Of a stretch of 64,000 bases of DNA, positions 1 through 64,000 are shown piece after piece. Every line of letters starts with the position of its first letter. The first letter of the stretch is position 1. Both the position numbers and the translations under genes were made by a program. The DNA is from Aliivibrio fischeri ATCC 7744 = JCM 18803 = DSM 507 (lineage in GTDB: Bacteria > Pseudomonadota > Gammaproteobacteria > Enterobacterales > Vibrionaceae): positions 1,674,001 to 1,738,000 of the forward strand of contig NZ_CP092712.1 of the NCBI RefSeq assembly GCF_023983475.1, given 5' to 3'. The notes below the pieces were generated by a model. It worked only from the letters and a program-made list of their open reading frames with translations. It searched no databases and was not told the origin of the DNA.

Positions 1-1
1 A

Positions 2-943
2 GCAATATCTTGGCTTAAACCATACTCACGCCTGACTAATCGATTGATAGAATATATTGAACAACTGCTGCCTTTGCTGCCGATTAAACATATTTCAGAA
101 CTGACTGGAGTACATTGGCACACGATAAAGAATATTGATAAACAACGACTTAAACGAGTTATCCCTGACATACCATGGGATAAATTACGCCAACTAGTGA
201 TGGATGAGTTTGCCATATTTAAAGGACATCGATATGCAACAGTGATTGCCGATGCGCAGACACATCAAGTGCTTTGGATTGGTTTAGGTAGAAGCCGAAC
301 TGATATCAGGCCTTTCTTTGAAGAGCTTGGTAAGCATGCCGAAAATATCGAAGCAGTGGCTATGGATATGAATACAGCTTTCGATCTCGAAGTGAAAGCT
401 CATTGCCCTAATGCACGTATTGTATACGATCTTTTTCATGTGGTAGCCAAATATGGACGAGAGGTAATGGATAGGGTTAGGGTAGATCAAGCGAATCAAC
501 TCAAAGAAGACAAAAAAGCTCGTCGTTGGATTAAGCGTTCACGCTGGATCCTTTTGAAAAATAGAGACAATCTAGACGTAAATCAACAGAGTTATTTAGA
601 TGAAATACTTTCGGTAAACCACGATTTAATGGTGACTCATTTGCTAGGAGAGCAATTAAAAGAGCTCTGGTATTGTGACTCAGAAACGCAGGCAATAGAA
701 CTATGGGATGTATGGTGGCAACAGGTAAATGAGAGTGGGATCAAACCACTAATCAGTTTTGCACGAAAGTTAAAACCATACCTTCACGGAATTGTTAGTT
801 CGTCTTTATATCGATTAAATACATGTACACTGGAAGGAATAAATAACAAAATTAAGTTAATCAAAAGAATGGGGTATGGCTACAGAGATACGGACTATTT
901 CTTTATGAAGATAAAAGCGGCTTTCCCCGGAAAGCCGCGATGA
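2..943 (+). CDS. ISL3-family transposase, 5' end cut off by the window
   Basis: This is the C-terminal part of a DDE transposase of the ISL3 (IS204/IS1001/IS1165) family, which moves its own insertion sequence by cutting and joining DNA ends. The reading frame is open from base 2, before the TTG at 44, so the true start lies outside the window. The visible residues include a helix-turn-helix-like stretch (HISELTGVHWHTIKNID) and the catalytic acids in order: Asp in VMDEFAIFKG, Asp in AVAMDMNTAFD, and Glu in TCTLEGINNKIK. The ending AAFPGKPR is the usual ISL3 C-terminus, so the reading frame appears intact to its stop. It is convergent with the methyltransferase gene. Whether the whole element is intact cannot be judged from here. 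Confidence 0.9.
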   Translation, partial: AISWLKPYSRLTNRLIEYIEQLLPLLPIKHISELTGVHWHTIKNIDKQRLKRVIPDIPWDKLRQLVMDEFAIFKGHRYATVIADAQTHQVLWIGLGRSRTDIRPFFEELGKHAENIEAVAMDMNTAFDLEVKAHCPNARIVYDLFHVVAKYGREVMDRVRVDQANQLKEDKKARRWIKRSRWILLKNRDNLDVNQQSYLDEILSVNHDLMVTHLLGEQLKELWYCDSETQAIELWDVWWQQVNESGIKPLISFARKLKPYLHGIVSSSLYRLNTCTLEGINNKIKLIKRMGYGYRDTDYFFMKIKAAFPGKPR

Positions 944-957
944 ACCTTTTTTTATGC
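917..957 (+). terminator. Hairpin plus T-run at the end of the transposase gene
   Basis: The arms GCGGCTTTCC (917-926) and GGAAAGCCGC (929-938) are perfect complements. They overlap the last transposase codons and are followed eight bases later by seven Ts. The hairpin would end transposase transcription and keep it out of the convergent gene. The same palindrome may also lie in or next to the element's terminal inverted repeat. Confidence 0.55.
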
Positions 958-962
958 CAGTT

Positions 963-2156
963 TCACACTCTCTTAGCCTGAATGACAATATTTCTTGGGG
1001 TATCTTCTTTTAAACAAAACTCCCCGATGCGAACGTTATAGCCTGCCTCTTCTAATAATAAGACACGATCCAAACATAACCAGACTTCTAACGGACGTTT
1101 AAATACTTGCTGCACTAAATCGCACTTTTCCATCACTAGAAAGGCTTCTTTCCCTTTGTTTAACCAGTGAGAGAAATCAACGTCATCTGGTAATTGCAGT
1201 TTTTTATGCTCACTCGCCCATCGGCAAAAAGCGTCAAAGCCATCACTTAATAATGATTTTTTAATGCTTGGTACAGGGACATAATTATCATTGCCAGTAA
1301 CAAACTGCTGCAAGGCATTAAACCCTAATCGATATTGCATTTCCTGCTCTCGATGATGTTGTGTGCGTTTCCCTGCGGTTACTGTCTCTTGCAGTGGCAA
1401 TCGTAAATCTTCTTTAGATAAACGGATCTGCGCTTGTTTTGATAATGCAGACAGTCCTTCATAAACCGATGACTGAGTTAAATGAAAACAGCAAGGAGAT
1501 AAAGTAACGGCATCTATAGACTTATCTATGCCCTTTTGAATTAAACTTACGTGAAGATCACCACAAGCATGCAACGCTATCGCATGTTGGTTAGCTTTAA
1601 TCAGTTCAGATGCACTTGTTGCCAACGCATCACCTTGAATAAACGTCATGTCTAATTGATGTTTATCTGCGTATTCTTGACCACTACGGCACAACGCATC
1701 TTGCCACTCTAATGTGGTTACAGGTTTATCTGATGCCACATTAAGCACCCGACCTAAATATCCTTTACCACCACACCACTCTAGCCATTGCTCTTTAGGC
1801 TGTGAATATTGAATACCTAAAGCACTTAAATTGGTAATTTGCTGCCATTTACGACCGTTAATTCCAGAATCCAACCCTTTTGGCATCATTAGCGGAGCCG
1901 CTTGTAATTGCTCAAGCTGACTTAATGCATGAAGGCCATTAACTTCTGGAATAAAAGCTGAGAGTGCTTGCGTTAATTTTTCAGGGACTCGCTTTAATTC
2001 CTGCACCTCTGCCAGAGTTAATCCATCAAGCCAATGGCTTAAATTTTCATGCATGGTGCGCCATGGATAATCTGAACTATGAAAAGCAGAAAATTGCCAA
2101 AAAAAGACCGTCTGCGATAACAAACGGTCTATATTTAAAAACTGCTGAGAATGCAT
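963..2156 (-). CDS. SAM-dependent methyltransferase, Methyltransf_32 type
   Basis: A 397-residue protein with a central Rossmann-type methyltransferase domain. Motif I is seen in EWCGGKGYLGRVL (about residues 125-140), followed by a Gly-Asp-Ala step and ALHACGDLH, then the SPCCFH motif typical of the Methyltransf_32 group, which also contains eukaryotic METTL25/GSTCD-like proteins. The substrate is not known to me; the Cys-rich SPCC motif is a family hallmark rather than proof of a target. The start is supported by AGGGG seven bases before the ATG. It lies 32 bases behind cysB on the same strand, so the two may be co-transcribed. The family call is fairly sure and the function is open. Confidence 0.75.
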   Translation of the reverse strand: MHSQQFLNIDRLLSQTVFFWQFSAFHSSDYPWRTMHENLSHWLDGLTLAEVQELKRVPEKLTQALSAFIPEVNGLHALSQLEQLQAAPLMMPKGLDSGINGRKWQQITNLSALGIQYSQPKEQWLEWCGGKGYLGRVLNVASDKPVTTLEWQDALCRSGQEYADKHQLDMTFIQGDALATSASELIKANQHAIALHACGDLHVSLIQKGIDKSIDAVTLSPCCFHLTQSSVYEGLSALSKQAQIRLSKEDLRLPLQETVTAGKRTQHHREQEMQYRLGFNALQQFVTGNDNYVPVPSIKKSLLSDGFDAFCRWASEHKKLQLPDDVDFSHWLNKGKEAFLVMEKCDLVQQVFKRPLEVWLCLDRVLLLEEAGYNVRIGEFCLKEDTPRNIVIQAKRV

Positions 2157-2188
2157 TATATGCCCCTGAAAATAATATCAGGGCGATC

Positions 2189-3184
<996 letters not shown>

Positions 3185-3430
3185 TTACATTAAATTCTAC
3201 TTATACGATACAGTTATATACCTATTCCTACCTATTTTCAAAGTGTTATGTTTATTAATTATATTTCGAACATATTACAGACAAATACATTAAAGAAATG
3301 TGAACAGGTGTCGATATATCTTAATGACAACCCGTATATAACTCCCCTATACGCTAAAATAGCTATTGGAGTTAATCACCTGCTATTCATTTAGTTTACA
3401 AGGTGTTACACTGGAAAATATTACTACTGG

Positions 3431-4210
3431 ATGTATGATAAAAATATGAATATTGCTCTTATTATTGGTCTTTTTGGGATTCTGCTTACATTGATTATTG
3501 GCTACAACATCATTGTTCAATATAGAACAAAGATTGAATCTGCCAAAAAACAAGAATCTGCAAAGCATATGGTTATCATTGATTCTACCGAAGAATTAAT
3601 CAGTAATGCGCATCATCTACCATACAGTAAAGAATTACTCGTTTGTTTAAACCAACGTATTCTTGATGCTTTAAGAGCCATTTCAGAGCTTGAACCACAT
3701 GATCGCTCATACCCAGGTCGTATTGAAAATATGGAGCAGCAGCTTCAGCAATTAAAAACAGAATACACAGGTGGCGATAGCACTAACTTTAAAGTGCCAA
3801 GTAACGATAAACAAGCGATTGTAATGTTAAAACTTGTTAAACGCCTTCGTGATACGCTTCGTGCTGAACACCGTAAAGGACGTGTTAATACACAAGTATT
3901 TGTGGCTGAAAACGCTCGCCTTGAGTCTATTCAAGTTCGTATCAATATCGAAAACGTAGTTAAACGTGCTAAAGAAGCAACACAGCGTGGCCAAGCTGGT
4001 ACAGCTCGTCAATTACTTAAGAAAGGTATTGATGCTCTTTCAAGCAAAAACGATGGCTACTCAAACAAGGCTCGCACTCGTTTACAAGAAATGCTTGATG
4101 AATTAAATAATAAGACTAAGAAGAAACAAGACCAAGAATTACAAGATCAATTGGATAAGAATAAAGACGACGATATCGATGTTCTTTTCCAGCCAAAGAA
4201 AAAATGGTAA
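3431..4210 (+). CDS. Membrane-anchored coiled-coil protein, function unknown
   Basis: The product has one N-terminal transmembrane segment (about residues 6-29, rich in Ile and Leu) followed by a charged, mostly helical cytoplasmic part and a Lys/Asp-rich end (KKKQDQELQDQLDKNKDDD). Two starts are possible: ATG 3431 and ATG 3446 (MNIALII), which gives 254 residues and places the membrane helix at the very N-terminus; neither has a strong ribosome binding site. I recognise it only as a conserved Vibrionaceae hypothetical protein. The helical repeats suggest a scaffold or a coupling role at the membrane, which is inference. It is a single gene with its own terminator, divergent from cysB. Confidence 0.7.
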   Translation: MYDKNMNIALIIGLFGILLTLIIGYNIIVQYRTKIESAKKQESAKHMVIIDSTEELISNAHHLPYSKELLVCLNQRILDALRAISELEPHDRSYPGRIENMEQQLQQLKTEYTGGDSTNFKVPSNDKQAIVMLKLVKRLRDTLRAEHRKGRVNTQVFVAENARLESIQVRINIENVVKRAKEATQRGQAGTARQLLKKGIDALSSKNDGYSNKARTRLQEMLDELNNKTKKKQDQELQDQLDKNKDDDIDVLFQPKKKW

Positions 4211-4222
4211 CCAATACCTACC

Positions 4223-4255
4223 AAAAAAAAGATCGCATTATGCGATCTTTTTTTA
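4223..4255. terminator. Bidirectional terminator between the coiled-coil gene and miaE
   Basis: AAAAAAAGATCGCA (4224-4237) pairs with TGCGATCTTTTTTT (4241-4254). The hairpin has A-runs on one side and T-runs on the other, so it can stop both convergent genes. Confidence 0.9.
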
Positions 4256-4273
4256 TGTCTGTCTTAATATCAC

Positions 4274-5032
4274 TTAAGCTGGAACACCACTGTGGAATTT
4301 AAAATCACTGTCTGGTGTTAATATCAAATCCGCTTCAACCTGAGCAAAGAATGCAACACGCTCATCCACATTCCCACTAGCAACCTGCTGTGCCAGTGCT
4401 AAATAATCTTGGTAATGACGAGATTCAGATCGAAGTAATGAAATGTAGAACTTAGCCAAATCATCATCTAAAAACGGAGCTAACTTAGCAAAACGCTCAC
4501 AAGAACGGGCCTCAATAAAAGCACCAATGATCAGCTTATCAATTAAGGTACACGGCTCATGGGTAATCACTCTCGTAAATAATCCTTTTGCATAGCGCCC
4601 TGCTCTAATATTTTGATAAGGCACACCACGCTGATCCATGATTTCTAATACTTGATAAAAATGATGAAGCTCTTCTTTTATCAATAACACCATTTTATCA
4701 ATCAGATCTTGGCTATAAGGTGAATCAGCACGTGCAGTGATCTTTTTAGAGATGTTACTTTTACCCTTTAGCGTCTCTAATGACCCTACGTGTTTATAGG
4801 CAAATTCTTCATACGGTTTAAACCAATCCAATAACGCCTTTGCTCCTTCAGCATCAACAGCGTATTTGCGTATTAAATACATTGCACTCTGTGCCGCTTT
4901 TAATTCACACATTAAGTGGTCACGCAAAATAACCGATAAGTTTTCAGGCTTTTTTGCTTCTTCTATCCATTCGTCAGGCGTTTCACACTGCAGAAAAGAA
5001 TAAATTGGGTCTAATAAAGATTTGTCGTACAT
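4274..5032 (-). CDS. miaE: tRNA 2-methylthio-N6-isopentenyladenosine-37 hydroxylase
   Basis: MiaE hydroxylates the isopentenyl side chain of ms2i6A-37 in tRNAs that read UNN codons, using a non-heme di-iron centre and O2. The 252-residue protein is of usual length and has a ferritin-like four-helix core. The iron-ligand helices are visible: MCELKAAQSAM, KEELHHFYQVLEIM, EARSCERFAKL and SESRHYQDYL. It is a single gene ending at a shared terminator. Confidence 0.93.
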   Translation of the reverse strand: MYDKSLLDPIYSFLQCETPDEWIEEAKKPENLSVILRDHLMCELKAAQSAMYLIRKYAVDAEGAKALLDWFKPYEEFAYKHVGSLETLKGKSNISKKITARADSPYSQDLIDKMVLLIKEELHHFYQVLEIMDQRGVPYQNIRAGRYAKGLFTRVITHEPCTLIDKLIIGAFIEARSCERFAKLAPFLDDDLAKFYISLLRSESRHYQDYLALAQQVASGNVDERVAFFAQVEADLILTPDSDFKFHSGVPA

Positions 5033-5214
5033 AGTTTTTAACCATTAAAAGTTCTTATCGCCAGTATACCAAACCTCACCATATAAATTCATTACGTAAG
5101 GTAAAAATCAACAGTCCTTTTCTTTCAATAACTTAAAATCAAAGCTGCTTTAATTGCGTTTAAGATCTCAATAAACAAGCAAAAATAGCTTGATCATTAA
5201 CCGATTTAAAAGTA

Positions 5215-5245
5215 CTGTATAAATACACACTGTATGGATGAACAG
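5215..5245 (+). promoter_or_regulatory. Two overlapping LexA (SOS) boxes in front of sulA
   Basis: The second box, 5230-5245, is CTGTATGGATGAACAG, a perfect match to CTGT-N8-ACAG. The first, 5215-5230, is CTGTATAAATACACAC, one base off. They share base 5230, so two LexA dimers would cover the promoter and the start region, as at strongly repressed SOS genes. The second box overlaps the in-frame ATG at 5238, which argues against that codon as the start. Confidence 0.88.
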
Positions 5246-5255
5246 GTATTTTATT

Positions 5256-5639
5256 ATGAACACAGCAATGGCTCTTACTACTTACTCAAACTCATTTAAT
5301 TATTCTATCTCTCAACGCATTTCTAGCGCGGCTAGCCAAGTAAATGCACAGTGTGAGAGCCAGTTTATTCAAATTTTAAAAAGCTTGTCTAAACAAAATA
5401 AATGGATTTTTATTACTGCAAATACAACAATGCCAAGTAGCGAGTCGCTTCTAAAGCATGGTATTGAATTAAGTAAATTCGTACGTTTAAAAGAATCTCA
5501 TCGTTTAACTGAAAATGAAACGATTGAAAAAGCAAAACAATTAGGCACAGCCAGCGCCATTATTTCGAATGCTAATTGTTTTTATTTTTCCGATTCACAG
5601 TGGTTAACCCTGAACAGAAAATTAACCGTACTGCATTAA
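5256..5639 (+). CDS. sulA: SOS cell-division inhibitor SulA
   Basis: SulA is made after DNA damage and blocks FtsZ polymerisation until Lon protease removes it. The 127-residue product has the SulA core: KQNKWIFITANTTMPSSESLLKHGI, then KFVRLKES, and a final LGTASAIISN strand that parallels the LGRSHTVVSW segment of E. coli SulA. I chose ATG 5256, not the upstream ATG 5238, because 5238 lies inside the LexA operator and AGGT sits about eight bases before 5256. The protein is divergent in sequence from the enteric one, but the SOS operator supports the call. Convergent with the next gene. Confidence 0.85.
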   Translation: MNTAMALTTYSNSFNYSISQRISSAASQVNAQCESQFIQILKSLSKQNKWIFITANTTMPSSESLLKHGIELSKFVRLKESHRLTENETIEKAKQLGTASAIISNANCFYFSDSQWLTLNRKLTVLH

Positions 5640-5669
5640 ATCTAGGTGAGAGTAGCTGTAAATTAACAA

Positions 5670-6056
5670 CTACTGTGTTTTCTCATTCAAGTGTACATGA
5701 AGTAAATCAAAGTCATCAGTTGATTGAGAAATGTCTGTGAAAGTGTTTTCGAGAATATAATTAATCTGCTCTTCATCCAAAGTATAAGGCAGTTTAATTT
5801 CTAGATCGGTGATCCCTTCAATACGCGCTAGGCGAATTAAACGGATAATATTTGATTCGTCATTAATATGAGAAGAAAGCACTTGAAGCGCTTCAGCTTG
5901 GAGTCTTTCTGATAATGGTCTTGCATCATGAACAGAAGCATTCCATACCGTTCCAAATGTCGGAATGATACTTTTTAACGCTTGCGAAAACGTCCACTTT
6001 TGCTTACTTGAATTAACAAGAAACGAGCTGTAATCAAACTCTATTTTATTGCTCAT
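5670..6056 (-). CDS. Hypothetical protein, 128 residues
   Basis: I do not recognise this protein. It is acidic and soluble with no signal peptide or membrane segment. The N-terminal half (KQKWTFSQALKSIIPTFGTVW) looks helical and the rest alternates helix and strand, ending in an acidic tail (STDDFDLLHVHLNEKTQ). It is preceded by a 252-base intergenic region and is convergent with sulA. Length and codon use look like those of its neighbours, so I believe it is a real gene. Confidence 0.6.
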   Translation of the reverse strand: MSNKIEFDYSSFLVNSSKQKWTFSQALKSIIPTFGTVWNASVHDARPLSERLQAEALQVLSSHINDESNIIRLIRLARIEGITDLEIKLPYTLDEEQINYILENTFTDISQSTDDFDLLHVHLNEKTQ

Positions 6057-6253
6057 GAATTGCCTCGATATATTCCAACATCTACCTTCAACATCCTATT
6101 GAAAAGCATTATTTTTTGTTTCTAATTATTAGTATCCCGAATATTGTTCTTATCGCAAGCATAAAATTGGACATTGATCACACTTAATAATTCTTAGCTC
6201 TTTACCTTATCATTGCTCTAACACATATTTTACACTCGCACATTTTAGCAACA

Positions 6254-6282
6254 AAAAACCGCTACAATGAGCGGTTTTTATA
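6254..6282 (-). terminator. Terminator of the FapA-family gene
   Basis: AAAAACCGCT (6254-6263) pairs with AGCGGTTTTT (6270-6279). Read on the minus strand, the hairpin is followed by a T-run, directly behind the FapA-like gene. Confidence 0.85.
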
Positions 6283-6308
6283 TCATTTGATTCTAATCGA
6301 ATTGACGC

Positions 6309-7991
6309 TTAATCATCCGTTAAACTCGTATTTTTAGAGACGATTGGATCTATCTTTATTTCATATTCATTAAAGTAGATCTTACATGGACTGTGTTCAC
6401 GTTTAGTGGTTACTTGTTCATCTGAATATTGAATCGTCACTTTTGGATAAACTCGTTCCGTAACCTTAACAACATTTTCAGTTAGTTGTTTTCTTAGATC
6501 TTCTTCAGCAGATTGGAAACGGTGCATTGAAGCGGCAATTTCACGATTCGATTCTTCTTTCATGTTTTGCACACGTTCGATTTGCTCTGGTGTTCTCTCT
6601 GCTTTTGGAATTTTTGCTAAATCCATTTCTGCGCGAACCACTTTCATGGTGTTTTCTTGCGCTTCTTTGTATTTGGCATTTAAAGCAACGATGTTCTCTT
6701 TGTACTTATCAAAACGAGTAAATGCTTTTACTAATGTTTCAGTACCTGCCGTAGCACCTAAGTTTACGGTCGTGATATTAGAACCTGCGTAAACTTCACC
6801 ACCAACAATAGAGCCGTTACGTCCTGTTTTGTCCATCACCGTAATTGAGTTCTTACTCTTGATGAAACTCTGAATTGCATGAATACCAAGCTCAATATCA
6901 CCCGACGCTTGTAAGTCAGCTGATTGCACAAACTTAGCCGTGATTTTTCCACCTGCTTTTACAAAACACGTGTAATCTTCACCCGCTTCTACTTGGTGGC
7001 CGATGATGCCTTTCATAGCAATGACATCGCCATGCGCTTGAACATCAGCAGATTCAATAAAGCCACCAACAGTTACGCTGCCAGTTGCTCTTACAATCAT
7101 ATCTGGTGCAATATCACCACTTACAATCACACTACCTTTAAACTTAATGTGGCCTGTTGAAATATCAACCGCATTCAAACAAAGTGCGTTATCGACATCT
7201 GCACCATCTTTGTTAATCCAAGGCATTCCAGATGTCGCAGCAATAACCAGATCAGGGTCATCAGGAGATATCGTCGCTCCTTTACCTGCTCGCAGTTTGG
7301 TATTTTTTCCCGCGGTTGCTGGAATCACTTCGCCACGAACGGTAAAACCATCAACACCTTTTGTTGGTGGAATACGTCGAATCAGTTCATCGCCTTCCAC
7401 AACCGTGATGGTTTCACCCAGATCACGCATATCAACTTTATCTTCTTCTCCTTCTTTTTCCTGAGGCTTTAATGCTTGCTCACGAAAATCTTCAACTAGG
7501 GGAACAAAACTTGCGTTGGTACCATCAATCGGTTCTTTACCTTTAGCGATAACAAGCGACACTTTCTCACCAGCAGGTAAATTACGACTCAAAAACATGA
7601 TTTTCTTGAGTGCATTTTTACTGATACCACGGGTGATCTCCATGCTAGTTAAGCCAGAAATCACATCACTACTTACAAGATCACGACCACCATACGCACC
7701 GATGACAGCCATCGTCGCTTTCATGTCACGCTCTTCTATCGCAATGATAACTTCTGCATCACGTCGAGCTGCAACCGTACGGTTCTGATGATGAGTCATC
7801 ATGCCGTTTTTCACATCTTGTATAATCGTTGTAATGATTTTTTCATCAAAATAAAAATTACACGCATTAATCTCTTCTAAACAATCTTTAAAGCTTTTTA
7901 ATGTCGGTTCTTCATCCGGCTGAAACTTATCAGGAAAACGTAATACTACAACTGAGTCATCTTCCACTAATGTTAGAAGAGATTTCCACAT
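6309..7991 (-). CDS. FapA/DUF342 family protein
   Basis: A 560-residue cytoplasmic protein of the DUF342 family, named FapA (flagellar assembly protein A) in databases; in Vibrio these proteins are linked to signalling and surface behaviour but have no settled biochemical role. Visible parts are an N-terminal domain with the ERDMKATMAVIGAYGG segment, the family motif RRIPPTKGVDGFTVRGE (about residues 208-224), and a Gly-rich parallel beta-helix-like region (INKDGADVDN... GSVTVGGFIESADVQAHGDV). A coiled coil of about 70 residues follows. I prefer ATG 7991 (MWKSLL) to the upstream GTG 8000, since AGAG stands at a proper distance from the ATG while the GTG has none. A glutaredoxin gene lies just upstream on the same strand. 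Confidence 0.8.
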   Translation of the reverse strand: MWKSLLTLVEDDSVVVLRFPDKFQPDEEPTLKSFKDCLEEINACNFYFDEKIITTIIQDVKNGMMTHHQNRTVAARRDAEVIIAIEERDMKATMAVIGAYGGRDLVSSDVISGLTSMEITRGISKNALKKIMFLSRNLPAGEKVSLVIAKGKEPIDGTNASFVPLVEDFREQALKPQEKEGEEDKVDMRDLGETITVVEGDELIRRIPPTKGVDGFTVRGEVIPATAGKNTKLRAGKGATISPDDPDLVIAATSGMPWINKDGADVDNALCLNAVDISTGHIKFKGSVIVSGDIAPDMIVRATGSVTVGGFIESADVQAHGDVIAMKGIIGHQVEAGEDYTCFVKAGGKITAKFVQSADLQASGDIELGIHAIQSFIKSKNSITVMDKTGRNGSIVGGEVYAGSNITTVNLGATAGTETLVKAFTRFDKYKENIVALNAKYKEAQENTMKVVRAEMDLAKIPKAERTPEQIERVQNMKEESNREIAASMHRFQSAEEDLRKQLTENVVKVTERVYPKVTIQYSDEQVTTKREHSPCKIYFNEYEIKIDPIVSKNTSLTDD

Positions 7992-8056
7992 ACTTATCAC
8001 TCTTATTTATCATTAAACCCAAAGCATTTGGATTAACTATGTTAATTTACTGTATT

Positions 8057-8344
8057 CTACAGTTCAAAACCACCTAAATCCATGTCGGTGTCTTGACGCT
8101 CAAAAAACGCCACTAAATCGTCATGTCCACCGATATATTTACGGTCAAGGTAGATTTGAGGAACGGTATTCACTGCAATGTTTTCTTTTTCTTGAATTAA
8201 AGCAACCATTTCTTCTTTTGTAAGGTCTTCATCTAAGGTTAATACTTTATATTCAATGCCTTTATCGTCCAAAATTGCTTTTGCTTTAACACAAAAAGGA
8301 CATACTGTTTTTGAAAAAATAATCGTTTGATGAGTATTTAACAT
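8057..8344 (-). CDS. Glutaredoxin
   Basis: A 95-residue class I (dithiol) glutaredoxin that reduces disulfides or glutathionylated proteins with glutathione. The active site CPFC is at residues 15-18, the cis-proline motif TVPQIY follows at about 60-65, and GGHDDL closes the glutathione-binding site. The acidic C-terminal tail DMDLGGFEL is longer than in the shortest family members. It lies between the YggN-like gene upstream and the FapA-like gene downstream, all on the same strand. Which physiological partner it serves cannot be told. Confidence 0.9.
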   Translation of the reverse strand: MLNTHQTIIFSKTVCPFCVKAKAILDDKGIEYKVLTLDEDLTKEEMVALIQEKENIAVNTVPQIYLDRKYIGGHDDLVAFFERQDTDMDLGGFEL

Positions 8345-8383
8345 TTTTTGCTCTCTTTAAGTTCAATAATACGAATTCGGTAA

Positions 8384-9130
8384 TTAAATGCTGAACACTG
8401 GGTATGGTTGCAGTTCAGGGATCAACTGATGCAATTGCTGTTCATCTTGTGCAATACCTTTTGCTGAATCACATAAGTTTTGTGCTTCATCTTTCATTTC
8501 GGTGCTGTGTTGTTTCATTTTCTCTTTGATCTTAACTTGCACATCAGCAAACTGTTGCTGTAACTCAGTAAAGTTCAATTCCCCTTCTTGCATCTTTAAA
8601 GACAAAGAGTTAAATACACTCGCAAAAAGTTCTTTATCCATACTTTGCATCATCACTTCAAAATCTTGTTTCCAAGTGGTATCCACTTCTTTGAAAAAGT
8701 CATGCTCTAATACCATGTCTTTTCCTTGATAAAACTTTTGCTTGGCTGTGTGGCCATATTCATCAATTTTAGTCTTAACGCCTTCAAATGATCCTTTTGC
8801 ATCAAATGAGGTTTCAATTTCACTGACAAAATCATTAGCTGCGGCAATGCCTTTATCAGTAAAGTCGACAATTTCAGGAATATAAGTCGACACTTGTTGC
8901 TGATAACGCTCTATCGCCTCTTTTTGCTTTTGAGTTAACTGTAACTCTCTACCGTTCACAAAAACTCGACCATCTTGATCAATTCGTAATTTATCTTGTG
9001 CTTTTTCAACTTTCACTTCGCCGTTTTGCGTTAAAAGAACATCATTTTCAACATTCACTGGGCACATACTCGCCCACGCATTACCAGATATAATTAACAG
9101 GGCAGTAGCGATCATTTTTTTAGCTGACAT
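8384..9130 (-). CDS. YggN-like periplasmic protein (DUF2884)
   Basis: A 248-residue secreted protein of the DUF2884/YggN family, function unknown. Residues 1-20 form a signal peptide (MSAKKMIATALLIISGNAWA, cut before SMCPV). The mature part begins with a short beta-rich segment (VLLTQNGEVKVEK... DGRVFVNGRELQL), the part typical of the family, and continues as a long amphipathic helical region rich in Gln, Lys and Glu. A lone Cys follows the signal cleavage site (SMCP) and a second occurs near the end (NLCDSAKG), so a disulfide is possible. It is divergent from purC. Confidence 0.8.
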   Translation of the reverse strand: MSAKKMIATALLIISGNAWASMCPVNVENDVLLTQNGEVKVEKAQDKLRIDQDGRVFVNGRELQLTQKQKEAIERYQQQVSTYIPEIVDFTDKGIAAANDFVSEIETSFDAKGSFEGVKTKIDEYGHTAKQKFYQGKDMVLEHDFFKEVDTTWKQDFEVMMQSMDKELFASVFNSLSLKMQEGELNFTELQQQFADVQVKIKEKMKQHSTEMKDEAQNLCDSAKGIAQDEQQLHQLIPELQPYPVFSI

Positions 9131-9216
9131 ACGTCTTTCTTCTCTTTATTTTAATTAGTCGCTCAGTTTAACTGATTGCACCTATCTAGCTCAACTCAGA
9201 AAATTAACAGAAAAAA

Positions 9217-9232
9217 TAGCAATCGTTTGCTT
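9217..9232 (+). promoter_or_regulatory. PurR operator of purC
   Basis: TAGCAATCGTTTGCTT fits the PurR consensus (ACGCAAACGTTTGCGT) in 12 of 16 places, including the central CGTTTGC. It lies 75 bases before the purC ATG and just upstream of the promoter, as expected for repression by PurR with hypoxanthine or guanine. Confidence 0.8.
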
Positions 9233-9235
9233 TTC

Positions 9236-9266
9236 TTGTGGTAGTCCCAAATAGTTCTGGTATGAT
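9236..9266 (+). promoter_or_regulatory. Likely purC promoter, extended -10 type
   Basis: TGGTATGAT (9258-9266) is an extended -10 element. A weak -35 (TTGTGG, 9236-9241) stands 19 bases upstream. The PurR box abuts it. Confidence 0.55.
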
Positions 9267-9306
9267 GCTCTCAGTTTTTAAACTTTCTTTATATAGGAAT
9301 TCTACA

Positions 9307-10410
9307 ATGAGTCTTTCCGATCAAGTGCTTGCAGTTAATGACGATTTACCTATTCGTACTGATAAACCAGTGCATAGCGGTAAAGTACGTTCAGTGTATT
9401 GGTTAACTGAAGAAGACAGTCGCCGTCTTATTAAAGAAAAGGGATACAACGTCGCTCCTGATGCTCCCCTAGCTATCATGGTGATCAGTGACCGTATTTC
9501 TGCATTCGACTGTATCTGGCGTGGTGAAGGCGATTTGAAAGGTATTCCTGGTAAAGGAGCTGCACTAAATGCTATTTCTAACCATTGGTTTCAATTATTT
9601 AAGGACAACGGTTTAGCGGATAGTCATATTCTTGATATTCCACACCCGTTTGTATGGATTGTTCAAAAAGCAAAACCAGTAATGATTGAAGCTATTTGTC
9701 GTCAATATATTACTGGCTCTATGTGGCGTGCATACACTCAAGGTGAGCGTGAATTTTGTGGTATTACCTTACCTGAGCGTCTTGAAAAAGATGAGCAGTT
9801 GGCTGAACTACTTTTAACACCATCAACGAAAGGCATTTTAAAAGGCATTGATGGGGTTCCTGAAGTAGATGATGTAAATATCACTCGCAAAAACATCGAG
9901 GATAACTACGATAAATTTAACTTTTCTTGTATCGAAGATATCGCTACTTACGAGAAATTATTGAAGGAAGGTTTTGCTGTAATCGCAAAGGCCTTAACTA
10001 AAATTGATCAAATCTTTGTCGATACTAAATTTGAATTTGGCTATGTAGAAGATGCGCAAGGTAATGAAAAACTGATCTATATGGATGAAGTTGGTACGCC
10101 TGATTCTTCTCGTATTTGGGATACCAAAGCATATCGCTCAGGTCATATTATCGAAAACTCAAAAGAAGGTTTCCGTCAGTTTCTATTAAATCACTTCCCT
10201 GATCCGGATATTTTATTAAATAAAAACCGCATGGAAGAACGCTTTGCTTTAGCTAAAGAAAATGCCCTTCCTTTGGAAGCGATGATGGACCTATCTAAAA
10301 CGTATTTAGATATCGCAGCAAAAATTACTGGCGCACCAATTACGTTGAGCGATAATCCAAAAGCAGAGATCATCAAAGTATTAAAAGAAGAGTATCAATT
10401 AGTCGATTAA
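9307..10410 (+). CDS. purC: Phosphoribosylaminoimidazole-succinocarboxamide synthase (SAICAR synthetase)
   Basis: PurC joins aspartate to CAIR with ATP, the eighth step of purine synthesis. This is the long, 367-residue form found in Vibrio and relatives rather than the 237-residue enteric form. Seen are [11 protein letters not shown] (nucleotide-binding strand), [11 protein letters not shown], the ligand motif [23 protein letters not shown] and [15 protein letters not shown] chose ATG 9307, with AGGA in front, over the upstream ATG because the extra 23 residues are not part of the family and would overlap the promoter. A terminator follows directly. Confidence 0.95.
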
Positions 10411-10442
10411 TCGATTAGTACTTATTCTACTGATGACCAAAT

Positions 10443-10474
10443 AAAAATGGCGACCGCATTGGTCGCCATTTTTT
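10443..10474. terminator. Bidirectional terminator of purC and the barrel protein gene
   Basis: AAAAATGGCGACC (10443-10455) pairs with GGTCGCCATTTTT (10461-10473), with T-runs in both directions between two convergent genes. Confidence 0.92.
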
Positions 10475-10509
10475 ATCTCTTCATATAATGAAAACGAAAG
10501 AATTCGTAA

Positions 10510-10983
10510 TTATAGGAAGTGAACCGTTAGGTTAAGAGATGCGAAATCGATGTTTTCGTCACCAACAGTGAAGTTGTTGTAACCAGCACCTACTGTGAAC
10601 ATTGGGATGATGTTGTATTCAACACCTAAACCGAAGAATGGGTCTACGCCATCATCTTTACGGAAACCTTTCGCTTCCCAGCTGTGCATACCTGCTTTGC
10701 CGTAAACGTGTAGAGGACCAAAATCGATGCTTGGTTTAACAGCAAAGTTTACAGAAGTTACGTCTGTTGTTTGGCTACCGTAATCGTAAGAACCTAAGTT
10801 CCAAGCACCCATTTCAAGACCAATGAAAGGCAGTAGACCTGTACCAATGTGAGCACCGTATACCGTTGAGCTCTCGCTTCTGTAATCAGCAGAACCAACT
10901 TGTACGCCACCATAAATTAGAGAGTCTGCAGCAGCTGTTACTGATACGCTTGCTAGAGCTAACGCTAAAAGTGTCTTTTTCAT
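10510..10983 (-). CDS. Small outer-membrane beta-barrel protein
   Basis: A 157-residue exported protein. The start at 10983 is supported by AGGA at a good distance and by the signal peptide that begins there (MKKTLLALALASVSVTAAA, residues 1-19); the frame's upstream extension lacks these features. The mature part alternates hydrophobic and polar residues in short Gly/aromatic-rich strands (YGGVQVGSADYRSE, GLEMGAWNLGSYDYG, FTVGAGYNNFTVG) and ends with a hydrophobic residue followed by terminal Leu (LNLTVHFL), as eight-stranded OmpX/OmpA-like barrels do. Exact role unknown; related Vibrio proteins are annotated as OmpA-like or AcfA-like barrels. Confidence 0.8.
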   Translation of the reverse strand: MKKTLLALALASVSVTAAADSLIYGGVQVGSADYRSESSTVYGAHIGTGLLPFIGLEMGAWNLGSYDYGSQTTDVTSVNFAVKPSIDFGPLHVYGKAGMHSWEAKGFRKDDGVDPFFGLGVEYNIIPMFTVGAGYNNFTVGDENIDFASLNLTVHFL

Positions 10984-11092
10984 CTTAAATCCTATTTTTA
11001 CAAAAGGGAGCGGCAACCTTTGACGCTCTTTTTAATATTATTGTTATTGAAGCAATTAACATGCCGAAATTAATTCTAGTTTAGGTGATACA

Positions 11093-14000
11093 TTAACAAT
11101 CGGCAATGGCATTTTTGACTCGTTTATCAGAAACTGGGTATGGTGTACCCAATTGTTGAGCAAAATAGCTCACTCTTAACTCTTCAATCATCCAACGGAT
11201 CTCTTTTACTTTGTCAGGGATTGGCTGTCCTTTCGGTATCTTATTCAGCAATTCTTTATAATCACTGGTGATCCCTTCAACTTTAAGCAAATGCATACGG
11301 TCCCGATTTGGATCGATCGGCAATTTTTCCATTCGACGCTCAATCGCTTTCATGTAACGGTGGATATCTTGAAGACGCTTCCAACCGCACTCCGTTGCAA
11401 ATCCTTTAAAGATAAGATTTTCTATCTGAGCCTTTATATCCGAAAGCGCAAACGCCATGCTTAAATCAACACGCCCTTTTAACTTTTTCTGAATTTGGAA
11501 AGCGGTAGTTAAAATTGTTTCAACTTGTTTTGCGATCTCAACAACCGTATCCCCAAGCTCTGCTCGGATATGTTCTTTCATTTTTTCAAAGGCTTCAGGT
11601 TGCCAAACAAGACCACCCTGCTCATCTATTAACTTATCGATACCACAAGCAATACAATCATCAATCAAGTCCATCACACGACCATACTGATTAAAGTACA
11701 AACCTAATTTCGATTTATTAGGAAGATTGTCATGTAAATACTTAATTGGTGATGGCACATTAAGAAGAATTAGACGACGTTGGCCGGCCTTCATTGCATT
11801 GTGCTGCTCTTCTTCTGTTTCAAACAGTTTAATTTCTACACTGTCTTTACCATCAACAATCGCTGGATATGCTTTAACTTCAAATCCACCACGTTTCTGT
11901 TTATACAACGTTGGTAACTCACCAAAGCTCCATGTTTTAAGGCCTTTTTGCTCAATATCATCATCCGCAACTTGTGATAATGTTTCTTGAACTTTATCTT
12001 TTAAGCCTTCTTTTAACTCATACAAATCACGGCTTTCTTTTAGCTTGCGATTACGATGGTCAACAACACGATATGTCACTTTTAAGTGATCTGGGATCTG
12101 TTCTAGTTTCCAATCGTCACGGAACACTTCAAACCCTGTCATTCGACGAAGTTCTTTTTCTAAACTGTCTAATAACGGCGCTTCGAACGGTACAGCACGA
12201 GATAAAAATGCATCAGCATAATTAGGTGCTGGTACGAAATTCTTACGAACGGTTTTAGGTAACGACTTAATCAACGCCATCACTAATTCGTGACGTAAAC
12301 CTGGGATCTGCCAATCAAAGCCATGAGGTTCAACTTGGTTTAAAATTGGTAGTGGTACATGTACCGTTACACCATCGCTGTCTTGCCCCGGCTCAAATTG
12401 GTAACTTAATTTTAGTTTTAAGTTTCCTTGATGCCAGAAGTTTGGATAATCTAAATCCGTTACATGGCTTGCATCACCACGGAACAGCATTTCTTTTTCA
12501 AAGTTTAATAACTCTGGCGTCTCTTTTTGCGCTTTCTTCCACCACGTATCAAAATGACGGCCAGATACTACATCTACGCCAACTCGTTGATCGTAGAATT
12601 CAGCGAGTTGATCATCATCAACAAGAATATCGCGACGACGAGACTTATGCTCAAGTTCTTCAACTTCTTGTAATAACTTACGGTTTTGTTTAAAGAACTG
12701 ATGCTTAGTATGCCAATCACCTTCAATTAGAGCTGAACGAATAAAAATTTCACGACACACAGGCGCATCAATCGCACCGTAGTTAATTTGGCGTTTAGGT
12801 ACAATCGGAATACCGTAAATAGTGACTTTTTCATAAGCCATTACTGCTGCTGATTTCTTCGACCAATGTGGTTCACTGTAACTGCGCTTAATCAAATGCC
12901 CTGCTAATGGTTCAATCCATTCAGGCTGAATTTTCGCAACAATTCGTCCCCATAATTTTGAGGTTTCAACCAACTCTGCAACCATGACCCATTTTGGTTG
13001 TTTCTTAAATAAACCAGAAGCTGGGAAGATATGGAATCGTGCATTACGTGCACCTTGGTACTCATTCTTTTCTTGATCTTTTTGACCAATATGAGAAAGC
13101 ATACCCGCTAAAATTGCAGTATGAACGCCTTGATAGCCTGCCGCTTCTTGATTCACTTTGTAATTAAGCTCTTTCATTACTTGGCTTAATTGGTAGTGAA
13201 CATCTTGCCATTCACGTACACGTAAATAGTTCAAAAAGTCTTTACGACATTGCTTTCTAAATTGATTACTTGAAAGCTCTTTCTGTTTTGCTTTTACATG
13301 TTCCCACACGTTCACAAACGTTAAGAAATCCGAATCTTCATGATTAAAGCGTTTATGTTTATCGTCAGATTGTTGTTTCTTATCACTTGGACGCTCACGT
13401 GGGTCTTGAATTGATAGTGCCGCCGCAATGATCATCACTTCTTGTAATGCATTATACTTCGGTGCTTCAAGTACCATTCTAGCTAAACGTGGATCAATCG
13501 GAAGACGGGCTAATTCACGTCCAACTTTAGTTAAGCTCTTCTTCGGATCTTTCGCATTTGAATTAATCGCACCTAATTCTTCAAGTAGCTTAATACCATC
13601 TTGAATATTGCGATTATCAGGGGCTTCTACAAATGGGAAAGCTTGAATATCCCCCAACCCTAACGCTGTCATCTGCAAAATTACAGACGCTAGGTTAGTA
13701 CGTAAGATCTCAGGATCGGTAAACTCTGGACGAGAAATAAAATCTTCTTCAGAGTAAAGACGAATACAGATACCTTCAGATACACGACCACAACGACCTT
13801 TACGCTGATTTGCACTGGCTTGTGAAATCGCTTCAATTGGTAAACGTTGTACTTTGGTGCGATAGCTATAACGACTAATACGTGCAGTACCAGGGTCGAT
13901 AACGTATTTGATCCCCGGAACAGTAAGCGATGTTTCCGCTACGTTAGTCGCTAATACAATTCGACGACCAGCGTGTGGTTGGAAGACACGATTTTGCTCT

Positions 14001-14989
14001 TGTGCAGATAAACGCGCATATAACGGTACAATTTCTGTATCACGTAGGTTACGTTTTTCTAATGCTTCTGCGGTATCACGAATTTCTCGCTCACCCGTCA
14101 TAAAGATCAGAATGTCACCCAGCCCTTCTTCACACAGTTCATCTACTGCATCAAAGATACCTTCTAATTGGTCACGATCGGTATCATCACCATCTTCAAC
14201 AATTGGGCGATAACGAGTTTCAACCGGATAAGTACGACCAGATACTTCAATCATTGGTGCATTATTGAAGTGTTTTGAGAAACGCTCAGGATCGATAGTT
14301 GCTGACGTGATAATGACTTTTAAATCAGGACGCTTTGGTAATAACTCACGTAAATAACCCATAATAAAATCGATGTTTAAGCTGCGTTCATGCGCTTCAT
14401 CGATAATTAATGTGTCGTATTGATTTAAATAGCGATCGTTTTGGATCTCAGCCAGTAAGATACCATCCGTCATTAATTTAACTTGTGTACGATCAGAAAC
14501 TTGATCATTAAAACGAACTTTATAACCAACATGGCTACCTAGCTCTGTTTCCATCTCTTCTGCAATACGGTCTGCTACTGAACGAGCCGCTAAACGACGA
14601 GGTTGTGTATGACCAATATGACCAAACTTACCACGACCTAGTTCTAAACAGATTTTAGGTAACTGAGTGGTTTTACCTGAACCCGTTTCACCAGCAACGA
14701 TAACCACTTGGTTATTTTTGATTGCTTCTGCAATTTCATCTTTTTTCTGGCTAACAGGAAGTTGTTCTGGGTAAGAAATCGTTGGACGATCAGTTTCACG
14801 ATTATTCGCCGTTTGCATTGATTGTGCGATATCTAATGCAATTTCATCAAACACGGCGTGTCTTGACTCTTCTTTTTTGATTCGCGATGCGCCTTGAATG
14901 CGTTTACTTAGGCGAAAACGATCACGCATCATACATTCACTTAATGCTTTTCTAAGTGTTGATGCTGAATTTTGATTTGATTGACTCAA
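11093..14989 (-). CDS. hrpA: ATP-dependent RNA helicase HrpA
   Basis: HrpA is a DEAH-box RNA helicase; in E. coli it rescues collided ribosomes by acting on mRNA and processes some fimbrial mRNAs. The 1298-residue length is normal. Walker A GETGSGKT is at residues 100-107, DEAH at 197-200, the SAT motif (ITSATIDPERF) at about 227-237, and motif VI QRKGRCGRV around residue 395. The helicase-associated and OB-fold-like domains and the long C-terminal DUF3418 domain follow. It has its own promoter region facing tusE on the other strand. Confidence 0.96.
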   Translation of the reverse strand: MSQSNQNSASTLRKALSECMMRDRFRLSKRIQGASRIKKEESRHAVFDEIALDIAQSMQTANNRETDRPTISYPEQLPVSQKKDEIAEAIKNNQVVIVAGETGSGKTTQLPKICLELGRGKFGHIGHTQPRRLAARSVADRIAEEMETELGSHVGYKVRFNDQVSDRTQVKLMTDGILLAEIQNDRYLNQYDTLIIDEAHERSLNIDFIMGYLRELLPKRPDLKVIITSATIDPERFSKHFNNAPMIEVSGRTYPVETRYRPIVEDGDDTDRDQLEGIFDAVDELCEEGLGDILIFMTGEREIRDTAEALEKRNLRDTEIVPLYARLSAQEQNRVFQPHAGRRIVLATNVAETSLTVPGIKYVIDPGTARISRYSYRTKVQRLPIEAISQASANQRKGRCGRVSEGICIRLYSEEDFISRPEFTDPEILRTNLASVILQMTALGLGDIQAFPFVEAPDNRNIQDGIKLLEELGAINSNAKDPKKSLTKVGRELARLPIDPRLARMVLEAPKYNALQEVMIIAAALSIQDPRERPSDKKQQSDDKHKRFNHEDSDFLTFVNVWEHVKAKQKELSSNQFRKQCRKDFLNYLRVREWQDVHYQLSQVMKELNYKVNQEAAGYQGVHTAILAGMLSHIGQKDQEKNEYQGARNARFHIFPASGLFKKQPKWVMVAELVETSKLWGRIVAKIQPEWIEPLAGHLIKRSYSEPHWSKKSAAVMAYEKVTIYGIPIVPKRQINYGAIDAPVCREIFIRSALIEGDWHTKHQFFKQNRKLLQEVEELEHKSRRRDILVDDDQLAEFYDQRVGVDVVSGRHFDTWWKKAQKETPELLNFEKEMLFRGDASHVTDLDYPNFWHQGNLKLKLSYQFEPGQDSDGVTVHVPLPILNQVEPHGFDWQIPGLRHELVMALIKSLPKTVRKNFVPAPNYADAFLSRAVPFEAPLLDSLEKELRRMTGFEVFRDDWKLEQIPDHLKVTYRVVDHRNRKLKESRDLYELKEGLKDKVQETLSQVADDDIEQKGLKTWSFGELPTLYKQKRGGFEVKAYPAIVDGKDSVEIKLFETEEEQHNAMKAGQRRLILLNVPSPIKYLHDNLPNKSKLGLYFNQYGRVMDLIDDCIACGIDKLIDEQGGLVWQPEAFEKMKEHIRAELGDTVVEIAKQVETILTTAFQIQKKLKGRVDLSMAFALSDIKAQIENLIFKGFATECGWKRLQDIHRYMKAIERRMEKLPIDPNRDRMHLLKVEGITSDYKELLNKIPKGQPIPDKVKEIRWMIEELRVSYFAQQLGTPYPVSDKRVKNAIADC

Positions 14990-15170
14990 AATATTTCCTA
15001 CTGAATCTTTTATTTATTCTAATAACTAAAGCAATTCTATCACATTCTTGTCTCTATCGAGCCTTAGTAGACAAAAATCTGTTTTACTTAAATGTAATAA
15101 TTCTCGATTGCTCGAACTGATACCTATTTGCTAAACTGAATAGATTAATCCCAACCATTAAGACAGTTGT

Positions 15171-15497
15171 ATGGAATTTAACGGTAAGCAAATCGAGCGT
15201 GACGCTCAAGGGTATTTAAAAAATCACACGGATTGGTGTGAAGAGTTAGTTCCACTTCTAGCAAAAGAAGAGAATATTGAACTGACCGAAGCACACTGGG
15301 AAGTAGTACGTTTCGTTCGTAACTTTTACGATGAATTTAAAACATCTCCAGCAGTTCGCATGCTTGTAAAAGCAATGGAAAAAGAGCATGGCCCTGAAAA
15401 AGGTAACAGCAAATACCTATTTCAATTATTTAAATTAGGACCAGCAAAACAAGCGACAAAATTAGCGGGTTTACCGAAACCGGCAAAATGCCTATAA
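15171..15497 (+). CDS. tusE: Sulfurtransferase TusE (DsrC family)
   Basis: TusE takes sulfur from TusBCD and passes it with MnmA into 2-thiouridine at position 34 of tRNAs for Lys, Glu and Gln. The 108-residue length and the sequence are typical: [17 protein letters not shown], a helical middle ([20 protein letters not shown]) and the swinging C-terminal arm PKPAKCL with the catalytic penultimate Cys. Only this last cysteine plus Cys in the helix region are present, as in TusE rather than in dissimilatory DsrC, which has two cysteines in the arm. Convergent with the acylphosphatase gene. Confidence 0.93.
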
Positions 15498-15520
15498 CAT
15501 CGCTTCTTATTGCTTAACTT

Positions 15521-15562
15521 TGGCAAGAATTAATACATTTTAAAATCGGTTAATTCTTGCCA
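15521..15562. terminator. Inverted repeat between tusE and acylphosphatase gene
   Basis: TGGCAAGAATTAA (15521-15533) and TTAATTCTTGCCA (15550-15562) are perfect 13-bp complements with a 16-base loop. The repeat spans the last acylphosphatase codons. It could serve as a hairpin ending the tusE transcript, but no pure T-run follows. Confidence 0.5.
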
Positions 15563-15802
15563 TTGTGTCTCTTCTTTTTCAATTGAATCTACTCTCGCTA
15601 ATTGCGGCCCAACCTGTAACCATTCAAGAAATTGATTAATTTTATCTTCACTGCCACATACTAACACTTCGACAGAACCATCTTCTTGATTACGTGCATA
15701 GCCAGTTAAGCCAAGCTTTAACGCGGTATGTGCCGTATGAAAGCGAAAACCTACACGCTGTACTTTTCCCTTTACATTAAATAGATACGATTTTTGTGAC
15801 AT
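15530..15802 (-). CDS. Acylphosphatase
   Basis: A 90-residue acylphosphatase, which hydrolyses carboxyl-phosphate bonds in small acyl phosphates. The phosphate-binding loop GKVQRVGFRF with the catalytic Arg is at residues 11-20, and the catalytic Asn appears in GYARNQEDGSVEV at about 35-47. Length and order match the family (YccX in E. coli). In many gammaproteobacteria it sits beside tusE and rlmI, as here. Confidence 0.93.
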   Translation of the reverse strand: MSQKSYLFNVKGKVQRVGFRFHTAHTALKLGLTGYARNQEDGSVEVLVCGSEDKINQFLEWLQVGPQLARVDSIEKEETQWQELTDFKMY

Positions 15803-15888
15803 GCTTCACCTATAAGTGTCGATTATAATAAGAATTTCTTAATCATGAGATATTATCCTTCGCTCCTCATCATATATACGGATTTATT

Positions 15889-17292
15889 ATGAAAGAAACG
15901 GCATTTCGTTGGATTGACAAATATCTTATTCACTTCAAGATCCAAGAAAAATTTTATTTACTCTTCTTGCTTCCTGCTTTGGCACTTTTCAGCCTGATGT
16001 TTATCATGGACTCAGCTGCTGACAATATGATGTCTGAAACATTGGAGCATGAAGTCCAGTTTGTTGCTTCTATGTTAGATCAACAAAATGTATCTCGCCA
16101 AGATGCAATTACCCTACTTTCTCAATCAGCGGAGTTTACAGTTGGTACTGGTGAGCATACCGCTTATGTTGCTTCTGGAAACTACAGCATAAATGCAAAT
16201 TCCGATGTCACTCTATGGTCTACATTATCAAGCCTACAATTATCATTAATCATAGGCATTTTATTAATAATGGCTATTGGTGTTTATTACATTATGACAT
16301 TCATCGGTGGCGCGATGTTCACGATGAATAAAGCGTTAGAAACACTTGAGTCTGGTGATCTTACGCAACGTCTAAACTTCTTTCCAGTAAGAGACGAATT
16401 TAGCACCATTGCTATGACTATTGATAAACTGGCTGAGCGTGAACAACAGTTAGTGTTAGCCATGCAAGAATCCGTGGCACTAATTCAACAAATGAGTTCA
16501 GAATTAAGCCAAAACAGTTATAAAAGCTCAGATGCTTCCGATAAACAGTTAGCTCAACTCGATCTTTTATCTAGCGCAGCAGAAGAGATGGCGACATCTA
16601 TTCAAGAAGTAGCAAGCTATACACATGAAGCCTCCTCTCAATCAACAGACGCGATGGAGTCTGCACGCCTAGGACAATCGCAAGTGGATTCTGCTGTTAG
16701 CTCTATTCAAGCTTTAGCACAAGAAATTAACCAAGCGGCAAATGCGGTGCAAGAGTTAGATACGGATGCTGCAAAAATTGATGAAGTGGTCACTACTATC
16801 AATGCCATTTCGGAACAAACCAATTTATTAGCACTAAATGCAGCAATTGAAGCAGCACGAGCTGGTGAGCAAGGTCGTGGATTTGCAGTGGTTGCCGACG
16901 AAGTTCGCACATTAGCAAGCCGAACTCAACAAGCAACGGTTGAGATTCAGACCATGATTGAAACATTGCAAAATAACAGTAAGTCATTATTAACATTAAC
17001 CTCGAACACGGTTACCAATGCTGAAACTGGTCAAGAATTAATGCATAAGGTTCACAGTGATATTTCAAACATTGCTGAGCGCAACAATACGATCGCTCAA
17101 AGTAATAATGAAATTGCCACTGCAGCCACTCAACAAGGTGAAGTAGCAGCAAGTATCGCTTCAACCGTTGAAGATGTTCGTACTCAGTCAAATCAAGTTC
17201 ATCAGATGATCAAAGATTCTGAATTGAATATCGAACAATTAAGAGTAAAAGGCCAAGATTTAGAATTACTATTAAATGGCCTAAAAGCATAG
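15889..17292 (+). CDS. Methyl-accepting chemotaxis protein with a very small periplasmic domain
   Basis: A 467-residue chemoreceptor. Transmembrane segments are near residues 24-42 and 116-138, so only about 75 residues face the periplasm, far fewer than in a dCache or four-helix sensor. A HAMP-like stretch follows, then the methylation helices and the signalling tip [20 protein letters not shown] at about residues 305-325, continuing to [10 protein letters not shown], which contacts CheA and CheW. No C-terminal CheR-binding pentapeptide is seen. The small sensor suggests that it senses through the membrane, another protein or the HAMP region; this is inference. It ends at its own terminator. 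Confidence 0.88.
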
Positions 17293-17303
17293 TTAATAAA
17301 TTT

Positions 17304-17338
17304 AAGCCATTTATATTTTTTATTTATAGATGGCTTTT
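17304..17338 (+). terminator. Terminator of the first chemoreceptor gene
   Basis: AAGCCAT (17304-17310) pairs with ATGGCTT (17330-17336), with further partial pairing of the loop ends, and is followed by TTATT. It stands just behind the stop codon. Confidence 0.6.
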
Positions 17339-17401
17339 ATTCCTTCCATTTAAATATATGTGTCAACATTCGTTTGACGCTTATTTACAATAAGTAACAT
17401 T

Positions 17402-17442
17402 TTTATCATTATGCAAATTGTAAACGTTTGCTTAATGATAAA
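17402..17442 (+). promoter_or_regulatory. Long inverted repeat with a LacI/PurR-like core upstream of the second chemoreceptor
   Basis: TTTATCATTA (17402-17411) and TAATGATAAA (17433-17442) are perfect 10-bp arms. Inside them GCAAA (17413-17417) pairs with TTTGC (17427-17431). The core 17418-17433, TTGTAAACGTTTGCTT, matches 12 of 16 bases of the PurR consensus. It lies about 150 bases before the chemoreceptor ATG. It may be an operator for PurR, CytR or another LacI-family protein, or an RNA hairpin. Confidence 0.45.
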
Positions 17443-17591
17443 TACATCACACTTCCTATTTTTATTTTACTATAAATTCCGCTCTCAAGTGCTTTGACAT
17501 AAAAGCACTTATTTAAATAACAAAATAACATTATTTTTGGATATATATCACTTATAGATAATAAGTGGAATATATATTCAGGAGAGCAAAC

Positions 17592-19553
17592 ATGAATCAC
17601 TCCTTTATATTTAAACTTTCGTTAAATAAACCTTTACTTGCACTATTGCTTGCCCCAGTTTTTACTTCACTTTTTTTATTCGCCGTCGTCGCTTTTTTAA
17701 TAGATGGTCGTAATAATGAAGTAGAAAACAATATTATTCAGACTGGCGAACGTGCTGAACTTGGTTCTGAAATCATGCAACTTCGTCATAATTGGCAAGA
17801 AATTCGCGTTAAAAATCGAGATACCATGTCTGAAAATGGCCAAGCAATGCAAGAGCAACAAAAAGAATTACAAAAGGCATTTGTATCTACAAACACCCAT
17901 ATCAAAGAGAACATTCTTACTTCAAAAGTCTTAAGTGATGCAGGTAAGTCCGATATGGCTAATTTACAAAAAACATTAATCGATTACGAAAAAAGTATTA
18001 ATACTTCAGTAAAAATATTAACTGAGTTATATGAAGCTCAAATCGCTACGCCTATTTTTTGGCAACCTATGGTGGAAATGCTAACTTTCATAGATTCTAT
18101 ATATAATGGGCCAGAATCTGAATGGGAGAAAGAGCGTATTACTTTCACCACTAACGTTGAACGGTTTTATGACAGTTTAAACCGAATGGTAAGTGGAAGA
18201 GATTTAAGTGAACAAAAAACTGCTGAACAATACCTTACTTCAATTACTTCTTTTTTAAATAAATATAATAAATATCCTGAAGTTAAGTACTTTACAGATA
18301 ATATATTCTCTTCATACTTATCTCTTTATCATGAAAGTATTCGTTCTTTACAAGCAAATACTGAACAATCTAAATTACGTGTAAAAATGGTTGAAGATAT
18401 TACGAATGTAATTTCAACTGTAAATACACGCCAAGTTGAATTCACTCAAACACTAAATCAACGTTCTTTGAACGCTAGCCAAAATGTAGAAAGCACTCAA
18501 ATTTGGTCATGGTTTGGTGCTGCCCTACTTTCTACATTTATCGCCCTCGTACTTGCTCGTAATATTAATAATGTGTTAGCTGCTATTTCAAAAACCATCG
18601 CTGCAATGGCTAAACAAAATTTAACTACGTTAACTAATTTATCGGGCACAAACGAACTTGCGGTTCTTGCTACAAATTTAGATGCTTCAATTAAAAACAT
18701 GGCCAACATGGTTGGTTCCGTCAGAGAACAAAGTAATGATGTTGCTTCTTCTTCAACTGAGCTTGCATGTGTGATGACACAAAGTTCAAGTAATGCAGAG
18801 GAACAAAGCGCACAAATTGAACAAATTGCTGCAGCGGTAACTGAACTTTCAGCCTCCTCAAACTTAGTCGCTGATTCGGCGAAAAACACAGAATTGCAAG
18901 CAACAGAAGCAGCAACACTATGTGAATTGGGCCAAGAGATTGCAGAGCAAAATAAAACGCGTGCAGATGACTTAACCACTCAATTAAGCGAAACAGCTGC
19001 GGTTGTTGAGAACCTACGTACTCACTGTGTAAGTATTGAAGAAGTTGCAACAGTTATTAATAATATATCTGAACAAACTAACTTACTGGCACTGAATGCA
19101 GCGATTGAAGCCGCTCGTGCTGGTGAAATGGGCCGAGGCTTTGCGGTTGTTGCTGATGAAGTTCGTAACCTTGCAGGAAAAACGCAGCAATCAACCGTTC
19201 ATATTAAAAAGATCATTTCTGAGCTGCAATCGTACTCATTAGATGCAACAGAAAAAGTAGACGGCTGTTTAGATACGATTACCTTAACTCGTGAAACGTC
19301 AATTCAATCTTACGACCACTTAGCGAATATCAATGCTGCTATTCAATCCATTTATGGTAGCTCAACTGAAATGGCTTCAGCTGCGCTACAACAATCAAAT
19401 GCAGTTGAAGAAATCACAGGAACCGTTATTGGTATTAAAGAAATTATTAATCAAAACGTAACTGGTATTGAAGAATCAAGCAAAGCGTCAAACTTCTTAT
19501 CTGAGTTAGCAGAACAGCAACGTTCACAACTTGAGCTGTTTAAAATTAAATAA
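17592..19553 (+). CDS. Methyl-accepting chemotaxis protein with helical-bundle sensor
   Basis: A 653-residue chemoreceptor. The start at 17592 is chosen because GGAGAG stands just in front; the nine residues before it are not signal-like. The first transmembrane segment is at about residues 15-37 and the second at about 308-328, enclosing a roughly 270-residue helical periplasmic domain of the McpN/NIT or double four-helix bundle kind. A HAMP domain, methylation helices and the tip [20 protein letters not shown] (about 487-507) with VVADEVRNLAG follow. The ligand is unknown. The tip is nearly identical to that of the receptor upstream, while the sensors are unrelated. Confidence 0.9.
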   Translation: MNHSFIFKLSLNKPLLALLLAPVFTSLFLFAVVAFLIDGRNNEVENNIIQTGERAELGSEIMQLRHNWQEIRVKNRDTMSENGQAMQEQQKELQKAFVSTNTHIKENILTSKVLSDAGKSDMANLQKTLIDYEKSINTSVKILTELYEAQIATPIFWQPMVEMLTFIDSIYNGPESEWEKERITFTTNVERFYDSLNRMVSGRDLSEQKTAEQYLTSITSFLNKYNKYPEVKYFTDNIFSSYLSLYHESIRSLQANTEQSKLRVKMVEDITNVISTVNTRQVEFTQTLNQRSLNASQNVESTQIWSWFGAALLSTFIALVLARNINNVLAAISKTIAAMAKQNLTTLTNLSGTNELAVLATNLDASIKNMANMVGSVREQSNDVASSSTELACVMTQSSSNAEEQSAQIEQIAAAVTELSASSNLVADSAKNTELQATEAATLCELGQEIAEQNKTRADDLTTQLSETAAVVENLRTHCVSIEEVATVINNISEQTNLLALNAAIEAARAGEMGRGFAVVADEVRNLAGKTQQSTVHIKKIISELQSYSLDATEKVDGCLDTITLTRETSIQSYDHLANINAAIQSIYGSSTEMASAALQQSNAVEEITGTVIGIKEIINQNVTGIEESSKASNFLSELAEQQRSQLELFKIK

Positions 19554-19569
19554 AATCCTTCCCCAATCT

Positions 19570-19608
19570 AGCCATGGAAAGTTTATAGCTTTTCATGGCT
19601 TATTTGAT
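19570..19608 (+). terminator. Terminator of the second chemoreceptor gene
   Basis: AGCCATGGAAAG (19570-19581) pairs with CTTTTCATGGCT (19589-19600) with one G-T pair; TATTTGATTTT follows. Confidence 0.7.
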
Positions 19609-19715
19609 TTTCACTTCTATTTCCCTTTCCTAGCTATATAAATCGTTTTATTCATTGCTTTTATGACACGCATCACAGAGAATATCGGCTCACTTTTTAT
19701 CAACAGAGCATCAAT

Positions 19716-20906
19716 ATGACTGTTTCAATTTATTTAGCAAAAGGACGTGATAAAGCATTACGTCGTCGTCACCCTTGGATCTTCTCTCGCGGTATTGACC
19801 GTATCGATGGTAAAGCAGAGCTAGGTGAAACAGTTGAGATTTATGCAAACAACGGCGAATGGCTTGCTCGTGGTGCTTTTTCTCCACAGTCTCAGATCCG
19901 TGCTCGCGTTTGGACTTTTGATAAAAACGAAGCGATTGATAAAGATTTCTTTGTTCGTAAGTTAAATCAAGCGCAAGCATTACGTGATGTATTAGCTGAG
20001 CGTGATGGTTTAACAGGTTATCGTTTAATTGCTGCAGAATCGGATGGTTTACCGGGCATCACAATTGACCGTTACCAAGATTACTTTGTGTGCCAATTGC
20101 TCAGTGCTGGCGCAGAAGCAACAAAAGATCTATTAGTTGAAGCATTAGTTGAATGCTATCCAGACTGCAATATTTACGAGCGCTCAGATGTGTCAGTTCG
20201 TAAAAAAGAAGGTCTAAAACAACGTACTGGCGTTCTACATGGTGAAGAGCCACCAGAATCAGTGGTTATTGAAGAAAATGGCGTAAAAATTAGCGTTGAT
20301 ATCGTCAATGGCCATAAAACAGGTTTCTATCTTGATCAACGTGATAGCCGTGAACGCGCTTGTAAATATGTAAAAGATAAATCCGTTCTAAACTGTTTCT
20401 CTTATACTGGTGGTTTTGGTTTATACGCTCTAAAAGGCGGCGCAAAACACGTAATTAATGCGGATGTATCTCAACTTGCTTTAGACACAGCGAAATACAA
20501 TGCTGAAATCAACAAGTTTGATTTATCTAAAGCTGAATTTTTAAATGCTGACGTATTTAAGTTATTGCGTGAATACCGTGATAATGGCACTAAATTTGAT
20601 GTTGTTATTATGGACCCACCTAAATTTGCTGAATCTAAAAATCAGCTGACAGGTGCATGTCGTGGTTATAAAGACATTAACATGTTAGCAATGCAAATCC
20701 TAAACCCAGGCGGTACGCTATTAACTTACTCTTGTTCTGGTTTAATGGATGCGGGTTTATTCCAAAAAATCGTTGCTGATGCAGCACTAGATGCTCATCG
20801 TACGGTTCAGTTTATTGAGCGCTTTGAACAAGCAGCGGATCACCCTTTAGATTCTGCTTACCCTGAGGGTTTCTACCTTAAAGGTTTTGCTTGTCGAGTT
20901 GTATAA
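19716..20906 (+). CDS. rlmI: 23S rRNA (cytosine-1962-C5)-methyltransferase
   Basis: RlmI methylates C1962 of 23S rRNA with S-adenosylmethionine. The 396-residue protein has an N-terminal PUA domain ([18 protein letters not shown], residues 9-26), a linker domain, and a Rossmann-fold domain with SAM-binding [19 protein letters not shown] (about 225-243), the MDPPKF motif (about 297-302) and the catalytic cysteine in TYSCSGLM (about 341). Length and motif order are standard. A strong terminator separates it from the adhesin gene. Confidence 0.95.
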
Positions 20907-20954
20907 TACTCACATTAGGCTCCAAGCTACTCAATAATCAAATGAAAAATTAAT

Positions 20955-20990
20955 AAAAAGGCGAGAAGAATTACCCTTCTCGCCTTTTTT
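20955..20990. terminator. Bidirectional terminator of rlmI and the giant adhesin gene
   Basis: AAAAAGGCGAGAAG (20955-20968) pairs with CTTCTCGCCTTTTT (20976-20989), with A and T runs on both sides between convergent genes. Confidence 0.93.
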
Positions 20991-21010
20991 ATTCACTATT
21001 TTATAAGTTA

Positions 21011-24000
21011 TTAATCCACTTTAAACATATTAAAATCATTATAAAGTGTACTTAGAATATCTTGGTCACTCATAGAACCCAAGTCACTGATACCTAGTGT
21101 TGTACTATCAACGCCTTTTAGAGTGATGTCTGTTTGATTTCCTAACTCATCGGTAACAGATAATACAGTTTGCGAGTTGCTATCATCAATATTCACATTA
21201 ATGTGTTGCAACATATCATCCATGGTTGAGTTAGCTTGAATTGAATCAGGCAATAACTCAGCTAAATCAAGAATATCTGCTTCATTATTAGCTGCAACCC
21301 CATCAACAGCAAAGTCAGCAATGGATGTTTGAGCTGGTGAAGCTGAACTGCCTGCAATTTCATCTGCAAAATAGAAGATATCATTACCGCCACCACCGGT
21401 TAGAATGTCGTTTTGGCCTGAAGCATATAATGTATTATTCGCTTCATTACCAAAACTTTCAGACACAACTAAATGTCCTGAATTCGTAAGTGACGTTAAT
21501 TTCTCTTCATCAGTCATTGATGCTGTTGATTCACCAGTTAACTCATCTAGAGTAACACCATCGACAACAATGGTTTGAACCGTACTTCCTGCTTCATTGA
21601 TATAAATTTCAGTACTACCATCAACTTCTGAAATTTGTATTTGAGAAGCAAGCGTTGCCGAATCCCAAACAGTGGTGATATTTGCGATGTCAGTTAAATC
21701 AATTCTGTCACTATTTACATCAAAATCTTTAATGATATCGCGAGCTAAATCTCCACCAATCGATGCATTTGTCCATGTGAATGTATCAGCCGTTCCCGCA
21801 TCAGATAAATCTAGTGGATTACCAAACAACAATTCATCATTTGTCGTTCCAGTTAAAATATCTGAGCCAGAAACCCCTTGAACCACATTAGGTACAGCTA
21901 CAGCAACAGTGATGACCTGTTGAGTAACTCCACCTTTTCCATCTGATGCTTCAACAGTGAAAACATCTGTTGTATCAGTTGCTAATGCCAAGGTACTGTT
22001 TTCAGTAAGAACATATGTCCATAACCCTGCTGCATTGATGCTTAACGTACCATAAACACCTGTTGTTGAAGATGACGAAGCAATTTGCCATCCTACCGGA
22101 TCATTCTCTGCATCGGTTGCACTTAATTGACCAGTGACTGTCTCAACAACGCCCTCTTTGACATCAGCTGTAGTAGTTCCAGTAATAACTGGAGCATCAT
22201 TCTCGCCTGTAATATCAATAGTAATGACTTGCTGTGTTACCTGTCCTGTCGCATCAGTAACATCAATAACTAAAGACTCTTGCGCCCCATCAGCACCAAT
22301 TGCTTGTGCTAATGTATTATCTAAATCGTATTCCCATTTACCTGTTGCAGGATCAACAATGAATATTCCATATAAAGGTGTCGATGTTGTTGAAACAGTA
22401 TAGCCAACTGACGTCCCTTCAGGATCTAGATACGTAATCGTACCTTCTGCATGTAGCTCTCCATCTTCAACAACCGTTCCTGTCGTTTCCTGAGCAACCT
22501 CTACATCAACAATTGGTTGATCATCATTACCAGTAATATTAACAGTGATAACTTGCTGTATTGTTCCGCCTGTTTGATCGGTTATTTCAATGGTATAAGT
22601 TTCTTGAGTACCCGCAGCGCCAATCTCTTGTGCTAACGTATTATCTAACTCATAAGTCCATACACCATCCGCACCTACAGTGAACGTTCCATAAGGTGAA
22701 GACGGAGGATTAATCACATTATAATCAATTACCCCACCTTCAGGATCCACATAAGCAACTTGACCTGTTGTCGTCAATGTTCCGTCTTCAACTACCGTTC
22801 CCTCTGTTACCTGAGTAATTGTCGTATCTATTATTGGATCATCATCATGCCCAGTCACACTCACCGTAATTTCTTGGGTTACTGTTCCACCATTACCATC
22901 TGAAACTTCAATTGTGAAAATTTCGGTTTCAACAGTATCACCTAAAGCTTGAGCTTTGTCGTTATCCAGAAGGTAAGTCCACTCACCATTAGCATCAATA
23001 GTTAGCTCGCCATATAATCCAGTAACATCTCCAGGTGTGGCTGCGGTATTCGGACCTGAAACAACAGTGTAACTGAAACTACTATCAGTTAAATCAACAT
23101 CTGATACATCTAGTTGACCACTAGCGCTAGCTGTAACATCTTCTTCAACACTACCAATAATGACACTCGATACATCTATCGTTGGATCGTCATTTTCACC
23201 TGTAATATTAATAGTGATCTCTTGCTGTATTGTTCCACCGGTTTGATCGGTTACTTCAATTGTGTAAGTTTCTTGAGCACCAGCAACACCAATTTCTTGC
23301 GCTAATGCATTATCTAACTCATATGTCCATGTACCATCGGCACCCACAGTGAAGGTCCCATAAGGCGAGGATGGCGGATTAATCACATTATAATTAATTA
23401 CATCCCCTTCAGGATCCACATAAGAAACTTGACCTGTTGCTGTCAGTGTTCCGTCTTCGACTACCGTACCTTCGGTTACTTGCGGAATTGTCGTATCGAT
23501 AATAGGATCATCATCTGTACCTGTGATATTTACGGTAACGTCTTGTGTAATAACCCCACCATTTCCGTCATCAATTTGAATCGTAAACGTTTCTGTAATG
23601 GTTTCATCACCGATATCTTGTGCTTTATCGTTATCTAATACGTAAGTCCATTTCCCGTTTGCATCAACAGTTACAGTACCATAAGCATCTGTTGGTGATG
23701 TAATGACACTGAAATCAAACGTGGTATCTGAAATATCAATATCCGTAATATCTAATTGTCCAGATTGAGTCAAAGTACCATCTTCTTCAACATCAACAGC
23801 GAGAACACTAGTATTAACCACTTCAGGATCATCGTTTGTGCCATTGACTGTAAAAGTAATGTCTTGCGTACTACTTAGGCCATGTTCATCGGTCACTTTA
23901 ACGGTATAGGTTAGATCTAGTGATTCACCAACACCCAGTTGCTGTATTTCTAGTGCTGAATTATCAATTACTAATTTATAATCGCCATTAGGATCAAAAG

Positions 24001-27000
24001 TTAAGGTTCCCAAGCTATCGCCACTTAGTACTTCCCAGATATGGGTATCCGCTGTATCAGGATCACCATCATCCCAATTACCTGTTACCTCAAGATTATC
24101 ATCAGCATTAAGAGCGGTATCTTCTGTTACTTCTGCTGGAACAGTTACAACAAGGTCTGGAGCATCATTTTCACCATTAATAGTAATAGTGATTGTCATT
24201 TCAGATGTTTCGCCTTCATCATCAGTTGCAATAATGGTGACAGTATCGGTTAACGTTTCACCTTTTGATAAGCTATTAACCGCTGGATCATTTCCATCCA
24301 CCGTATAAGTCCAACGGCCAGTATTGTTATCTACGCTGACGGAACCATAGCTTCCTTGAGTACCAGGAGAGACAACCACATTATCACCAACATCTACATC
24401 GGAAGTAACAAAGTTTCCTGACGCTGTACTGCCATCCGCTTCCTCTACCGAAGCAGTATCCATTCCTGATATCTTAGGCACATCATTAGTACCAGTAATA
24501 TTGATCGTTACTTCTTGAGCTGTTTTCGCGCCATGTTCATCTACAGCGAAAACAGTGAAACTCTCAGATACCACTTCACCTTCACGTAAACCTTGAATGT
24601 GTGCTGCATCATTATCAAGTACATATGTCCAGACACCATTCTCATCAACCGTAAATACACCGTATGTGCCCGTTAATGTTTTGGCATCAAAAGTAACATC
24701 ATCACCATTAGGATCAGTTACAACTAACGTATTAGAATCCGTTATTTTTTCGTCTTCTTTTAACTCCATGATGATCTGATCATCTTGAGCTATTTCTGGT
24801 GGTAAATTTGAACCATCAATAGTTACGGTAATTGTTTCTGTTGATGTTTCACCATATGAATCTGTTACTGTTACTTCAAATGTATCAGATAGCGTTTCTC
24901 CAACACCAAGTAATTTAACTGCATCTAAGCTTGTGTCTAATGTATATGTCCATTTTCCATTAACTAACATTAAACGACCATAATCACCTTGATTATCGGC
25001 AACTGACCAAGTATGCGTATCACCTGTATCTATATCACCATCATTTAAGTTTCCTGAAATACGCCCATCAGAATCTGTATTCGATATTGTCCCCGTCAAT
25101 TGTCCTGATATTTCTGGTGCATCGTTAGTACCTGTGACATCAACTTTGAAAATCATTTCAAGAGGATCACCATTTTCATCAACGACGGTTTTACCAAATT
25201 TATCAACAACGGTAACACTGAAGGTATCGGTAACTAATTCACCTTCATTCAGCTGTTGAACAGCTAAGGAGTCATTATCAAGAACATAAGTCCAATTACC
25301 ATTGTTATCTAACGTTAAATGACCGTATGTTCCATCACCGGTAACTAAGTTCCATGTTAATTCTGGTGTTAAACCTGCTACATCATCCAAGACGCCTGTT
25401 TGTGTTAATGGGGAACCGTCTTCTTTGAATTCAATTTCTTCAATAACAGCAACAGCTGGAGCATCATCGGCCACGCCAATAATATTAATATTTATCGTTG
25501 AATCTGAACTTACCGCACCTTTATCATCCTCAACAACAACTCGTACGTATTCTTTTTCGATTTGATCTGGTGTTAGTGCCTGTACGATCTCACTATCATT
25601 ATCCAGTACATACGTCCATTCACCTGACGATTGATTTAAGGTTAATTCACCATACACACCTTGAATAACGATGTTTTCTCCACTTGGATCTAATGTTCCG
25701 ATCTTATTTCCATCTACATCGACCAAATACCATGTATGAGTATCACACGAATCAGGATCAACAACTTCTAGCTGACCAGATACTTCAAGAATGTCATCTT
25801 CAACTACTTCACCTAATTCCCCCGTAGGTGTATCGGCAACTATCACAGGAACATCATTAGAGCCCGTGATTGTAACGTTAACTAGAATCGTTTCTGTGCC
25901 ACAATCGGTTTGTACTGTAACAGCCCATCGTTCTGTGACTTCTTGACCTTCACATAACGAATCTACATACGATTTATCATCGGCAACATCGTAAACCCAG
26001 TTACCATCATTATCGACAGTAAGAGAACCAAATAATCCACCATCAATAGATGATGTTCCATCAACACTAATAATTTCACAACCACTAGGGAGATCTATCG
26101 TACCTGAACTACTACCACCAATTGCATCTCCATCACCATCAACACCTTCTTCGATTGAATCGATGTCAATCACTTCATCATATGAACCGCCGCCGCCACC
26201 ATCAGGGTCGGTATTACCTTCAACAGTGATTGTCACCTCAAATGGTTCTGAAATACCACCGTGCTTATCTGTTGCTGTGATTTGGAAAACTTCTGTACGT
26301 ACATCACCAAAGTTAAGTGCATTTGTGTCCGGGTCAGTATTGTCTAACAAGTATGTCCATTGGCCATTTTCATCAATAGTGAAAATACCATAAACACCAC
26401 TTCCGTTAATAACTTGCCAACTAACGACTTCATCACCTAGATCAATATCATCAGCAACAACATTGCCTGTTACTTTTGTAAATTGACCATTAAATGTCTC
26501 ACCTGGTGGTAAGAAATCTTGTGCATCTTCAATAACCGTCGCTGCATTATCTCCAGAGACGACAGGTCTATCGTTTGTTCCTGTAATAGTGAAATCTATT
26601 TGTTCGTTAGTAAAACCACCATTAGAATCATGAACAACCGCGGTAAAGGTCTCTGAGATCATTTCACCTTCATTTAACGATTGTATTGCCGCTGAATCTT
26701 TATTGATTTCATAACGCCATGAGCCATCAGCTTCTAAGTAAAATGTGCCATAGTTACCAACATAGGTTCTCACTTCAAATGTTGTCGTATCTCCGGCATC
26801 AACATCCGTTGCTATTAATTGACCTGTAACTACATCAGGAGAGACATCTTCAATATATTCCCCTGTCGTCCCTCCAGTAATTTCAGGAAGATCATTAGTA
26901 CCTTCAATCGTAATAGTGATGTCTTTTTGTACTGATTCACCTTGAGAATCTGTCACGATAACAGTAAAGATTTCTGTCAAAGTATCAGATGGGCCAAGTG

Positions 27001-30000
27001 CTTGAACCGCAGCTAAAGAGTTCATTAAGGTATAAGTCCAGCGCCCATTCGCATTCATAGTTAACGCACCATATTGGCCGACACCGTCAACTAAATTCCA
27101 TGCATGAACATCACCCACATCTGGGTCACCACTCTTCAACTGACCTTCTATCGTCGTTGTTGTATCTTCTACTACCGTACCGCTTAAAGCTCCAGTCATA
27201 GTTGGTGCATCATTTGTACCTTCAATAGTGATTTCTACTTCTTTTTCTGAGACCTCACCAAATGAATCCGTCACTTTAACCGTTATCGTATCAACAAGTT
27301 CTGCACCTTCTTTTAGGCCATTCACAGTGTTATTGCTATTATCTAGGGTGTATGTCCAATGACCATTTTGATCTAAGGTAAATTGACCGTATTGACCTGG
27401 GCTACCAACAATTTCCCACGTTAATGTGTCTTGTGTATCTAAATCACCTGAATTTAAATCCCCATCAATAACATTAACTGCCGCATCTTCTTTTATCTCT
27501 CCCGTTGTATCACCAATAATACCCGGAGAACTATTTGTACCAGCTATATCAATAACCACTTCAATTTGATTTGTCCCGCCTTGACCATCATCCACTTGAA
27601 CAACAAATTTATCTTGAACAATTTGTCCTGAAGAGATTCCGATAGTTGCAGGGCGCGAGTTATCAAGTTGATAGGTCCACATACCAGTATTAGGGTCAAC
27701 CACTAAGCTGCCATATACACCATCAGGCGTAACAACAGACCATGTATGCGTATCTAATGTATCAATATCAACAGCAGTTAACTCACCTGTTGCAACATCT
27801 TTTCCAGGTGTACCTTCAATTGTACTCCCCGTTGTTGCACCGCTAATTGATGGTTGGTCATTATCACCAACAATATCAATGACAATTTCTTTTGAGGTTG
27901 AAGCACCAAAACCATCTGTTACTGTAACTGTAAAGGTATCTTGAACACGTTCACCTTCAGATAAACTCTGAACTGATGCTTTGTTATTATCTAAATTGTA
28001 AACCCAACGACCATCAGCAGTTAATGTTAACGTTCCGTATGAACCTGTTTTAGAATCAAGTGTCCATGTGTAAGTATCACCAATATCTTTATCATCTGGC
28101 TCAAGTTGACCATTAACCATGGTGATTGCGGAATCCTCTTCGACGACTCCACTAAGATCACCTGATAATTCAGGCACATCGTTAGTACCTTTGACTTTTA
28201 CGATAACTTCAACTGTATCAATTGCTCCATATTGGTCTTCAACTTGAATAATGAATTTTTCTTTAACCGTTTGACCTTCTAATAGCCCTTGGGTTAATGG
28301 TGAAGAATTATCAATGGTATATGTCCATTTGCCATTGGCATCAAGGGACATTGAACCAAATATCCCTTTAGGATCCGTTAATAAAGTCCAAGTATGTGTA
28401 TCAGTCAGATCGACATCGCCATCAGTTAGTTGACCTGAAACTGATGCTTGATCATCTTCCATAATGGTTCGAGATGTTTTACCGCCAATAATTGGAGCAT
28501 CATTAGTACCTAAGATTTCAACCGTAATAACAATTGCATTTTGTCCACCATTTCCATCGTCTACTGCAATAGTGAATGTTTCAAATTCTTGCTGGTTTTC
28601 AGCTAAAGCCTGCGTATCAGGGTTTGATGGGTCTAAGGCATAAACCCAATTACCATTCGCATCAACGGTCATCGTACCGTACTTACCAATACCACCGCCA
28701 TCAACAAGCCAAGTGTGTGTATCCGTAAAATCAACATCAACCGCTGTCAACGCACCTGTTGCTGTAGGAATAATGTCTTCTACCGCAGTACCTGTTGTTC
28801 TACCTGTAATCTCAGGTCTATCATTAGTACCAACAATTGTCACTTCGACGGTATGTTGTGCATAACCGTTGTTTCCATCACCAACGACAACCACAAAACT
28901 TTCGACAACAGTTTCATCTTTTGCTAATAACTGAGCTTCATCATTTTTGAGAATATAAGTCCATTCCCCAGTAACTGCATCAATAGAGAAATTACCTAAT
29001 TTAGACTCATCGGCACCGATGACAAACCAATTATGAGTATCCGCTAAATCAACATCTTCCACGCTCAATGTATCTGATATAGTTTGTACACCATCTTCGG
29101 TTACAGTCCCTGTATCATTACTATCTACAACACTTGGTAGATCATTCGTCCCTTCCAGAGAAATAACGATTTCTTTTTGCTCTGTTCCGCCTTGACCATC
29201 ATCAACAGTAACAACAAATCGGTCTTCCCCAGATTCACCTTCTGCCAACTGCTGTGTTACATCCAACGAATTATCAATGGTGTATGTCCATTTACCATTC
29301 GCATCAACAACAATAGAGCCATATTTACCCGTTGCAGGTTCAACACTCCAAGTGTGAGTATCCGTTAAATCAACATCGTCGACAATCAGTTGCCCTTCAG
29401 TTGTTTCAATAGAGTCTTCTTTTACTGAACCTAATGCTTGTCCAGATAATTCTGGTTTATCGTTAGTGCCATTAATGGTGATTTCAACCGTTTCTGTAAT
29501 GACGCCACCTGCGCCATCACTTAGCTCTACGGTATAATACTCTTTGATCGGATCATCACCCGCACCAAGCGATTGAGCAGCATCGTTATCTAATGTGTAT
29601 AACCAAACACCGGTTGAAGCATCAAGAGTAAATTTACCGTAAGTACCCGTATCTGAACCAACAATATTCCAATTAAACGAACTCGTCGCATCTTCATCTG
29701 TTGCAGTTAACGTACCTGTTGTTGTTAGTGTGGTATCCTCAGTTACTTCTCCAACCGTATCTCCACCAATAATAGGCACACCGTTTGTACCAACAACAGT
29801 AATAATGATTTCTATCGTATCTGTACCACCTTGACCGTCATCGACAGTCACGGTGAATGTATCTTCAACACTTTCACCTTCTGTAAGTGCTTGTGTTGCA
29901 GGTAACGAATTATCAATACTATAGGTCCAAAGCCCTGTTACAGGGTCAATAACAATGGAACCATAAGTTCCTGCGTTATTATCGACACTCCAAGAATGAA

Positions 30001-33000
30001 CATCGATTAAATCCACATCATCAACCGTCAGTTGCCCTTGCGCTTCAGCTTGTGTTGCCGTGTCTTCCTTCACTAACCCTGTTGATTGACCAGAAACAAT
30101 CGGATCATCATTAGTACCAGTAATTTCTATCGAAATAGTTTCTGTTGTAACACCACCTTGTCCATCATCAACTTGAACCTGGTATTCAACTGTATGAGTT
30201 TCGCCATTAGCTAATGCTTGTACTTGAGCTGCGGTATTATTTAAGGTGTATTCCCACTTACCAGAGCCATCTGGGTTTGTGCTCACAGTAATAGAACCAT
30301 ATGGATCGTTATTTGAAGAGAGAAGCGTCCACGTATGAGAATCTAAAGTATCCACATCATCAACAAACAGATCACCACTTGTTGTTAGCGTTGTTTCTTC
30401 TGTCACTGCTCCAGCGATAACTGAGGTATCCGTGATTTCTGGAAGATCATTGATGCCGGTAACTTCAACAGTTACGGTGTGTGTCACTGTGCCGCCATTA
30501 CCATCATCAACCACAATCTCAAAGGTTTCTGTTTTCACTTCTCCATTTGAAATCGCTTGAGTATCTGTAAGAGTATTATCTAAAACGTAGGTCCATTTAC
30601 CCGTTGAATCTACCGTTAATGAACCATAAACACCGGCACCATCGGTTACTGACCACGTTGCGGTATCATTAACATCGGCATCTGTTGCTTCTAGCTGCCC
30701 ACTGGCTTCTGATACGGTATCTTCAACAACAGCACCTGTATCAGTACCGCTAATAACTGGACCATCATTTGAGCCAGTAACGGTAATAATCACTTCTTGA
30801 GAATCAATGCCACCATGGTTATCTTCAACTTGAACTACATAGGTAATATCTAAAGTTTCACCGACACCAAGAGCAATAACGCTCGCTGAGTTAGTGTTTA
30901 AATCAAAGGTCCATTTACCATTCGCATCTACGCTGAAAGTACCTAAATCATCATTACTATTGGCTTCAACTGTCCATGTGTGAGTATCAAGAGCATCAAC
31001 ATCTTCAAGAATTAAATCGCCCGTTGCGCTTTCTGTTGTGCGGTGTTCAACTGCACCTGTTGTCACAGATGTATCCGTGATTTCTGGAAGATCATTGGTG
31101 CCGGTAACTTCAACAGTTACGGAGTGTGTCACTGTGCCGCCATTACCATCATCAACCACAATCTCAAAGGTTTCTGTTTTCACTTCTCCATTTGAAATCG
31201 CTTGAGTATCTGTAAGAGTATTATCTAAAACGTAGGTCCATTTACCCGTTGAATCTACCGTTAATGAACCATAAACACCGGCACCATCGGTTACTGACCA
31301 CGTTGCAGTATCATTAACATCGGCATCTGTTGCTTCTAGCTGGCCTGATGCTTCTGCTACGGTATCTTCAACAACAGCACCTGTATCGGTACCGCTAATG
31401 ACAGGACCATCATTTGAACCTGTGACGGTAATGGTCACTTCTTGAGAATCAATACCACCGTGGTTATCTTCGACTTGAACTACATAGGTAATATCTAAGG
31501 TTTCACCGACGCCAAGAGCAATAACGCTCGCTGAGTTAGTGTTTAAATCAAAGGTCCATTTACCATTCGCATCTACGCTGAAAGTACCTAAATCATCATT
31601 ACTATTGGCTTCAATTGTCCATGTGTGAGTATCAAGAGCATCAACATCTTCAAGAATTAAATCGCCCGTTGCGCTTTCTGTTGTGCGGTGTTCAACTGCA
31701 CCTGTGGTCACAGATGTATCCGTGATTTCAGGAAGATCATTAGTACCAGTAACTTCGACAGTTACCGTGTGTGTCACTGTACCGCCATTACCATCATCAA
31801 CCACAATCTCAAAGGTTTCTGTTTTCACTTCACCGTTTGAAATCGCTTGAGTATCTGTAAGAGTATTATCTAAAACGTAGGTCCATTTACCCGTTGCATC
31901 TACCGTTAATGAACCATAAACACCGGCACCATCGGTTACTGACCACGTTGCGGTATCATTAACATCGTCATCTGTTGCTTCTAGCTGCCCATTGGCTTCT
32001 GATACGGTATCTTCAACAACAGCACCTGTATCAGTACCGCTAATAACTGGACCATCATTTGAACCAGTAACGGTAATGGTCACTTCTTGAGAATCAATAC
32101 CACCGTGGTTATCTTCAACTTGAACTACATAGGTAATATCTAAAGTTTCGCCGACACCAAGAGCAATAACGTTCGCTGAGTTAGTGTTTAAATTAAATGT
32201 CCATTTGCCATTCGCATCAACGCTGAAGGTCCCTAAATCATCATTACTATTGGCTTCAACTGTCCATGTGTGAGTATCAAAAGCATCAACATCTTCAAGA
32301 ATTAAATCGCCCGTTGCGCTTTCTGTTGTGCGGTGTTCAACTGCACCTGTGGTCACAGATGTATCCGTGATTTCAGGAAGATCATTAGTACCAGTAACTT
32401 CGACAGTTACCGTATGTGTCACTGTGCCGCCATTGCCATCATCAGCAACAATCTCAAAGGTTTCTGTTTGAGTTTCGCCATTAGATAATGCTTGAGTAGC
32501 AGACAAGTTATTATCGATGCTATAAACCCACTTTCCTGATGCATCAATAGTTAATGAGCCAAACATACCTAGGCTTGGATCCGTTACAGACCATGTAACC
32601 GAATCACCCGCATCAGCATCAACAGCGATCAATTGACCTTCAGCTGAATCAATTAAATCCTCGACGACACGCCCAGAGTTAGTGCCACTAATTACCGGTT
32701 CATCATTAGTACCGTTAATCGTGATAACAATTTCTTGTTGATCCGTTCCACCGTTCCCGTCATCAACTTCAATCGTAAACGTTTCAGTTACAACATCACC
32801 TTGACCAAGAGCTTGCGTAGCATCACGAGAGTTATCTAGCGTATATTCCCAAACCCCATTATTGATAGTGAGCACACCGTAAGTAGCATTACCACCTTCT
32901 AAAATTGTCCAAGTATGAGTATCTGTTGCATCAACATCTACTACTGTTAATGTATCACTGACCGTTGGATCAGGATCACCTACATCCCCTTCAGTTAAAT

Positions 33001-33886
33001 CACCGACAGCAATCCCTGAGATAACTGGATCATCGTTAGTACCAATAATAGTTACGGTAACTTCTTGCGTTGACGTTAAATTACCGCCAGCAGAAACAGA
33101 GACTTCAAATACATCAGTAATAATCTGACCATTAGCTAAAGATTGAACTGAAAGAGCGCTATTATTAAGAATATATTCCCACTCACCAGTCACCGCATTT
33201 AGAGATAATGTTCCATATTCACTGGTTGCATTACCATTAATAGACCAAGTATACGAAAGATTACTTTGAGGGTTCGTAACGGCCAGTTGCCCATCAGCAT
33301 TAGTAATTTCATCTTCTTTTGTTAGACCTGTATTATTTGCAGTAATAATCGGGTCTGCAGGGAGATTACTTCCGTTACCTCCCCCCAGCTCATCAATATA
33401 CTCTTGATTATCATAAGAAAATTCATTAGAAGTAGTAAAGCTTGTTGTGGCTATTGATGCTGTATATGCGTAATTAATAGTAACAAAACCACTGTTTGCA
33501 GAACTGCCACTCTCACCAGCAGCCGTAGCCTCAAGAATTTCAGTAGGATCTTCTCCACCGAGAATGGCATCTTGGATTGCTGCAATATCAACGTCATCAG
33601 CTGATTGGGTAGGATCTAGTTCTATATCACCTTCAATATTCTTTACTTGCAATGGTTCTTCTAGTTTTGTTTCATCAAGGCAACTTATACAGTTTTTATC
33701 GATAGTTACTAACTTTCCATTAATCTGAACAACAACCTTTGCATCATAACCAGTAAATAAAACGTCATCTGCATTAATAGACTGACCAACATTTACTTTT
33801 GTTGGTACACCTGACTTATTGAGTGTGTAGGCATCACCTTCTATATTTTTGACTTCTACTTTTGAAGGTATTAGTGTCTCTTTCAT
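21011..33886 (-). CDS. Giant VCBS-repeat surface adhesin (LapA/LapV-like, type I secreted)
   Basis: A 4291-residue adhesin. Residues 1 to about 125 resemble the retention module of LapA-type adhesins, which holds the protein in the outer-membrane pore; TAAG at 121-124 fits the di-alanine site cut by the periplasmic protease LapG when c-di-GMP is low. About 35 VCBS or cadherin-like domains of roughly 100 residues follow, each with a (G)TNDxP junction, a VxED step and a WTYxLDN motif; Asp-rich junctions suggest calcium binding. The C-terminus has an RTX-type stretch (SGQNDILTGGGGNDIFYF) and the type I secretion tail. LapV of A. fischeri is the obvious relative; identity is inferred. Neither the type I exporter nor LapD/LapG lies in the window. 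Cys occurs only at 66 and 69 and in a central island around residues 2600-2715. Confidence 0.9.
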   Translation of the reverse strand: MKETLIPSKVEVKNIEGDAYTLNKSGVPTKVNVGQSINADDVLFTGYDAKVVVQINGKLVTIDKNCISCLDETKLEEPLQVKNIEGDIELDPTQSADDVDIAAIQDAILGGEDPTEILEATAAGESGSSANSGFVTINYAYTASIATTSFTTSNEFSYDNQEYIDELGGGNGSNLPADPIITANNTGLTKEDEITNADGQLAVTNPQSNLSYTWSINGNATSEYGTLSLNAVTGEWEYILNNSALSVQSLANGQIITDVFEVSVSAGGNLTSTQEVTVTIIGTNDDPVISGIAVGDLTEGDVGDPDPTVSDTLTVVDVDATDTHTWTILEGGNATYGVLTINNGVWEYTLDNSRDATQALGQGDVVTETFTIEVDDGNGGTDQQEIVITINGTNDEPVISGTNSGRVVEDLIDSAEGQLIAVDADAGDSVTWSVTDPSLGMFGSLTIDASGKWVYSIDNNLSATQALSNGETQTETFEIVADDGNGGTVTHTVTVEVTGTNDLPEITDTSVTTGAVEHRTTESATGDLILEDVDAFDTHTWTVEANSNDDLGTFSVDANGKWTFNLNTNSANVIALGVGETLDITYVVQVEDNHGGIDSQEVTITVTGSNDGPVISGTDTGAVVEDTVSEANGQLEATDDDVNDTATWSVTDGAGVYGSLTVDATGKWTYVLDNTLTDTQAISNGEVKTETFEIVVDDGNGGTVTHTVTVEVTGTNDLPEITDTSVTTGAVEHRTTESATGDLILEDVDALDTHTWTIEANSNDDLGTFSVDANGKWTFDLNTNSASVIALGVGETLDITYVVQVEDNHGGIDSQEVTITVTGSNDGPVISGTDTGAVVEDTVAEASGQLEATDADVNDTATWSVTDGAGVYGSLTVDSTGKWTYVLDNTLTDTQAISNGEVKTETFEIVVDDGNGGTVTHSVTVEVTGTNDLPEITDTSVTTGAVEHRTTESATGDLILEDVDALDTHTWTVEANSNDDLGTFSVDANGKWTFDLNTNSASVIALGVGETLDITYVVQVEDNHGGIDSQEVIITVTGSNDGPVISGTDTGAVVEDTVSEASGQLEATDADVNDTATWSVTDGAGVYGSLTVDSTGKWTYVLDNTLTDTQAISNGEVKTETFEIVVDDGNGGTVTHTVTVEVTGINDLPEITDTSVIAGAVTEETTLTTSGDLFVDDVDTLDSHTWTLLSSNNDPYGSITVSTNPDGSGKWEYTLNNTAAQVQALANGETHTVEYQVQVDDGQGGVTTETISIEITGTNDDPIVSGQSTGLVKEDTATQAEAQGQLTVDDVDLIDVHSWSVDNNAGTYGSIVIDPVTGLWTYSIDNSLPATQALTEGESVEDTFTVTVDDGQGGTDTIEIIITVVGTNGVPIIGGDTVGEVTEDTTLTTTGTLTATDEDATSSFNWNIVGSDTGTYGKFTLDASTGVWLYTLDNDAAQSLGAGDDPIKEYYTVELSDGAGGVITETVEITINGTNDKPELSGQALGSVKEDSIETTEGQLIVDDVDLTDTHTWSVEPATGKYGSIVVDANGKWTYTIDNSLDVTQQLAEGESGEDRFVVTVDDGQGGTEQKEIVISLEGTNDLPSVVDSNDTGTVTEDGVQTISDTLSVEDVDLADTHNWFVIGADESKLGNFSIDAVTGEWTYILKNDEAQLLAKDETVVESFVVVVGDGNNGYAQHTVEVTIVGTNDRPEITGRTTGTAVEDIIPTATGALTAVDVDFTDTHTWLVDGGGIGKYGTMTVDANGNWVYALDPSNPDTQALAENQQEFETFTIAVDDGNGGQNAIVITVEILGTNDAPIIGGKTSRTIMEDDQASVSGQLTDGDVDLTDTHTWTLLTDPKGIFGSMSLDANGKWTYTIDNSSPLTQGLLEGQTVKEKFIIQVEDQYGAIDTVEVIVKVKGTNDVPELSGDLSGVVEEDSAITMVNGQLEPDDKDIGDTYTWTLDSKTGSYGTLTLTADGRWVYNLDNNKASVQSLSEGERVQDTFTVTVTDGFGASTSKEIVIDIVGDNDQPSISGATTGSTIEGTPGKDVATGELTAVDIDTLDTHTWSVVTPDGVYGSLVVDPNTGMWTYQLDNSRPATIGISSGQIVQDKFVVQVDDGQGGTNQIEVVIDIAGTNSSPGIIGDTTGEIKEDAAVNVIDGDLNSGDLDTQDTLTWEIVGSPGQYGQFTLDQNGHWTYTLDNSNNTVNGLKEGAELVDTITVKVTDSFGEVSEKEVEITIEGTNDAPTMTGALSGTVVEDTTTTIEGQLKSGDPDVGDVHAWNLVDGVGQYGALTMNANGRWTYTLMNSLAAVQALGPSDTLTEIFTVIVTDSQGESVQKDITITIEGTNDLPEITGGTTGEYIEDVSPDVVTGQLIATDVDAGDTTTFEVRTYVGNYGTFYLEADGSWRYEINKDSAAIQSLNEGEMISETFTAVVHDSNGGFTNEQIDFTITGTNDRPVVSGDNAATVIEDAQDFLPPGETFNGQFTKVTGNVVADDIDLGDEVVSWQVINGSGVYGIFTIDENGQWTYLLDNTDPDTNALNFGDVRTEVFQITATDKHGGISEPFEVTITVEGNTDPDGGGGGSYDEVIDIDSIEEGVDGDGDAIGGSSSGTIDLPSGCEIISVDGTSSIDGGLFGSLTVDNDGNWVYDVADDKSYVDSLCEGQEVTERWAVTVQTDCGTETILVNVTITGSNDVPVIVADTPTGELGEVVEDDILEVSGQLEVVDPDSCDTHTWYLVDVDGNKIGTLDPSGENIVIQGVYGELTLNQSSGEWTYVLDNDSEIVQALTPDQIEKEYVRVVVEDDKGAVSSDSTININIIGVADDAPAVAVIEEIEFKEDGSPLTQTGVLDDVAGLTPELTWNLVTGDGTYGHLTLDNNGNWTYVLDNDSLAVQQLNEGELVTDTFSVTVVDKFGKTVVDENGDPLEMIFKVDVTGTNDAPEISGQLTGTISNTDSDGRISGNLNDGDIDTGDTHTWSVADNQGDYGRLMLVNGKWTYTLDTSLDAVKLLGVGETLSDTFEVTVTDSYGETSTETITVTIDGSNLPPEIAQDDQIIMELKEDEKITDSNTLVVTDPNGDDVTFDAKTLTGTYGVFTVDENGVWTYVLDNDAAHIQGLREGEVVSESFTVFAVDEHGAKTAQEVTINITGTNDVPKISGMDTASVEEADGSTASGNFVTSDVDVGDNVVVSPGTQGSYGSVSVDNNTGRWTYTVDGNDPAVNSLSKGETLTDTVTIIATDDEGETSEMTITITINGENDAPDLVVTVPAEVTEDTALNADDNLEVTGNWDDGDPDTADTHIWEVLSGDSLGTLTFDPNGDYKLVIDNSALEIQQLGVGESLDLTYTVKVTDEHGLSSTQDITFTVNGTNDDPEVVNTSVLAVDVEEDGTLTQSGQLDITDIDISDTTFDFSVITSPTDAYGTVTVDANGKWTYVLDNDKAQDIGDETITETFTIQIDDGNGGVITQDVTVNITGTDDDPIIDTTIPQVTEGTVVEDGTLTATGQVSYVDPEGDVINYNVINPPSSPYGTFTVGADGTWTYELDNALAQEIGVAGAQETYTIEVTDQTGGTIQQEITINITGENDDPTIDVSSVIIGSVEEDVTASASGQLDVSDVDLTDSSFSYTVVSGPNTAATPGDVTGLYGELTIDANGEWTYLLDNDKAQALGDTVETEIFTIEVSDGNGGTVTQEITVSVTGHDDDPIIDTTITQVTEGTVVEDGTLTTTGQVAYVDPEGGVIDYNVINPPSSPYGTFTVGADGVWTYELDNTLAQEIGAAGTQETYTIEITDQTGGTIQQVITVNITGNDDQPIVDVEVAQETTGTVVEDGELHAEGTITYLDPEGTSVGYTVSTTSTPLYGIFIVDPATGKWEYDLDNTLAQAIGADGAQESLVIDVTDATGQVTQQVITIDITGENDAPVITGTTTADVKEGVVETVTGQLSATDAENDPVGWQIASSSSTTGVYGTLSINAAGLWTYVLTENSTLALATDTTDVFTVEASDGKGGVTQQVITVAVAVPNVVQGVSGSDILTGTTNDELLFGNPLDLSDAGTADTFTWTNASIGGDLARDIIKDFDVNSDRIDLTDIANITTVWDSATLASQIQISEVDGSTEIYINEAGSTVQTIVVDGVTLDELTGESTASMTDEEKLTSLTNSGHLVVSESFGNEANNTLYASGQNDILTGGGGNDIFYFADEIAGSSASPAQTSIADFAVDGVAANNEADILDLAELLPDSIQANSTMDDMLQHINVNIDDSNSQTVLSVTDELGNQTDITLKGVDSTTLGISDLGSMSDQDILSTLYNDFNMFKVD
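30432..32410 (-). repeat. Exact-period 645-bp tandem repeats inside the adhesin gene
   Basis: The same block begins at 30432, 31077, 31722 and 32367, each 645 bases apart (215 codons, two VCBS domains). The copies are nearly identical in DNA, differing at scattered third positions, while the other domains of the protein are strongly diverged. The unit contains one domain starting TNDLPEITDTSV and one starting SNDGPVISGTDTG. Such repeats are prone to copy-number change by recombination and to assembly errors. Confidence 0.9.
33515..33526 (-). other. Predicted LapG cleavage site (TAAG) in the adhesin
   Basis: Codons 121-124 read Thr-Ala-Ala-Gly in the context EILEATAAGESG. LapG family proteases cut between the two alanines of this motif in LapA-type adhesins, and position about 120 agrees with the known placement near residue 108 in LapA. 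Confidence 0.75.
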
Positions 33887-34107
33887 GTAACCACCTAAAA
33901 TCCATTTAACAGCATCAACAAATTAATTTTTACTTAGTCTTTTTAATCATAGGACAAAAATGATTATCCCCCAAAAAACCAATAGTTAATTTGTTGTTAT
34001 AAAAATATTAATTGATAGTTTTATAACATAAAATCATATAAATTTAAGTATCAATATTCTCATATTCCTTTATTATTCGTTATGTTTATCCTAAAAGAGA
34101 CATTGTC

Positions 34108-34458
34108 ATGAGCAAATTAACGTCAGATACTCAAGCAAACCTAGAGCTTTTCATTTCAGAGACAAAAGAAACACAATTAGTGTGGAGTCTTTATAATGAA
34201 GACGGTTGGATTTCAGTAGAGTCAACAGAATTTGAAAACTCTGAAGTAATGCCATTCTGGTCTAATAAAGAAGATGCTGCTTTTCACAACGTTGAAGAAT
34301 GGGCTGACTTTGAAGTAACAGAAATCCCACTAGATATTTTTGTTGAAGATTGGTTAATCACTCTTTCTGAAGATGGTGTTTTAGTTGGTACAAACTGGAA
34401 CCAACAACTAGAAGGTCAAGAAGTAGAAGCAAGCGATTTAGCTAAGCTTTACTTATAA
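34108..34458 (+). CDS. DUF2750 family protein
   Basis: A 116-residue acidic, soluble protein of the DUF2750 family, whose function is unknown. The family pattern is clear: a short helix, then LVWSLYNEDGWISVES, MPFWSNKEDAAFHNVEEWADFEVTEIPLDIFVEDWL, and a closing DGVLVGTNWN. The SKEDA/WSNKEDA segment is the most conserved part of these proteins. It has its own terminator and faces away from the adhesin gene, with 221 AT-rich bases between them. Confidence 0.85.
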   Translation: MSKLTSDTQANLELFISETKETQLVWSLYNEDGWISVESTEFENSEVMPFWSNKEDAAFHNVEEWADFEVTEIPLDIFVEDWLITLSEDGVLVGTNWNQQLEGQEVEASDLAKLYL

Positions 34459-34489
34459 TATTTATTTTATCTTTGTGATAAATAAAAAT

Positions 34490-34518
34490 AAAGGTGGCTC
34501 AATTATGGCCACCTTTTT
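34490..34518. terminator. Terminator between the DUF2750 gene and the nucleotidase pseudogene
   Basis: AAAGGTGGC (34490-34498) pairs with GCCACCTTT (34508-34516), followed by TTTTG; usable in both directions. Confidence 0.88.
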
Positions 34519-34524
34519 TGTTGT

Positions 34525-36430
34525 TTAATTCAGTGCCTTTGCAATTACCATATCGCGATGGATTCGTGCTTTTTCAGCCTCAGTTGTCGCCTTATCTAAA
34601 GATTGTTCAAGTTTACTTAAATAAGTCGTTAATTCAGCTTCCGTTGAAAATATCTTATCTTTTACATTAATAGATTCAACATTGGTATATCGACCATCTT
34701 TGCTTTTTGGTACGTCTATTTTGCCACTGTTAATTAACGTCTTTACTGTTTCTCGCTCTTTCTCATAGCCTTCAAGACCGATCAATGTCCAGCGACTCAT
34801 TGGCTTACCTTCGTATTTACCTTTTTTTACCTCGTCTAAGTAGCGAATGGTTAAATTCCGAATTGTTCCATCTTCTTCTCCAAACTCTTCTTCGGTATCA
34901 AACAATACTGGGAAATGTCTACCTTCAAGCACACCGCCATCTTTAGGTTAAATGCCCCATTCGATAGCTGTTCATTCCGATACGAATTGGCGTTTTATTC
35001 GTAATATCTCTACCATCGGCAAATTTAAGATCGGTAATACGTTCACCTGCTGGCTTGGTTAAATCTATTGCATAAGTCACACCAGCAAAGAAATCGTTGG
35101 TTGAATATTTTGATGAGCGACGTTCAAGATTAAAACTGTATGTAACATCCCCTTCTTTTACGCTATTGAAGTAACCCGCTGACCACTCCATATATTTTTT
35201 CAGCTCTTTACCTGTCATTTCATAAACAGTAATTTCACCACCAGCATACTGATAGTTATAAGCAATATCTTTAGCTTTAATTTCTCCAACATTTAATTCA
35301 GCCATATCATTATCAATTTGTAAGGCAATCACATTTGCTAATGGTGCATAATGCATACTGGCTTCTTGGAACAGAGCACTGATCCCTGTATCCTGAATAT
35401 GAACTTGTGGAATACCTTTAATTTCATTTTCAGGAACAAGATCAACACCTAGTAATTCTGCGACGACACGGTTTGCATTTTCACGCAGACGTTTATGATA
35501 TGGAGCATACAATTCTTCCATCTTTTCGTCTGATTCAACGCCTTTTATCTTGTATGTAAAGCTGTCTTTATTAACTAGAGTGAACTGTCCATTCTTCTCT
35601 TCAAACTGTAAATCAATCCGAGAAAGCGCTCGTCCATATTTATCTGGCTCGGTAATAATCACACCATTTACCGTCGCTTTATCAATACGAGTGTGCATAT
35701 GACCTGCAACGATAGCATCTATCTCTGGATTGGCATTCGCGATATCAGTAACCCCAGTCGCTTCTATATTGTTTTCATTATCGAGTCCCATATGAGCAAC
35801 TAATACAATCGCATCTACTTTATCATCTATTTCTTTAATGACTTTTTTCACTTCAAAAGATGGATTGGTAAAAGTCATACCGTCAAGGCGATTTGTGCCT
35901 TCAGCAAATACTTGTGTCATTGGTGTATCCATACCAATCACACCAATTTTAATTCCATTTTTCTCAATAATTTTATAAGCAGGTAAGAATGGATTACCAT
36001 CTTTTCGCTTTATATTCCCACCTAATGATGTACCTTTAAATTGTGTCAATGAACGATTAAGTACATTCAAGCCAAAATCAAACTCATGATTACCTAAAAC
36101 CCAAATATCATATTTCATTTCATTAAAGCCGAGCATCATAGGATCTATAGGCTCATCCTTAAAAGTTTCGACAAAATTGCCTTGAATCGTATCACCGGCA
36201 TCTACCAATATTACATTTTCTTGTTCATCACGAATCGTTTTCACTTTAGTGGCGATTTGGCTCAAACTGCCTTTCATATTAAGCTTATCGCTCGCATAAT
36301 CCCAAGGCATAAAATAACCATGAATATCTGATGTACCTAGGATCGTGACATCAACAATATCGCCATCTGCCGCTGCTGCATAACCACTTAATGAAAGTAA
36401 AATTGCTGAAGTTAATATATGTTTTTTCAT
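34525..36430 (-). pseudogene. 5'-nucleotidase / metallophosphatase broken by a frameshift
   Basis: Two adjoining frames, 34943-36430 (495 residues) and 34525-34932, together encode one periplasmic metallophosphatase of the UshA/CpdB/5'-nucleotidase family, about 634 residues if joined. The first has a signal peptide (residues 1-20), TSDIHGYFMPWDY, VDAGDTIQGNF, WVLGNHEFDFG and GHMHTR, so the catalytic domain is complete, and most of the 5'-nucleotidase C-terminal domain. It stops at 34943-34945 after MGHLT. Skipping one base there gives HLT-KDGGVLEGRHFP and continues into the second frame. So one extra or two missing bases split the gene; a sequencing error is possible. The truncated product could still fold in part, but it lacks its last 139 residues. 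Confidence 0.82.
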
Positions 36431-36567
36431 TATTATCTTTATTTTTATGTAGGGAAACTCGATCTTAAATCGTTATTCCCCCTCATAAATAAATATCGAT
36501 CACATTTAAAATGTAACAAGAAAAAGCAAATTACAAATTTATGATGCATAACTCATTAACAACAAAA

Positions 36568-36596
36568 AAGGCTATCAAACAAACTTGATAGCCTTC
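36568..36596 (-). terminator. Terminator of tpm
   Basis: AAGGCTATCAA (36568-36578) pairs with TTGATAGCCTT (36585-36595); on the minus strand six Ts follow. Confidence 0.88.
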
Positions 36597-36624
36597 ATAC
36601 AAAATTACTTCACTTTTTTATTGA

Positions 36625-37266
36625 TTAATTTTCAATTAACCACACTTCTTCAGCAAAACGAGATAGCCCTTTTTTAATTTTAGGGTGCTCCGCATCAGCT
36701 TCATCTCGTTGTAATCGTGTAATTTTCATTCCCGAAAACAGCGCTCGTACTTCTTCTTCAGGTACAGAGAACGGAGGCCCAGCCATTTCATTTTGATCGT
36801 AATCTAGTGTCACTAATAATATACGCCCACCTTCTTTTAATCGACTACGTAACACTTGAACGTATTCTTCACGCATCTCTTTTGGTAGTGCAACCAATGC
36901 GGCGCGATCATAAATTAAATCAGCGGCTTCAATAGGAGCAACAAAGTAATCACCTGAATAAATAGTAAATTCATCAAATTCATAAAGTTCTAGCGTACTA
37001 CTTAATTGTGTCACTGTCGGTGTATATAAACGTTCAGCAAAGAAAGCACGAACAGCTATCTGGCTCAGTTCTACCCCTGTTACAGAGTGATGACGCTCTG
37101 CTAACCAATCAAGATCCATCGATTTACCACACAATGGAACAAAAACAGTTTCATTTCTTTTTGGTTCTAAAGCTGACCAGTATTGAGTTAAAATTGGATT
37201 AGTATCAGGCAGGTGGAAACCAATGACATTACTTGCCCATTTTTTTTGCCAAAATTCATGTTCCAT
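36625..37266 (-). CDS. tpm: Thiopurine S-methyltransferase
   Basis: A 213-residue SAM-dependent methyltransferase of the TPMT family, which in bacteria methylates thiopurines and also detoxifies selenium and tellurium oxyanions. The start [18 protein letters not shown] is typical; [28 protein letters not shown] (about residues 41-68) carries the SAM site, and [17 protein letters not shown] follows at about 119-135. Length is standard. Single gene, divergent from the cystine transporter. Confidence 0.93.
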
Positions 37267-37510
37267 TTACTTTCCTTTATTTAGCTTATTTTTATGCTGA
37301 AATGGTACCGCATCACATACTTTTGTTCTAGGTGTTAAACGATAACGGCTGTATCTATAACTTAATACAAATCTGTTATTCCATTTGGTTATATAGAATA
37401 ACTTTTATCAATTACCCTACTAACCTACGAATCGTTATTATCCTTACTAAATCAAAGTGCTTTGCGTCTTACCCCTTAAAAATGGGCGCATTTATGAACA
37501 GGAATGCAGT

Positions 37511-38881
37511 ATGTCATTAGCCATTATAATCAATTTAGCCGTATTTATCGGCCTCATCTTTTTTCTCAATACACAGCAACGTAAAGAATATACATTATCG
37601 AGATTAGTTTTGATTGGTCTTGTTGCTGGTAGCTTATATGGCTTAGGGCTTCACCTAGTATACGGTGGAGGCAGCGACGTAATTAACACAACACTTGATT
37701 GGGTCAATATTGTAGGCAGTGGTTACGTTGGTCTACTTAAAATGGTAATAATGCCTCTAGTGCTTGTTTCTATGTTTGCCGCAGTGGTTAAACTGGATAA
37801 ATCAGGTTCACTAGGAAAAATCAGTGGCGTAACTATTAGTGTTTTACTTGTTACTACTATGATAGCCGCTCTTATTGGTATCACTGTTACTCATACTTTC
37901 GGCTTAACTGCTGAGGGGTTAACAGAAGGTGCTCGTGAAACAGCTCGTGTTGCTGTACTTGAGTCTCGTATTGGTAGCGTGAGTGATTTAAGTATTCCTC
38001 AAATGCTAGTTAGCTTTATCCCAACCAATCCATTTGCTGATTTAACTGGAACTCGCTCAACATCTATCATTGCAGTTGTTATTTTTGCCATTCTATCTGG
38101 TATTGCGGCTCGTAAAGTGAGTCAAGAAAAGGAAGAGCTAGCTGCGCCTATTAATACTTTTGTTGATGTTGCACAGTCAATCGTGATGCGATTAGTTAAA
38201 ATGATTATGGCTCTAACCCCTTACGGTATCTTAGCGTTATTAACTAAAGTGGTTGCCACATCAAATGCGGCCGATATTTTAAACCTACTTGGTTTCATCG
38301 TAGCTTCATATATCGCTATTTTATTAATGTTCGTTGTACACGGCTTATTGGTATCACTAGTAGGTGTTAGTCCTATTGATTACTTTAAAAAGATTTGGCC
38401 GGTACTGACATTTGCATTCAGCTCTCGTAGCTCAGCAGCAACGATTCCACTGAATGTTGAAGCACAAATTACAAAACTACGAGTACCACCAGCAATTGCT
38501 AATTTATCAGCGACCTTTGGGGCGACAATTGGTCAAAATGGTTGTGCTGGTATCTACCCTGCAATGTTGGCGGTAATGGTTGCACCGACTGTGGGAATCC
38601 CGATTGACGGACATTTCATTTTATCTCTAGTTGCGATTATCACGGTAAGTTCATTTGGTATTGCAGGGGTTGGTGGCGGAGCAACATTCGCAGCGTTAAT
38701 CGTGTTACCTGCGATGGGATTACCCGTTACTATTGCTGCACTGCTTATTTCTATCGAACCATTGATTGATATGGCTCGTACCGCACTAAATGTAAGTGGA
38801 GCAATGACAGCAGGTACAATCACAAGTCGAGTATTAGGACAGAAAAGTACCGATGAACAGGTAGAAAGCGCACAAGCTTAA
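37511..38881 (+). CDS. tcyP: L-cystine / dicarboxylate-type symporter TcyP
   Basis: A 456-residue sodium- or proton-coupled transporter of the DAACS family, closest to TcyP (YdjN), which imports L-cystine. It has about eight to ten hydrophobic segments, the conserved [11 protein letters not shown] ([13 protein letters not shown]) hairpin motif at about residues 304-316, and the [16 protein letters not shown] substrate-binding stretch. ATG 37511 was chosen because AGGA precedes it and the hydrophobic N-terminal helix starts there; the upstream in-frame ATG adds a hydrophilic, unlikely segment. Cystine import fits control by CysB, whose gene lies at the left end of the window. Confidence 0.88.
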
Positions 38882-38898
38882 TCAAAGATGTTAAACCG

Positions 38899-38928
38899 AA
38901 AAGGAAGCTAAATTGGCTTCCTTTTTTT
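38899..38928 (+). terminator. Terminator of tcyP
   Basis: AAAAGGAAGC (38899-38908) pairs with GCTTCCTTTT (38916-38925) and runs into TTTT. Confidence 0.9.
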
Positions 38929-39045
38929 ATTGCTGCTTTTTATAAGTATCCCACTTACATTCACTCTTCAAATAAAAAATAATTGCATTAGAAAAACTAA
39001 TCTGAAAATACAATTTTACTAGCTAGAAATTATTAAATTAATATC

Positions 39046-39051
39046 TATAAT
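39046..39051 (+). promoter_or_regulatory. -10 element of the 26-residue small ORF
   Basis: A perfect TATAAT lies 57 bases before the small ORF start. The -35 region at about 39023-39028 is poor (CTAGAA), so activation or an upstream element may be needed. Confidence 0.5.
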
Positions 39052-39107
39052 GCGCGCCATACAAAGACGAAATATCTCGTTTATTTATCAGATTAAAAGG
39101 TGGCGCT

Positions 39108-39188
39108 ATGGCTAAAAATATCATGACAAAAATCGCAAATGCTTATCAGCGTTCATTCACTGAGTTATACAAACGCGATAACAAATAA
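39108..39188 (+). CDS. Small ORF, 26-residue basic amphipathic peptide
   Basis: The frame encodes MAKNIMTKIANAYQRSFTEL followed by YKRDNK. It is preceded by a strong ribosome binding site (AAGGTGG, seven bases before the ATG), a perfect TATAAT and followed directly by a Rho-independent terminator, so it forms a complete short transcription unit between tcyP and an exonuclease gene. The peptide is basic and predicted helical, with hydrophobic residues spaced as in an amphipathic helix. I do not recognise it. It may be a small regulatory or membrane-surface protein, or the transcript may act as an sRNA. The translation signals favour a protein. Confidence 0.65.
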   Translation: MAKNIMTKIANAYQRSFTELYKRDNK

Positions 39189-39212
39189 TACGAATTTAGT
39201 ATTAACAAATAC

Positions 39213-39240
39213 AAAAAAGGAGCTCATCGGCTCCTTTTTT
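39213..39240. terminator. Terminator behind the small ORF, shared with the exonuclease gene
   Basis: GGAGC (39219-39223) with the A-run before it pairs with GCTCC (39230-39234) and six Ts. The hairpin serves both the small ORF and the convergent exonuclease gene. Confidence 0.88.
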
Positions 39241-39252
39241 ATTTTCCAACTT

Positions 39253-39783
39253 TTACAATATTTTCAATGCTAACTGAGCCAAATTATACGCATCAACATA
39301 CCCTGAATGTTGACGGCCTTCCCATTCGATATTCAATTCTTCCATTGCTCTACGTTGCCCCATTCGCTCGTTTTTCTTACGCGAACGAATTCGATAGATA
39401 GTGGCAAGGTTTAAAAACTCATTAAATGGAACTTCAATACCTTTAGCTTTACATTCCGCTTCAAGGATTTGTTCATCATGTCCCCACGCAGCATAAATTT
39501 TATTTGTTCCGCCAAAGTTTTTAACCATGGACTTCAATACATCAGCTAATGGACGGCCTTGTTTTTCAATTTTACGTGGAGAGATACCTGTAAGATCAAC
39601 ACAAAATAGAGAGATTTCATCTTTTTCTGGTTTTACATAATACTGCGCACGCTTAACCACTTCACCTTTTGTAAGATCAATTTCAGCTAAACCAACCTCA
39701 ATGATCTCCCCTGTTCTACCTTTGCCATTTTCATTCCAACAGCACATTTCTAAATCAAAACAGACGATACGATTAAAGTTCAT
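39253..39783 (-). CDS. DEDDh 3'-5' exonuclease, ERI-1/KapD-like
   Basis: A 176-residue exonuclease of the DnaQ fold. The four acids and the general base are visible: Asp and Glu in CFDLEMCCW (about residues 9-17), Asp in AAWGHDEQIL (about 100-107), and His and Asp in RQHSGYVDAYNLA (about 157-169), which makes it the DEDDh type. The arrangement resembles eukaryotic ERI-1 and bacterial KapD proteins that trim RNA 3' ends. Whether it acts on RNA or DNA cannot be told from sequence alone. Single gene. Confidence 0.85.
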   Translation of the reverse strand: MNFNRIVCFDLEMCCWNENGKGRTGEIIEVGLAEIDLTKGEVVKRAQYYVKPEKDEISLFCVDLTGISPRKIEKQGRPLADVLKSMVKNFGGTNKIYAAWGHDEQILEAECKAKGIEVPFNEFLNLATIYRIRSRKKNERMGQRRAMEELNIEWEGRQHSGYVDAYNLAQLALKIL

Positions 39784-39873
39784 GAAGATCCTTGGTACAC
39801 AATAAAAAGCGAAGCGCTATTCTACCTAAACTCCGCGCTAAGCGCGACACTATGAAAGTTGATTGCTGAAAAT

Positions 39874-41403
39874 TCAGCCTCGAATGGTAACTTGGTTACG
39901 CCCCATCGCTTTACTTTGATATAACGCTTGGTCAGCAGCCTTCAACAACTCTTCAAGAGTTTCTCCTTGCCAAAGAACAGCACCAAGACTGATAGTTTGA
40001 GCGATATCGAAATCATTAAGCACCGTTGGAGATGTGGCTACAAGATCATGAATTTGTTCTGAAATTAACGTTAGTTCATCGATACTATTCAGCTTCATCA
40101 CAATAGAAAACTCATCACCTCCAAGACGTGATACGTAGGCATTATTTCCCAATGTTTCAGACATTAAGTGACCAATATGTCGCAAAACTGCATCCCCTTC
40201 AGGATGACCATATGTGTCATTGATTTGTTTAAATTTATCAATATCAAAACACAACAAAGCAAAGGATTTTTTTGTTTCAATATAGCGACTAATCACATCA
40301 CGTATAGCACGACGATTTAATAAGCCAGTAAGATCATCATGCATTGCCATATAACGTAATTCTTTGGTTCTAATTTCGAGCAGATTTTCAATTCGTTGTT
40401 TATCTCGAGTAACAACAGAAGTTAGTGCCGCAATCAGCATTGAAATCGTTAAAATACCAAAAAATAACCAGATCAACGTGAGTCTTTGATATTCGTTTAA
40501 TTTATTGTCAGCTTTATATTCAATTTTCCAAAGCCGATTTTCGATTTTTACGCTAGTTGTATAATCAACTCCTTTAAAATTATTCCATGTACTGCTTTGG
40601 TACATGATAGGATCATCACCTGCATCAAATCCCGTATCAATAATACGAACAACTAATTCCTCACCTAAAGAAGTAGAATTAACTAAGCGATCAAAGTAGC
40701 TTGTGATCCTAACTACTCCAACCATTACCCCTTTTAACGATGTTTTATCTGAAGTAAATACTGGGTGATAAACTAGCATGCCTGTTTTCGGAGCAATCTG
40801 ATCAAGACTGTCTCTTAACAAACGAATTTTATCTGAAACACTCGGCCGCCCCGTTGTTAAAAACTCTTCGACAACAAGATTAAAACGCTCTCTCGATGAA
40901 TAAAATCCAATTAGAGGTGAGTTTTTCTCATCTCTTGGATAGATATCTGTTGCGATATAAATGGGCTCATGATTTTTCATCACATAACCGTAGGTTTTAG
41001 GCTGGTCTTTTGGGACGGTATATAATCGAGCTAAGGGATAATTTTTATGTATTTGTTTAAAATGATCATCAATATCTTTTTCTTCCACTTTCTCCATCCA
41101 CTGAAGTGAAATAAGACTATTAGAACGATGCAATAATGAATCCGCAAACAAAGGAAACTGAGACCAATCCTTTTTACTGCCTACTTGATAGAAGTTTGCC
41201 CCCGCACCTATAAAATCAATATCTTTCTCTATTAACATCGAAAGCAGCGCTGACTGTCTATCTGCTTCTTTATAGAAGTTCTTTTGATTATTATCCAAAT
41301 CGGATAGATAAACGAACCTCATACTTAATAGACCTAGAGATAGAGCTAACAAAAAACTGGTCATTACATAAAAGTAATTACTCTTAAACACTCTGCTCTC
41401 CAA
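39874..41403 (-). CDS. Membrane diguanylate cyclase with CHASE sensor
   Basis: A 509-residue protein that probably makes cyclic di-GMP. Transmembrane helices lie near residues 11-30 and 306-330; between them is a CHASE periplasmic sensor domain (DRQSALLSMLIEKDIDFIGAGANFYQ, SLQWMEKV, IGFYSSRERF). The cytoplasmic GGDEF domain starts at about residue 350 (MHDDLTGLLNRRAI) and has an intact active loop SRLGGDEFSIVM at about 426-437. The RxxD inhibitory site is missing: the residues at the two key places are Gly and Ala, so feedback inhibition by its product is unlikely. No EAL domain. A high c-di-GMP level would favour retention of a LapA-type adhesin such as the one in this window. Confidence 0.9.
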   Translation of the reverse strand: MESRVFKSNYFYVMTSFLLALSLGLLSMRFVYLSDLDNNQKNFYKEADRQSALLSMLIEKDIDFIGAGANFYQVGSKKDWSQFPLFADSLLHRSNSLISLQWMEKVEEKDIDDHFKQIHKNYPLARLYTVPKDQPKTYGYVMKNHEPIYIATDIYPRDEKNSPLIGFYSSRERFNLVVEEFLTTGRPSVSDKIRLLRDSLDQIAPKTGMLVYHPVFTSDKTSLKGVMVGVVRITSYFDRLVNSTSLGEELVVRIIDTGFDAGDDPIMYQSSTWNNFKGVDYTTSVKIENRLWKIEYKADNKLNEYQRLTLIWLFFGILTISMLIAALTSVVTRDKQRIENLLEIRTKELRYMAMHDDLTGLLNRRAIRDVISRYIETKKSFALLCFDIDKFKQINDTYGHPEGDAVLRHIGHLMSETLGNNAYVSRLGGDEFSIVMKLNSIDELTLISEQIHDLVATSPTVLNDFDIAQTISLGAVLWQGETLEELLKAADQALYQSKAMGRNQVTIRG

Positions 41404-41560
41404 CGGTTGATAACCCTTTAATTCTAATAAAATTTTAAAATTTTCGAAACCAAAAGCCTATATTTAATTTTTATTACTCAGATTTGATTCATTCTGTTCA
41501 AAATTACATCATTCAGCATATATTAGTCGCTTTGATTGCCCTTCTTTTTATCTCTTATCC

Positions 41561-41588
41561 CTTGAATATGCTACTATTAGCCACAATT
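41561..41588 (+). promoter_or_regulatory. Putative promoter of the DUF2760-Hsp70 cluster
   Basis: TGCTACTAT (41569-41577) fits an extended -10. CTTGAA (41561-41566) with CCACAAT (41581-41587) 14 bases later is also an imperfect match to a heat-shock sigma-32 promoter (CTTGAA-N13-15-CCCATNT). Both readings are possible. Confidence 0.35.
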
Positions 41589-41637
41589 TAGTTAGAAACG
41601 TTTGGTGCTAAGCACCCTAGAATATAGAGAATGAATT

Positions 41638-42270
41638 ATGAATTTTGACTTGAATGCTATTCCTTCTACCTTTGATTTAGGACACATTGTCCTGTTCGGT
41701 ACATCTGCTCTATTTGCATTATTGTACATAACGAAGAAAGGTAAAGCGGTAGAGATCGAAAAAACAGTTGAAGTCGAAAAAATCGTCGAAGTTGAGAAAC
41801 CTGTAGAAAAAATCGTCGAAATCGAAAAAGTCGTTGAAGTTGAAAAGATCATTGAGAAAATCATCGAAGTTGAGCCAAAAGTAAAAGCATCAACGCCTGA
41901 ATCTGCTTTACAACTATTGGCTTTATTACAAAAAGAAGCACGTTTTATCGACTTTATGCAAGAAGACCTAAAAGGCTTCGCAGATGCAGAAGTTGGTGCT
42001 GCAGCTCGTGTTATTCATGAAGGCGGCCAAAAAGTATTATCTGACTACTTTACTCTTACTCCAGTTCGTACTGAGGAAGAAGAGTCTCGTTTATCTATTC
42101 CTGCTGGTTTTAACCCATCGGAAATTCGTCTAACGGGTAATGTAGTTGGTGAAGCTCCATTTAATGGCACATTAATTCACCGTGGTTGGAAAGTTGCGGA
42201 AGTGAAGCTACCAAAGCTGGCTGAAGGTTATGACGCAACAATCGTTGCTCCAGCAGAGGTTGAACTGTAA
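41638..42270 (+). CDS. DUF2760 protein, membrane-anchored, partner of Hsp70 genes
   Basis: A 210-residue protein. A hydrophobic N-terminal segment (about residues 14-30) is followed by a repetitive stretch of Glu, Lys, Val and Ile with the period EKxVE from about residue 38 to 80, which should form an extended helix or charged stalk, and then by the DUF2760 domain (ESALQLLALLQKEARFIDFMQEDLKGFADAEVGAAARVIH...GTLIHRGWKV). Its stop codon overlaps the next ATG as TAATG, so translation is probably coupled to the first Hsp70 gene. Function unknown; the context suggests a co-chaperone or a membrane anchor for the Hsp70 proteins. Confidence 0.82.
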   Translation: MNFDLNAIPSTFDLGHIVLFGTSALFALLYITKKGKAVEIEKTVEVEKIVEVEKPVEKIVEIEKVVEVEKIIEKIIEVEPKVKASTPESALQLLALLQKEARFIDFMQEDLKGFADAEVGAAARVIHEGGQKVLSDYFTLTPVRTEEEESRLSIPAGFNPSEIRLTGNVVGEAPFNGTLIHRGWKVAEVKLPKLAEGYDATIVAPAEVEL

Positions 42271-44090
42271 TGGAACAAGCTAAATACAGCATTGGTATCG
42301 ATTTAGGTACAACTCACTGTGTTCTTTCTTATGTGGATTTACATGATGAAGACGCAAGCGTTCAAGTAATGCCAATCCCTCAACTAACCGCCCCAGGTCA
42401 AGTTGAAGAAAAATCGCAGCTGCCTTCTTTCATGTATCAAGCACATGAAGCTGAACTATTAGAAGGTGATACAAGCCTTCCTTGGACAACCAAGCCAAAC
42501 GCAATTGTTGGTAGCATAGCTCGTAACCTTGGAAGCAAAACGCCAATTCGTTTAATTGCGAGTGCGAAAAGTTGGTTATGTCACGGTGGCGTAAACCGTC
42601 GTGAAGCCTTCTTACCATTAAACAGCCCTGAAGAAGTGATCAAAGCGTCACCTCTTGAAGTAACAAAGCGTTATTTAGAGCATTTACAAAACGCTTGGGA
42701 TCACCAAAACCCAGAGCACCCTCTAAATGAACAAGACATTACAATTACAGTACCTGCATCATTTGACCCTGCTGCGCGTGATTTAACAGCAGAAGCGGCA
42801 AATAATCTTGGTTTCCGTAACTTAACGCTTTTAGAAGAGCCACAAGCAGCGGTATACAGCTGGATCAAAAATAACGATGATTCATGGCGTGACCAAGTAT
42901 CGGTTGGCGATGTTATTTTAGTTGTCGATATCGGTGGTGGTACAACGGATTTATCATTAGTTGCGGTTACTGAAGAAGAAGGTAATTTAAGCCTAAACCG
43001 TGTTGCGGTAGGTGATCATATTCTTCTTGGTGGCGACAACATGGATTTAGCCCTAGCTTATCGTTTAAAAATGAAGCTAGCGCAAGAAGGTAAGCAACTG
43101 CAACCTTGGCAAATTCAAGTGATGACTCACGCCTGTCGTGATGCTAAAGAAGCCCTTCTTAATGATGCTGAATTACGCGCAGTGCCAATTGTGGTTCCTA
43201 GCCGTGGTTCTAAATTGTTAGGTGGCACGCTACAAACTGAATTAACTCAAGAAGAAGTTCAACAAACTTTGGTTGAAGGCTTCTTCCCTGTTGTTCCTGT
43301 GACTGAGCACCCAGTTCAATCTGCACGTGGTGCATTAACTCAAATGGGTCTTCCTTATGCACAAGATGCAGCGGTAACTCGTCACCTTGCTAGTTTCTTA
43401 ACACGTCAACAAGCAGCAACTGATGAAGTATTTGGTCAACAAAACGAATCCGATTTTATTAAACCAACGGCCATTCTTTTAAATGGTGGAGTTCTAAAAT
43501 CAAACCTACTTGCAGAGCGTCTACTTGGCATTATTAATCAGTGGTTAATCGATGGCGAAGCGGAAGACGCAAAACTGCTTGAAGGTCTTGACCTTGATTT
43601 AGCTGTTGCGGCTGGTGCTTCTTACTACGGCTCTGTTCGTACCGGTAAGGGTGTTCGTATCCGTGGTGGCATTGCATCAAGTTACTATGTTGGTATCGAA
43701 AGCTCTATGCCTGCGATTCCTGGAATGGAACCACCAATGGAAGCATTGTGTGTTGCTCCATTTGGTATGGAAGAAGGCTCGCACGCCGATGTACCTAGCC
43801 AACAATTTGGTTTGGTGATTGGCCAACCGGTGCAATTTAAGTTCTATGGTTCAACGACTCGTCGTGACGACCAAGCCGGTACACATTTGGATTTCTGGAT
43901 GCCAGAAGAGCTAGAAGAGTTACCTGCAATTCAAGTGACATTACCTGTTACTGAAGGCCGCACAGCAGGTGAAGTGGTGCCTGTTCGTTTAGCCTCTAAA
44001 GTGACTGAACTTGGTACTCTTTATCTTGAAGCTATTGCTGCTGACAGCGGTGAGAAATGGCACGTTGAGTTCGATGTTCGTGAAGCGTAA
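42270..44090 (+). CDS. Hsp70-family protein, non-DnaK
   Basis: A 606-residue Hsp70-like ATPase. The nucleotide-binding domain is complete: phosphate loop 1 IGIDLGTTHCVLSYV at residues 8-22, EEPQAAVYSW at about 190, and phosphate loop 2 VVDIGGGTTDLSLV at about 215-228. The substrate-binding part (from about residue 440) is short and lacks the DnaK lid and the EEVD-like tail. It is distinct from DnaK, HscA and HscC. The start overlaps the stop of the DUF2760 gene by one base, and a terminator-like hairpin follows. In the cell it probably remodels proteins together with the DUF2760 partner and the second Hsp70; substrates are unknown. Confidence 0.88.
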   Translation: MEQAKYSIGIDLGTTHCVLSYVDLHDEDASVQVMPIPQLTAPGQVEEKSQLPSFMYQAHEAELLEGDTSLPWTTKPNAIVGSIARNLGSKTPIRLIASAKSWLCHGGVNRREAFLPLNSPEEVIKASPLEVTKRYLEHLQNAWDHQNPEHPLNEQDITITVPASFDPAARDLTAEAANNLGFRNLTLLEEPQAAVYSWIKNNDDSWRDQVSVGDVILVVDIGGGTTDLSLVAVTEEEGNLSLNRVAVGDHILLGGDNMDLALAYRLKMKLAQEGKQLQPWQIQVMTHACRDAKEALLNDAELRAVPIVVPSRGSKLLGGTLQTELTQEEVQQTLVEGFFPVVPVTEHPVQSARGALTQMGLPYAQDAAVTRHLASFLTRQQAATDEVFGQQNESDFIKPTAILLNGGVLKSNLLAERLLGIINQWLIDGEAEDAKLLEGLDLDLAVAAGASYYGSVRTGKGVRIRGGIASSYYVGIESSMPAIPGMEPPMEALCVAPFGMEEGSHADVPSQQFGLVIGQPVQFKFYGSTTRRDDQAGTHLDFWMPEELEELPAIQVTLPVTEGRTAGEVVPVRLASKVTELGTLYLEAIAADSGEKWHVEFDVREA

Positions 44091-44123
44091 TTTAAATATT
44101 ATTCTTCGCTAGTTACGCATCTT

Positions 44124-44162
44124 AAGAGTTCAGTCACCGTTATGGAGGCTGAACTCTTTTAC
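44124..44162 (+). terminator. Hairpin between the two Hsp70 genes
   Basis: AAGAGTTCAG (44124-44133) pairs with CTGAACTCTT (44149-44158) and is followed by TT and AT-rich sequence. It could stop or reduce transcription into the second Hsp70 gene. Confidence 0.7.
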
Positions 44163-44196
44163 TATATATCCTTTGTATTTTTGCTGTTGCCTTCTT

Positions 44197-44239
44197 ATAC
44201 CAATGTAACTAATTAGATGTTCATTATTGATATTGGTAT
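44197..44239. repeat. Short inverted repeat between the Hsp70 genes
   Basis: ATACCAAT (44197-44204) and ATTGGTAT (44232-44239) are perfect 8-bp arms around an AT-rich 27-base centre. Sequences of the form TATACCAAT...ATTGGTAT recur between genes in Vibrionaceae, so this may be a small dispersed element. Confidence 0.4.
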
Positions 44240-44278
44240 TACTAACAGCTACAAGACTAACATTACGTCGGGGTTTTT

Positions 44279-47095
44279 ATGAGTTCTTCTAATCGCTATT
44301 TAATTGGTATCGATCTTGGTACTACTCACACCGTTGTTGCTTATACTGATATTTCTCTTGGTATTGAAACTAGCCCAATTGAAATCTTCAATATCGACCA
44401 ATTGGTTGGACCGGGTGAAGTGGCTCGTAAACCCCTACTTCCATCATTTCGTTACCACGCATCAAAAAGTCAGCTCACTGAAAATGATCTGACGCTGCCT
44501 TGGAATGTAAAGACAATTGAGGGGGAGATAAAAAACGCCATCATTGGTGAATGGGCCCGTGAATTGGGATCAAAAGTAGAAGGTCGCCAAGTCGTGAGTG
44601 CTAAAAGTTGGTTATCTCATACCAAAGTTGATCGCACCTCTGATATTCTTCCTTGGGCAGGCGCAGATGATGTCGAAAAAGTGTCACCTATTGTTGCCAG
44701 TGCAAGCTATTTAAACCATGTACGCCAATCGTGGAATTATCATCACCCAGACGCTCCAATGGAGCTTCAAGAAGTCGTTGTTACTGTACCAGCCTCTTTT
44801 GATGAAAGTGCTCGCTCATTTACTATCGAAGCAGCAAAACTGGCAGGTCTTGATAAGATCATTCTATTGGAAGAACCACAAGCCGTTTGTTATGACTGGT
44901 ACCACCATCATCAAGATACTGCAAAAGACATTTTAAAGAACATCCCGTTAATGGTGGTGTGCGATGTAGGCGGCGGTACTACCGATTTAAGTTTAATCCA
45001 AGCACGTTTTAATAAAGACGAATTAGCTCTTGATCGTATCGGTGTGGGTGATCACCTAATGCTAGGCGGCGACAACATCGATTTAGCCTTAGCGCATTTA
45101 GCTGAACAGCGTTTAGATAGCGGTAAGAAAATGACGGCAGCCGCGTTAACCAAACTTATCCAACAAACTCGCAAAACCAAAGAACGTTTGCTATCTGCTA
45201 ACGCCCCTGAATCTGGTCACATTACTCTTCTGGGGTCAGGCTCTAAACTATTAGGTGGCAGCCGCAAAGTTGAGTTAACCAAAGAAGAAGTACATCAGAT
45301 CGCACTGGATGGATTCTTACCACTGACCGACTTTAGTGACCGTCCAAATCAGCGTCAAACTGCTGTTGTTGAATTTGGCTTACCTTACGCATCAGATCCT
45401 GCGATCAGTAAACACCTAGCTCAATTCTTAGATAACCATAAAGAAGTCTCTGCAAAAGCATTAGGTTGGGATGATGCGGAATTAGCTAATCATGACGACC
45501 GTGCTATACCTGTGGGTCTGTTACTCAATGGCGGCGTATTTAATAGTCCGCTATTAGCTGAACGTTCACTTGAATTGATGAATAACTGGAAAGGTGACAC
45601 TGTCACTCAACTATCTAACCCTCATCCTGATTTGGCTGTTGCTTACGGTGCCGTTGCTTATGGTAAAGCACGTCATGGTGCACAGTTAAAGATTGGCGGT
45701 GGTTCGGCTCGTTCATTCTATTTGCAATTAGAAGAGAAAAATAAACAGCCTCAAGGTTTATGTTTATTGGCAAAAGGCAGTGAAGAAGGCGAAGAAATTC
45801 GCATGACAAGTCGTCGTTTCTCACTAACTTTAGGCGAACCAGTTCGATTTAATTTGCTTTCAACAACAAAAGGTCAACTTGCGACCTCAGGAATGATCAC
45901 TGAGTTATCCGACCCTAGTTTTGTTAGCTTACCTCCTTACGTAGTAACACTTGAATCAAGTAAATCAAAAGATGAACTGCACGCAAACCAGAAAGATCGC
46001 GTTGAAGTAACTCTCGCTTGTCAATTTACAGAAGTCGGAACCATTAAAATTGAATGCGTTTCTGTTGAAGACGATTCGCTGCGTTGGTTAGTCGAATTTG
46101 AAGTACGTAATCAAGCCTCCAATAAAAGTGCTAACCTTGCGGATCAAATTAGCCTTCCTCCTCGTCTACCGAATGCTATAGCAAGTATTAAAGAGGCTTA
46201 TGGCGGCAGCAAACAAAACCCAAATGCCATTAAAGCCTTTTCTAAAAACATAGAGAAGCTGATAGGTAAACGTGAATCATGGGATTTAATTACCTCACGG
46301 GAACTAGCAACCGCATTACTTGACAGTAAAAAACGTCGCCGCCGTTCTGATAAACATGAACAAAACTGGTTAAAAATGACAGGTTTTGCTCTGCGTCCTG
46401 GTTTTGGCTACCCTGCCGATGAATGGAAGATATCTCAAGCATGGGAAACCTATCAACAAGGCATTCAATTCGAGTCGAAACAATCTTGGAACGACTGGTG
46501 GACATTCTGGCGTCGAATTTCTGGAGGTCTAAACCAAGAGCAACAAGAAACGATTTTAGCTGATATGGCAAAATACCTACATCCAGGTTCTTTGCGCAAC
46601 CCAAAAACATTGGAAGAAGCCAGTAACAAAAGTTATGAGGCAATGGTTCGCCTAGCTGCAGCACTAGAACACCTCGATGTAGAAGATAAAATGTTAATTG
46701 CTTCTTGGGTACTAGGCCATGCAAAAAATGGTAACCAACCGCAGGTGCACTGGTGGGCTTTAGGTCGAATTTGTTCACGTTCACCATTTTATGGTAGCCA
46801 ACATAATTTAGTGCCTCCAAGTCAAATCTCTCAGTGGCTACCAACATTATTAGAACAAGACTGGAAAGAACAACCAATGGCTGGTTTTGCTGCTGTCATG
46901 ATGGCTCGCTTAACTGGAGATAGAACCCTAGATGTATCGGATGATTATCGAGAAAAGATCATTGATAAATTGAAAAAAGAACGCTGCCCACAAAGTTGGA
47001 TTGGACTAGTATCAAGTCAACAAGCATTAACAGAAGCGGATTCTAAACGCTTATTTGGTGATGCATTACCTGCAGGCTTACGTCTAATTAATTAG
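44279..47095 (+). CDS. Hsp70-family protein with long C-terminal extension (DUF3731-like)
   Basis: A 938-residue protein. Residues 1 to about 600 are an Hsp70 ATPase and short substrate domain homologous to the preceding gene: GIDLGTTHTVVAY at about 9-21, EEPQAVCYDW, and VCDVGGGTTDLSL at about 227-239. The last 330 residues (from about PRLPNAIASIKEAYGG) are all-helical and Trp-rich (ESKQSWNDWWTFWRRISGG) and correspond to the DUF3731-type extension found only on this kind of Hsp70. It lies 188 bases behind the first Hsp70 gene, with a hairpin between, so it may have its own promoter. The pair probably arose by duplication. Function not known. Confidence 0.85.
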   Translation: MSSSNRYLIGIDLGTTHTVVAYTDISLGIETSPIEIFNIDQLVGPGEVARKPLLPSFRYHASKSQLTENDLTLPWNVKTIEGEIKNAIIGEWARELGSKVEGRQVVSAKSWLSHTKVDRTSDILPWAGADDVEKVSPIVASASYLNHVRQSWNYHHPDAPMELQEVVVTVPASFDESARSFTIEAAKLAGLDKIILLEEPQAVCYDWYHHHQDTAKDILKNIPLMVVCDVGGGTTDLSLIQARFNKDELALDRIGVGDHLMLGGDNIDLALAHLAEQRLDSGKKMTAAALTKLIQQTRKTKERLLSANAPESGHITLLGSGSKLLGGSRKVELTKEEVHQIALDGFLPLTDFSDRPNQRQTAVVEFGLPYASDPAISKHLAQFLDNHKEVSAKALGWDDAELANHDDRAIPVGLLLNGGVFNSPLLAERSLELMNNWKGDTVTQLSNPHPDLAVAYGAVAYGKARHGAQLKIGGGSARSFYLQLEEKNKQPQGLCLLAKGSEEGEEIRMTSRRFSLTLGEPVRFNLLSTTKGQLATSGMITELSDPSFVSLPPYVVTLESSKSKDELHANQKDRVEVTLACQFTEVGTIKIECVSVEDDSLRWLVEFEVRNQASNKSANLADQISLPPRLPNAIASIKEAYGGSKQNPNAIKAFSKNIEKLIGKRESWDLITSRELATALLDSKKRRRRSDKHEQNWLKMTGFALRPGFGYPADEWKISQAWETYQQGIQFESKQSWNDWWTFWRRISGGLNQEQQETILADMAKYLHPGSLRNPKTLEEASNKSYEAMVRLAAALEHLDVEDKMLIASWVLGHAKNGNQPQVHWWALGRICSRSPFYGSQHNLVPPSQISQWLPTLLEQDWKEQPMAGFAAVMMARLTGDRTLDVSDDYREKIIDKLKKERCPQSWIGLVSSQQALTEADSKRLFGDALPAGLRLIN

Positions 47096-47255
47096 ATGAA
47101 TTCTCATTAATGCTTTAATTTGTTATATGAGAAATGAATATCTTTGGTGAAAAATTGCACACCACTGTCAAAGGTGTGCAAACATCATCTTATTCTTCTT
47201 CTAATTGCATTTGATTCAAGTATACTGAAATCATCACATTTTGAAGGTAACTTTT

Positions 47256-47558
47256 ATGATTGAAAGCGCCATATTGGCGATCATAGTGTTACTTTATTTT
47301 GTTGGTTGGTCCCGTTTCGGTACTCGAGAATTACGCAATGCAGCTAAGAGGTTAAGTGATATCGCCTCTGTTCCACAAGAGCTGATTATTGAATGGATTA
47401 TGTATAATAAACAGATATTGGATATCAATGAGTTTCAACGTTTTATCATCCATTTAAATAAAGCCGACACCGAAAACTTAAAACATGAATTGGATAGCTT
47501 TTCTCATTATCTTGAAATTCATGCGCCCGAACATACTATTTCAATTAATCGGGTATAA
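47256..47558 (+). CDS. Small membrane protein, function unknown
   Basis: A 100-residue protein with one N-terminal transmembrane helix (AILAIIVLLYFVGW, about residues 5-18) and a soluble, helical C-terminal part (RNAAKRLSDIASVPQELIIEWIMYNKQILDINEFQRF). The start is ATG 47256 because AAGGTAA precedes it; an upstream TTG in frame overlaps that site. I do not recognise the family. It is a single gene with its own terminator. Confidence 0.65.
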   Translation: MIESAILAIIVLLYFVGWSRFGTRELRNAAKRLSDIASVPQELIIEWIMYNKQILDINEFQRFIIHLNKADTENLKHELDSFSHYLEIHAPEHTISINRV

Positions 47559-47566
47559 TATACAAA

Positions 47567-47600
47567 AAAAGCTCATTGCCTTCACAATGAGCTTTTCTTT
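47567..47600. terminator. Bidirectional terminator behind the small membrane protein gene
   Basis: AAAAGCTCATTG (47567-47578) pairs with CAATGAGCTTTT (47585-47596), with runs on both sides. Confidence 0.9.
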
Positions 47601-47622
47601 TAAATAAAATGGCGAATCTAGC

Positions 47623-48096
47623 CTAACTTCTTGTTCCTAACTTCACTTTGCCCTTAGAATTAAACCATAAGACTTGTGATTTTTTCTTACCAATTAATAA
47701 TGGTAAGTCATCATAAAATAAGAAGTTCTTCCACGTTTTCTTAAACGTTCCCCATGAGGTTTCAATTAAGTTATATTTCTCATAACAAAAATAGATAGTT
47801 ACTTCATCTGACCAATCAATAAACTCTAGCACTTCTTCAGGTAATGATTCATTATCGCTGTCCCAGCGGTGTTGCCAATCAATTTCATTTGTCCACGAGC
47901 TTTTCTTCATTGGCCACTCTTTTGAGCCAAAATGATCTGCCGTAGGGCTATTACTACTAATAAAGTCATTCCAAACTTGAGCTGATTTTGCTTGAGTGAA
48001 TGGTTTAATTAAAGGCAGCAAGGCATCATCAACAGGCATTGATTGATGAGTAAAAATCCACTTGCGATTGTATTCATCTAAAGGTAAATAGCTCAT
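47623..48096 (-). CDS. DUF2947-like protein
   Basis: A 157-residue soluble, Trp- and acid-rich protein that I take to be of the DUF2947 family, found in Vibrio and other gammaproteobacteria with no assigned function. Typical parts are the start MSYLPLDEYNRKWIFTHQSMPV, the DWQHRWDSD segment, and IYFCYEKYNLIETSWGTFKKTWKNFLFYDD. No signal peptide, membrane helix or catalytic motif is visible. Convergent with the small membrane protein gene. Confidence 0.65.
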   Translation of the reverse strand: MSYLPLDEYNRKWIFTHQSMPVDDALLPLIKPFTQAKSAQVWNDFISSNSPTADHFGSKEWPMKKSSWTNEIDWQHRWDSDNESLPEEVLEFIDWSDEVTIYFCYEKYNLIETSWGTFKKTWKNFLFYDDLPLLIGKKKSQVLWFNSKGKVKLGTRS

Positions 48097-48312
48097 AAAC
48101 TCTTTCTATAGTAAGGCATGTGCCTCTATTCTATCGTCTTTTTTTATTAAGCCCAAATAAGAATATCTAACAATAGCTTGATTTTTATCATCCTCCCCCT
48201 CATAACAGTAGTATTGAATAGTCAAAATTATTCAAAACCATAAATATAACGAAAGATTACACATGCCTTCTTGCTTCCATTTATGTGTAATCGCCATTAC
48301 AAGAATTATTAA

Positions 48313-49464
48313 ATGATTACGCATGTTGGCATTTTAGATCAAGACCCCGTACGTCTAATCACCCCACTTTTAGATTTATCGGTGAAAGGCGAACACATGG
48401 TGTTCATTGGCGATGAAACTCAAAAAGAGATGTTCCATCGACTGGAGTCAATTCTAAAATATAAAGGGATCAGTTCTGATTTTTTTGAAATCCCTAATAT
48501 TGTTGATACCCACGCAATCAAGCAATCATTGCAAGCACTTGCTGCTGAAATGAAACTTCACTTTAGTGACATCAAATTAAATGCAAGTTGTGGTCTTCGT
48601 CACCGTCTTCTTTCTGCCTATGAAGTGTTCCGTTCATATCATTGGCCAATCTTTGTTGTAGAGCCATACAGTGACAAATTATGTTGGTTATACCCAGATG
48701 GTCGCAAACAAAAACACGTTGCTGATAATATTCGCTTGAGTGATTATCTTGCTATTTTTGGGGCTCGCTGTGAGTTTTCAGAAACTGAATTACCAGAAAG
48801 TATCGATAAGCGCTTAAGAGAACTATGCCAACGCTGGGCAAGCAACGCATTAGAGTTAGGCCCGGGCTTAGCAACATTAAACTATTTAGCCACCACTTGT
48901 CGTAAAGAACAACGTTTAGATGTTGAAGTAACAGAGAAACAACAGAGCTATAAAGAACTTAATATGCTACTAACTGATCTTGTTGAAACAGGGTTAGCTA
49001 CGTATGAAAATGGCATACTCACTTTTGATTGCGAAGAAGCTCGTCGTTTAGCCAATGGTGAATGGCTTGAAATATTGGTTCACAACACGGTTGTCGATAT
49101 TCAGCAATATTTACCAACTCTGCAAGACCACTCGTTAAATGTTCAAGTGCATCGGGAAATTGGTGAAAAAGACGTTCGTAATGAACTTGATGTGGTTAGT
49201 ATCGTAAATAACAAACTGCATATCATTGAATGTAAAACCAAAGGCATGCGTGATGATGGTGATGATACGCTATACAAATTAGAATCATTACGTGATTTAC
49301 TTGGTGGACTGCAAGCTCGTGCAATGCTTGTTAGCTTCCGTCCTCTACGTAATAACGACATTATGCGCGCACAAGACTTAGGCTTGGCGATTATCGGCCC
49401 TGATGAATTAGGCGATCTTAAAAAACATCTTCTTAACTGGTTCTTAGCGGCCGGTGGTCATTAA
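48313..49464 (+). CDS. CARF-domain nuclease, Card1/Can2 (DUF1887) family
   Basis: A 383-residue protein of the DUF1887 family, whose Vibrio cholerae member VC1899 has a known structure and whose relatives Card1 and Can2 are nucleases switched on by cyclic tetra-adenylate made by type III CRISPR complexes. Residues 1 to about 140 form the Rossmann-like CARF domain (THVGILDQDPVRLITPLL ... LNASCGLRHR), a helical winged domain follows, and the C-terminal PD-(D/E)xK nuclease has Asp in NELDVV (about 291) and ECKTKG (about 305). No type III cas genes or array are in the window, so its activator here is unknown. Single gene with terminator. Confidence 0.88.
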   Translation: MITHVGILDQDPVRLITPLLDLSVKGEHMVFIGDETQKEMFHRLESILKYKGISSDFFEIPNIVDTHAIKQSLQALAAEMKLHFSDIKLNASCGLRHRLLSAYEVFRSYHWPIFVVEPYSDKLCWLYPDGRKQKHVADNIRLSDYLAIFGARCEFSETELPESIDKRLRELCQRWASNALELGPGLATLNYLATTCRKEQRLDVEVTEKQQSYKELNMLLTDLVETGLATYENGILTFDCEEARRLANGEWLEILVHNTVVDIQQYLPTLQDHSLNVQVHREIGEKDVRNELDVVSIVNNKLHIIECKTKGMRDDGDDTLYKLESLRDLLGGLQARAMLVSFRPLRNNDIMRAQDLGLAIIGPDELGDLKKHLLNWFLAAGGH

Positions 49465-49493
49465 TATTTTCGATTAAGATCCTCTCTGATACT

Positions 49494-49521
49494 AAAAAGG
49501 CCCTGTTGTGGGCCTTTTTTA
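49494..49521 (+). terminator. Terminator of the Card1-like gene
   Basis: AAAAAGGCCC (49494-49503) pairs with GGGCCTTTTT (49510-49519), followed by further T. Confidence 0.93.
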
Positions 49522-49543
49522 ATGCTTTTCAATTCATATAAAA

Positions 49544-49578
49544 AATGCCGCTGATTCTCTATGAACCAGCGGCATTCT
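49544..49578 (-). terminator. Terminator of udp
   Basis: AATGCCGCTG (49544-49553) pairs with CAGCGGCATT (49567-49576); on the minus strand the T-run follows. Confidence 0.88.
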
Positions 49579-49600
49579 ATACTTATTTATGCTCTTTCTA

Positions 49601-50359
49601 TTATAGAAGATTTCGAGCCGCTTCAATTACCACTTTAATTGAACGCGCTTCTGTTTCTTTTAGCGTAGCGTGATCTGGGATTTCTTTTTGAGTACGGTTA
49701 ATAATTACACCTGCTACACAACCAGCACGTAAACCAGAGCTTGCACACATAGTTAATAGCGTCGCTGATTCCATTTCAAAGTTCAATACGCCCATGTCTT
49801 GCCATTCTTGCATAGAACCTTGGAAACGCTTAACAACACGACCAGAGAATGTGTCGTAACGCTCTTGACCTGGGTAGAAGGTATCACTTGATGCTGTTAC
49901 ACCTGTGTGTACATTTGCACCTTGATCAACAACCGCTTTACGCATTGCAGTTGCAACGTCAAAGTCTGCAACTGCAGGGAATTCCATTGGAGCAAAGTGA
50001 AGACTTGCGCCATCTAAACGAACTGAGCCTGTAGTAACGATCATATCACCTACATTCACATGAGGTTGAATTGCACCTGTTGTACCTACACGTAAGAAAG
50101 TACGAACACCAAGTTGAGCAAGTTCTTCAACCGCAATCGATGTTGATGGACCACCAATACCTGTAGAACATACAACAATTTTCTTGCCATCTAATTCAGC
50201 TAAGTACACTGTGTATTCACGGTGGCTTGCTAAAAACTTAGGGTTTTCCATTTGTTCTGCGATTTTCTGAACACGTGCTGGATCACCTGGGATGATCGCC
50301 ATTTCTGCACCTTGAAGATCTTCTTTTGTTACGCCTAAATGGAATACTGCTGCTGTCAT
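49601..50359 (-). CDS. udp: Uridine phosphorylase
   Basis: Udp splits uridine with phosphate into uracil and ribose-1-phosphate in pyrimidine salvage. The 252-residue length is standard, with the phosphate-site start [28 protein letters not shown], the [14 protein letters not shown] segment, the TTGAIQ loop, and [12 protein letters not shown] with the conserved Met-Glu that binds ribose. GGAGCTAA precedes the ATG at a suitable distance. In enterics udp is under CytR and CRP control; the upstream 230 bases contain TTTCACATT- and TTGCAA-like half-sites but no clear operator. Confidence 0.95.
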
Positions 50360-50530
50360 GGTTAGCTCCTTGCGGTTTTGTAGGGCCGCGTTAATTAAAT
50401 TAGTTATATTTGATTTGATGAAGTTACTTTACCCAATTAAATGACGGCTTTATGTGACAAAGACCTCAAATGACATGCTTTCACATTACATTCTTGCAAA
50501 GAAAATCGATTGGCATCACATAAAAATAGA

Positions 50531-50562
50531 AAAGCGCTCATAATACGAGCGCTTTAATTTGA
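50531..50562 (-). terminator. Terminator of zntA
   Basis: AAAGCGCTC (50531-50539) pairs with GAGCGCTTT (50547-50555); on the minus strand CTATTTTTA follows. Confidence 0.75.
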
Positions 50563-50591
50563 GTTACTTCACTAAATTCATTTGTATATTA

Positions 50592-52907
50592 TTACTCTTT
50601 CTCTTTAAAGCGTAATAAACGAAGCGCATTTAAAGTAACGAGAACTGTTGCGCCGCTATCTGCTAATACCGCAACCCATAAACCGGTAATACCAAACAAG
50701 CTAGTCACTAAGAAGACAGCTTTTAAACCAAGCGCTAAGGTAATGTTCTGACGAATATTGCTTAGTGTTGCTTTTGATAGTGCCACCATTGGTGCAAGCT
50801 CTTCTAAGCGGTTATGCGTTAACGCAGCATCTGCTGTTTCAAGAGCAACATCGGTTCCCCCTCCCATCGCTATACCAATAGATGCGGTTTTCATTGCTGG
50901 TGCATCGTTAATGCCATCACCTACCATTGCCGTTTTCGCATTAGCGGTTAATTGCTCAACATACTTCACTTTATCTGAAGGTAATAAACCTGCTTTATAG
51001 TCAATATTTAACTCCGCAGCGATGGCTTTTGCTGCTCGCTCATTATCACCAGTAAGCATGATTGGTTTAATTCCTAATTTAACCAACTTTTCTACAGCCA
51101 TTTTAGCATCAGCGCGGAGTTCATCACGCCATGCTAATAATCCAGAGATCTGCTCATTAATCAGAACCAGAACAACGGTTTTACCTTGCTGCTCTAAGAA
51201 GGCGATTTGGCTTTCAATTTCAGGAATAACTTCACCATCAAATTGTTGAGGTGCATACAATTCAATATGTTGATCGTTAACCGTTCCTTTAATGCCTTTA
51301 CCAACAACGGTCTCACGATTATCTGCTTCAATAACCGTTAGCCCCTGCTCTTGCGCTCTAACTACAACAGCTCTTGCTAGCGGATGAGACGATCCCATTT
51401 CTACCGCAGCTGATTGAAGTAAAATACTTTCTTCCGTTTCGGTTTCAGTTAATACTCGGATATCGGTTAAAACTGGTTTTCCTTGTGTTAATGTGCCTGT
51501 TTTATCAAATGCGATATTTTGGATATGACCTAACTCTTCTAGAGCTGCGCCACCTTTAATTAATGCACCACGCTTTGCAGCCGTTGCTAAACCAGAAGTA
51601 ATCGCTGCAGGCGTAGAAATCACTAACGCACAGGGACAAGCAATCAATAACATAGCTAAACCACGATAAATCCATGTATCCCATGACTGACCAAACATCA
51701 GTGGTGGAATAATGATAACCAATAACGACAGCACCATCATTGCCGGAGTATACCAACGGCTAAATTTATCAAGGAAACGCTCTAATGGTGCTTTACGTGA
51801 TTCTGCTTCTTCAATTAGGTGAAGAATACGATCAATGGCATTTTCACCTTGAGCTGAAGTAATCTGAATCTCAATAACGCGATCATTAACAATAGAACCT
51901 GCCATCAATGGATCGTTTGCCTTTTTATCAACAGGTACAGATTCCCCTGTTAAAGCACTTTCATCAAACGATGCAAACTCAGAAAGTAAAATTGCATCCG
52001 CCGCTAATCGGTCACCTGGGCTCACCTGCACACGATCACCTACATTCAATTCAGAGGCTGCAACTTCTTCTTTGGTTCCATCACTATTAATTCGTAGAGC
52101 GGTATCTGGCACTAAATCCATTAATGCTTTAACACCACTTCTCGCTTTTGCTGATGCATAGCCTTCTAACTGTTCACCTAACATAAACAATAAGATGACC
52201 ATTGCCGCTTCAACGGTTTCACCTAGATACACTGCACCAATAGCAGCAACCGTCATTAGCGTTTCAATTGAGAATGGTGAACCATTTTTTGCCAAACGAA
52301 TGGCTTTACGACCAATCGGAATCAAACCAAACAGTCCTGCAACGGTAAATGCAATCGTTCCCAGTTCTTTGTTTACAATATTAATGCCTGTAGCAATTAC
52401 TAAAAAAGCAACCAATAGCAATAACAATGCGTTCTTTTTCCAAAATGGTTGAGCCACATTTTCTGATGCATTTTTTGCATTCATATCCGTTAGTGGAAAG
52501 CCTGTGGTTCTAGCAACACTTTCAACCACATCAAATACTGATTCATCTTTTGTTCTTACTGTAAGTTTTTCTGTTGCAAAAACAACATTCGCATCAACTA
52601 CATCTGGAATGGCAAGAATGGCTTTTTTTAGTTTTGCCGCGCAACTTGGGCAATCCATCTCAGAAATTAACCAGCTACGAGATAACGTACCTTTCTCGGA
52701 TACTTGAGGAATGACAACTAAGGGGTCTGATTCTCCAGGATCTGAGCCGCAACATGAATCAGAACTCGTTGGTTTATCAACGCCGCTGCAACAATCCGTA
52801 GTAGCACTTTCTGCTTTGATAGTTGATATTTTTGGCGTTGCACAACATGAGCTTGATGGGTTGTGCTTATGATCATGGCTGTGTGTCGATTTATGAGTAG
52901 TACACAT
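50592..52907 (-). CDS. zntA: Zn/Cd/Pb-exporting P-type ATPase
   Basis: ZntA pumps zinc, cadmium and lead out of the cytoplasm. The 771-residue protein has the metal-binding ferredoxin-like domain with MDCPSCA at residues 84-90, the membrane CPC motif in IACPCALVIS at about 423, the phosphorylated Asp in DKTGTLT at about 466, and GDGINDAPA near the end. The first 60 residues are an unusual extension: His-rich (HKSTHSHDHKH) and with three Cys-Cys pairs at 21-22, 39-40 and 52-53. A near-perfect ZntR-type operator lies just upstream. No zntR gene is in the window. The zntA call is supported by the operator as well as the motifs. Confidence 0.92.
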   Translation of the reverse strand: MCTTHKSTHSHDHKHNPSSSCCATPKISTIKAESATTDCCSGVDKPTSSDSCCGSDPGESDPLVVIPQVSEKGTLSRSWLISEMDCPSCAAKLKKAILAIPDVVDANVVFATEKLTVRTKDESVFDVVESVARTTGFPLTDMNAKNASENVAQPFWKKNALLLLLVAFLVIATGINIVNKELGTIAFTVAGLFGLIPIGRKAIRLAKNGSPFSIETLMTVAAIGAVYLGETVEAAMVILLFMLGEQLEGYASAKARSGVKALMDLVPDTALRINSDGTKEEVAASELNVGDRVQVSPGDRLAADAILLSEFASFDESALTGESVPVDKKANDPLMAGSIVNDRVIEIQITSAQGENAIDRILHLIEEAESRKAPLERFLDKFSRWYTPAMMVLSLLVIIIPPLMFGQSWDTWIYRGLAMLLIACPCALVISTPAAITSGLATAAKRGALIKGGAALEELGHIQNIAFDKTGTLTQGKPVLTDIRVLTETETEESILLQSAAVEMGSSHPLARAVVVRAQEQGLTVIEADNRETVVGKGIKGTVNDQHIELYAPQQFDGEVIPEIESQIAFLEQQGKTVVLVLINEQISGLLAWRDELRADAKMAVEKLVKLGIKPIMLTGDNERAAKAIAAELNIDYKAGLLPSDKVKYVEQLTANAKTAMVGDGINDAPAMKTASIGIAMGGGTDVALETADAALTHNRLEELAPMVALSKATLSNIRQNITLALGLKAVFLVTSLFGITGLWVAVLADSGATVLVTLNALRLLRFKEKE

Positions 52908-52955
52908 GAGATATTCCTTTGTTAAATGTTAGGTTTGAATTCACTCTCACCATTA

Positions 52956-52987
52956 ACTATAAACCTTAGAGTTAACTCTAAGGTCAA
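52956..52987 (-). promoter_or_regulatory. ZntR-type promoter with 20-bp spacer and perfect palindrome
   Basis: The 22-bp perfect palindrome 52963-52984, whose half is ACCTTAGAGTT, lies between a -35 TTGACC (minus strand, 52982-52987) and a -10 TATAGT (52956-52961). The 20-bp spacer and the dyad are hallmarks of MerR-family promoters such as that of zntA, where zinc-bound ZntR twists the DNA to allow transcription. Confidence 0.88.
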
Positions 52988-53010
52988 GGATATTTTTTCT
53001 ATCAGAAACA

Positions 53011-53036
53011 AAAAAGACACCGAAGTGTCTTTTTGT
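53011..53036 (-). terminator. Terminator of the CBS-domain gene
   Basis: AAAAAGACAC (53011-53020) pairs with GTGTCTTTTT (53025-53034), with runs on both sides; it lies between the CBS gene and the ZntR operator. Confidence 0.88.
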
Positions 53037-53057
53037 AAGAAGAGATGAAACTAAAGA

Positions 53058-53474
53058 TTAAACGGGGTGTTTAAAACAGTGACCTATTGATTCACTAATA
53101 GCCTGAAGAACATTGCGACGAGTAATAATTCCAACTAACTTACCACCTTCAACCACTGGGTAAATCTTTGGCTTGTTTTCTGTCATCGTCTGAGCCAAAT
53201 CAACAATCGCATCATCAGGTGTAACGGTTAACACTTCGGTCTTCATTACATCTGCAACAACATGTGTATCTTGACAGTGATAACTCACACCTAATAATGA
53301 CTTAATTAAATCTTGCTCAGAAATAAACCCAATAACCTCACGTTGCTCGTTAACAACTGGACCACCAATATGTTGTGAAGTAATAAATTGATCTAACGCC
53401 GCTGCTAATGACATATCCGCTGTCAAATATAGAGGTCGTACACTCATGTATTGTTTTACTTTTTTATTTTCCAT
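53058..53474 (-). CDS. Two-CBS-domain protein
   Basis: A 138-residue cytoplasmic protein made almost only of a pair of CBS domains, which bind adenine nucleotides. The first covers about residues 6-60 (VKQYMSVRPLYLTADMSLAAALDQF ... VIGFISEQDLIKSLL), the second about 72-130 (VADVMKTEVLTVTPDDAIVDLAQTM ... LVGIITRRNVLQAI). No catalytic domain is attached, so it may sense energy state for another protein. His and Cys occur at the end (GHCFKHPV). Single gene. Confidence 0.88.
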   Translation of the reverse strand: MENKKVKQYMSVRPLYLTADMSLAAALDQFITSQHIGGPVVNEQREVIGFISEQDLIKSLLGVSYHCQDTHVVADVMKTEVLTVTPDDAIVDLAQTMTENKPKIYPVVEGGKLVGIITRRNVLQAISESIGHCFKHPV

Positions 53475-53602
53475 TATAGCCCCCTAACGTGCTATCGCTT
53501 ACTTCGATAACTTAAGTGTGGACTATTTTTGGAAAATTGCTAAATCGCTCTTTCCTATCTCTGTGATGGATAAAACCTATTGAGCAAAAAAGAAGTAGAA
53601 AA

Positions 53603-55195
53603 TTATGCACTACCTAACAAAACATCGATCAATATTTTCTTGTTTTGTTCAACAGAGGACATTACGTTTTCATACCCAGCAGTGTTATTTGTGCGCTCCA
53701 TTCTATGAATAATAGCTAGACACTGTTTGATATTTTCAGGGTTTCTCATTAAGTTCTTACCCTTCAACGTTAAAGTAAGAAGCATATAGTTCAAATCTGA
53801 TGAATACGGATACGTTTGTCCTATTTTGATCAATTGAAGTCTATTCTCATCTGCGGATTTTTGTGCTCTGAGCCACTGATACACTTTATTTAATTTTTGG
53901 AAATGTACCATTGATTGTTGCAGTAATTGTGGTGAGTTCTTTTTTAGATTCGCTTGATCAAACACTTTATATAAAGCGACACACAGCTTCACTTCACCAG
54001 CCATAGCTAAAACGCCAAATGTAGCCACACGAAATTCATCTGATGCGACTTTACGCTCGGATAAAAAACGATGATAACAAGTTGCTGCAATTGCTTTTGC
54101 TTTATAACGCTTACCTTGTTTAAACAATTGTCGCGCTATAAAAATATTAATATAACCTTGCAATTCATCACGCTTATCCATGGATACTCGTTTTTTCAAC
54201 GTGATAACTAATTGACCAAAAAATCGTCGATATTTTTCTTTATTAAACTGATGATTCGATTTATATACTGTATCGGCAATATCCAATATCATTTTGTTTA
54301 ATGTTACTGGTGTAATACCAATATGATAAAAACGTTTCATTATCATGTTATGAATAAGAGTATGCTCATTATTCTCGATGATAAAAGTTAAATAAGAATA
54401 GAAAGCACTGTCACTTTTTGGGTTATTTTCAAACGCTTTTGATAGAGATGCTTGCTGCTTACTTTTTTGTTTTGCTTCTTCATATATTTCAGCCAACATT
54501 AAATTAGCTTTAAATAAGTATTTTTTAGAACGCAATAACAATTCTAAAACGGGTATCGCTTTTGGTTTTTCAACCATTTGGCAATACGCCATTAAATTTT
54601 GTGGCATGATTTCGCTTTTATCATGACGTTGATATACCTTTTTGAACGTCATAAAGTCTTTCGCTTTATAAAGTTCTTCTAAGGTCATGTTCAACAGCAT
54701 TCTATTTTTGTACATACCTGTAAACGTCTGCGCTCTTTTTATAAAAGCCGCTTGTGATCCTTTAACTTCCGCGATTAACTTTTCTATTAATAACGTTAAG
54801 TTAAATGATTTCTTTATTAGTTCATCAATATAACCGTAATTGATAGGGCTATTAACAATAAAATCAGGGAACAATTCTCTCGCATTTAAATCATCGACTT
54901 GAGAATCTTCATTCTCAATATCAACGATAAAAATAGGACGCTTACCAAACTTAGCTTTCGCTCGAGCATTATCAACAATTTCAGCAATAACTTCATGCGA
55001 TGAGTAATGATACTCAATGAAATAATAATCATAGACAGGTAGATCTGATGCTTTCATGCCAAGATTAAAATTATCCGCACTTTTAAAACCCGCTTTTTGA
55101 AAAAATTGACGAATTTGAGTGCTGCGTTCACGTTTTTCAGTAAACACCAAAACATTCATTTGCGGAATACGTCTAATTAATTCGGCACTGCTCAT
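53603..55195 (-). CDS. Pseudo-receiver protein with helical-repeat C-terminus
   Basis: A 530-residue protein. Residues 13 to about 135 fit the fold of a response-regulator receiver (MNVLVFTEKRERSTQIRQFFQKAGF, then VYDYYFIEYHYSS, then PIFIVDIENED), but the acidic pair after the first strand is absent (Thr-Glu), and Glu 61 stands where the phospho-acceptor Asp should be. The conserved Lys is also lost. The remaining 390 residues are helical and look like TPR or HAT-type repeats (FKANLMLAEIYEEAKQK, NPKSDSAFYSYLTFI). I do not recognise a named family; it probably acts as a protein-protein scaffold that no longer uses phosphate. Single gene, facing away from ydiJ's end. Confidence 0.6.
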   Translation of the reverse strand: MSSAELIRRIPQMNVLVFTEKRERSTQIRQFFQKAGFKSADNFNLGMKASDLPVYDYYFIEYHYSSHEVIAEIVDNARAKAKFGKRPIFIVDIENEDSQVDDLNARELFPDFIVNSPINYGYIDELIKKSFNLTLLIEKLIAEVKGSQAAFIKRAQTFTGMYKNRMLLNMTLEELYKAKDFMTFKKVYQRHDKSEIMPQNLMAYCQMVEKPKAIPVLELLLRSKKYLFKANLMLAEIYEEAKQKSKQQASLSKAFENNPKSDSAFYSYLTFIIENNEHTLIHNMIMKRFYHIGITPVTLNKMILDIADTVYKSNHQFNKEKYRRFFGQLVITLKKRVSMDKRDELQGYINIFIARQLFKQGKRYKAKAIAATCYHRFLSERKVASDEFRVATFGVLAMAGEVKLCVALYKVFDQANLKKNSPQLLQQSMVHFQKLNKVYQWLRAQKSADENRLQLIKIGQTYPYSSDLNYMLLTLTLKGKNLMRNPENIKQCLAIIHRMERTNNTAGYENVMSSVEQNKKILIDVLLGSA

Positions 55196-55351
55196 TTATA
55201 TTACAACTCTAATGAAAACAACAAACACAATATACCAACCTGTAAAAATCAACTTATATTAGTTTTAACAAACACAACACAGTTCGTTTGCATTTAACTC
55301 ATTACAGGAATTTCGCGCTACTTTACCACAAAATAGCGCGAAATTAGATCA

Positions 55352-58300
55352 TTATATGTTAGTCAGTAGCGCTTGTAATGGATGCTTTAATTGCTGCCCT
55401 TCAAATCGCTTAACCTGACTACGGCATGAATAACCTGTAATCAAGCAACGTTCCTTATCCAAACTAGCTAGATTTCCTTTCCAACTTAATTCATAGATTG
55501 CTTTGGATGAGGCCAATTTGTCAGCCTCGTGTCCATAAGTTCCTGCCATGCCACAACAGCCAACAGGAACCGTATTTAATCGTAAACCAAAATGACCAAA
55601 AATTGCCCCCCACTCCTTTTCAGCGTTCGGCAATTTCGTTTTTTCCGTACAATGGGCAAATAATTGCCAAGCTCTAGTATCAAATACTGTCGCTTTATCA
55701 AATGAGGATAATCGAGGGTATAACCATTCATGAACGGTTAACACAGCAAAATCACCACGCTTATCAGCTAAAATCTCATTATACTCATCTCGGTAACAAA
55801 GAACTAAAGCAGGATCCACGCCAACCATTGGAATATTCAACATAGCAACTTGATTTAAAAATTCACCGCTTGTTTTTGCAGTAGAAGCAAACTGCTTTAA
55901 AAACCCTTTAATATGTTGCGCTTTTCCATTTGGTTTAAATGGCAAAAGTACTGGTTTTAATCCTAGTCGTTGTATTAATTCAATAAAATCACTAACCACT
56001 TCTGCATCGTAATAACTGGTGAATGGGTCTTGAACAATTAATACATACTTCTGGCGTTCTTTATCAGTTAGCTCACTTAACCTCTTAAGATTAAACTCAG
56101 TCATATCATTTCTTTTACAACGCTCTTTTAATGTAGGAACAGATAAAAGAGGCATGTCGACATAGCCTAGTGTTTTCTTTGTGATATTTTGTGTTATTGA
56201 TTGCTTTAAAACACCATTAATTAGTTTTGGCGCTTTAGCCATTAACGGCAACATGGTTTCAATATTTGCAACCATATAATCTTTCATTGGACGCTGATAA
56301 CGACTGTAATAGATATTTAAAAATCGCGACCTAAAACTCGGTACATCCACTTTTATTGGACATTGACTCGCACACGCTTTACAAGCTAAACAGCCCATCA
56401 TCGCTTCATGAACTTCATGAGAATAATCGTATTCTCTTTCTTTATTTAAAGTGTTTTTAATTCTATCAATAATCTGTTTAATCGATGGACGTTTAGTTAA
56501 TAGCTCTTTTTCTAATTCAATCGGGTCCACACCTTGCTCAGAAAGTTGGCGTAACCATTCTCGAACTAACCCAGCTCGACCTTTTGGTGAGTGACGTCGA
56601 TCAGCCGTTACTTTCATTGATGGGCACATTGGCGAACTGGTTTCATAGTTAAAACAGAGACCATTCCCATTGCATTCCATTGCTTGATTAAAACTGTCTC
56701 TTACTTCTACAGGTATTTGGCGATCATAAAATCCACGCTTAGTTCCACTCACTTTAACTAGCTCATCAGAACTTTCAAGAGGCGTACAAATTTTACCTGG
56801 ATTCATCTTATTGCATGGATCAAAAGCGGTTTTTACACGGCGCAATTCAGTAAATAGCTCATCACCAAAGAACTCAGGACCATATTCAGAGCGGAAACCT
56901 TTACCGTGCTCTCCCCACATTAAGCCGCCATATTTAGAGACTAAAGCCACAACTTGATCTGAAATAGTATGCATCAATGCTTCTTGTTCAGGGTCACACA
57001 TATCCAACGCTGGACGCACATGTAGAACCCCTGCATCAACGTGACCAAACATACCGTAATTTAACTTATGTGAATCCAGTAATGCTCTAAACTCTTGGAT
57101 AAAATCAGCTAAGTTTTCAGGTGGAACGCAAGTATCTTCTGCAAATGCGACCGGTTTTGCAGCTCCTTTTGTTGCACCAAGTAAACCTACGGCTTTTTTA
57201 CGCATCGTATATATTTTACCGATACTAGCCACATCACTAGTTACTTGATAACCAATAATCCCTGCAGAATCGGCTTCTTGTAATGCTTCAAGCTTTTTAA
57301 GCAAATCATTAACTTGCTGGGTCACTTCTTCAAGATCTGCCCCTGCAAACTCCACCATATTCAAACCAAGCATTTCTTTATCAGGAACATCTGTAATGAG
57401 ATCACTCACCGTATGCCAAACAATGTCCTGTTTTGCAAAATTAAGAACACGTGAATCAATGGTTTCAACCGATAGTGCGTTCGCACTCACCATAAATGGC
57501 GCATTTCTTAATGCCGCATCGAAACTGTCATATTTAATATTAATGAGTGTTCGAGCTTTAGGGATCGGCGTAATATTAACTTTTGCTTCAGTTAAGAATG
57601 CAAGCGAACCTTCTGCACCGCATAAGACTCGAGTAATATCGAATTTATCGTTGCTGATATCTAATGCATTTTTTAAATCATACCCAGTCAAGAATCGATT
57701 TAATGGAGGAAATTTATCTTCTATTTTCTGGCGATTATCTCGACACACTTTAGCCGTAACATCTAAAACCTTACGTATTCTCTCCGGCTGTTTATCATCA
57801 TCAAGTTCCGTATTTAAGCATTCTCCATTTGCTAAAATAGCAGTAACAGCCAAAATATGATCTGATGTTTTTCCGTATTTAAGCGAACCTTGACCAGAAG
57901 CATCAGTATTGATCATTCCACCAATAGTTGCTCGGTTACTCGTGGATAAATCAGGGGAAAAGAAAAAACCATGAGGTCGAAGTGCATCATTTAATTGATC
58001 TTTAATTAAACCTGTTTGAACTCTCGCCCACCCTTCCTCAATATTAATCTCTAATACCTGATTCATATGACGAGAAAGATCGACAACAATTCCTTGCGTT
58101 AAAGATTGTCCATTTGTCCCCGTACCTCCACCACGTGGAGAAAACTGAATAGAACGGTATTCTTCTTTATTTGCCAAGGTCGTTAGACACTCGACATCTT
58201 TTGTTGTTTTTGGAAGTAAAACGGCTTGCGGCAATTGTTGGTAAACACTGTTATCTGTTGCAACAGCTAAACGACTCGAATATGTCGTTTCTATATCACC

Positions 58301-58384
58301 ACTAAAATCAGTACGGCTTAATTGCTCTAAATAATCTACAACTTTTGAATCAATCGTAGATTGAAATTGTAACGCTGGTAACAT
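55352..58384 (-). CDS. ydiJ: FAD/Fe-S oxidoreductase YdiJ (D-2-hydroxyglutarate dehydrogenase type)
   Basis: A 1010-residue fusion protein. The N-terminal half is an FAD-binding type 4 / D-lactate dehydrogenase-like part (SPRGGGTGTNGQSL at about residues 80-95, GGMINTDASGQGSLKYGKTSDH at about 155-175). The C-terminal half is a GlpC-like Fe-S part with CNGNGLCFNY...CPSM, MGCLACKACASQCPIKVD and GCCGMAGTYGHE. YdiJ of E. coli is of the same length (1018) and was shown to oxidise D-2-hydroxyglutarate. The order of domains and the three Cys clusters are intact, so I expect an active enzyme that feeds electrons to the quinone pool. Single gene. Confidence 0.88.
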   Translation of the reverse strand: MLPALQFQSTIDSKVVDYLEQLSRTDFSGDIETTYSSRLAVATDNSVYQQLPQAVLLPKTTKDVECLTTLANKEEYRSIQFSPRGGGTGTNGQSLTQGIVVDLSRHMNQVLEINIEEGWARVQTGLIKDQLNDALRPHGFFFSPDLSTSNRATIGGMINTDASGQGSLKYGKTSDHILAVTAILANGECLNTELDDDKQPERIRKVLDVTAKVCRDNRQKIEDKFPPLNRFLTGYDLKNALDISNDKFDITRVLCGAEGSLAFLTEAKVNITPIPKARTLINIKYDSFDAALRNAPFMVSANALSVETIDSRVLNFAKQDIVWHTVSDLITDVPDKEMLGLNMVEFAGADLEEVTQQVNDLLKKLEALQEADSAGIIGYQVTSDVASIGKIYTMRKKAVGLLGATKGAAKPVAFAEDTCVPPENLADFIQEFRALLDSHKLNYGMFGHVDAGVLHVRPALDMCDPEQEALMHTISDQVVALVSKYGGLMWGEHGKGFRSEYGPEFFGDELFTELRRVKTAFDPCNKMNPGKICTPLESSDELVKVSGTKRGFYDRQIPVEVRDSFNQAMECNGNGLCFNYETSSPMCPSMKVTADRRHSPKGRAGLVREWLRQLSEQGVDPIELEKELLTKRPSIKQIIDRIKNTLNKEREYDYSHEVHEAMMGCLACKACASQCPIKVDVPSFRSRFLNIYYSRYQRPMKDYMVANIETMLPLMAKAPKLINGVLKQSITQNITKKTLGYVDMPLLSVPTLKERCKRNDMTEFNLKRLSELTDKERQKYVLIVQDPFTSYYDAEVVSDFIELIQRLGLKPVLLPFKPNGKAQHIKGFLKQFASTAKTSGEFLNQVAMLNIPMVGVDPALVLCYRDEYNEILADKRGDFAVLTVHEWLYPRLSSFDKATVFDTRAWQLFAHCTEKTKLPNAEKEWGAIFGHFGLRLNTVPVGCCGMAGTYGHEADKLASSKAIYELSWKGNLASLDKERCLITGYSCRSQVKRFEGQQLKHPLQALLTNI

Positions 58385-58565
58385 TGCTCCATGCTCCTTA
58401 ACTCGCTGATCCCTCAGCTCTATAATGTTGTTCTATACACACTTTACAACATCTCGATTGGATAAAACATCCGGTATATGCTATATCCGATAAATATTTG
58501 CCGCTTTAAAGGCACATATTTTGCTTTGATAATTATTATCTGTGACATTTTTAATAGAGAACGCT

Positions 58566-59255
58566 ATGAAACCAGCAATAAGAAAATCAAAAATAATTAC
58601 GACGGACGATATCCTATTAACCTTATGTCGCTCAATGTCAGGAGTGTTAAGTAAAGCTACGCAAAGCTCTGTGACCTATTCTGCTATGGTACAAAAGATC
58701 ACTAAAACAAGTTTAAAACCAGATTTTGGCTGTTTTGTTTTATTTGATGGTGGTTTTTCTGGCCTTGTTGTAACTAACTTCACTAAAGACGCTGCATTAG
58801 AACTATATACAAAATACATGCGTAATATGGGCATGCCAGCTGAAGAATTAGCGATTTTACATACTTCTGATGAAGTGGGTGACGTGCTAGGTGAGCTAAT
58901 GAATCAAATCGTTGGTGATTTCACAGGTCAGATCCGTAAAACACTACAAACAACGATTTCACAAAACCAACCTAAAATGTTGTCTTTAAACAAACAAGTA
59001 ATCTTATCGGTTGATACCAATCTAGACCGTCCACAAGCTCGTCGTGTCACCTTCACTACTGAAAATAATCACATTTTCTATCTTGAATTAGCGATGGATA
59101 AGACTGAATTTATTCAATTAGAAGAGTTTGAGCAAGAAGATGAATTCGATGCTGACGATCTATTAGATCAACATCGTTCAAGTAAAAAAGAAGAGAAGAA
59201 GCAGGAATCTAATCAAGATTTCGATGACTCTTTATTTGATGAGCTAGGCATTTGA
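58566..59255 (+). CDS. DUF3334 protein with CheX-like fold
   Basis: A 229-residue protein of the DUF3334 family, common in Vibrio. The segment SDEVGDVLGELMNQIVGDFTGQIRKTL (about residues 100-127) resembles the E-x2-N helix of CheC/CheX phosphatases, which remove phosphate from CheY; similarity is only by eye. The C-terminal 50 residues are acidic and low complexity (EEFEQEDEFDADDLLDQHRSS ... KKEEKKQES). I chose ATG 58566 because AGAGAA precedes it; the upstream in-frame ATG adds eight residues. Ends in a strong terminator and is convergent with ansB. Confidence 0.72.
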   Translation: MKPAIRKSKIITTDDILLTLCRSMSGVLSKATQSSVTYSAMVQKITKTSLKPDFGCFVLFDGGFSGLVVTNFTKDAALELYTKYMRNMGMPAEELAILHTSDEVGDVLGELMNQIVGDFTGQIRKTLQTTISQNQPKMLSLNKQVILSVDTNLDRPQARRVTFTTENNHIFYLELAMDKTEFIQLEEFEQEDEFDADDLLDQHRSSKKEEKKQESNQDFDDSLFDELGI

Positions 59256-59305
59256 TAAATTAGGTATTTAATACCAACCTACATAAATATTTCATCCTTA
59301 CAAAT

Positions 59306-59341
59306 AAAAAACAGCCAATAATTGATATTGGCTGTTTTTTT
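59306..59341. terminator. Bidirectional terminator between the DUF3334 gene and ansB
   Basis: AAAAAACAGCCAATA (59306-59320) pairs with TATTGGCTGTTTTTT (59326-59340). Confidence 0.92.
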
Positions 59342-59362
59342 ACTTACAAAACTAAACTACAC

Positions 59363-60424
59363 CTAGTAATACTGAAACATCTTTTGAATTTCTTTGTAGT
59401 TTTCCGTTTCAGTTAGCGACAACATCAATAAAATTCGTGCCTTTTGAGGATTCAATGTGCCTGATGCCACAAAACCGTATTTCGCATCATCAATTTCCGC
59501 ATCCAACGTTGTCGAACCAGAGCCAGTACGCGCACTACGAACAACAACAACCCCTTCTTTACTTGCTTTAGTTAACTCATCAAACACCGTATGATAAATA
59601 TTACCGTTACCAACACCTGCACTCACAATACCATCAAACTTCGCATCAACCATTGCAGTCACAGGCAATGCTGTAGCGTTGGCATAATTGTATACAATAC
59701 CGACTTTAGGTAACGTCTTTAGCTTAGATACATCAAATTCAGCTTCAGTTGTATGCTTACGTTCAGGGCTACGTTGATACTGGACATCGCCATTATGAAT
59801 ATAACCTAGCGGACCAAAGTTCGGTGATTGAAAGGTATTTACAGACGTTGTATTGGTTTTAGTTACGTCACGAGCATCAAATACAGTATCGTTCATTGCG
59901 ACTAATACACCACGCCCAGCAGAATCTTTATCCGTTGCTGCTACAACCGCATTGTATAAATTAACTGGACCATCAGCACTCATTGCCGTTGATGGTCGCA
60001 TTGCGCCAACCAAAATTACAGGCTTATCACTTTTAACAGTAAGGTCTAGGAAATAAGCGGTTTCTTCCATCGTATCTGTGCCATGAGTAATCACAACACC
60101 ATCAACATCATCTTGAGCTAATAACTCATTTACACGCTTTGATAATGTTAGCCATACCTCATCATTCATATCTTGAGAACCGATACTTACGACTTGTTCA
60201 CCACTAATATCCGCAATTTCTGTCATTTGAGGTACAGCATGAATCAAAGAATCGACTCCAACTTTACCAGATGTATAGCTAGAACCCGTTGCGGATTGAC
60301 CTGCGCCAGCAATAGTACCGCCAGTCGCTAAGATTTTAATATTTGGTAAATCATCAGCAAGACTGATTGAGCTAAAGCAAAGACCAGAAAGCAACATACC
60401 TACTGCAATGGCATTCTTTTTCAT
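59363..60424 (-). CDS. ansB: Periplasmic type II L-asparaginase
   Basis: AnsB converts asparagine to aspartate in the periplasm with high affinity. The 353-residue precursor has a signal peptide (residues 1-23, ending ISLA-DDLP), the catalytic Thr in ILATGGTIAGAG at about 32-42, the second active-site motif VVITHGTDTMEETAYFLDL at about 107-124, and the Lys of the triad after it. Length is standard. In E. coli ansB needs CRP and FNR for anaerobic expression; a good CRP site and a weak FNR-like site stand upstream here too. Confidence 0.95.
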   Translation of the reverse strand: MKKNAIAVGMLLSGLCFSSISLADDLPNIKILATGGTIAGAGQSATGSSYTSGKVGVDSLIHAVPQMTEIADISGEQVVSIGSQDMNDEVWLTLSKRVNELLAQDDVDGVVITHGTDTMEETAYFLDLTVKSDKPVILVGAMRPSTAMSADGPVNLYNAVVAATDKDSAGRGVLVAMNDTVFDARDVTKTNTTSVNTFQSPNFGPLGYIHNGDVQYQRSPERKHTTEAEFDVSKLKTLPKVGIVYNYANATALPVTAMVDAKFDGIVSAGVGNGNIYHTVFDELTKASKEGVVVVRSARTGSGSTTLDAEIDDAKYGFVASGTLNPQKARILLMLSLTETENYKEIQKMFQYY

Positions 60425-60762
60425 GTTAGTACTCCATTATAAAAACAATTAATTACGAGAAAATAAAATTACACATTTTGATTTAATTCATCATATTTGC
60501 TTTTAATTAATGTACCGTGATAACAATCACAACTATCATATCCACACAGAGCAATATTAGATTTAATTTTTGAAAATCAACAATTTACAAACACAACAAA
60601 CCACAAAATACACATTCGGAAACATGGTAATTACATAGTGATCTGCATCATTAAAATACACATTAACGCCTGAACTTTCCTACTTATCATTTCACTCTAT
60701 TTCTTTCAAAACCTAGCAGAGAAAGGTAGAATATCGCCCCCGAAAAAAAGAAAGGTAAAGTC
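60425..60762. other. 338-base intergenic region between ansB and the DUF2786 gene
   Basis: This AT-rich stretch separates two divergent genes. It holds the CRP site at 60516-60531, a weak FNR-like match at 60478-60491 (TTGATTTAATTCAT, 8 of 10 conserved bases), and a TATAAT on the minus strand at 60436-60441. I see no gene in it. Confidence 0.7.
60516..60531 (-). promoter_or_regulatory. CRP site upstream of ansB
   Basis: CGTGATAACAATCACA matches TGTGA-N6-TCACA in nine of ten conserved bases. It lies about 100 bases before the ansB ATG, where CRP acts in the E. coli gene. Confidence 0.75.
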
Positions 60763-61452
60763 ATGTCATCAACAAAGCAAAAGGCCCTTAAAAAGATAGC
60801 TAAATGTCTTGAGCTCGGTAATTCAGCAAATGTGAATGAAGCCGCTCAAGCCATAAAAATGGCTCATCGCCTTATGCTTAAGTATGGCCTTGAAAAAGAT
60901 GACATCGAATTTATCAAGATGGGTAAGACACAAAGTATCCATCTGCTTCCTGCTAATGTAGGCAGCAATATATTAAAAATCATCCGTGGTATTAATACCC
61001 GTTTTGGTGTCGAAGCCGTATTACTTAATCATAAAGGCTTAAAGAAAGTGGAATTCATCGGATCGGCAGATCGTGCTATTTTTGCAGCTTTCGCATTTGA
61101 CATCGTTTATCGTGAAATGAATGAACAAACGGGACAATTTAAAAACAGCTTTGCAGGAACGGGCACAGGACAGTTAGAAGTCACTAAACGTGTAAATTCA
61201 TTTTTAGCAGGCTGGATTGAGGGTGCATTAGAAAAATTACCTGTGATCGCCCCTGATGAAGACTCAGCAAACAAAATTAATGACTACATTGATAAAGAAT
61301 TCAAAAATATAGACCGCGAAACGTTTAAACAGCAATTAAAAGAGGCGATGGCTAATATTACTGCTGATTACGAAAAAGGTTTAAAGAAAGGTCGAACTAT
61401 TTCAGTTAACCGCCCTGTCGCAGGTGCGCAAGCTCCAAAACTTCTGAAGTAA
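60763..61452 (+). CDS. DUF2786 protein
   Basis: A 229-residue protein with an N-terminal DUF2786 domain (ALKKIAKCLELGNSANVNEAAQAIKMAHRLMLKYGL, about residues 8-43), also found in phage and mobile-element proteins, followed by a region with RVNSFLAGWIEGALEKL and a Lys-rich C-terminal end (KGLKKGRTISVNRP). Function unknown. AAGAAAGGTAAAG provides a good ribosome binding site. Nothing else around it looks like phage, and its base composition is like that of its neighbours, so it may be a resident gene. Confidence 0.78.
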   Translation: MSSTKQKALKKIAKCLELGNSANVNEAAQAIKMAHRLMLKYGLEKDDIEFIKMGKTQSIHLLPANVGSNILKIIRGINTRFGVEAVLLNHKGLKKVEFIGSADRAIFAAFAFDIVYREMNEQTGQFKNSFAGTGTGQLEVTKRVNSFLAGWIEGALEKLPVIAPDEDSANKINDYIDKEFKNIDRETFKQQLKEAMANITADYEKGLKKGRTISVNRPVAGAQAPKLLK

Positions 61453-61490
61453 TACTTTAGTAGCAAAGTTGTTAAAAAGTTAATGTTATT

Positions 61491-61504
61491 TTGATTTAAA
61501 TCAA
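61491..61504 (+). promoter_or_regulatory. Perfect FNR box before a small protein gene
   Basis: TTGATTTAAATCAA is the exact consensus TTGAT-N4-ATCAA. Its centre lies 68 bases before the ATG at 61566. GATACC at 61525-61530 would be the -10 of a class II promoter with FNR centred near -41. Confidence 0.75.
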
Positions 61505-61565
61505 ACGAATGCTCTAGATTGCACGATACCTTTAAGTTGTTAAGCAAATGTTGCAAGGAGCGATT

Positions 61566-61748
61566 ATGACATTACTAAGAAACCCAAAATGCTATACGGA
61601 TGTGTGTATTGATGGAAAGTGGTACCACTATGATCACTGTGGTACCCAAGTTTATATGCTAAAAGGCGGAGCTGAAGCGTGTTTTGAATTAGATTCCGAG
61701 CCCGTAACTGAATATGAATTAATTGAACAAATTAAGCAGTTTGGCTAA
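61566..61748 (+). CDS. Small cysteine-containing protein, likely FNR-activated
   Basis: A 60-residue protein with four Cys (in NPKCYTDVCIDGKW, YDHCGTQVY and EACFELD), several aromatic residues and an acidic end. AAGGAGCG stands before ATG 61566, a far better start than the upstream ATG 61548. The perfect FNR box upstream suggests induction without oxygen. Its last 17 bases overlap the end of the convergent GntR-type gene. I know no family for it; the Cys and His could bind a metal. Confidence 0.65.
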   Translation: MTLLRNPKCYTDVCIDGKWYHYDHCGTQVYMLKGGAEACFELDSEPVTEYELIEQIKQFG

Positions 61749-62427
61749 TTTTCAAATTAATTGCATCATGGCAACAACGAATTGTCTGTAATAGAAAAGG
61801 AGTCTGACTTTTGTTACAGGCAACTTGATTGATTGATAACAACATACTTCCAGAACTTAAATTCAATGCATTAGATTCAAGCTGAGACGCTGGAACAATC
61901 CCGACCTCTATCTCATGTTTTGCAGAATCATATTCAAAGCTATTCAATAATTGAGTTAATACGTCCGTTTGTTCGTCATAACTTAATGATGTCGTCATTT
62001 CCTCTGGAATATACCGATACTGAACCGCTACCCTTCTTCCATCAATATAAATAAGAGAAACTTGTTGTGTGACGTAAGAAAATGGAGACAACTTTAAAAC
62101 GGTCAGCATTTCTTTTGTTGCTAACAACCGATGAGAAGAAAGCTCTTCAATTTGAAACCTTCTTTTTTGTTCCTTACATACATCAGCAATATCAATGTCT
62201 TGCATCGGGTTAAATATTAACTTAACCGTTGATACAAACCAGCCTCTACGCTCTTCTTTGTATATTTTCCCTGATAAGGCTAAATGATTTAATGCTTCTC
62301 GTAATGTAATTCGTGTTGTAGCAAATGTTTCAGCTAGCGTTCTTTCTGAAGGCAACTTTTGTCCAGCCTCAAACATGCCAGTGTCAATTTGCTCTTCTAT
62401 TGCATCTTTAATCGTTAAATACTGCAT
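61732..62427 (-). CDS. GntR-family regulator with UTRA domain (HutC subfamily)
   Basis: A 231-residue regulator. Residues 1-70 form the winged helix-turn-helix of GntR proteins (LPSERTLAETFATTRITLREALNHLALSGKIYKEERRGWFV). The rest is a UTRA ligand-binding domain (LSPFSYVTQQVSLIYIDGRRVAVQYRYIP), which usually binds a sugar phosphate, amino acid or its breakdown product. It lies eight bases behind the siroheme synthase gene and is probably co-transcribed with it. The ligand and targets cannot be read from sequence. Confidence 0.88.
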   Translation of the reverse strand: MQYLTIKDAIEEQIDTGMFEAGQKLPSERTLAETFATTRITLREALNHLALSGKIYKEERRGWFVSTVKLIFNPMQDIDIADVCKEQKRRFQIEELSSHRLLATKEMLTVLKLSPFSYVTQQVSLIYIDGRRVAVQYRYIPEEMTTSLSYDEQTDVLTQLLNSFEYDSAKHEIEVGIVPASQLESNALNLSSGSMLLSINQVACNKSQTPFLLQTIRCCHDAINLKISQTA

Positions 62428-62435
62428 TAATAAAC

Positions 62436-63377
62436 CTATAATGTAGGGACGTATACATCATTTGCTAAATAATGCTGAATATTTGAATCACTGAATAATT
62501 GGCCTTTTTTCACTAAAACGGTCACTCGGATGTTTTCATCATTTGCTTTATCCAAATAATCCGCCATCTCTTTTTCAGAGCGAATATAAATACGCTCCGC
62601 ATCACGACGGCAAAGCTCAATGAATTCAGCAGGACAACTTTCAAAAGCAATAACCCATTCTGCTTGCTGCATTAATCGCAGTGCTTTTAGAGTCAGCATT
62701 TCAGTATCCGAATTATACTCAATCCAATTCCGTTCAGACTTAATTTGAACATCAGTCGTTAATGCTTGTTGAAATAATGCTTCTAATTCATTTCGAGTAT
62801 TTATCTTCTCGATTTCAGGCAGTCGCAAAAAGGTTTCCCAAAATTTTCTTCTTTCATCAACAGTTTTAAAATGCTGTTTAATAAGATTTCGCTTATCAGC
62901 ACCAAAGTCCGCTAACATGGCAACTTTTGTTGATAACTGAGTTTCAAGCTGTTCTCTAATAATTCGGATCAATACCGGAGATGCTCCACCACTTGAAATA
63001 GCGACCTGAACACGACCTCGATTGACCATTGATGGCGTTATAAAATCACAATATTCCGTATCATCAACAACATTCACCGAAACGCCGACGTCATGCGCAT
63101 CAGCATGTACTTGGTGATTTAAATCAGAATTGTCTGTTGTTGCCCATACTTGTACGTAATCATTACTTAATAAATTTTTATGATAAAAACCCTTTATATA
63201 TTCAAGCTTCCCTTCTTCTACGTACTTCATTAAATAAGCTTTAATTGATGGTGCGACAACGGTAATACTTGCCTCAGCTTGCAGCAACATATCTATCTTA
63301 CGACAGGCTACTTCACCACCACCAACAACCAATACTGGTCGCTTTTTAATATCCATAAACATGGGAAAATATCTCAT
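62436..63377 (-). CDS. Siroheme synthase: precorrin-2 dehydrogenase/ferrochelatase with decayed SUMT tail
   Basis: A 313-residue protein. Residues 1 to about 210 match the CysG N-terminal half (Met8p-like), which oxidises precorrin-2 and inserts iron to give siroheme, cofactor of sulfite and nitrite reductases: NAD site VLVVGGGEVACRK (15-27), NVVDDTEYCDF, and SSGGASPVLIRIIR (128-141). Residues 219-313 align by eye with the first part of the uroporphyrinogen methyltransferase domain (NSDTEMLTLKALRLMQQAE ... CRRDAERIYI), but the Gly-rich SAM loop and the KGGDPF motif are lost. So methylation must come from a separate CobA elsewhere. A GntR-type gene follows in the same operon. Confidence 0.88.
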   Translation of the reverse strand: MRYFPMFMDIKKRPVLVVGGGEVACRKIDMLLQAEASITVVAPSIKAYLMKYVEEGKLEYIKGFYHKNLLSNDYVQVWATTDNSDLNHQVHADAHDVGVSVNVVDDTEYCDFITPSMVNRGRVQVAISSGGASPVLIRIIREQLETQLSTKVAMLADFGADKRNLIKQHFKTVDERRKFWETFLRLPEIEKINTRNELEALFQQALTTDVQIKSERNWIEYNSDTEMLTLKALRLMQQAEWVIAFESCPAEFIELCRRDAERIYIRSEKEMADYLDKANDENIRVTVLVKKGQLFSDSNIQHYLANDVYVPTL

Positions 63378-63767
63378 TACAATCCGCTTCCTTAATATCT
63401 CTTTGAATATACAGCTTTAATATACCTTGATTTTAAAAAATAAGGTATGCATTCAGTAAACCATGATTGTTTAGTTAACACATTCAAAATTTATAATAAT
63501 TAACAATCTTACAACAAATACACTCATTAGACCTGATCACTATGACCATATAAAATCAAAAAAGCAGTGTTTATCACCAATAAACATAAAAATAAACCGA
63601 TAGATCAACTGGTTTTTACATTATCTTGAATTTCACAAATTGTTAACCTTTAGTTATCTTTAAATACAGTTGCTTAAAAAATAAAGCAATCGTTCTATCT
63701 AACGGCTAACTCAACACAATAGATTGAGATAAGCCAGCTAAATTACGCACAACAAGGAAGAACACAG
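63378..63767. other. 390-base intergenic region before the ABC transporter gene
   Basis: A very AT-rich region between two divergent genes. I see no ORF with a ribosome binding site. A possible -35 TTGTTA (63640-63645) has no good -10 partner, and GGCTAACTCAA (63702-63712) can pair imperfectly with TTGAGATAAGCC (63724-63735). Its length suggests room for regulators of the transporter operon. Confidence 0.5.
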
Positions 63768-64000
63768 ATGAAATTTAAAACAAATACACTGTTTGCTGCT
63801 ATTGCTACTTCTGCGGCACTTTTATCGGCTCCAGCACTCGCTGCAAGTGGAACATTAGAAAAAGTTCAAAAAAATGGATATTTACAATGTGGTGTGAGTA
63901 CTGGTTTACCTGGTTTTTCAAACCCTAACTCAAAAGGTGAATGGGAAGGTATCGACGTTGAATTCTGTCAAGCCGTCGCTGCTGCCGTACTAGGTGATAA
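63768..64000 (+). CDS. Amino-acid ABC transporter periplasmic binding protein (AapJ-like), 3' end outside the window
   Basis: The first 77 codons of a periplasmic solute-binding protein. AAGGAAG precedes the ATG. A signal peptide (residues 1-26, ending APALA-ASGTLE) leads into TLEKVQKNGYLQCGVSTGLPGFSNPNSKGEWEGIDVEFCQAVAAAVLGD, which is the start of the general L-amino-acid binding proteins AapJ/BztA, with two Cys that form a disulfide in this group. Membrane and ATPase subunits are expected downstream outside the window. Confidence 0.88.
   Translation, partial: MKFKTNTLFAAIATSAALLSAPALAASGTLEKVQKNGYLQCGVSTGLPGFSNPNSKGEWEGIDVEFCQAVAAAVLGD

Follow-up and report, generated by a model that had tools for sequence, protein, structure and literature searches.

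In the genomes compared, the genes for a DUF2760 protein and for two divergent Hsp70 proteins, here called HspA and HspB, form a single obligate unit. They may well encode a dedicated, membrane-associated three-component double-Hsp70 machine rather than spare copies of DnaK. The cluster was analyzed in a 64,000-nucleotide stretch of the Aliivibrio fischeri ATCC 7744 genome (the window, numbered from its first letter) and in related loci of other bacteria.

Organization of the locus

All three genes lie on the plus strand in the order DUF2760 (41638..42270, 210 aa), HspA (42270..44090, 606 aa) and HspB (44279..47095, 938 aa). The ordered DUF2760-Hsp70-Hsp70 cluster proposed in the initial annotation is real, as the open reading frames have these coordinates and Pfam confirmed the families: PF10816 for the first protein (E 4e-55, 185 bits against a cut-off of 25) and PF00012 (HSP70) for HspA (E 8e-16) and HspB (E 3e-16). 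The one-base overlap reported for the first two genes was seen at 42268-42272, where TAATG joins the TAA of one to the ATG of the other, and an overlap of 4 bases or 1 base was present in 45 of 60 loci. The two Hsp70s had also been considered distinct from DnaK and HscA, and they score at most 87 bits against NCBIfam cut-offs of 620-1019. HspB additionally matches PF12531 (DUF3731) at residues 690-936 (46346-47086, plus strand; E 8e-101, 338 bits against a cut-off of 25). Judged by their profile scores, the window proteins are plain members of PF10816 and PF12531 ("DNA-K related protein"), which are names without a function.

The open-access papers searched yielded no functional study of the system and no paper containing DUF2760, DUF3731, PF10816 or PF12531, in keeping with the earlier view that it has no assigned function. 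The available portions of three papers (PMC9201469, PMC5816637, and PMC5636140) give only expression results for VC1373-VC1375 of Vibrio cholerae, annotated as DnaK-related proteins in a row, which are probably the DUF2760/HspA/HspB trio of that species. According to the accessible part of PMC10328515, the VC1375 promoter is activated by HapR; the start site is listed there on the (+) strand, so that which of the divergent genes is driven cannot be told. A search of V. metoecus L118 for the site, allowing up to 3 mismatches, did not recover it. We set aside the Photobacterium "DnaK-related" protein VAS14_01896, since the accessible text of PMC3706606 does not establish its identity with a protein of the trio, and VC1374 in the portion of PMC9608740 available, where it is a strain name and not a gene. 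The part of PMC11019930 at hand has nothing on Vibrio, YegD or DUF.

In the vibrios, a sigma32-like promoter block, CTTGAAT-N13-CCACAATT, precedes the cluster (41561..41588 in the window, plus strand) and could be aligned in 9 of 11 loci; it also overlaps an extended -10 element, TATGCTACTAT. The pattern follows the sigma32 consensus and was picked after viewing the alignment, with the genome's own grpE as a control. In its strict form it was found in 7 of the 11 vibrio loci against 0.04 expected from Markov shuffles, and in 0 of 67 loci outside vibrios (0.1 expected); the window copy is a weaker, imperfect match and is not among the strict seven. Between HspA and HspB, a terminator-like hairpin (44124..44158, plus strand) has a perfect 10-bp stem followed by a T-rich stretch (fold z-score -3.2). 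The same test was positive in 5 of 10 other vibrio loci and in 0 of 3 other gammaproteobacterial loci.

Co-occurrence of the three genes

That the three genes might rarely occur together had been named initially as the finding that would speak against a system. We surveyed 543 genomes of two phyla (398 Pseudomonadota and 145 Verrucomicrobiota, each sample including its own positive center genome) with presence cut-offs of E<=1e-3 for DUF2760 and E<=1e-40 for HspA, and the genes do co-occur. DUF2760 and HspA coincided in 52 genomes and were both missing from the remaining 491, while HspB was present in 50 of the 52, one of the misses being at a contig end. Among Pseudomonadota, DUF2760 was detected in 28 of 398 genomes, HspA in the same 28, and DUF3731 in 27 of those; among Verrucomicrobiota, the figures were 24 of 145 for DUF2760, the same 24 for HspA, and 23 for a second, HspB-like match. 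The system occurs in Pseudomonadota, Verrucomicrobiota and Planctomycetes.

The association also outlasts the cluster itself. In 11 of 80 named loci, over 7 kb of sequence lay upstream of HspB, with neither HspA nor DUF2760 in the locus; two contigs cut close upstream bring to 13 the genomes in which HspB stood alone in its locus. Of these 13, 12 carried DUF2760 and HspA elsewhere, adjoining each other in 10. The 24 verrucomicrobial genomes comprised 13 with the trio intact, 5 with DUF2760 and HspA together and HspB elsewhere, 4 with all three apart (in one genome, G603, far apart on a single contig), 1 with HspA and HspB together and DUF2760 elsewhere, and 1 without HspB. Several of the splits rest on fragmented assemblies. 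When clusters break up, DUF2760 and HspA mostly stay side by side and the three genes persist in the same genome, which supports a three-gene system.

A further conserved partner gene was sought by single-linkage clustering of 1,268 flanking ORFs from 101 loci, and none was recognized among the 25 largest clusters, for each of which one representative was judged. The largest, present in 35 loci, runs antisense to HspA; next comes a GGDEF-type cluster with a raw count of 34 loci, and the others are mostly restricted to one lineage. The distances of HspA and HspB mirror each other with a correlation of r 0.96, which we left out of the evidence because shared species history yields the same.

Two divergent Hsp70 proteins

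HspA and HspB form a clade of their own apart from DnaK and HscA (UFBoot 100; 0.907 in FastTree). The best tree nests HspA inside HspB, and for this reason HspB was not retained as a sister clade of HspA, though its monophyly was not rejected (AU p 0.081). Both proteins keep a complete ATP-hydrolysis site: K70, E171, D194, T199 and D201, the phosphate and catalytic residues of the Hsp70 ATPase domain, are invariant wherever the alignment column holds a residue (82 HspA and 95 HspB sequences). They also seem to share with DnaK and HscA the layout of an ATPase domain followed by a beta domain, and the best Foldseek targets of the HspB model are DnaK structures.

In the predicted structure of HspB (pLDDT 86, pTM 0.85), the secondary structure places a beta domain at residues 479-605 (45713..46093, plus strand), where Hsp70s have their substrate-binding beta domain. 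Profile comparison did not recognize it as SBD-beta, and the alignments stop at the ATPase domain. Past it, a helical region at residues 612-938 (46112..47092, plus strand) contains DUF3731, and HspB carries this helical domain where a lid would stand. The initial annotation had described a Trp-rich helical C-terminal domain of about 330 residues not known from other chaperones. Its features hold, as the region has about 327 residues, is helical in the model, and is rich in Trp, with 14 of them between residues 641 and 938 (4.7%, compared with 1.4% in the preceding part); its novelty does not, the domain being already in Pfam as DUF3731. By profile, DUF3731 has no significant solved relative (best E 0.09), so that assigning it the part of a lid or of an exchange domain is guesswork. 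HspA, in turn, appears from the alignment to consist of the ATPase and beta domains without a lid, its C-terminal end falling at HspB residues 611-619 in 80 of 82 sequences; the last residue of the window HspA aligns to HspB residue 612, just past the modeled beta domain.

These features bear on a possibility raised at the outset, that the two proteins are ordinary DnaK paralogues using the standard DnaJ and GrpE. In its most developed form, specialized paralogues would make use of DnaJ-type proteins and the GrpE already in the cell, DUF2760 serving as an adaptor, which we consider unlikely. The helpers exist, as the genome has, away from the cluster, a single GrpE along with six J-domain matches (five above the cut-off and one below), and the ATPase site is intact. 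R167 and N170 are the J-docking residues of Hsp70; 61 of 95 HspB sequences retain R167, but it is lost in 80 of 82 HspA (kept in 2), and N170 is replaced by Glu in all 177 HspA and HspB proteins. The interdomain linker motif DVLLLDVTPL or VLLLDVTPL is absent from the aligned HspA and HspB, a point for which only the absence of the motif was used, two alignments having placed the linker column differently. With the lid missing or replaced and the separate clade, these changes disfavor ordinary paralogues. The further claim that no J-protein or GrpE gene is near also stands: phmmer with five queries from the genome itself (E<=1e-3) gave no J- or GrpE-like match in the 9,462 ORFs at 101 loci, the window among them. 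Compared with DnaK and HscA, HspB has 14-17% identity in the structure alignments listed, and the two proteins go as two copies with an obligate partner, DUF2760.

We would likewise not expect HspA and HspB to be non-chaperone ATPases of the actin fold, acting as regulators or scaffolds at the membrane, in which the beta and DUF3731 domains would recognize a specific partner instead of unfolded clients. HspA does match Pfam MreB_Mbl (PF06723) at 28.7 bits, narrowly above the cut-off of 27 (HspB, with 20.3, is below). The unrecognized beta domain, the membrane-linked partner and the invariant polar positions of DUF3731 (H693, E694, R706, D714, R745 and R746 in 39 aligned proteins) would also fit such a role. 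However, the Pfam HSP70 scores of both proteins are twice their MreB scores, and the NCBIfam MreB models reach at most 30 bits against cut-offs of 293-366. The best 50 structural matches listed for HspB are all Hsp70 or Hsp110 entries, the matched targets being full Hsp70s (the whole-chain match to DnaK is loose, with a TM of 0.41 by query and an rmsd of 22), and the heat-shock-like promoter in vibrios also argues against this role.

The DUF2760 protein

A membrane anchor with a charged Glu/Lys/Val stalk had been described for the DUF2760 protein. In the window this is accurate, with a transmembrane helix at residues 14-34 (41677-41739) by hydropathy, a stalk at about residues 35-85 that is modeled with low confidence and in which Glu, Lys, Val and Ile make up 43 of 47 residues, and a soluble core at residues 86-210 (41893-42267). 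As a general rule it fails, since the anchor is lineage specific: the transmembrane helix and charged stalk are clear in vibrios and some others, whereas in Burkholderiales the N-terminus is amphipathic and A/P-rich, and many members have a weak helix or none. The hydropathy scan took 81 proteins and scored 70, the other 11 being dropped because their core pattern was unmatched. Several of the dropped proteins have what looks like a hydrophobic N-terminus.

A role for DUF2760 as a GrpE-like nucleotide exchange factor, tethered to the membrane and serving both Hsp70s, seems improbable. In the AlphaFold2 model (pLDDT 79, pTM 0.51), helices are followed by a small C-terminal beta region, which is the layout of GrpE, and Thermus GrpE appears at Foldseek rank 10 (E 1.5, TM 0.26), but nine unrelated chains outrank it and there are no Foldseek matches at E<=0.001. 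Profile comparison gave a score of 11.1, the level of shuffled controls (mean 11.9, 95% point 15.5), and the families listed at E<=10 for 36 members do not include GrpE. The relation was rejected as a weak structural match unsupported by profiles.

An antiphage defense role is scarcely credible and was dismissed, as the weak matches to the candidate model PDC-M61B (E ~4e-6 for HspA and ~2e-6 for HspB) cover some 100 of the model's 588 positions, Vibrionaceae commonly carry the gene (88 of 121 genomes, but 6 of 13 genera), and DUF2760 was not found in phages.

A putative double-Hsp70 machine

If the trio is indeed a membrane-associated double-Hsp70 machine, DUF2760 would recruit HspA to the inner membrane, on the cytoplasmic side, through its hydrophobic or amphipathic N-terminus and a flexible spacer of mostly ~35-80 residues. 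HspA would be the core client-binding ATPase, and HspB, probably less abundant in vibrios, a partner acting on HspA or its client, either exchanging nucleotide, in the manner of Hsp110 with Hsp70, or providing, in DUF3731, the lid that HspA lacks. The trio might then act at the membrane on proteins that are misfolded or nascent, independently of the usual J-domain docking, and in vibrios would be part of the heat-shock response. Chaperone activity, complex formation and the exchange mechanism are what we infer for the trio. Much more tentative is a specific version in which a DUF2760-tethered, heteromeric machine of two Hsp70s works without J-proteins or GrpE, lidless HspA holding the client and HspB serving in trans as exchange factor and, through DUF3731, as lid.

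A known parallel is the eukaryotic Hsp70-Hsp110 (Sse1) pair, in which two diverged Hsp70s are likewise retained as a pair. The HspB Foldseek matches include Sse1 and the Hsp110:Hsc70 complex (E ~1e-17), but Hsp105/Hsp110 matches are weaker than those to DnaK (E 1e-6 against 4e-9 by sequence, and likewise by structure). The bacterial pair also differs in that HspA and HspB are about equally distant from DnaK. If the version with exchange and lid in trans is true, bacteria would have in the trio an independently built counterpart to Hsp70-Hsp110.

Current annotation hides the system behind "DnaK-related," "Hsp70 family" and "DUF." In the usual picture, one Hsp70 ATPase works with a J-protein and GrpE and closes a lid over its client; a conserved pair of Hsp70s departs from this picture while its ATPase site stays intact. 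If the trio works without J-proteins and GrpE, it would be a natural test of what the Hsp70 cycle essentially needs.

Genes of the cluster and their genomic context

The three genes that the initial annotation had placed in a row were recovered as consecutive genes on the + strand of the window: DUF2760 (41638-42270; Pfam DUF2760, E = 4e-55), HspA (42270-44090; Pfam HSP70, E = 8e-16) and HspB (44279-47095; Pfam HSP70, E = 3e-16, and DUF3731, E = 8e-101 at residues 690 to 936). HspA and HspB are working names coined in this analysis; a plasmid record labels the three DUF2760 domain-containing protein, Hsp70 family protein and hsp70 family protein. Both Hsp70s scored far below the DnaK and HscA model cut-offs, in line with the proposal that they are neither, and HspA exceeded the MreB_Mbl Pfam cut-off by a margin of 1.7 bits. 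The genome contains seven Hsp70-family matches, the top two of which (865 and 636 bits) were taken as DnaK and HscA. It also has a single GrpE match and six matches to the J domain, five of the latter above the cut-off. As anticipated, all GrpE and J-domain matches lie away from the trio. Outside the window, about 53 kb from the operon (contig C1, about 1662200-1664200), a 201-aa open reading frame combines a membrane-like stretch with a J-domain match at its C terminus. Elsewhere on C1 (about 2713419-2716333; 20-2934 of locus L170), a third unusual Hsp70 (830 aa) overlaps at its start a 141-aa upstream ORF that matches no Pfam family; this may be a further dedicated Hsp70 pair.

Upstream, a CHASE-GGDEF gene (39874-41403, -) is divergent from the operon, and an RNase_T exonuclease gene (39253-39783) clusters with flank ORFs of all 11 vibrio loci. 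Downstream of HspB are a 105-aa ORF with no Pfam match (47241-47558, +) and a DUF2947 gene (47623-48096, -), followed by a 383-aa protein (48313-49464, +) whose Card1-like endonuclease domain (PF09002, E = 1e-65) belongs to a CARF-type CRISPR ancillary nuclease family.

Distribution and co-occurrence

The association of the three families was upheld by a survey of co-occurrence and order. DUF2760 was detected in 28 of 398 Pseudomonadota genomes and HspA (E ≤ 1e-40) in exactly those 28, while DUF3731 was present in 27; in the sole exception, genome G026, HspA stops 84 bases before the contig end. Among 145 Verrucomicrobiota genomes, DUF2760 and HspA occurred in the same 24, of which 23 had an HspB-like protein, counted here as a second match with a long frame and not by the DUF3731 profile. 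DUF2760 and HspA were therefore concordant in presence or absence in 543 of 543 genomes from two phyla, each sample containing its own positive centre genome. Within the Vibrionaceae, the gene searched for was present in 88 of 121 genomes and 6 of 13 genera. A named scan with one pattern gave at least 570 encoded DUF3731 relatives, and the 80 kept include Magnetococcales, alpha-, beta- and gammaproteobacteria, Verrucomicrobia, Planctomycetes, Bdellovibrionales and Desulfobacteraceae. HspB was found in 11 of 72,556 plasmid records, chiefly large Burkholderiales replicons; DUF2760 had no match in the phages searched, nor HspA DNA in the E. coli genomes searched.

The order DUF2760-HspA-HspB on one strand was found in the window and all 20 loci compared, with DUF2760 and HspA overlapping by 4 bases in 41 of 60 loci and by 1 base in 4. 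Of 80 named loci, 60 held the trio, 9 were cut upstream, and 11 had HspB without the other two, each with more than 7 kb of upstream DNA. With L090 and L094, whose contigs start 87 and 349 bases before HspB, these make 13 HspB-alone genomes, in which Hsp70s besides HspA and HspB scored below 100 bits. DUF2760 and HspA were located elsewhere in 12 of them, adjoining each other in 10 and with all three genes separate in 2; a search of the thirteenth (L090) found neither. The 24 Verrucomicrobiota comprised 13 with the trio, 5 with DUF2760-HspA and HspB elsewhere, 4 with all genes apart, 1 with HspA-HspB and DUF2760 elsewhere, and 1 lacking HspB. Assembly breaks may account for some of the separations, but in genome G603 the genes are 0.26 to 2.1 Mb apart on a single contig. 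This loss of linkage without loss of partners is the strongest evidence that the three form one functional unit. In one genome, about 2.9 kb separates HspA from HspB (locus L061, 9054-11972).

Architecture of the Hsp70s and DUF2760

Residues K70, E171, D194, T199 and D201 (E. coli numbering), which have roles in the Hsp70 ATPase site, were kept wherever the column has a residue in 82 HspA and 95 HspB sequences (the K70 column is empty in 2 HspA). N170 was replaced by E in all 177, and R167, the main J-docking residue, was retained in 2 of 82 HspA versus 61 of 95 HspB. The DVLLLDVTPL linker was not found in the aligned proteins. In the HspB model (pLDDT 86, pTM 0.85), the ATPase domain runs to about residue 465; a beta domain of ten strands occupies residues 479-605, and helices extend from 612 to 926. 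Its top Foldseek match was ATP-bound DnaK (E = 6e-23; TM 0.61 by target, 0.41 by query) with an rmsd of 22, so there is no rigid whole-chain match; lid-truncated Hsp70s and Sse1 were also matched. The HspA C terminus aligns to HspB residues 611-619 in 80 of 82 proteins, and HspA therefore has no lid. Over 79 loci, HspA and HspB share 45% identity in their ATPase domains and 28% in their beta domains, and profile comparison with DnaK/HscA aligned only the ATPase domain. HspA and HspB formed a joint clade separate from DnaK, HscA and a third Hsp70 of the genome (UFBoot 100; FastTree 0.907); the outgroup consisted of just three sequences, all of the same genome, and sits on a long branch. HspA was monophyletic (support 100); HspB was not in the best tree, and its monophyly was not rejected (AU p = 0.081).

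In the DUF2760 model (pLDDT 79, pTM 0.51), a transmembrane helix (14-34) is joined to the core (86-210) by a stalk modelled with low confidence. KKGK follows the helix, and under the positive-inside rule this would place the core in the cytoplasm. The membrane anchor and charged stalk of the initial annotation hold for vibrios and some other lineages but not for the family as a whole. Hydropathy reached 1.6 in 25 of 70 scored proteins (81 taken, 11 left unscored), with high N-terminal values in vibrios, alphaproteobacteria and some methylotrophs; most Burkholderiales have lower values and a recurring SFLGRISLAVGTFFSILG-type segment. The spacer, mostly 35 to 80 residues, consists of E/K/V/I in vibrios and, in the other lineages, mostly of A/P; its presence is conserved and its letters are not.

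Regulation and published expression data

A CTTGA(A/T)-N-CCCCATNT-like block, compared with the sigma32 consensus, is visible upstream of DUF2760 in 9 of 11 aligned vibrio loci. Its strict form, picked after the alignment was viewed, occurs in 7 of 11 (0.04 expected), the window copy being outside those seven, and in 0 of 67 loci of other lineages (0.1 expected). The grpE of this genome has a comparable match to the sigma32-like pattern. A hairpin lies 3' of HspA in the window (fold z -3.2), and terminator-like hairpins were present at 5 of the 10 additional vibrio loci and at none of 3 other gammaproteobacterial loci. HspB is probably made in smaller amounts in vibrios. Beyond the window hairpin, the HspA-HspB gap contains an inverted repeat, ATACCAAT...ATTGGTAT (44197-44239).

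A search of the open-access literature found no mention of DUF2760, DUF3731, PF10816 or PF12531; most subscription papers lie outside it, so absence is unproven. VC1373 to VC1375 of Vibrio cholerae probably represent the trio, judging from annotation and order. VC1374 is tabulated among biofilm-repressed genes (PMC9201469) and has a log2 value of -2.7 in a comparison of wild type and a sensor kinase mutant (PMC5636140), VC1373 has a value of -1.04 in a riboflavin/iron study (PMC5816637), and a VC1375 promoter is HapR responsive (PMC10328515).

A putative double-Hsp70 machine

Computation establishes unit behavior, intact ATPase sites, the absence of a lid in HspA and the lack of local J-protein or GrpE genes. 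From the transmembrane helix, the gene overlap and the pairing in most split genomes, we infer that DUF2760 would recruit HspA to the membrane. HspB is almost always present, its gene can lie apart from the other two and its lid is replaced; on these grounds we hypothesize that it might act on HspA as an exchange factor or lid. A version that dispenses with J-proteins and GrpE, with HspB acting in trans, seems unlikely. For the broader reading, in which the trio would constitute a dedicated, membrane-associated, three-component double-Hsp70 machine, we consider the chances to be about even.
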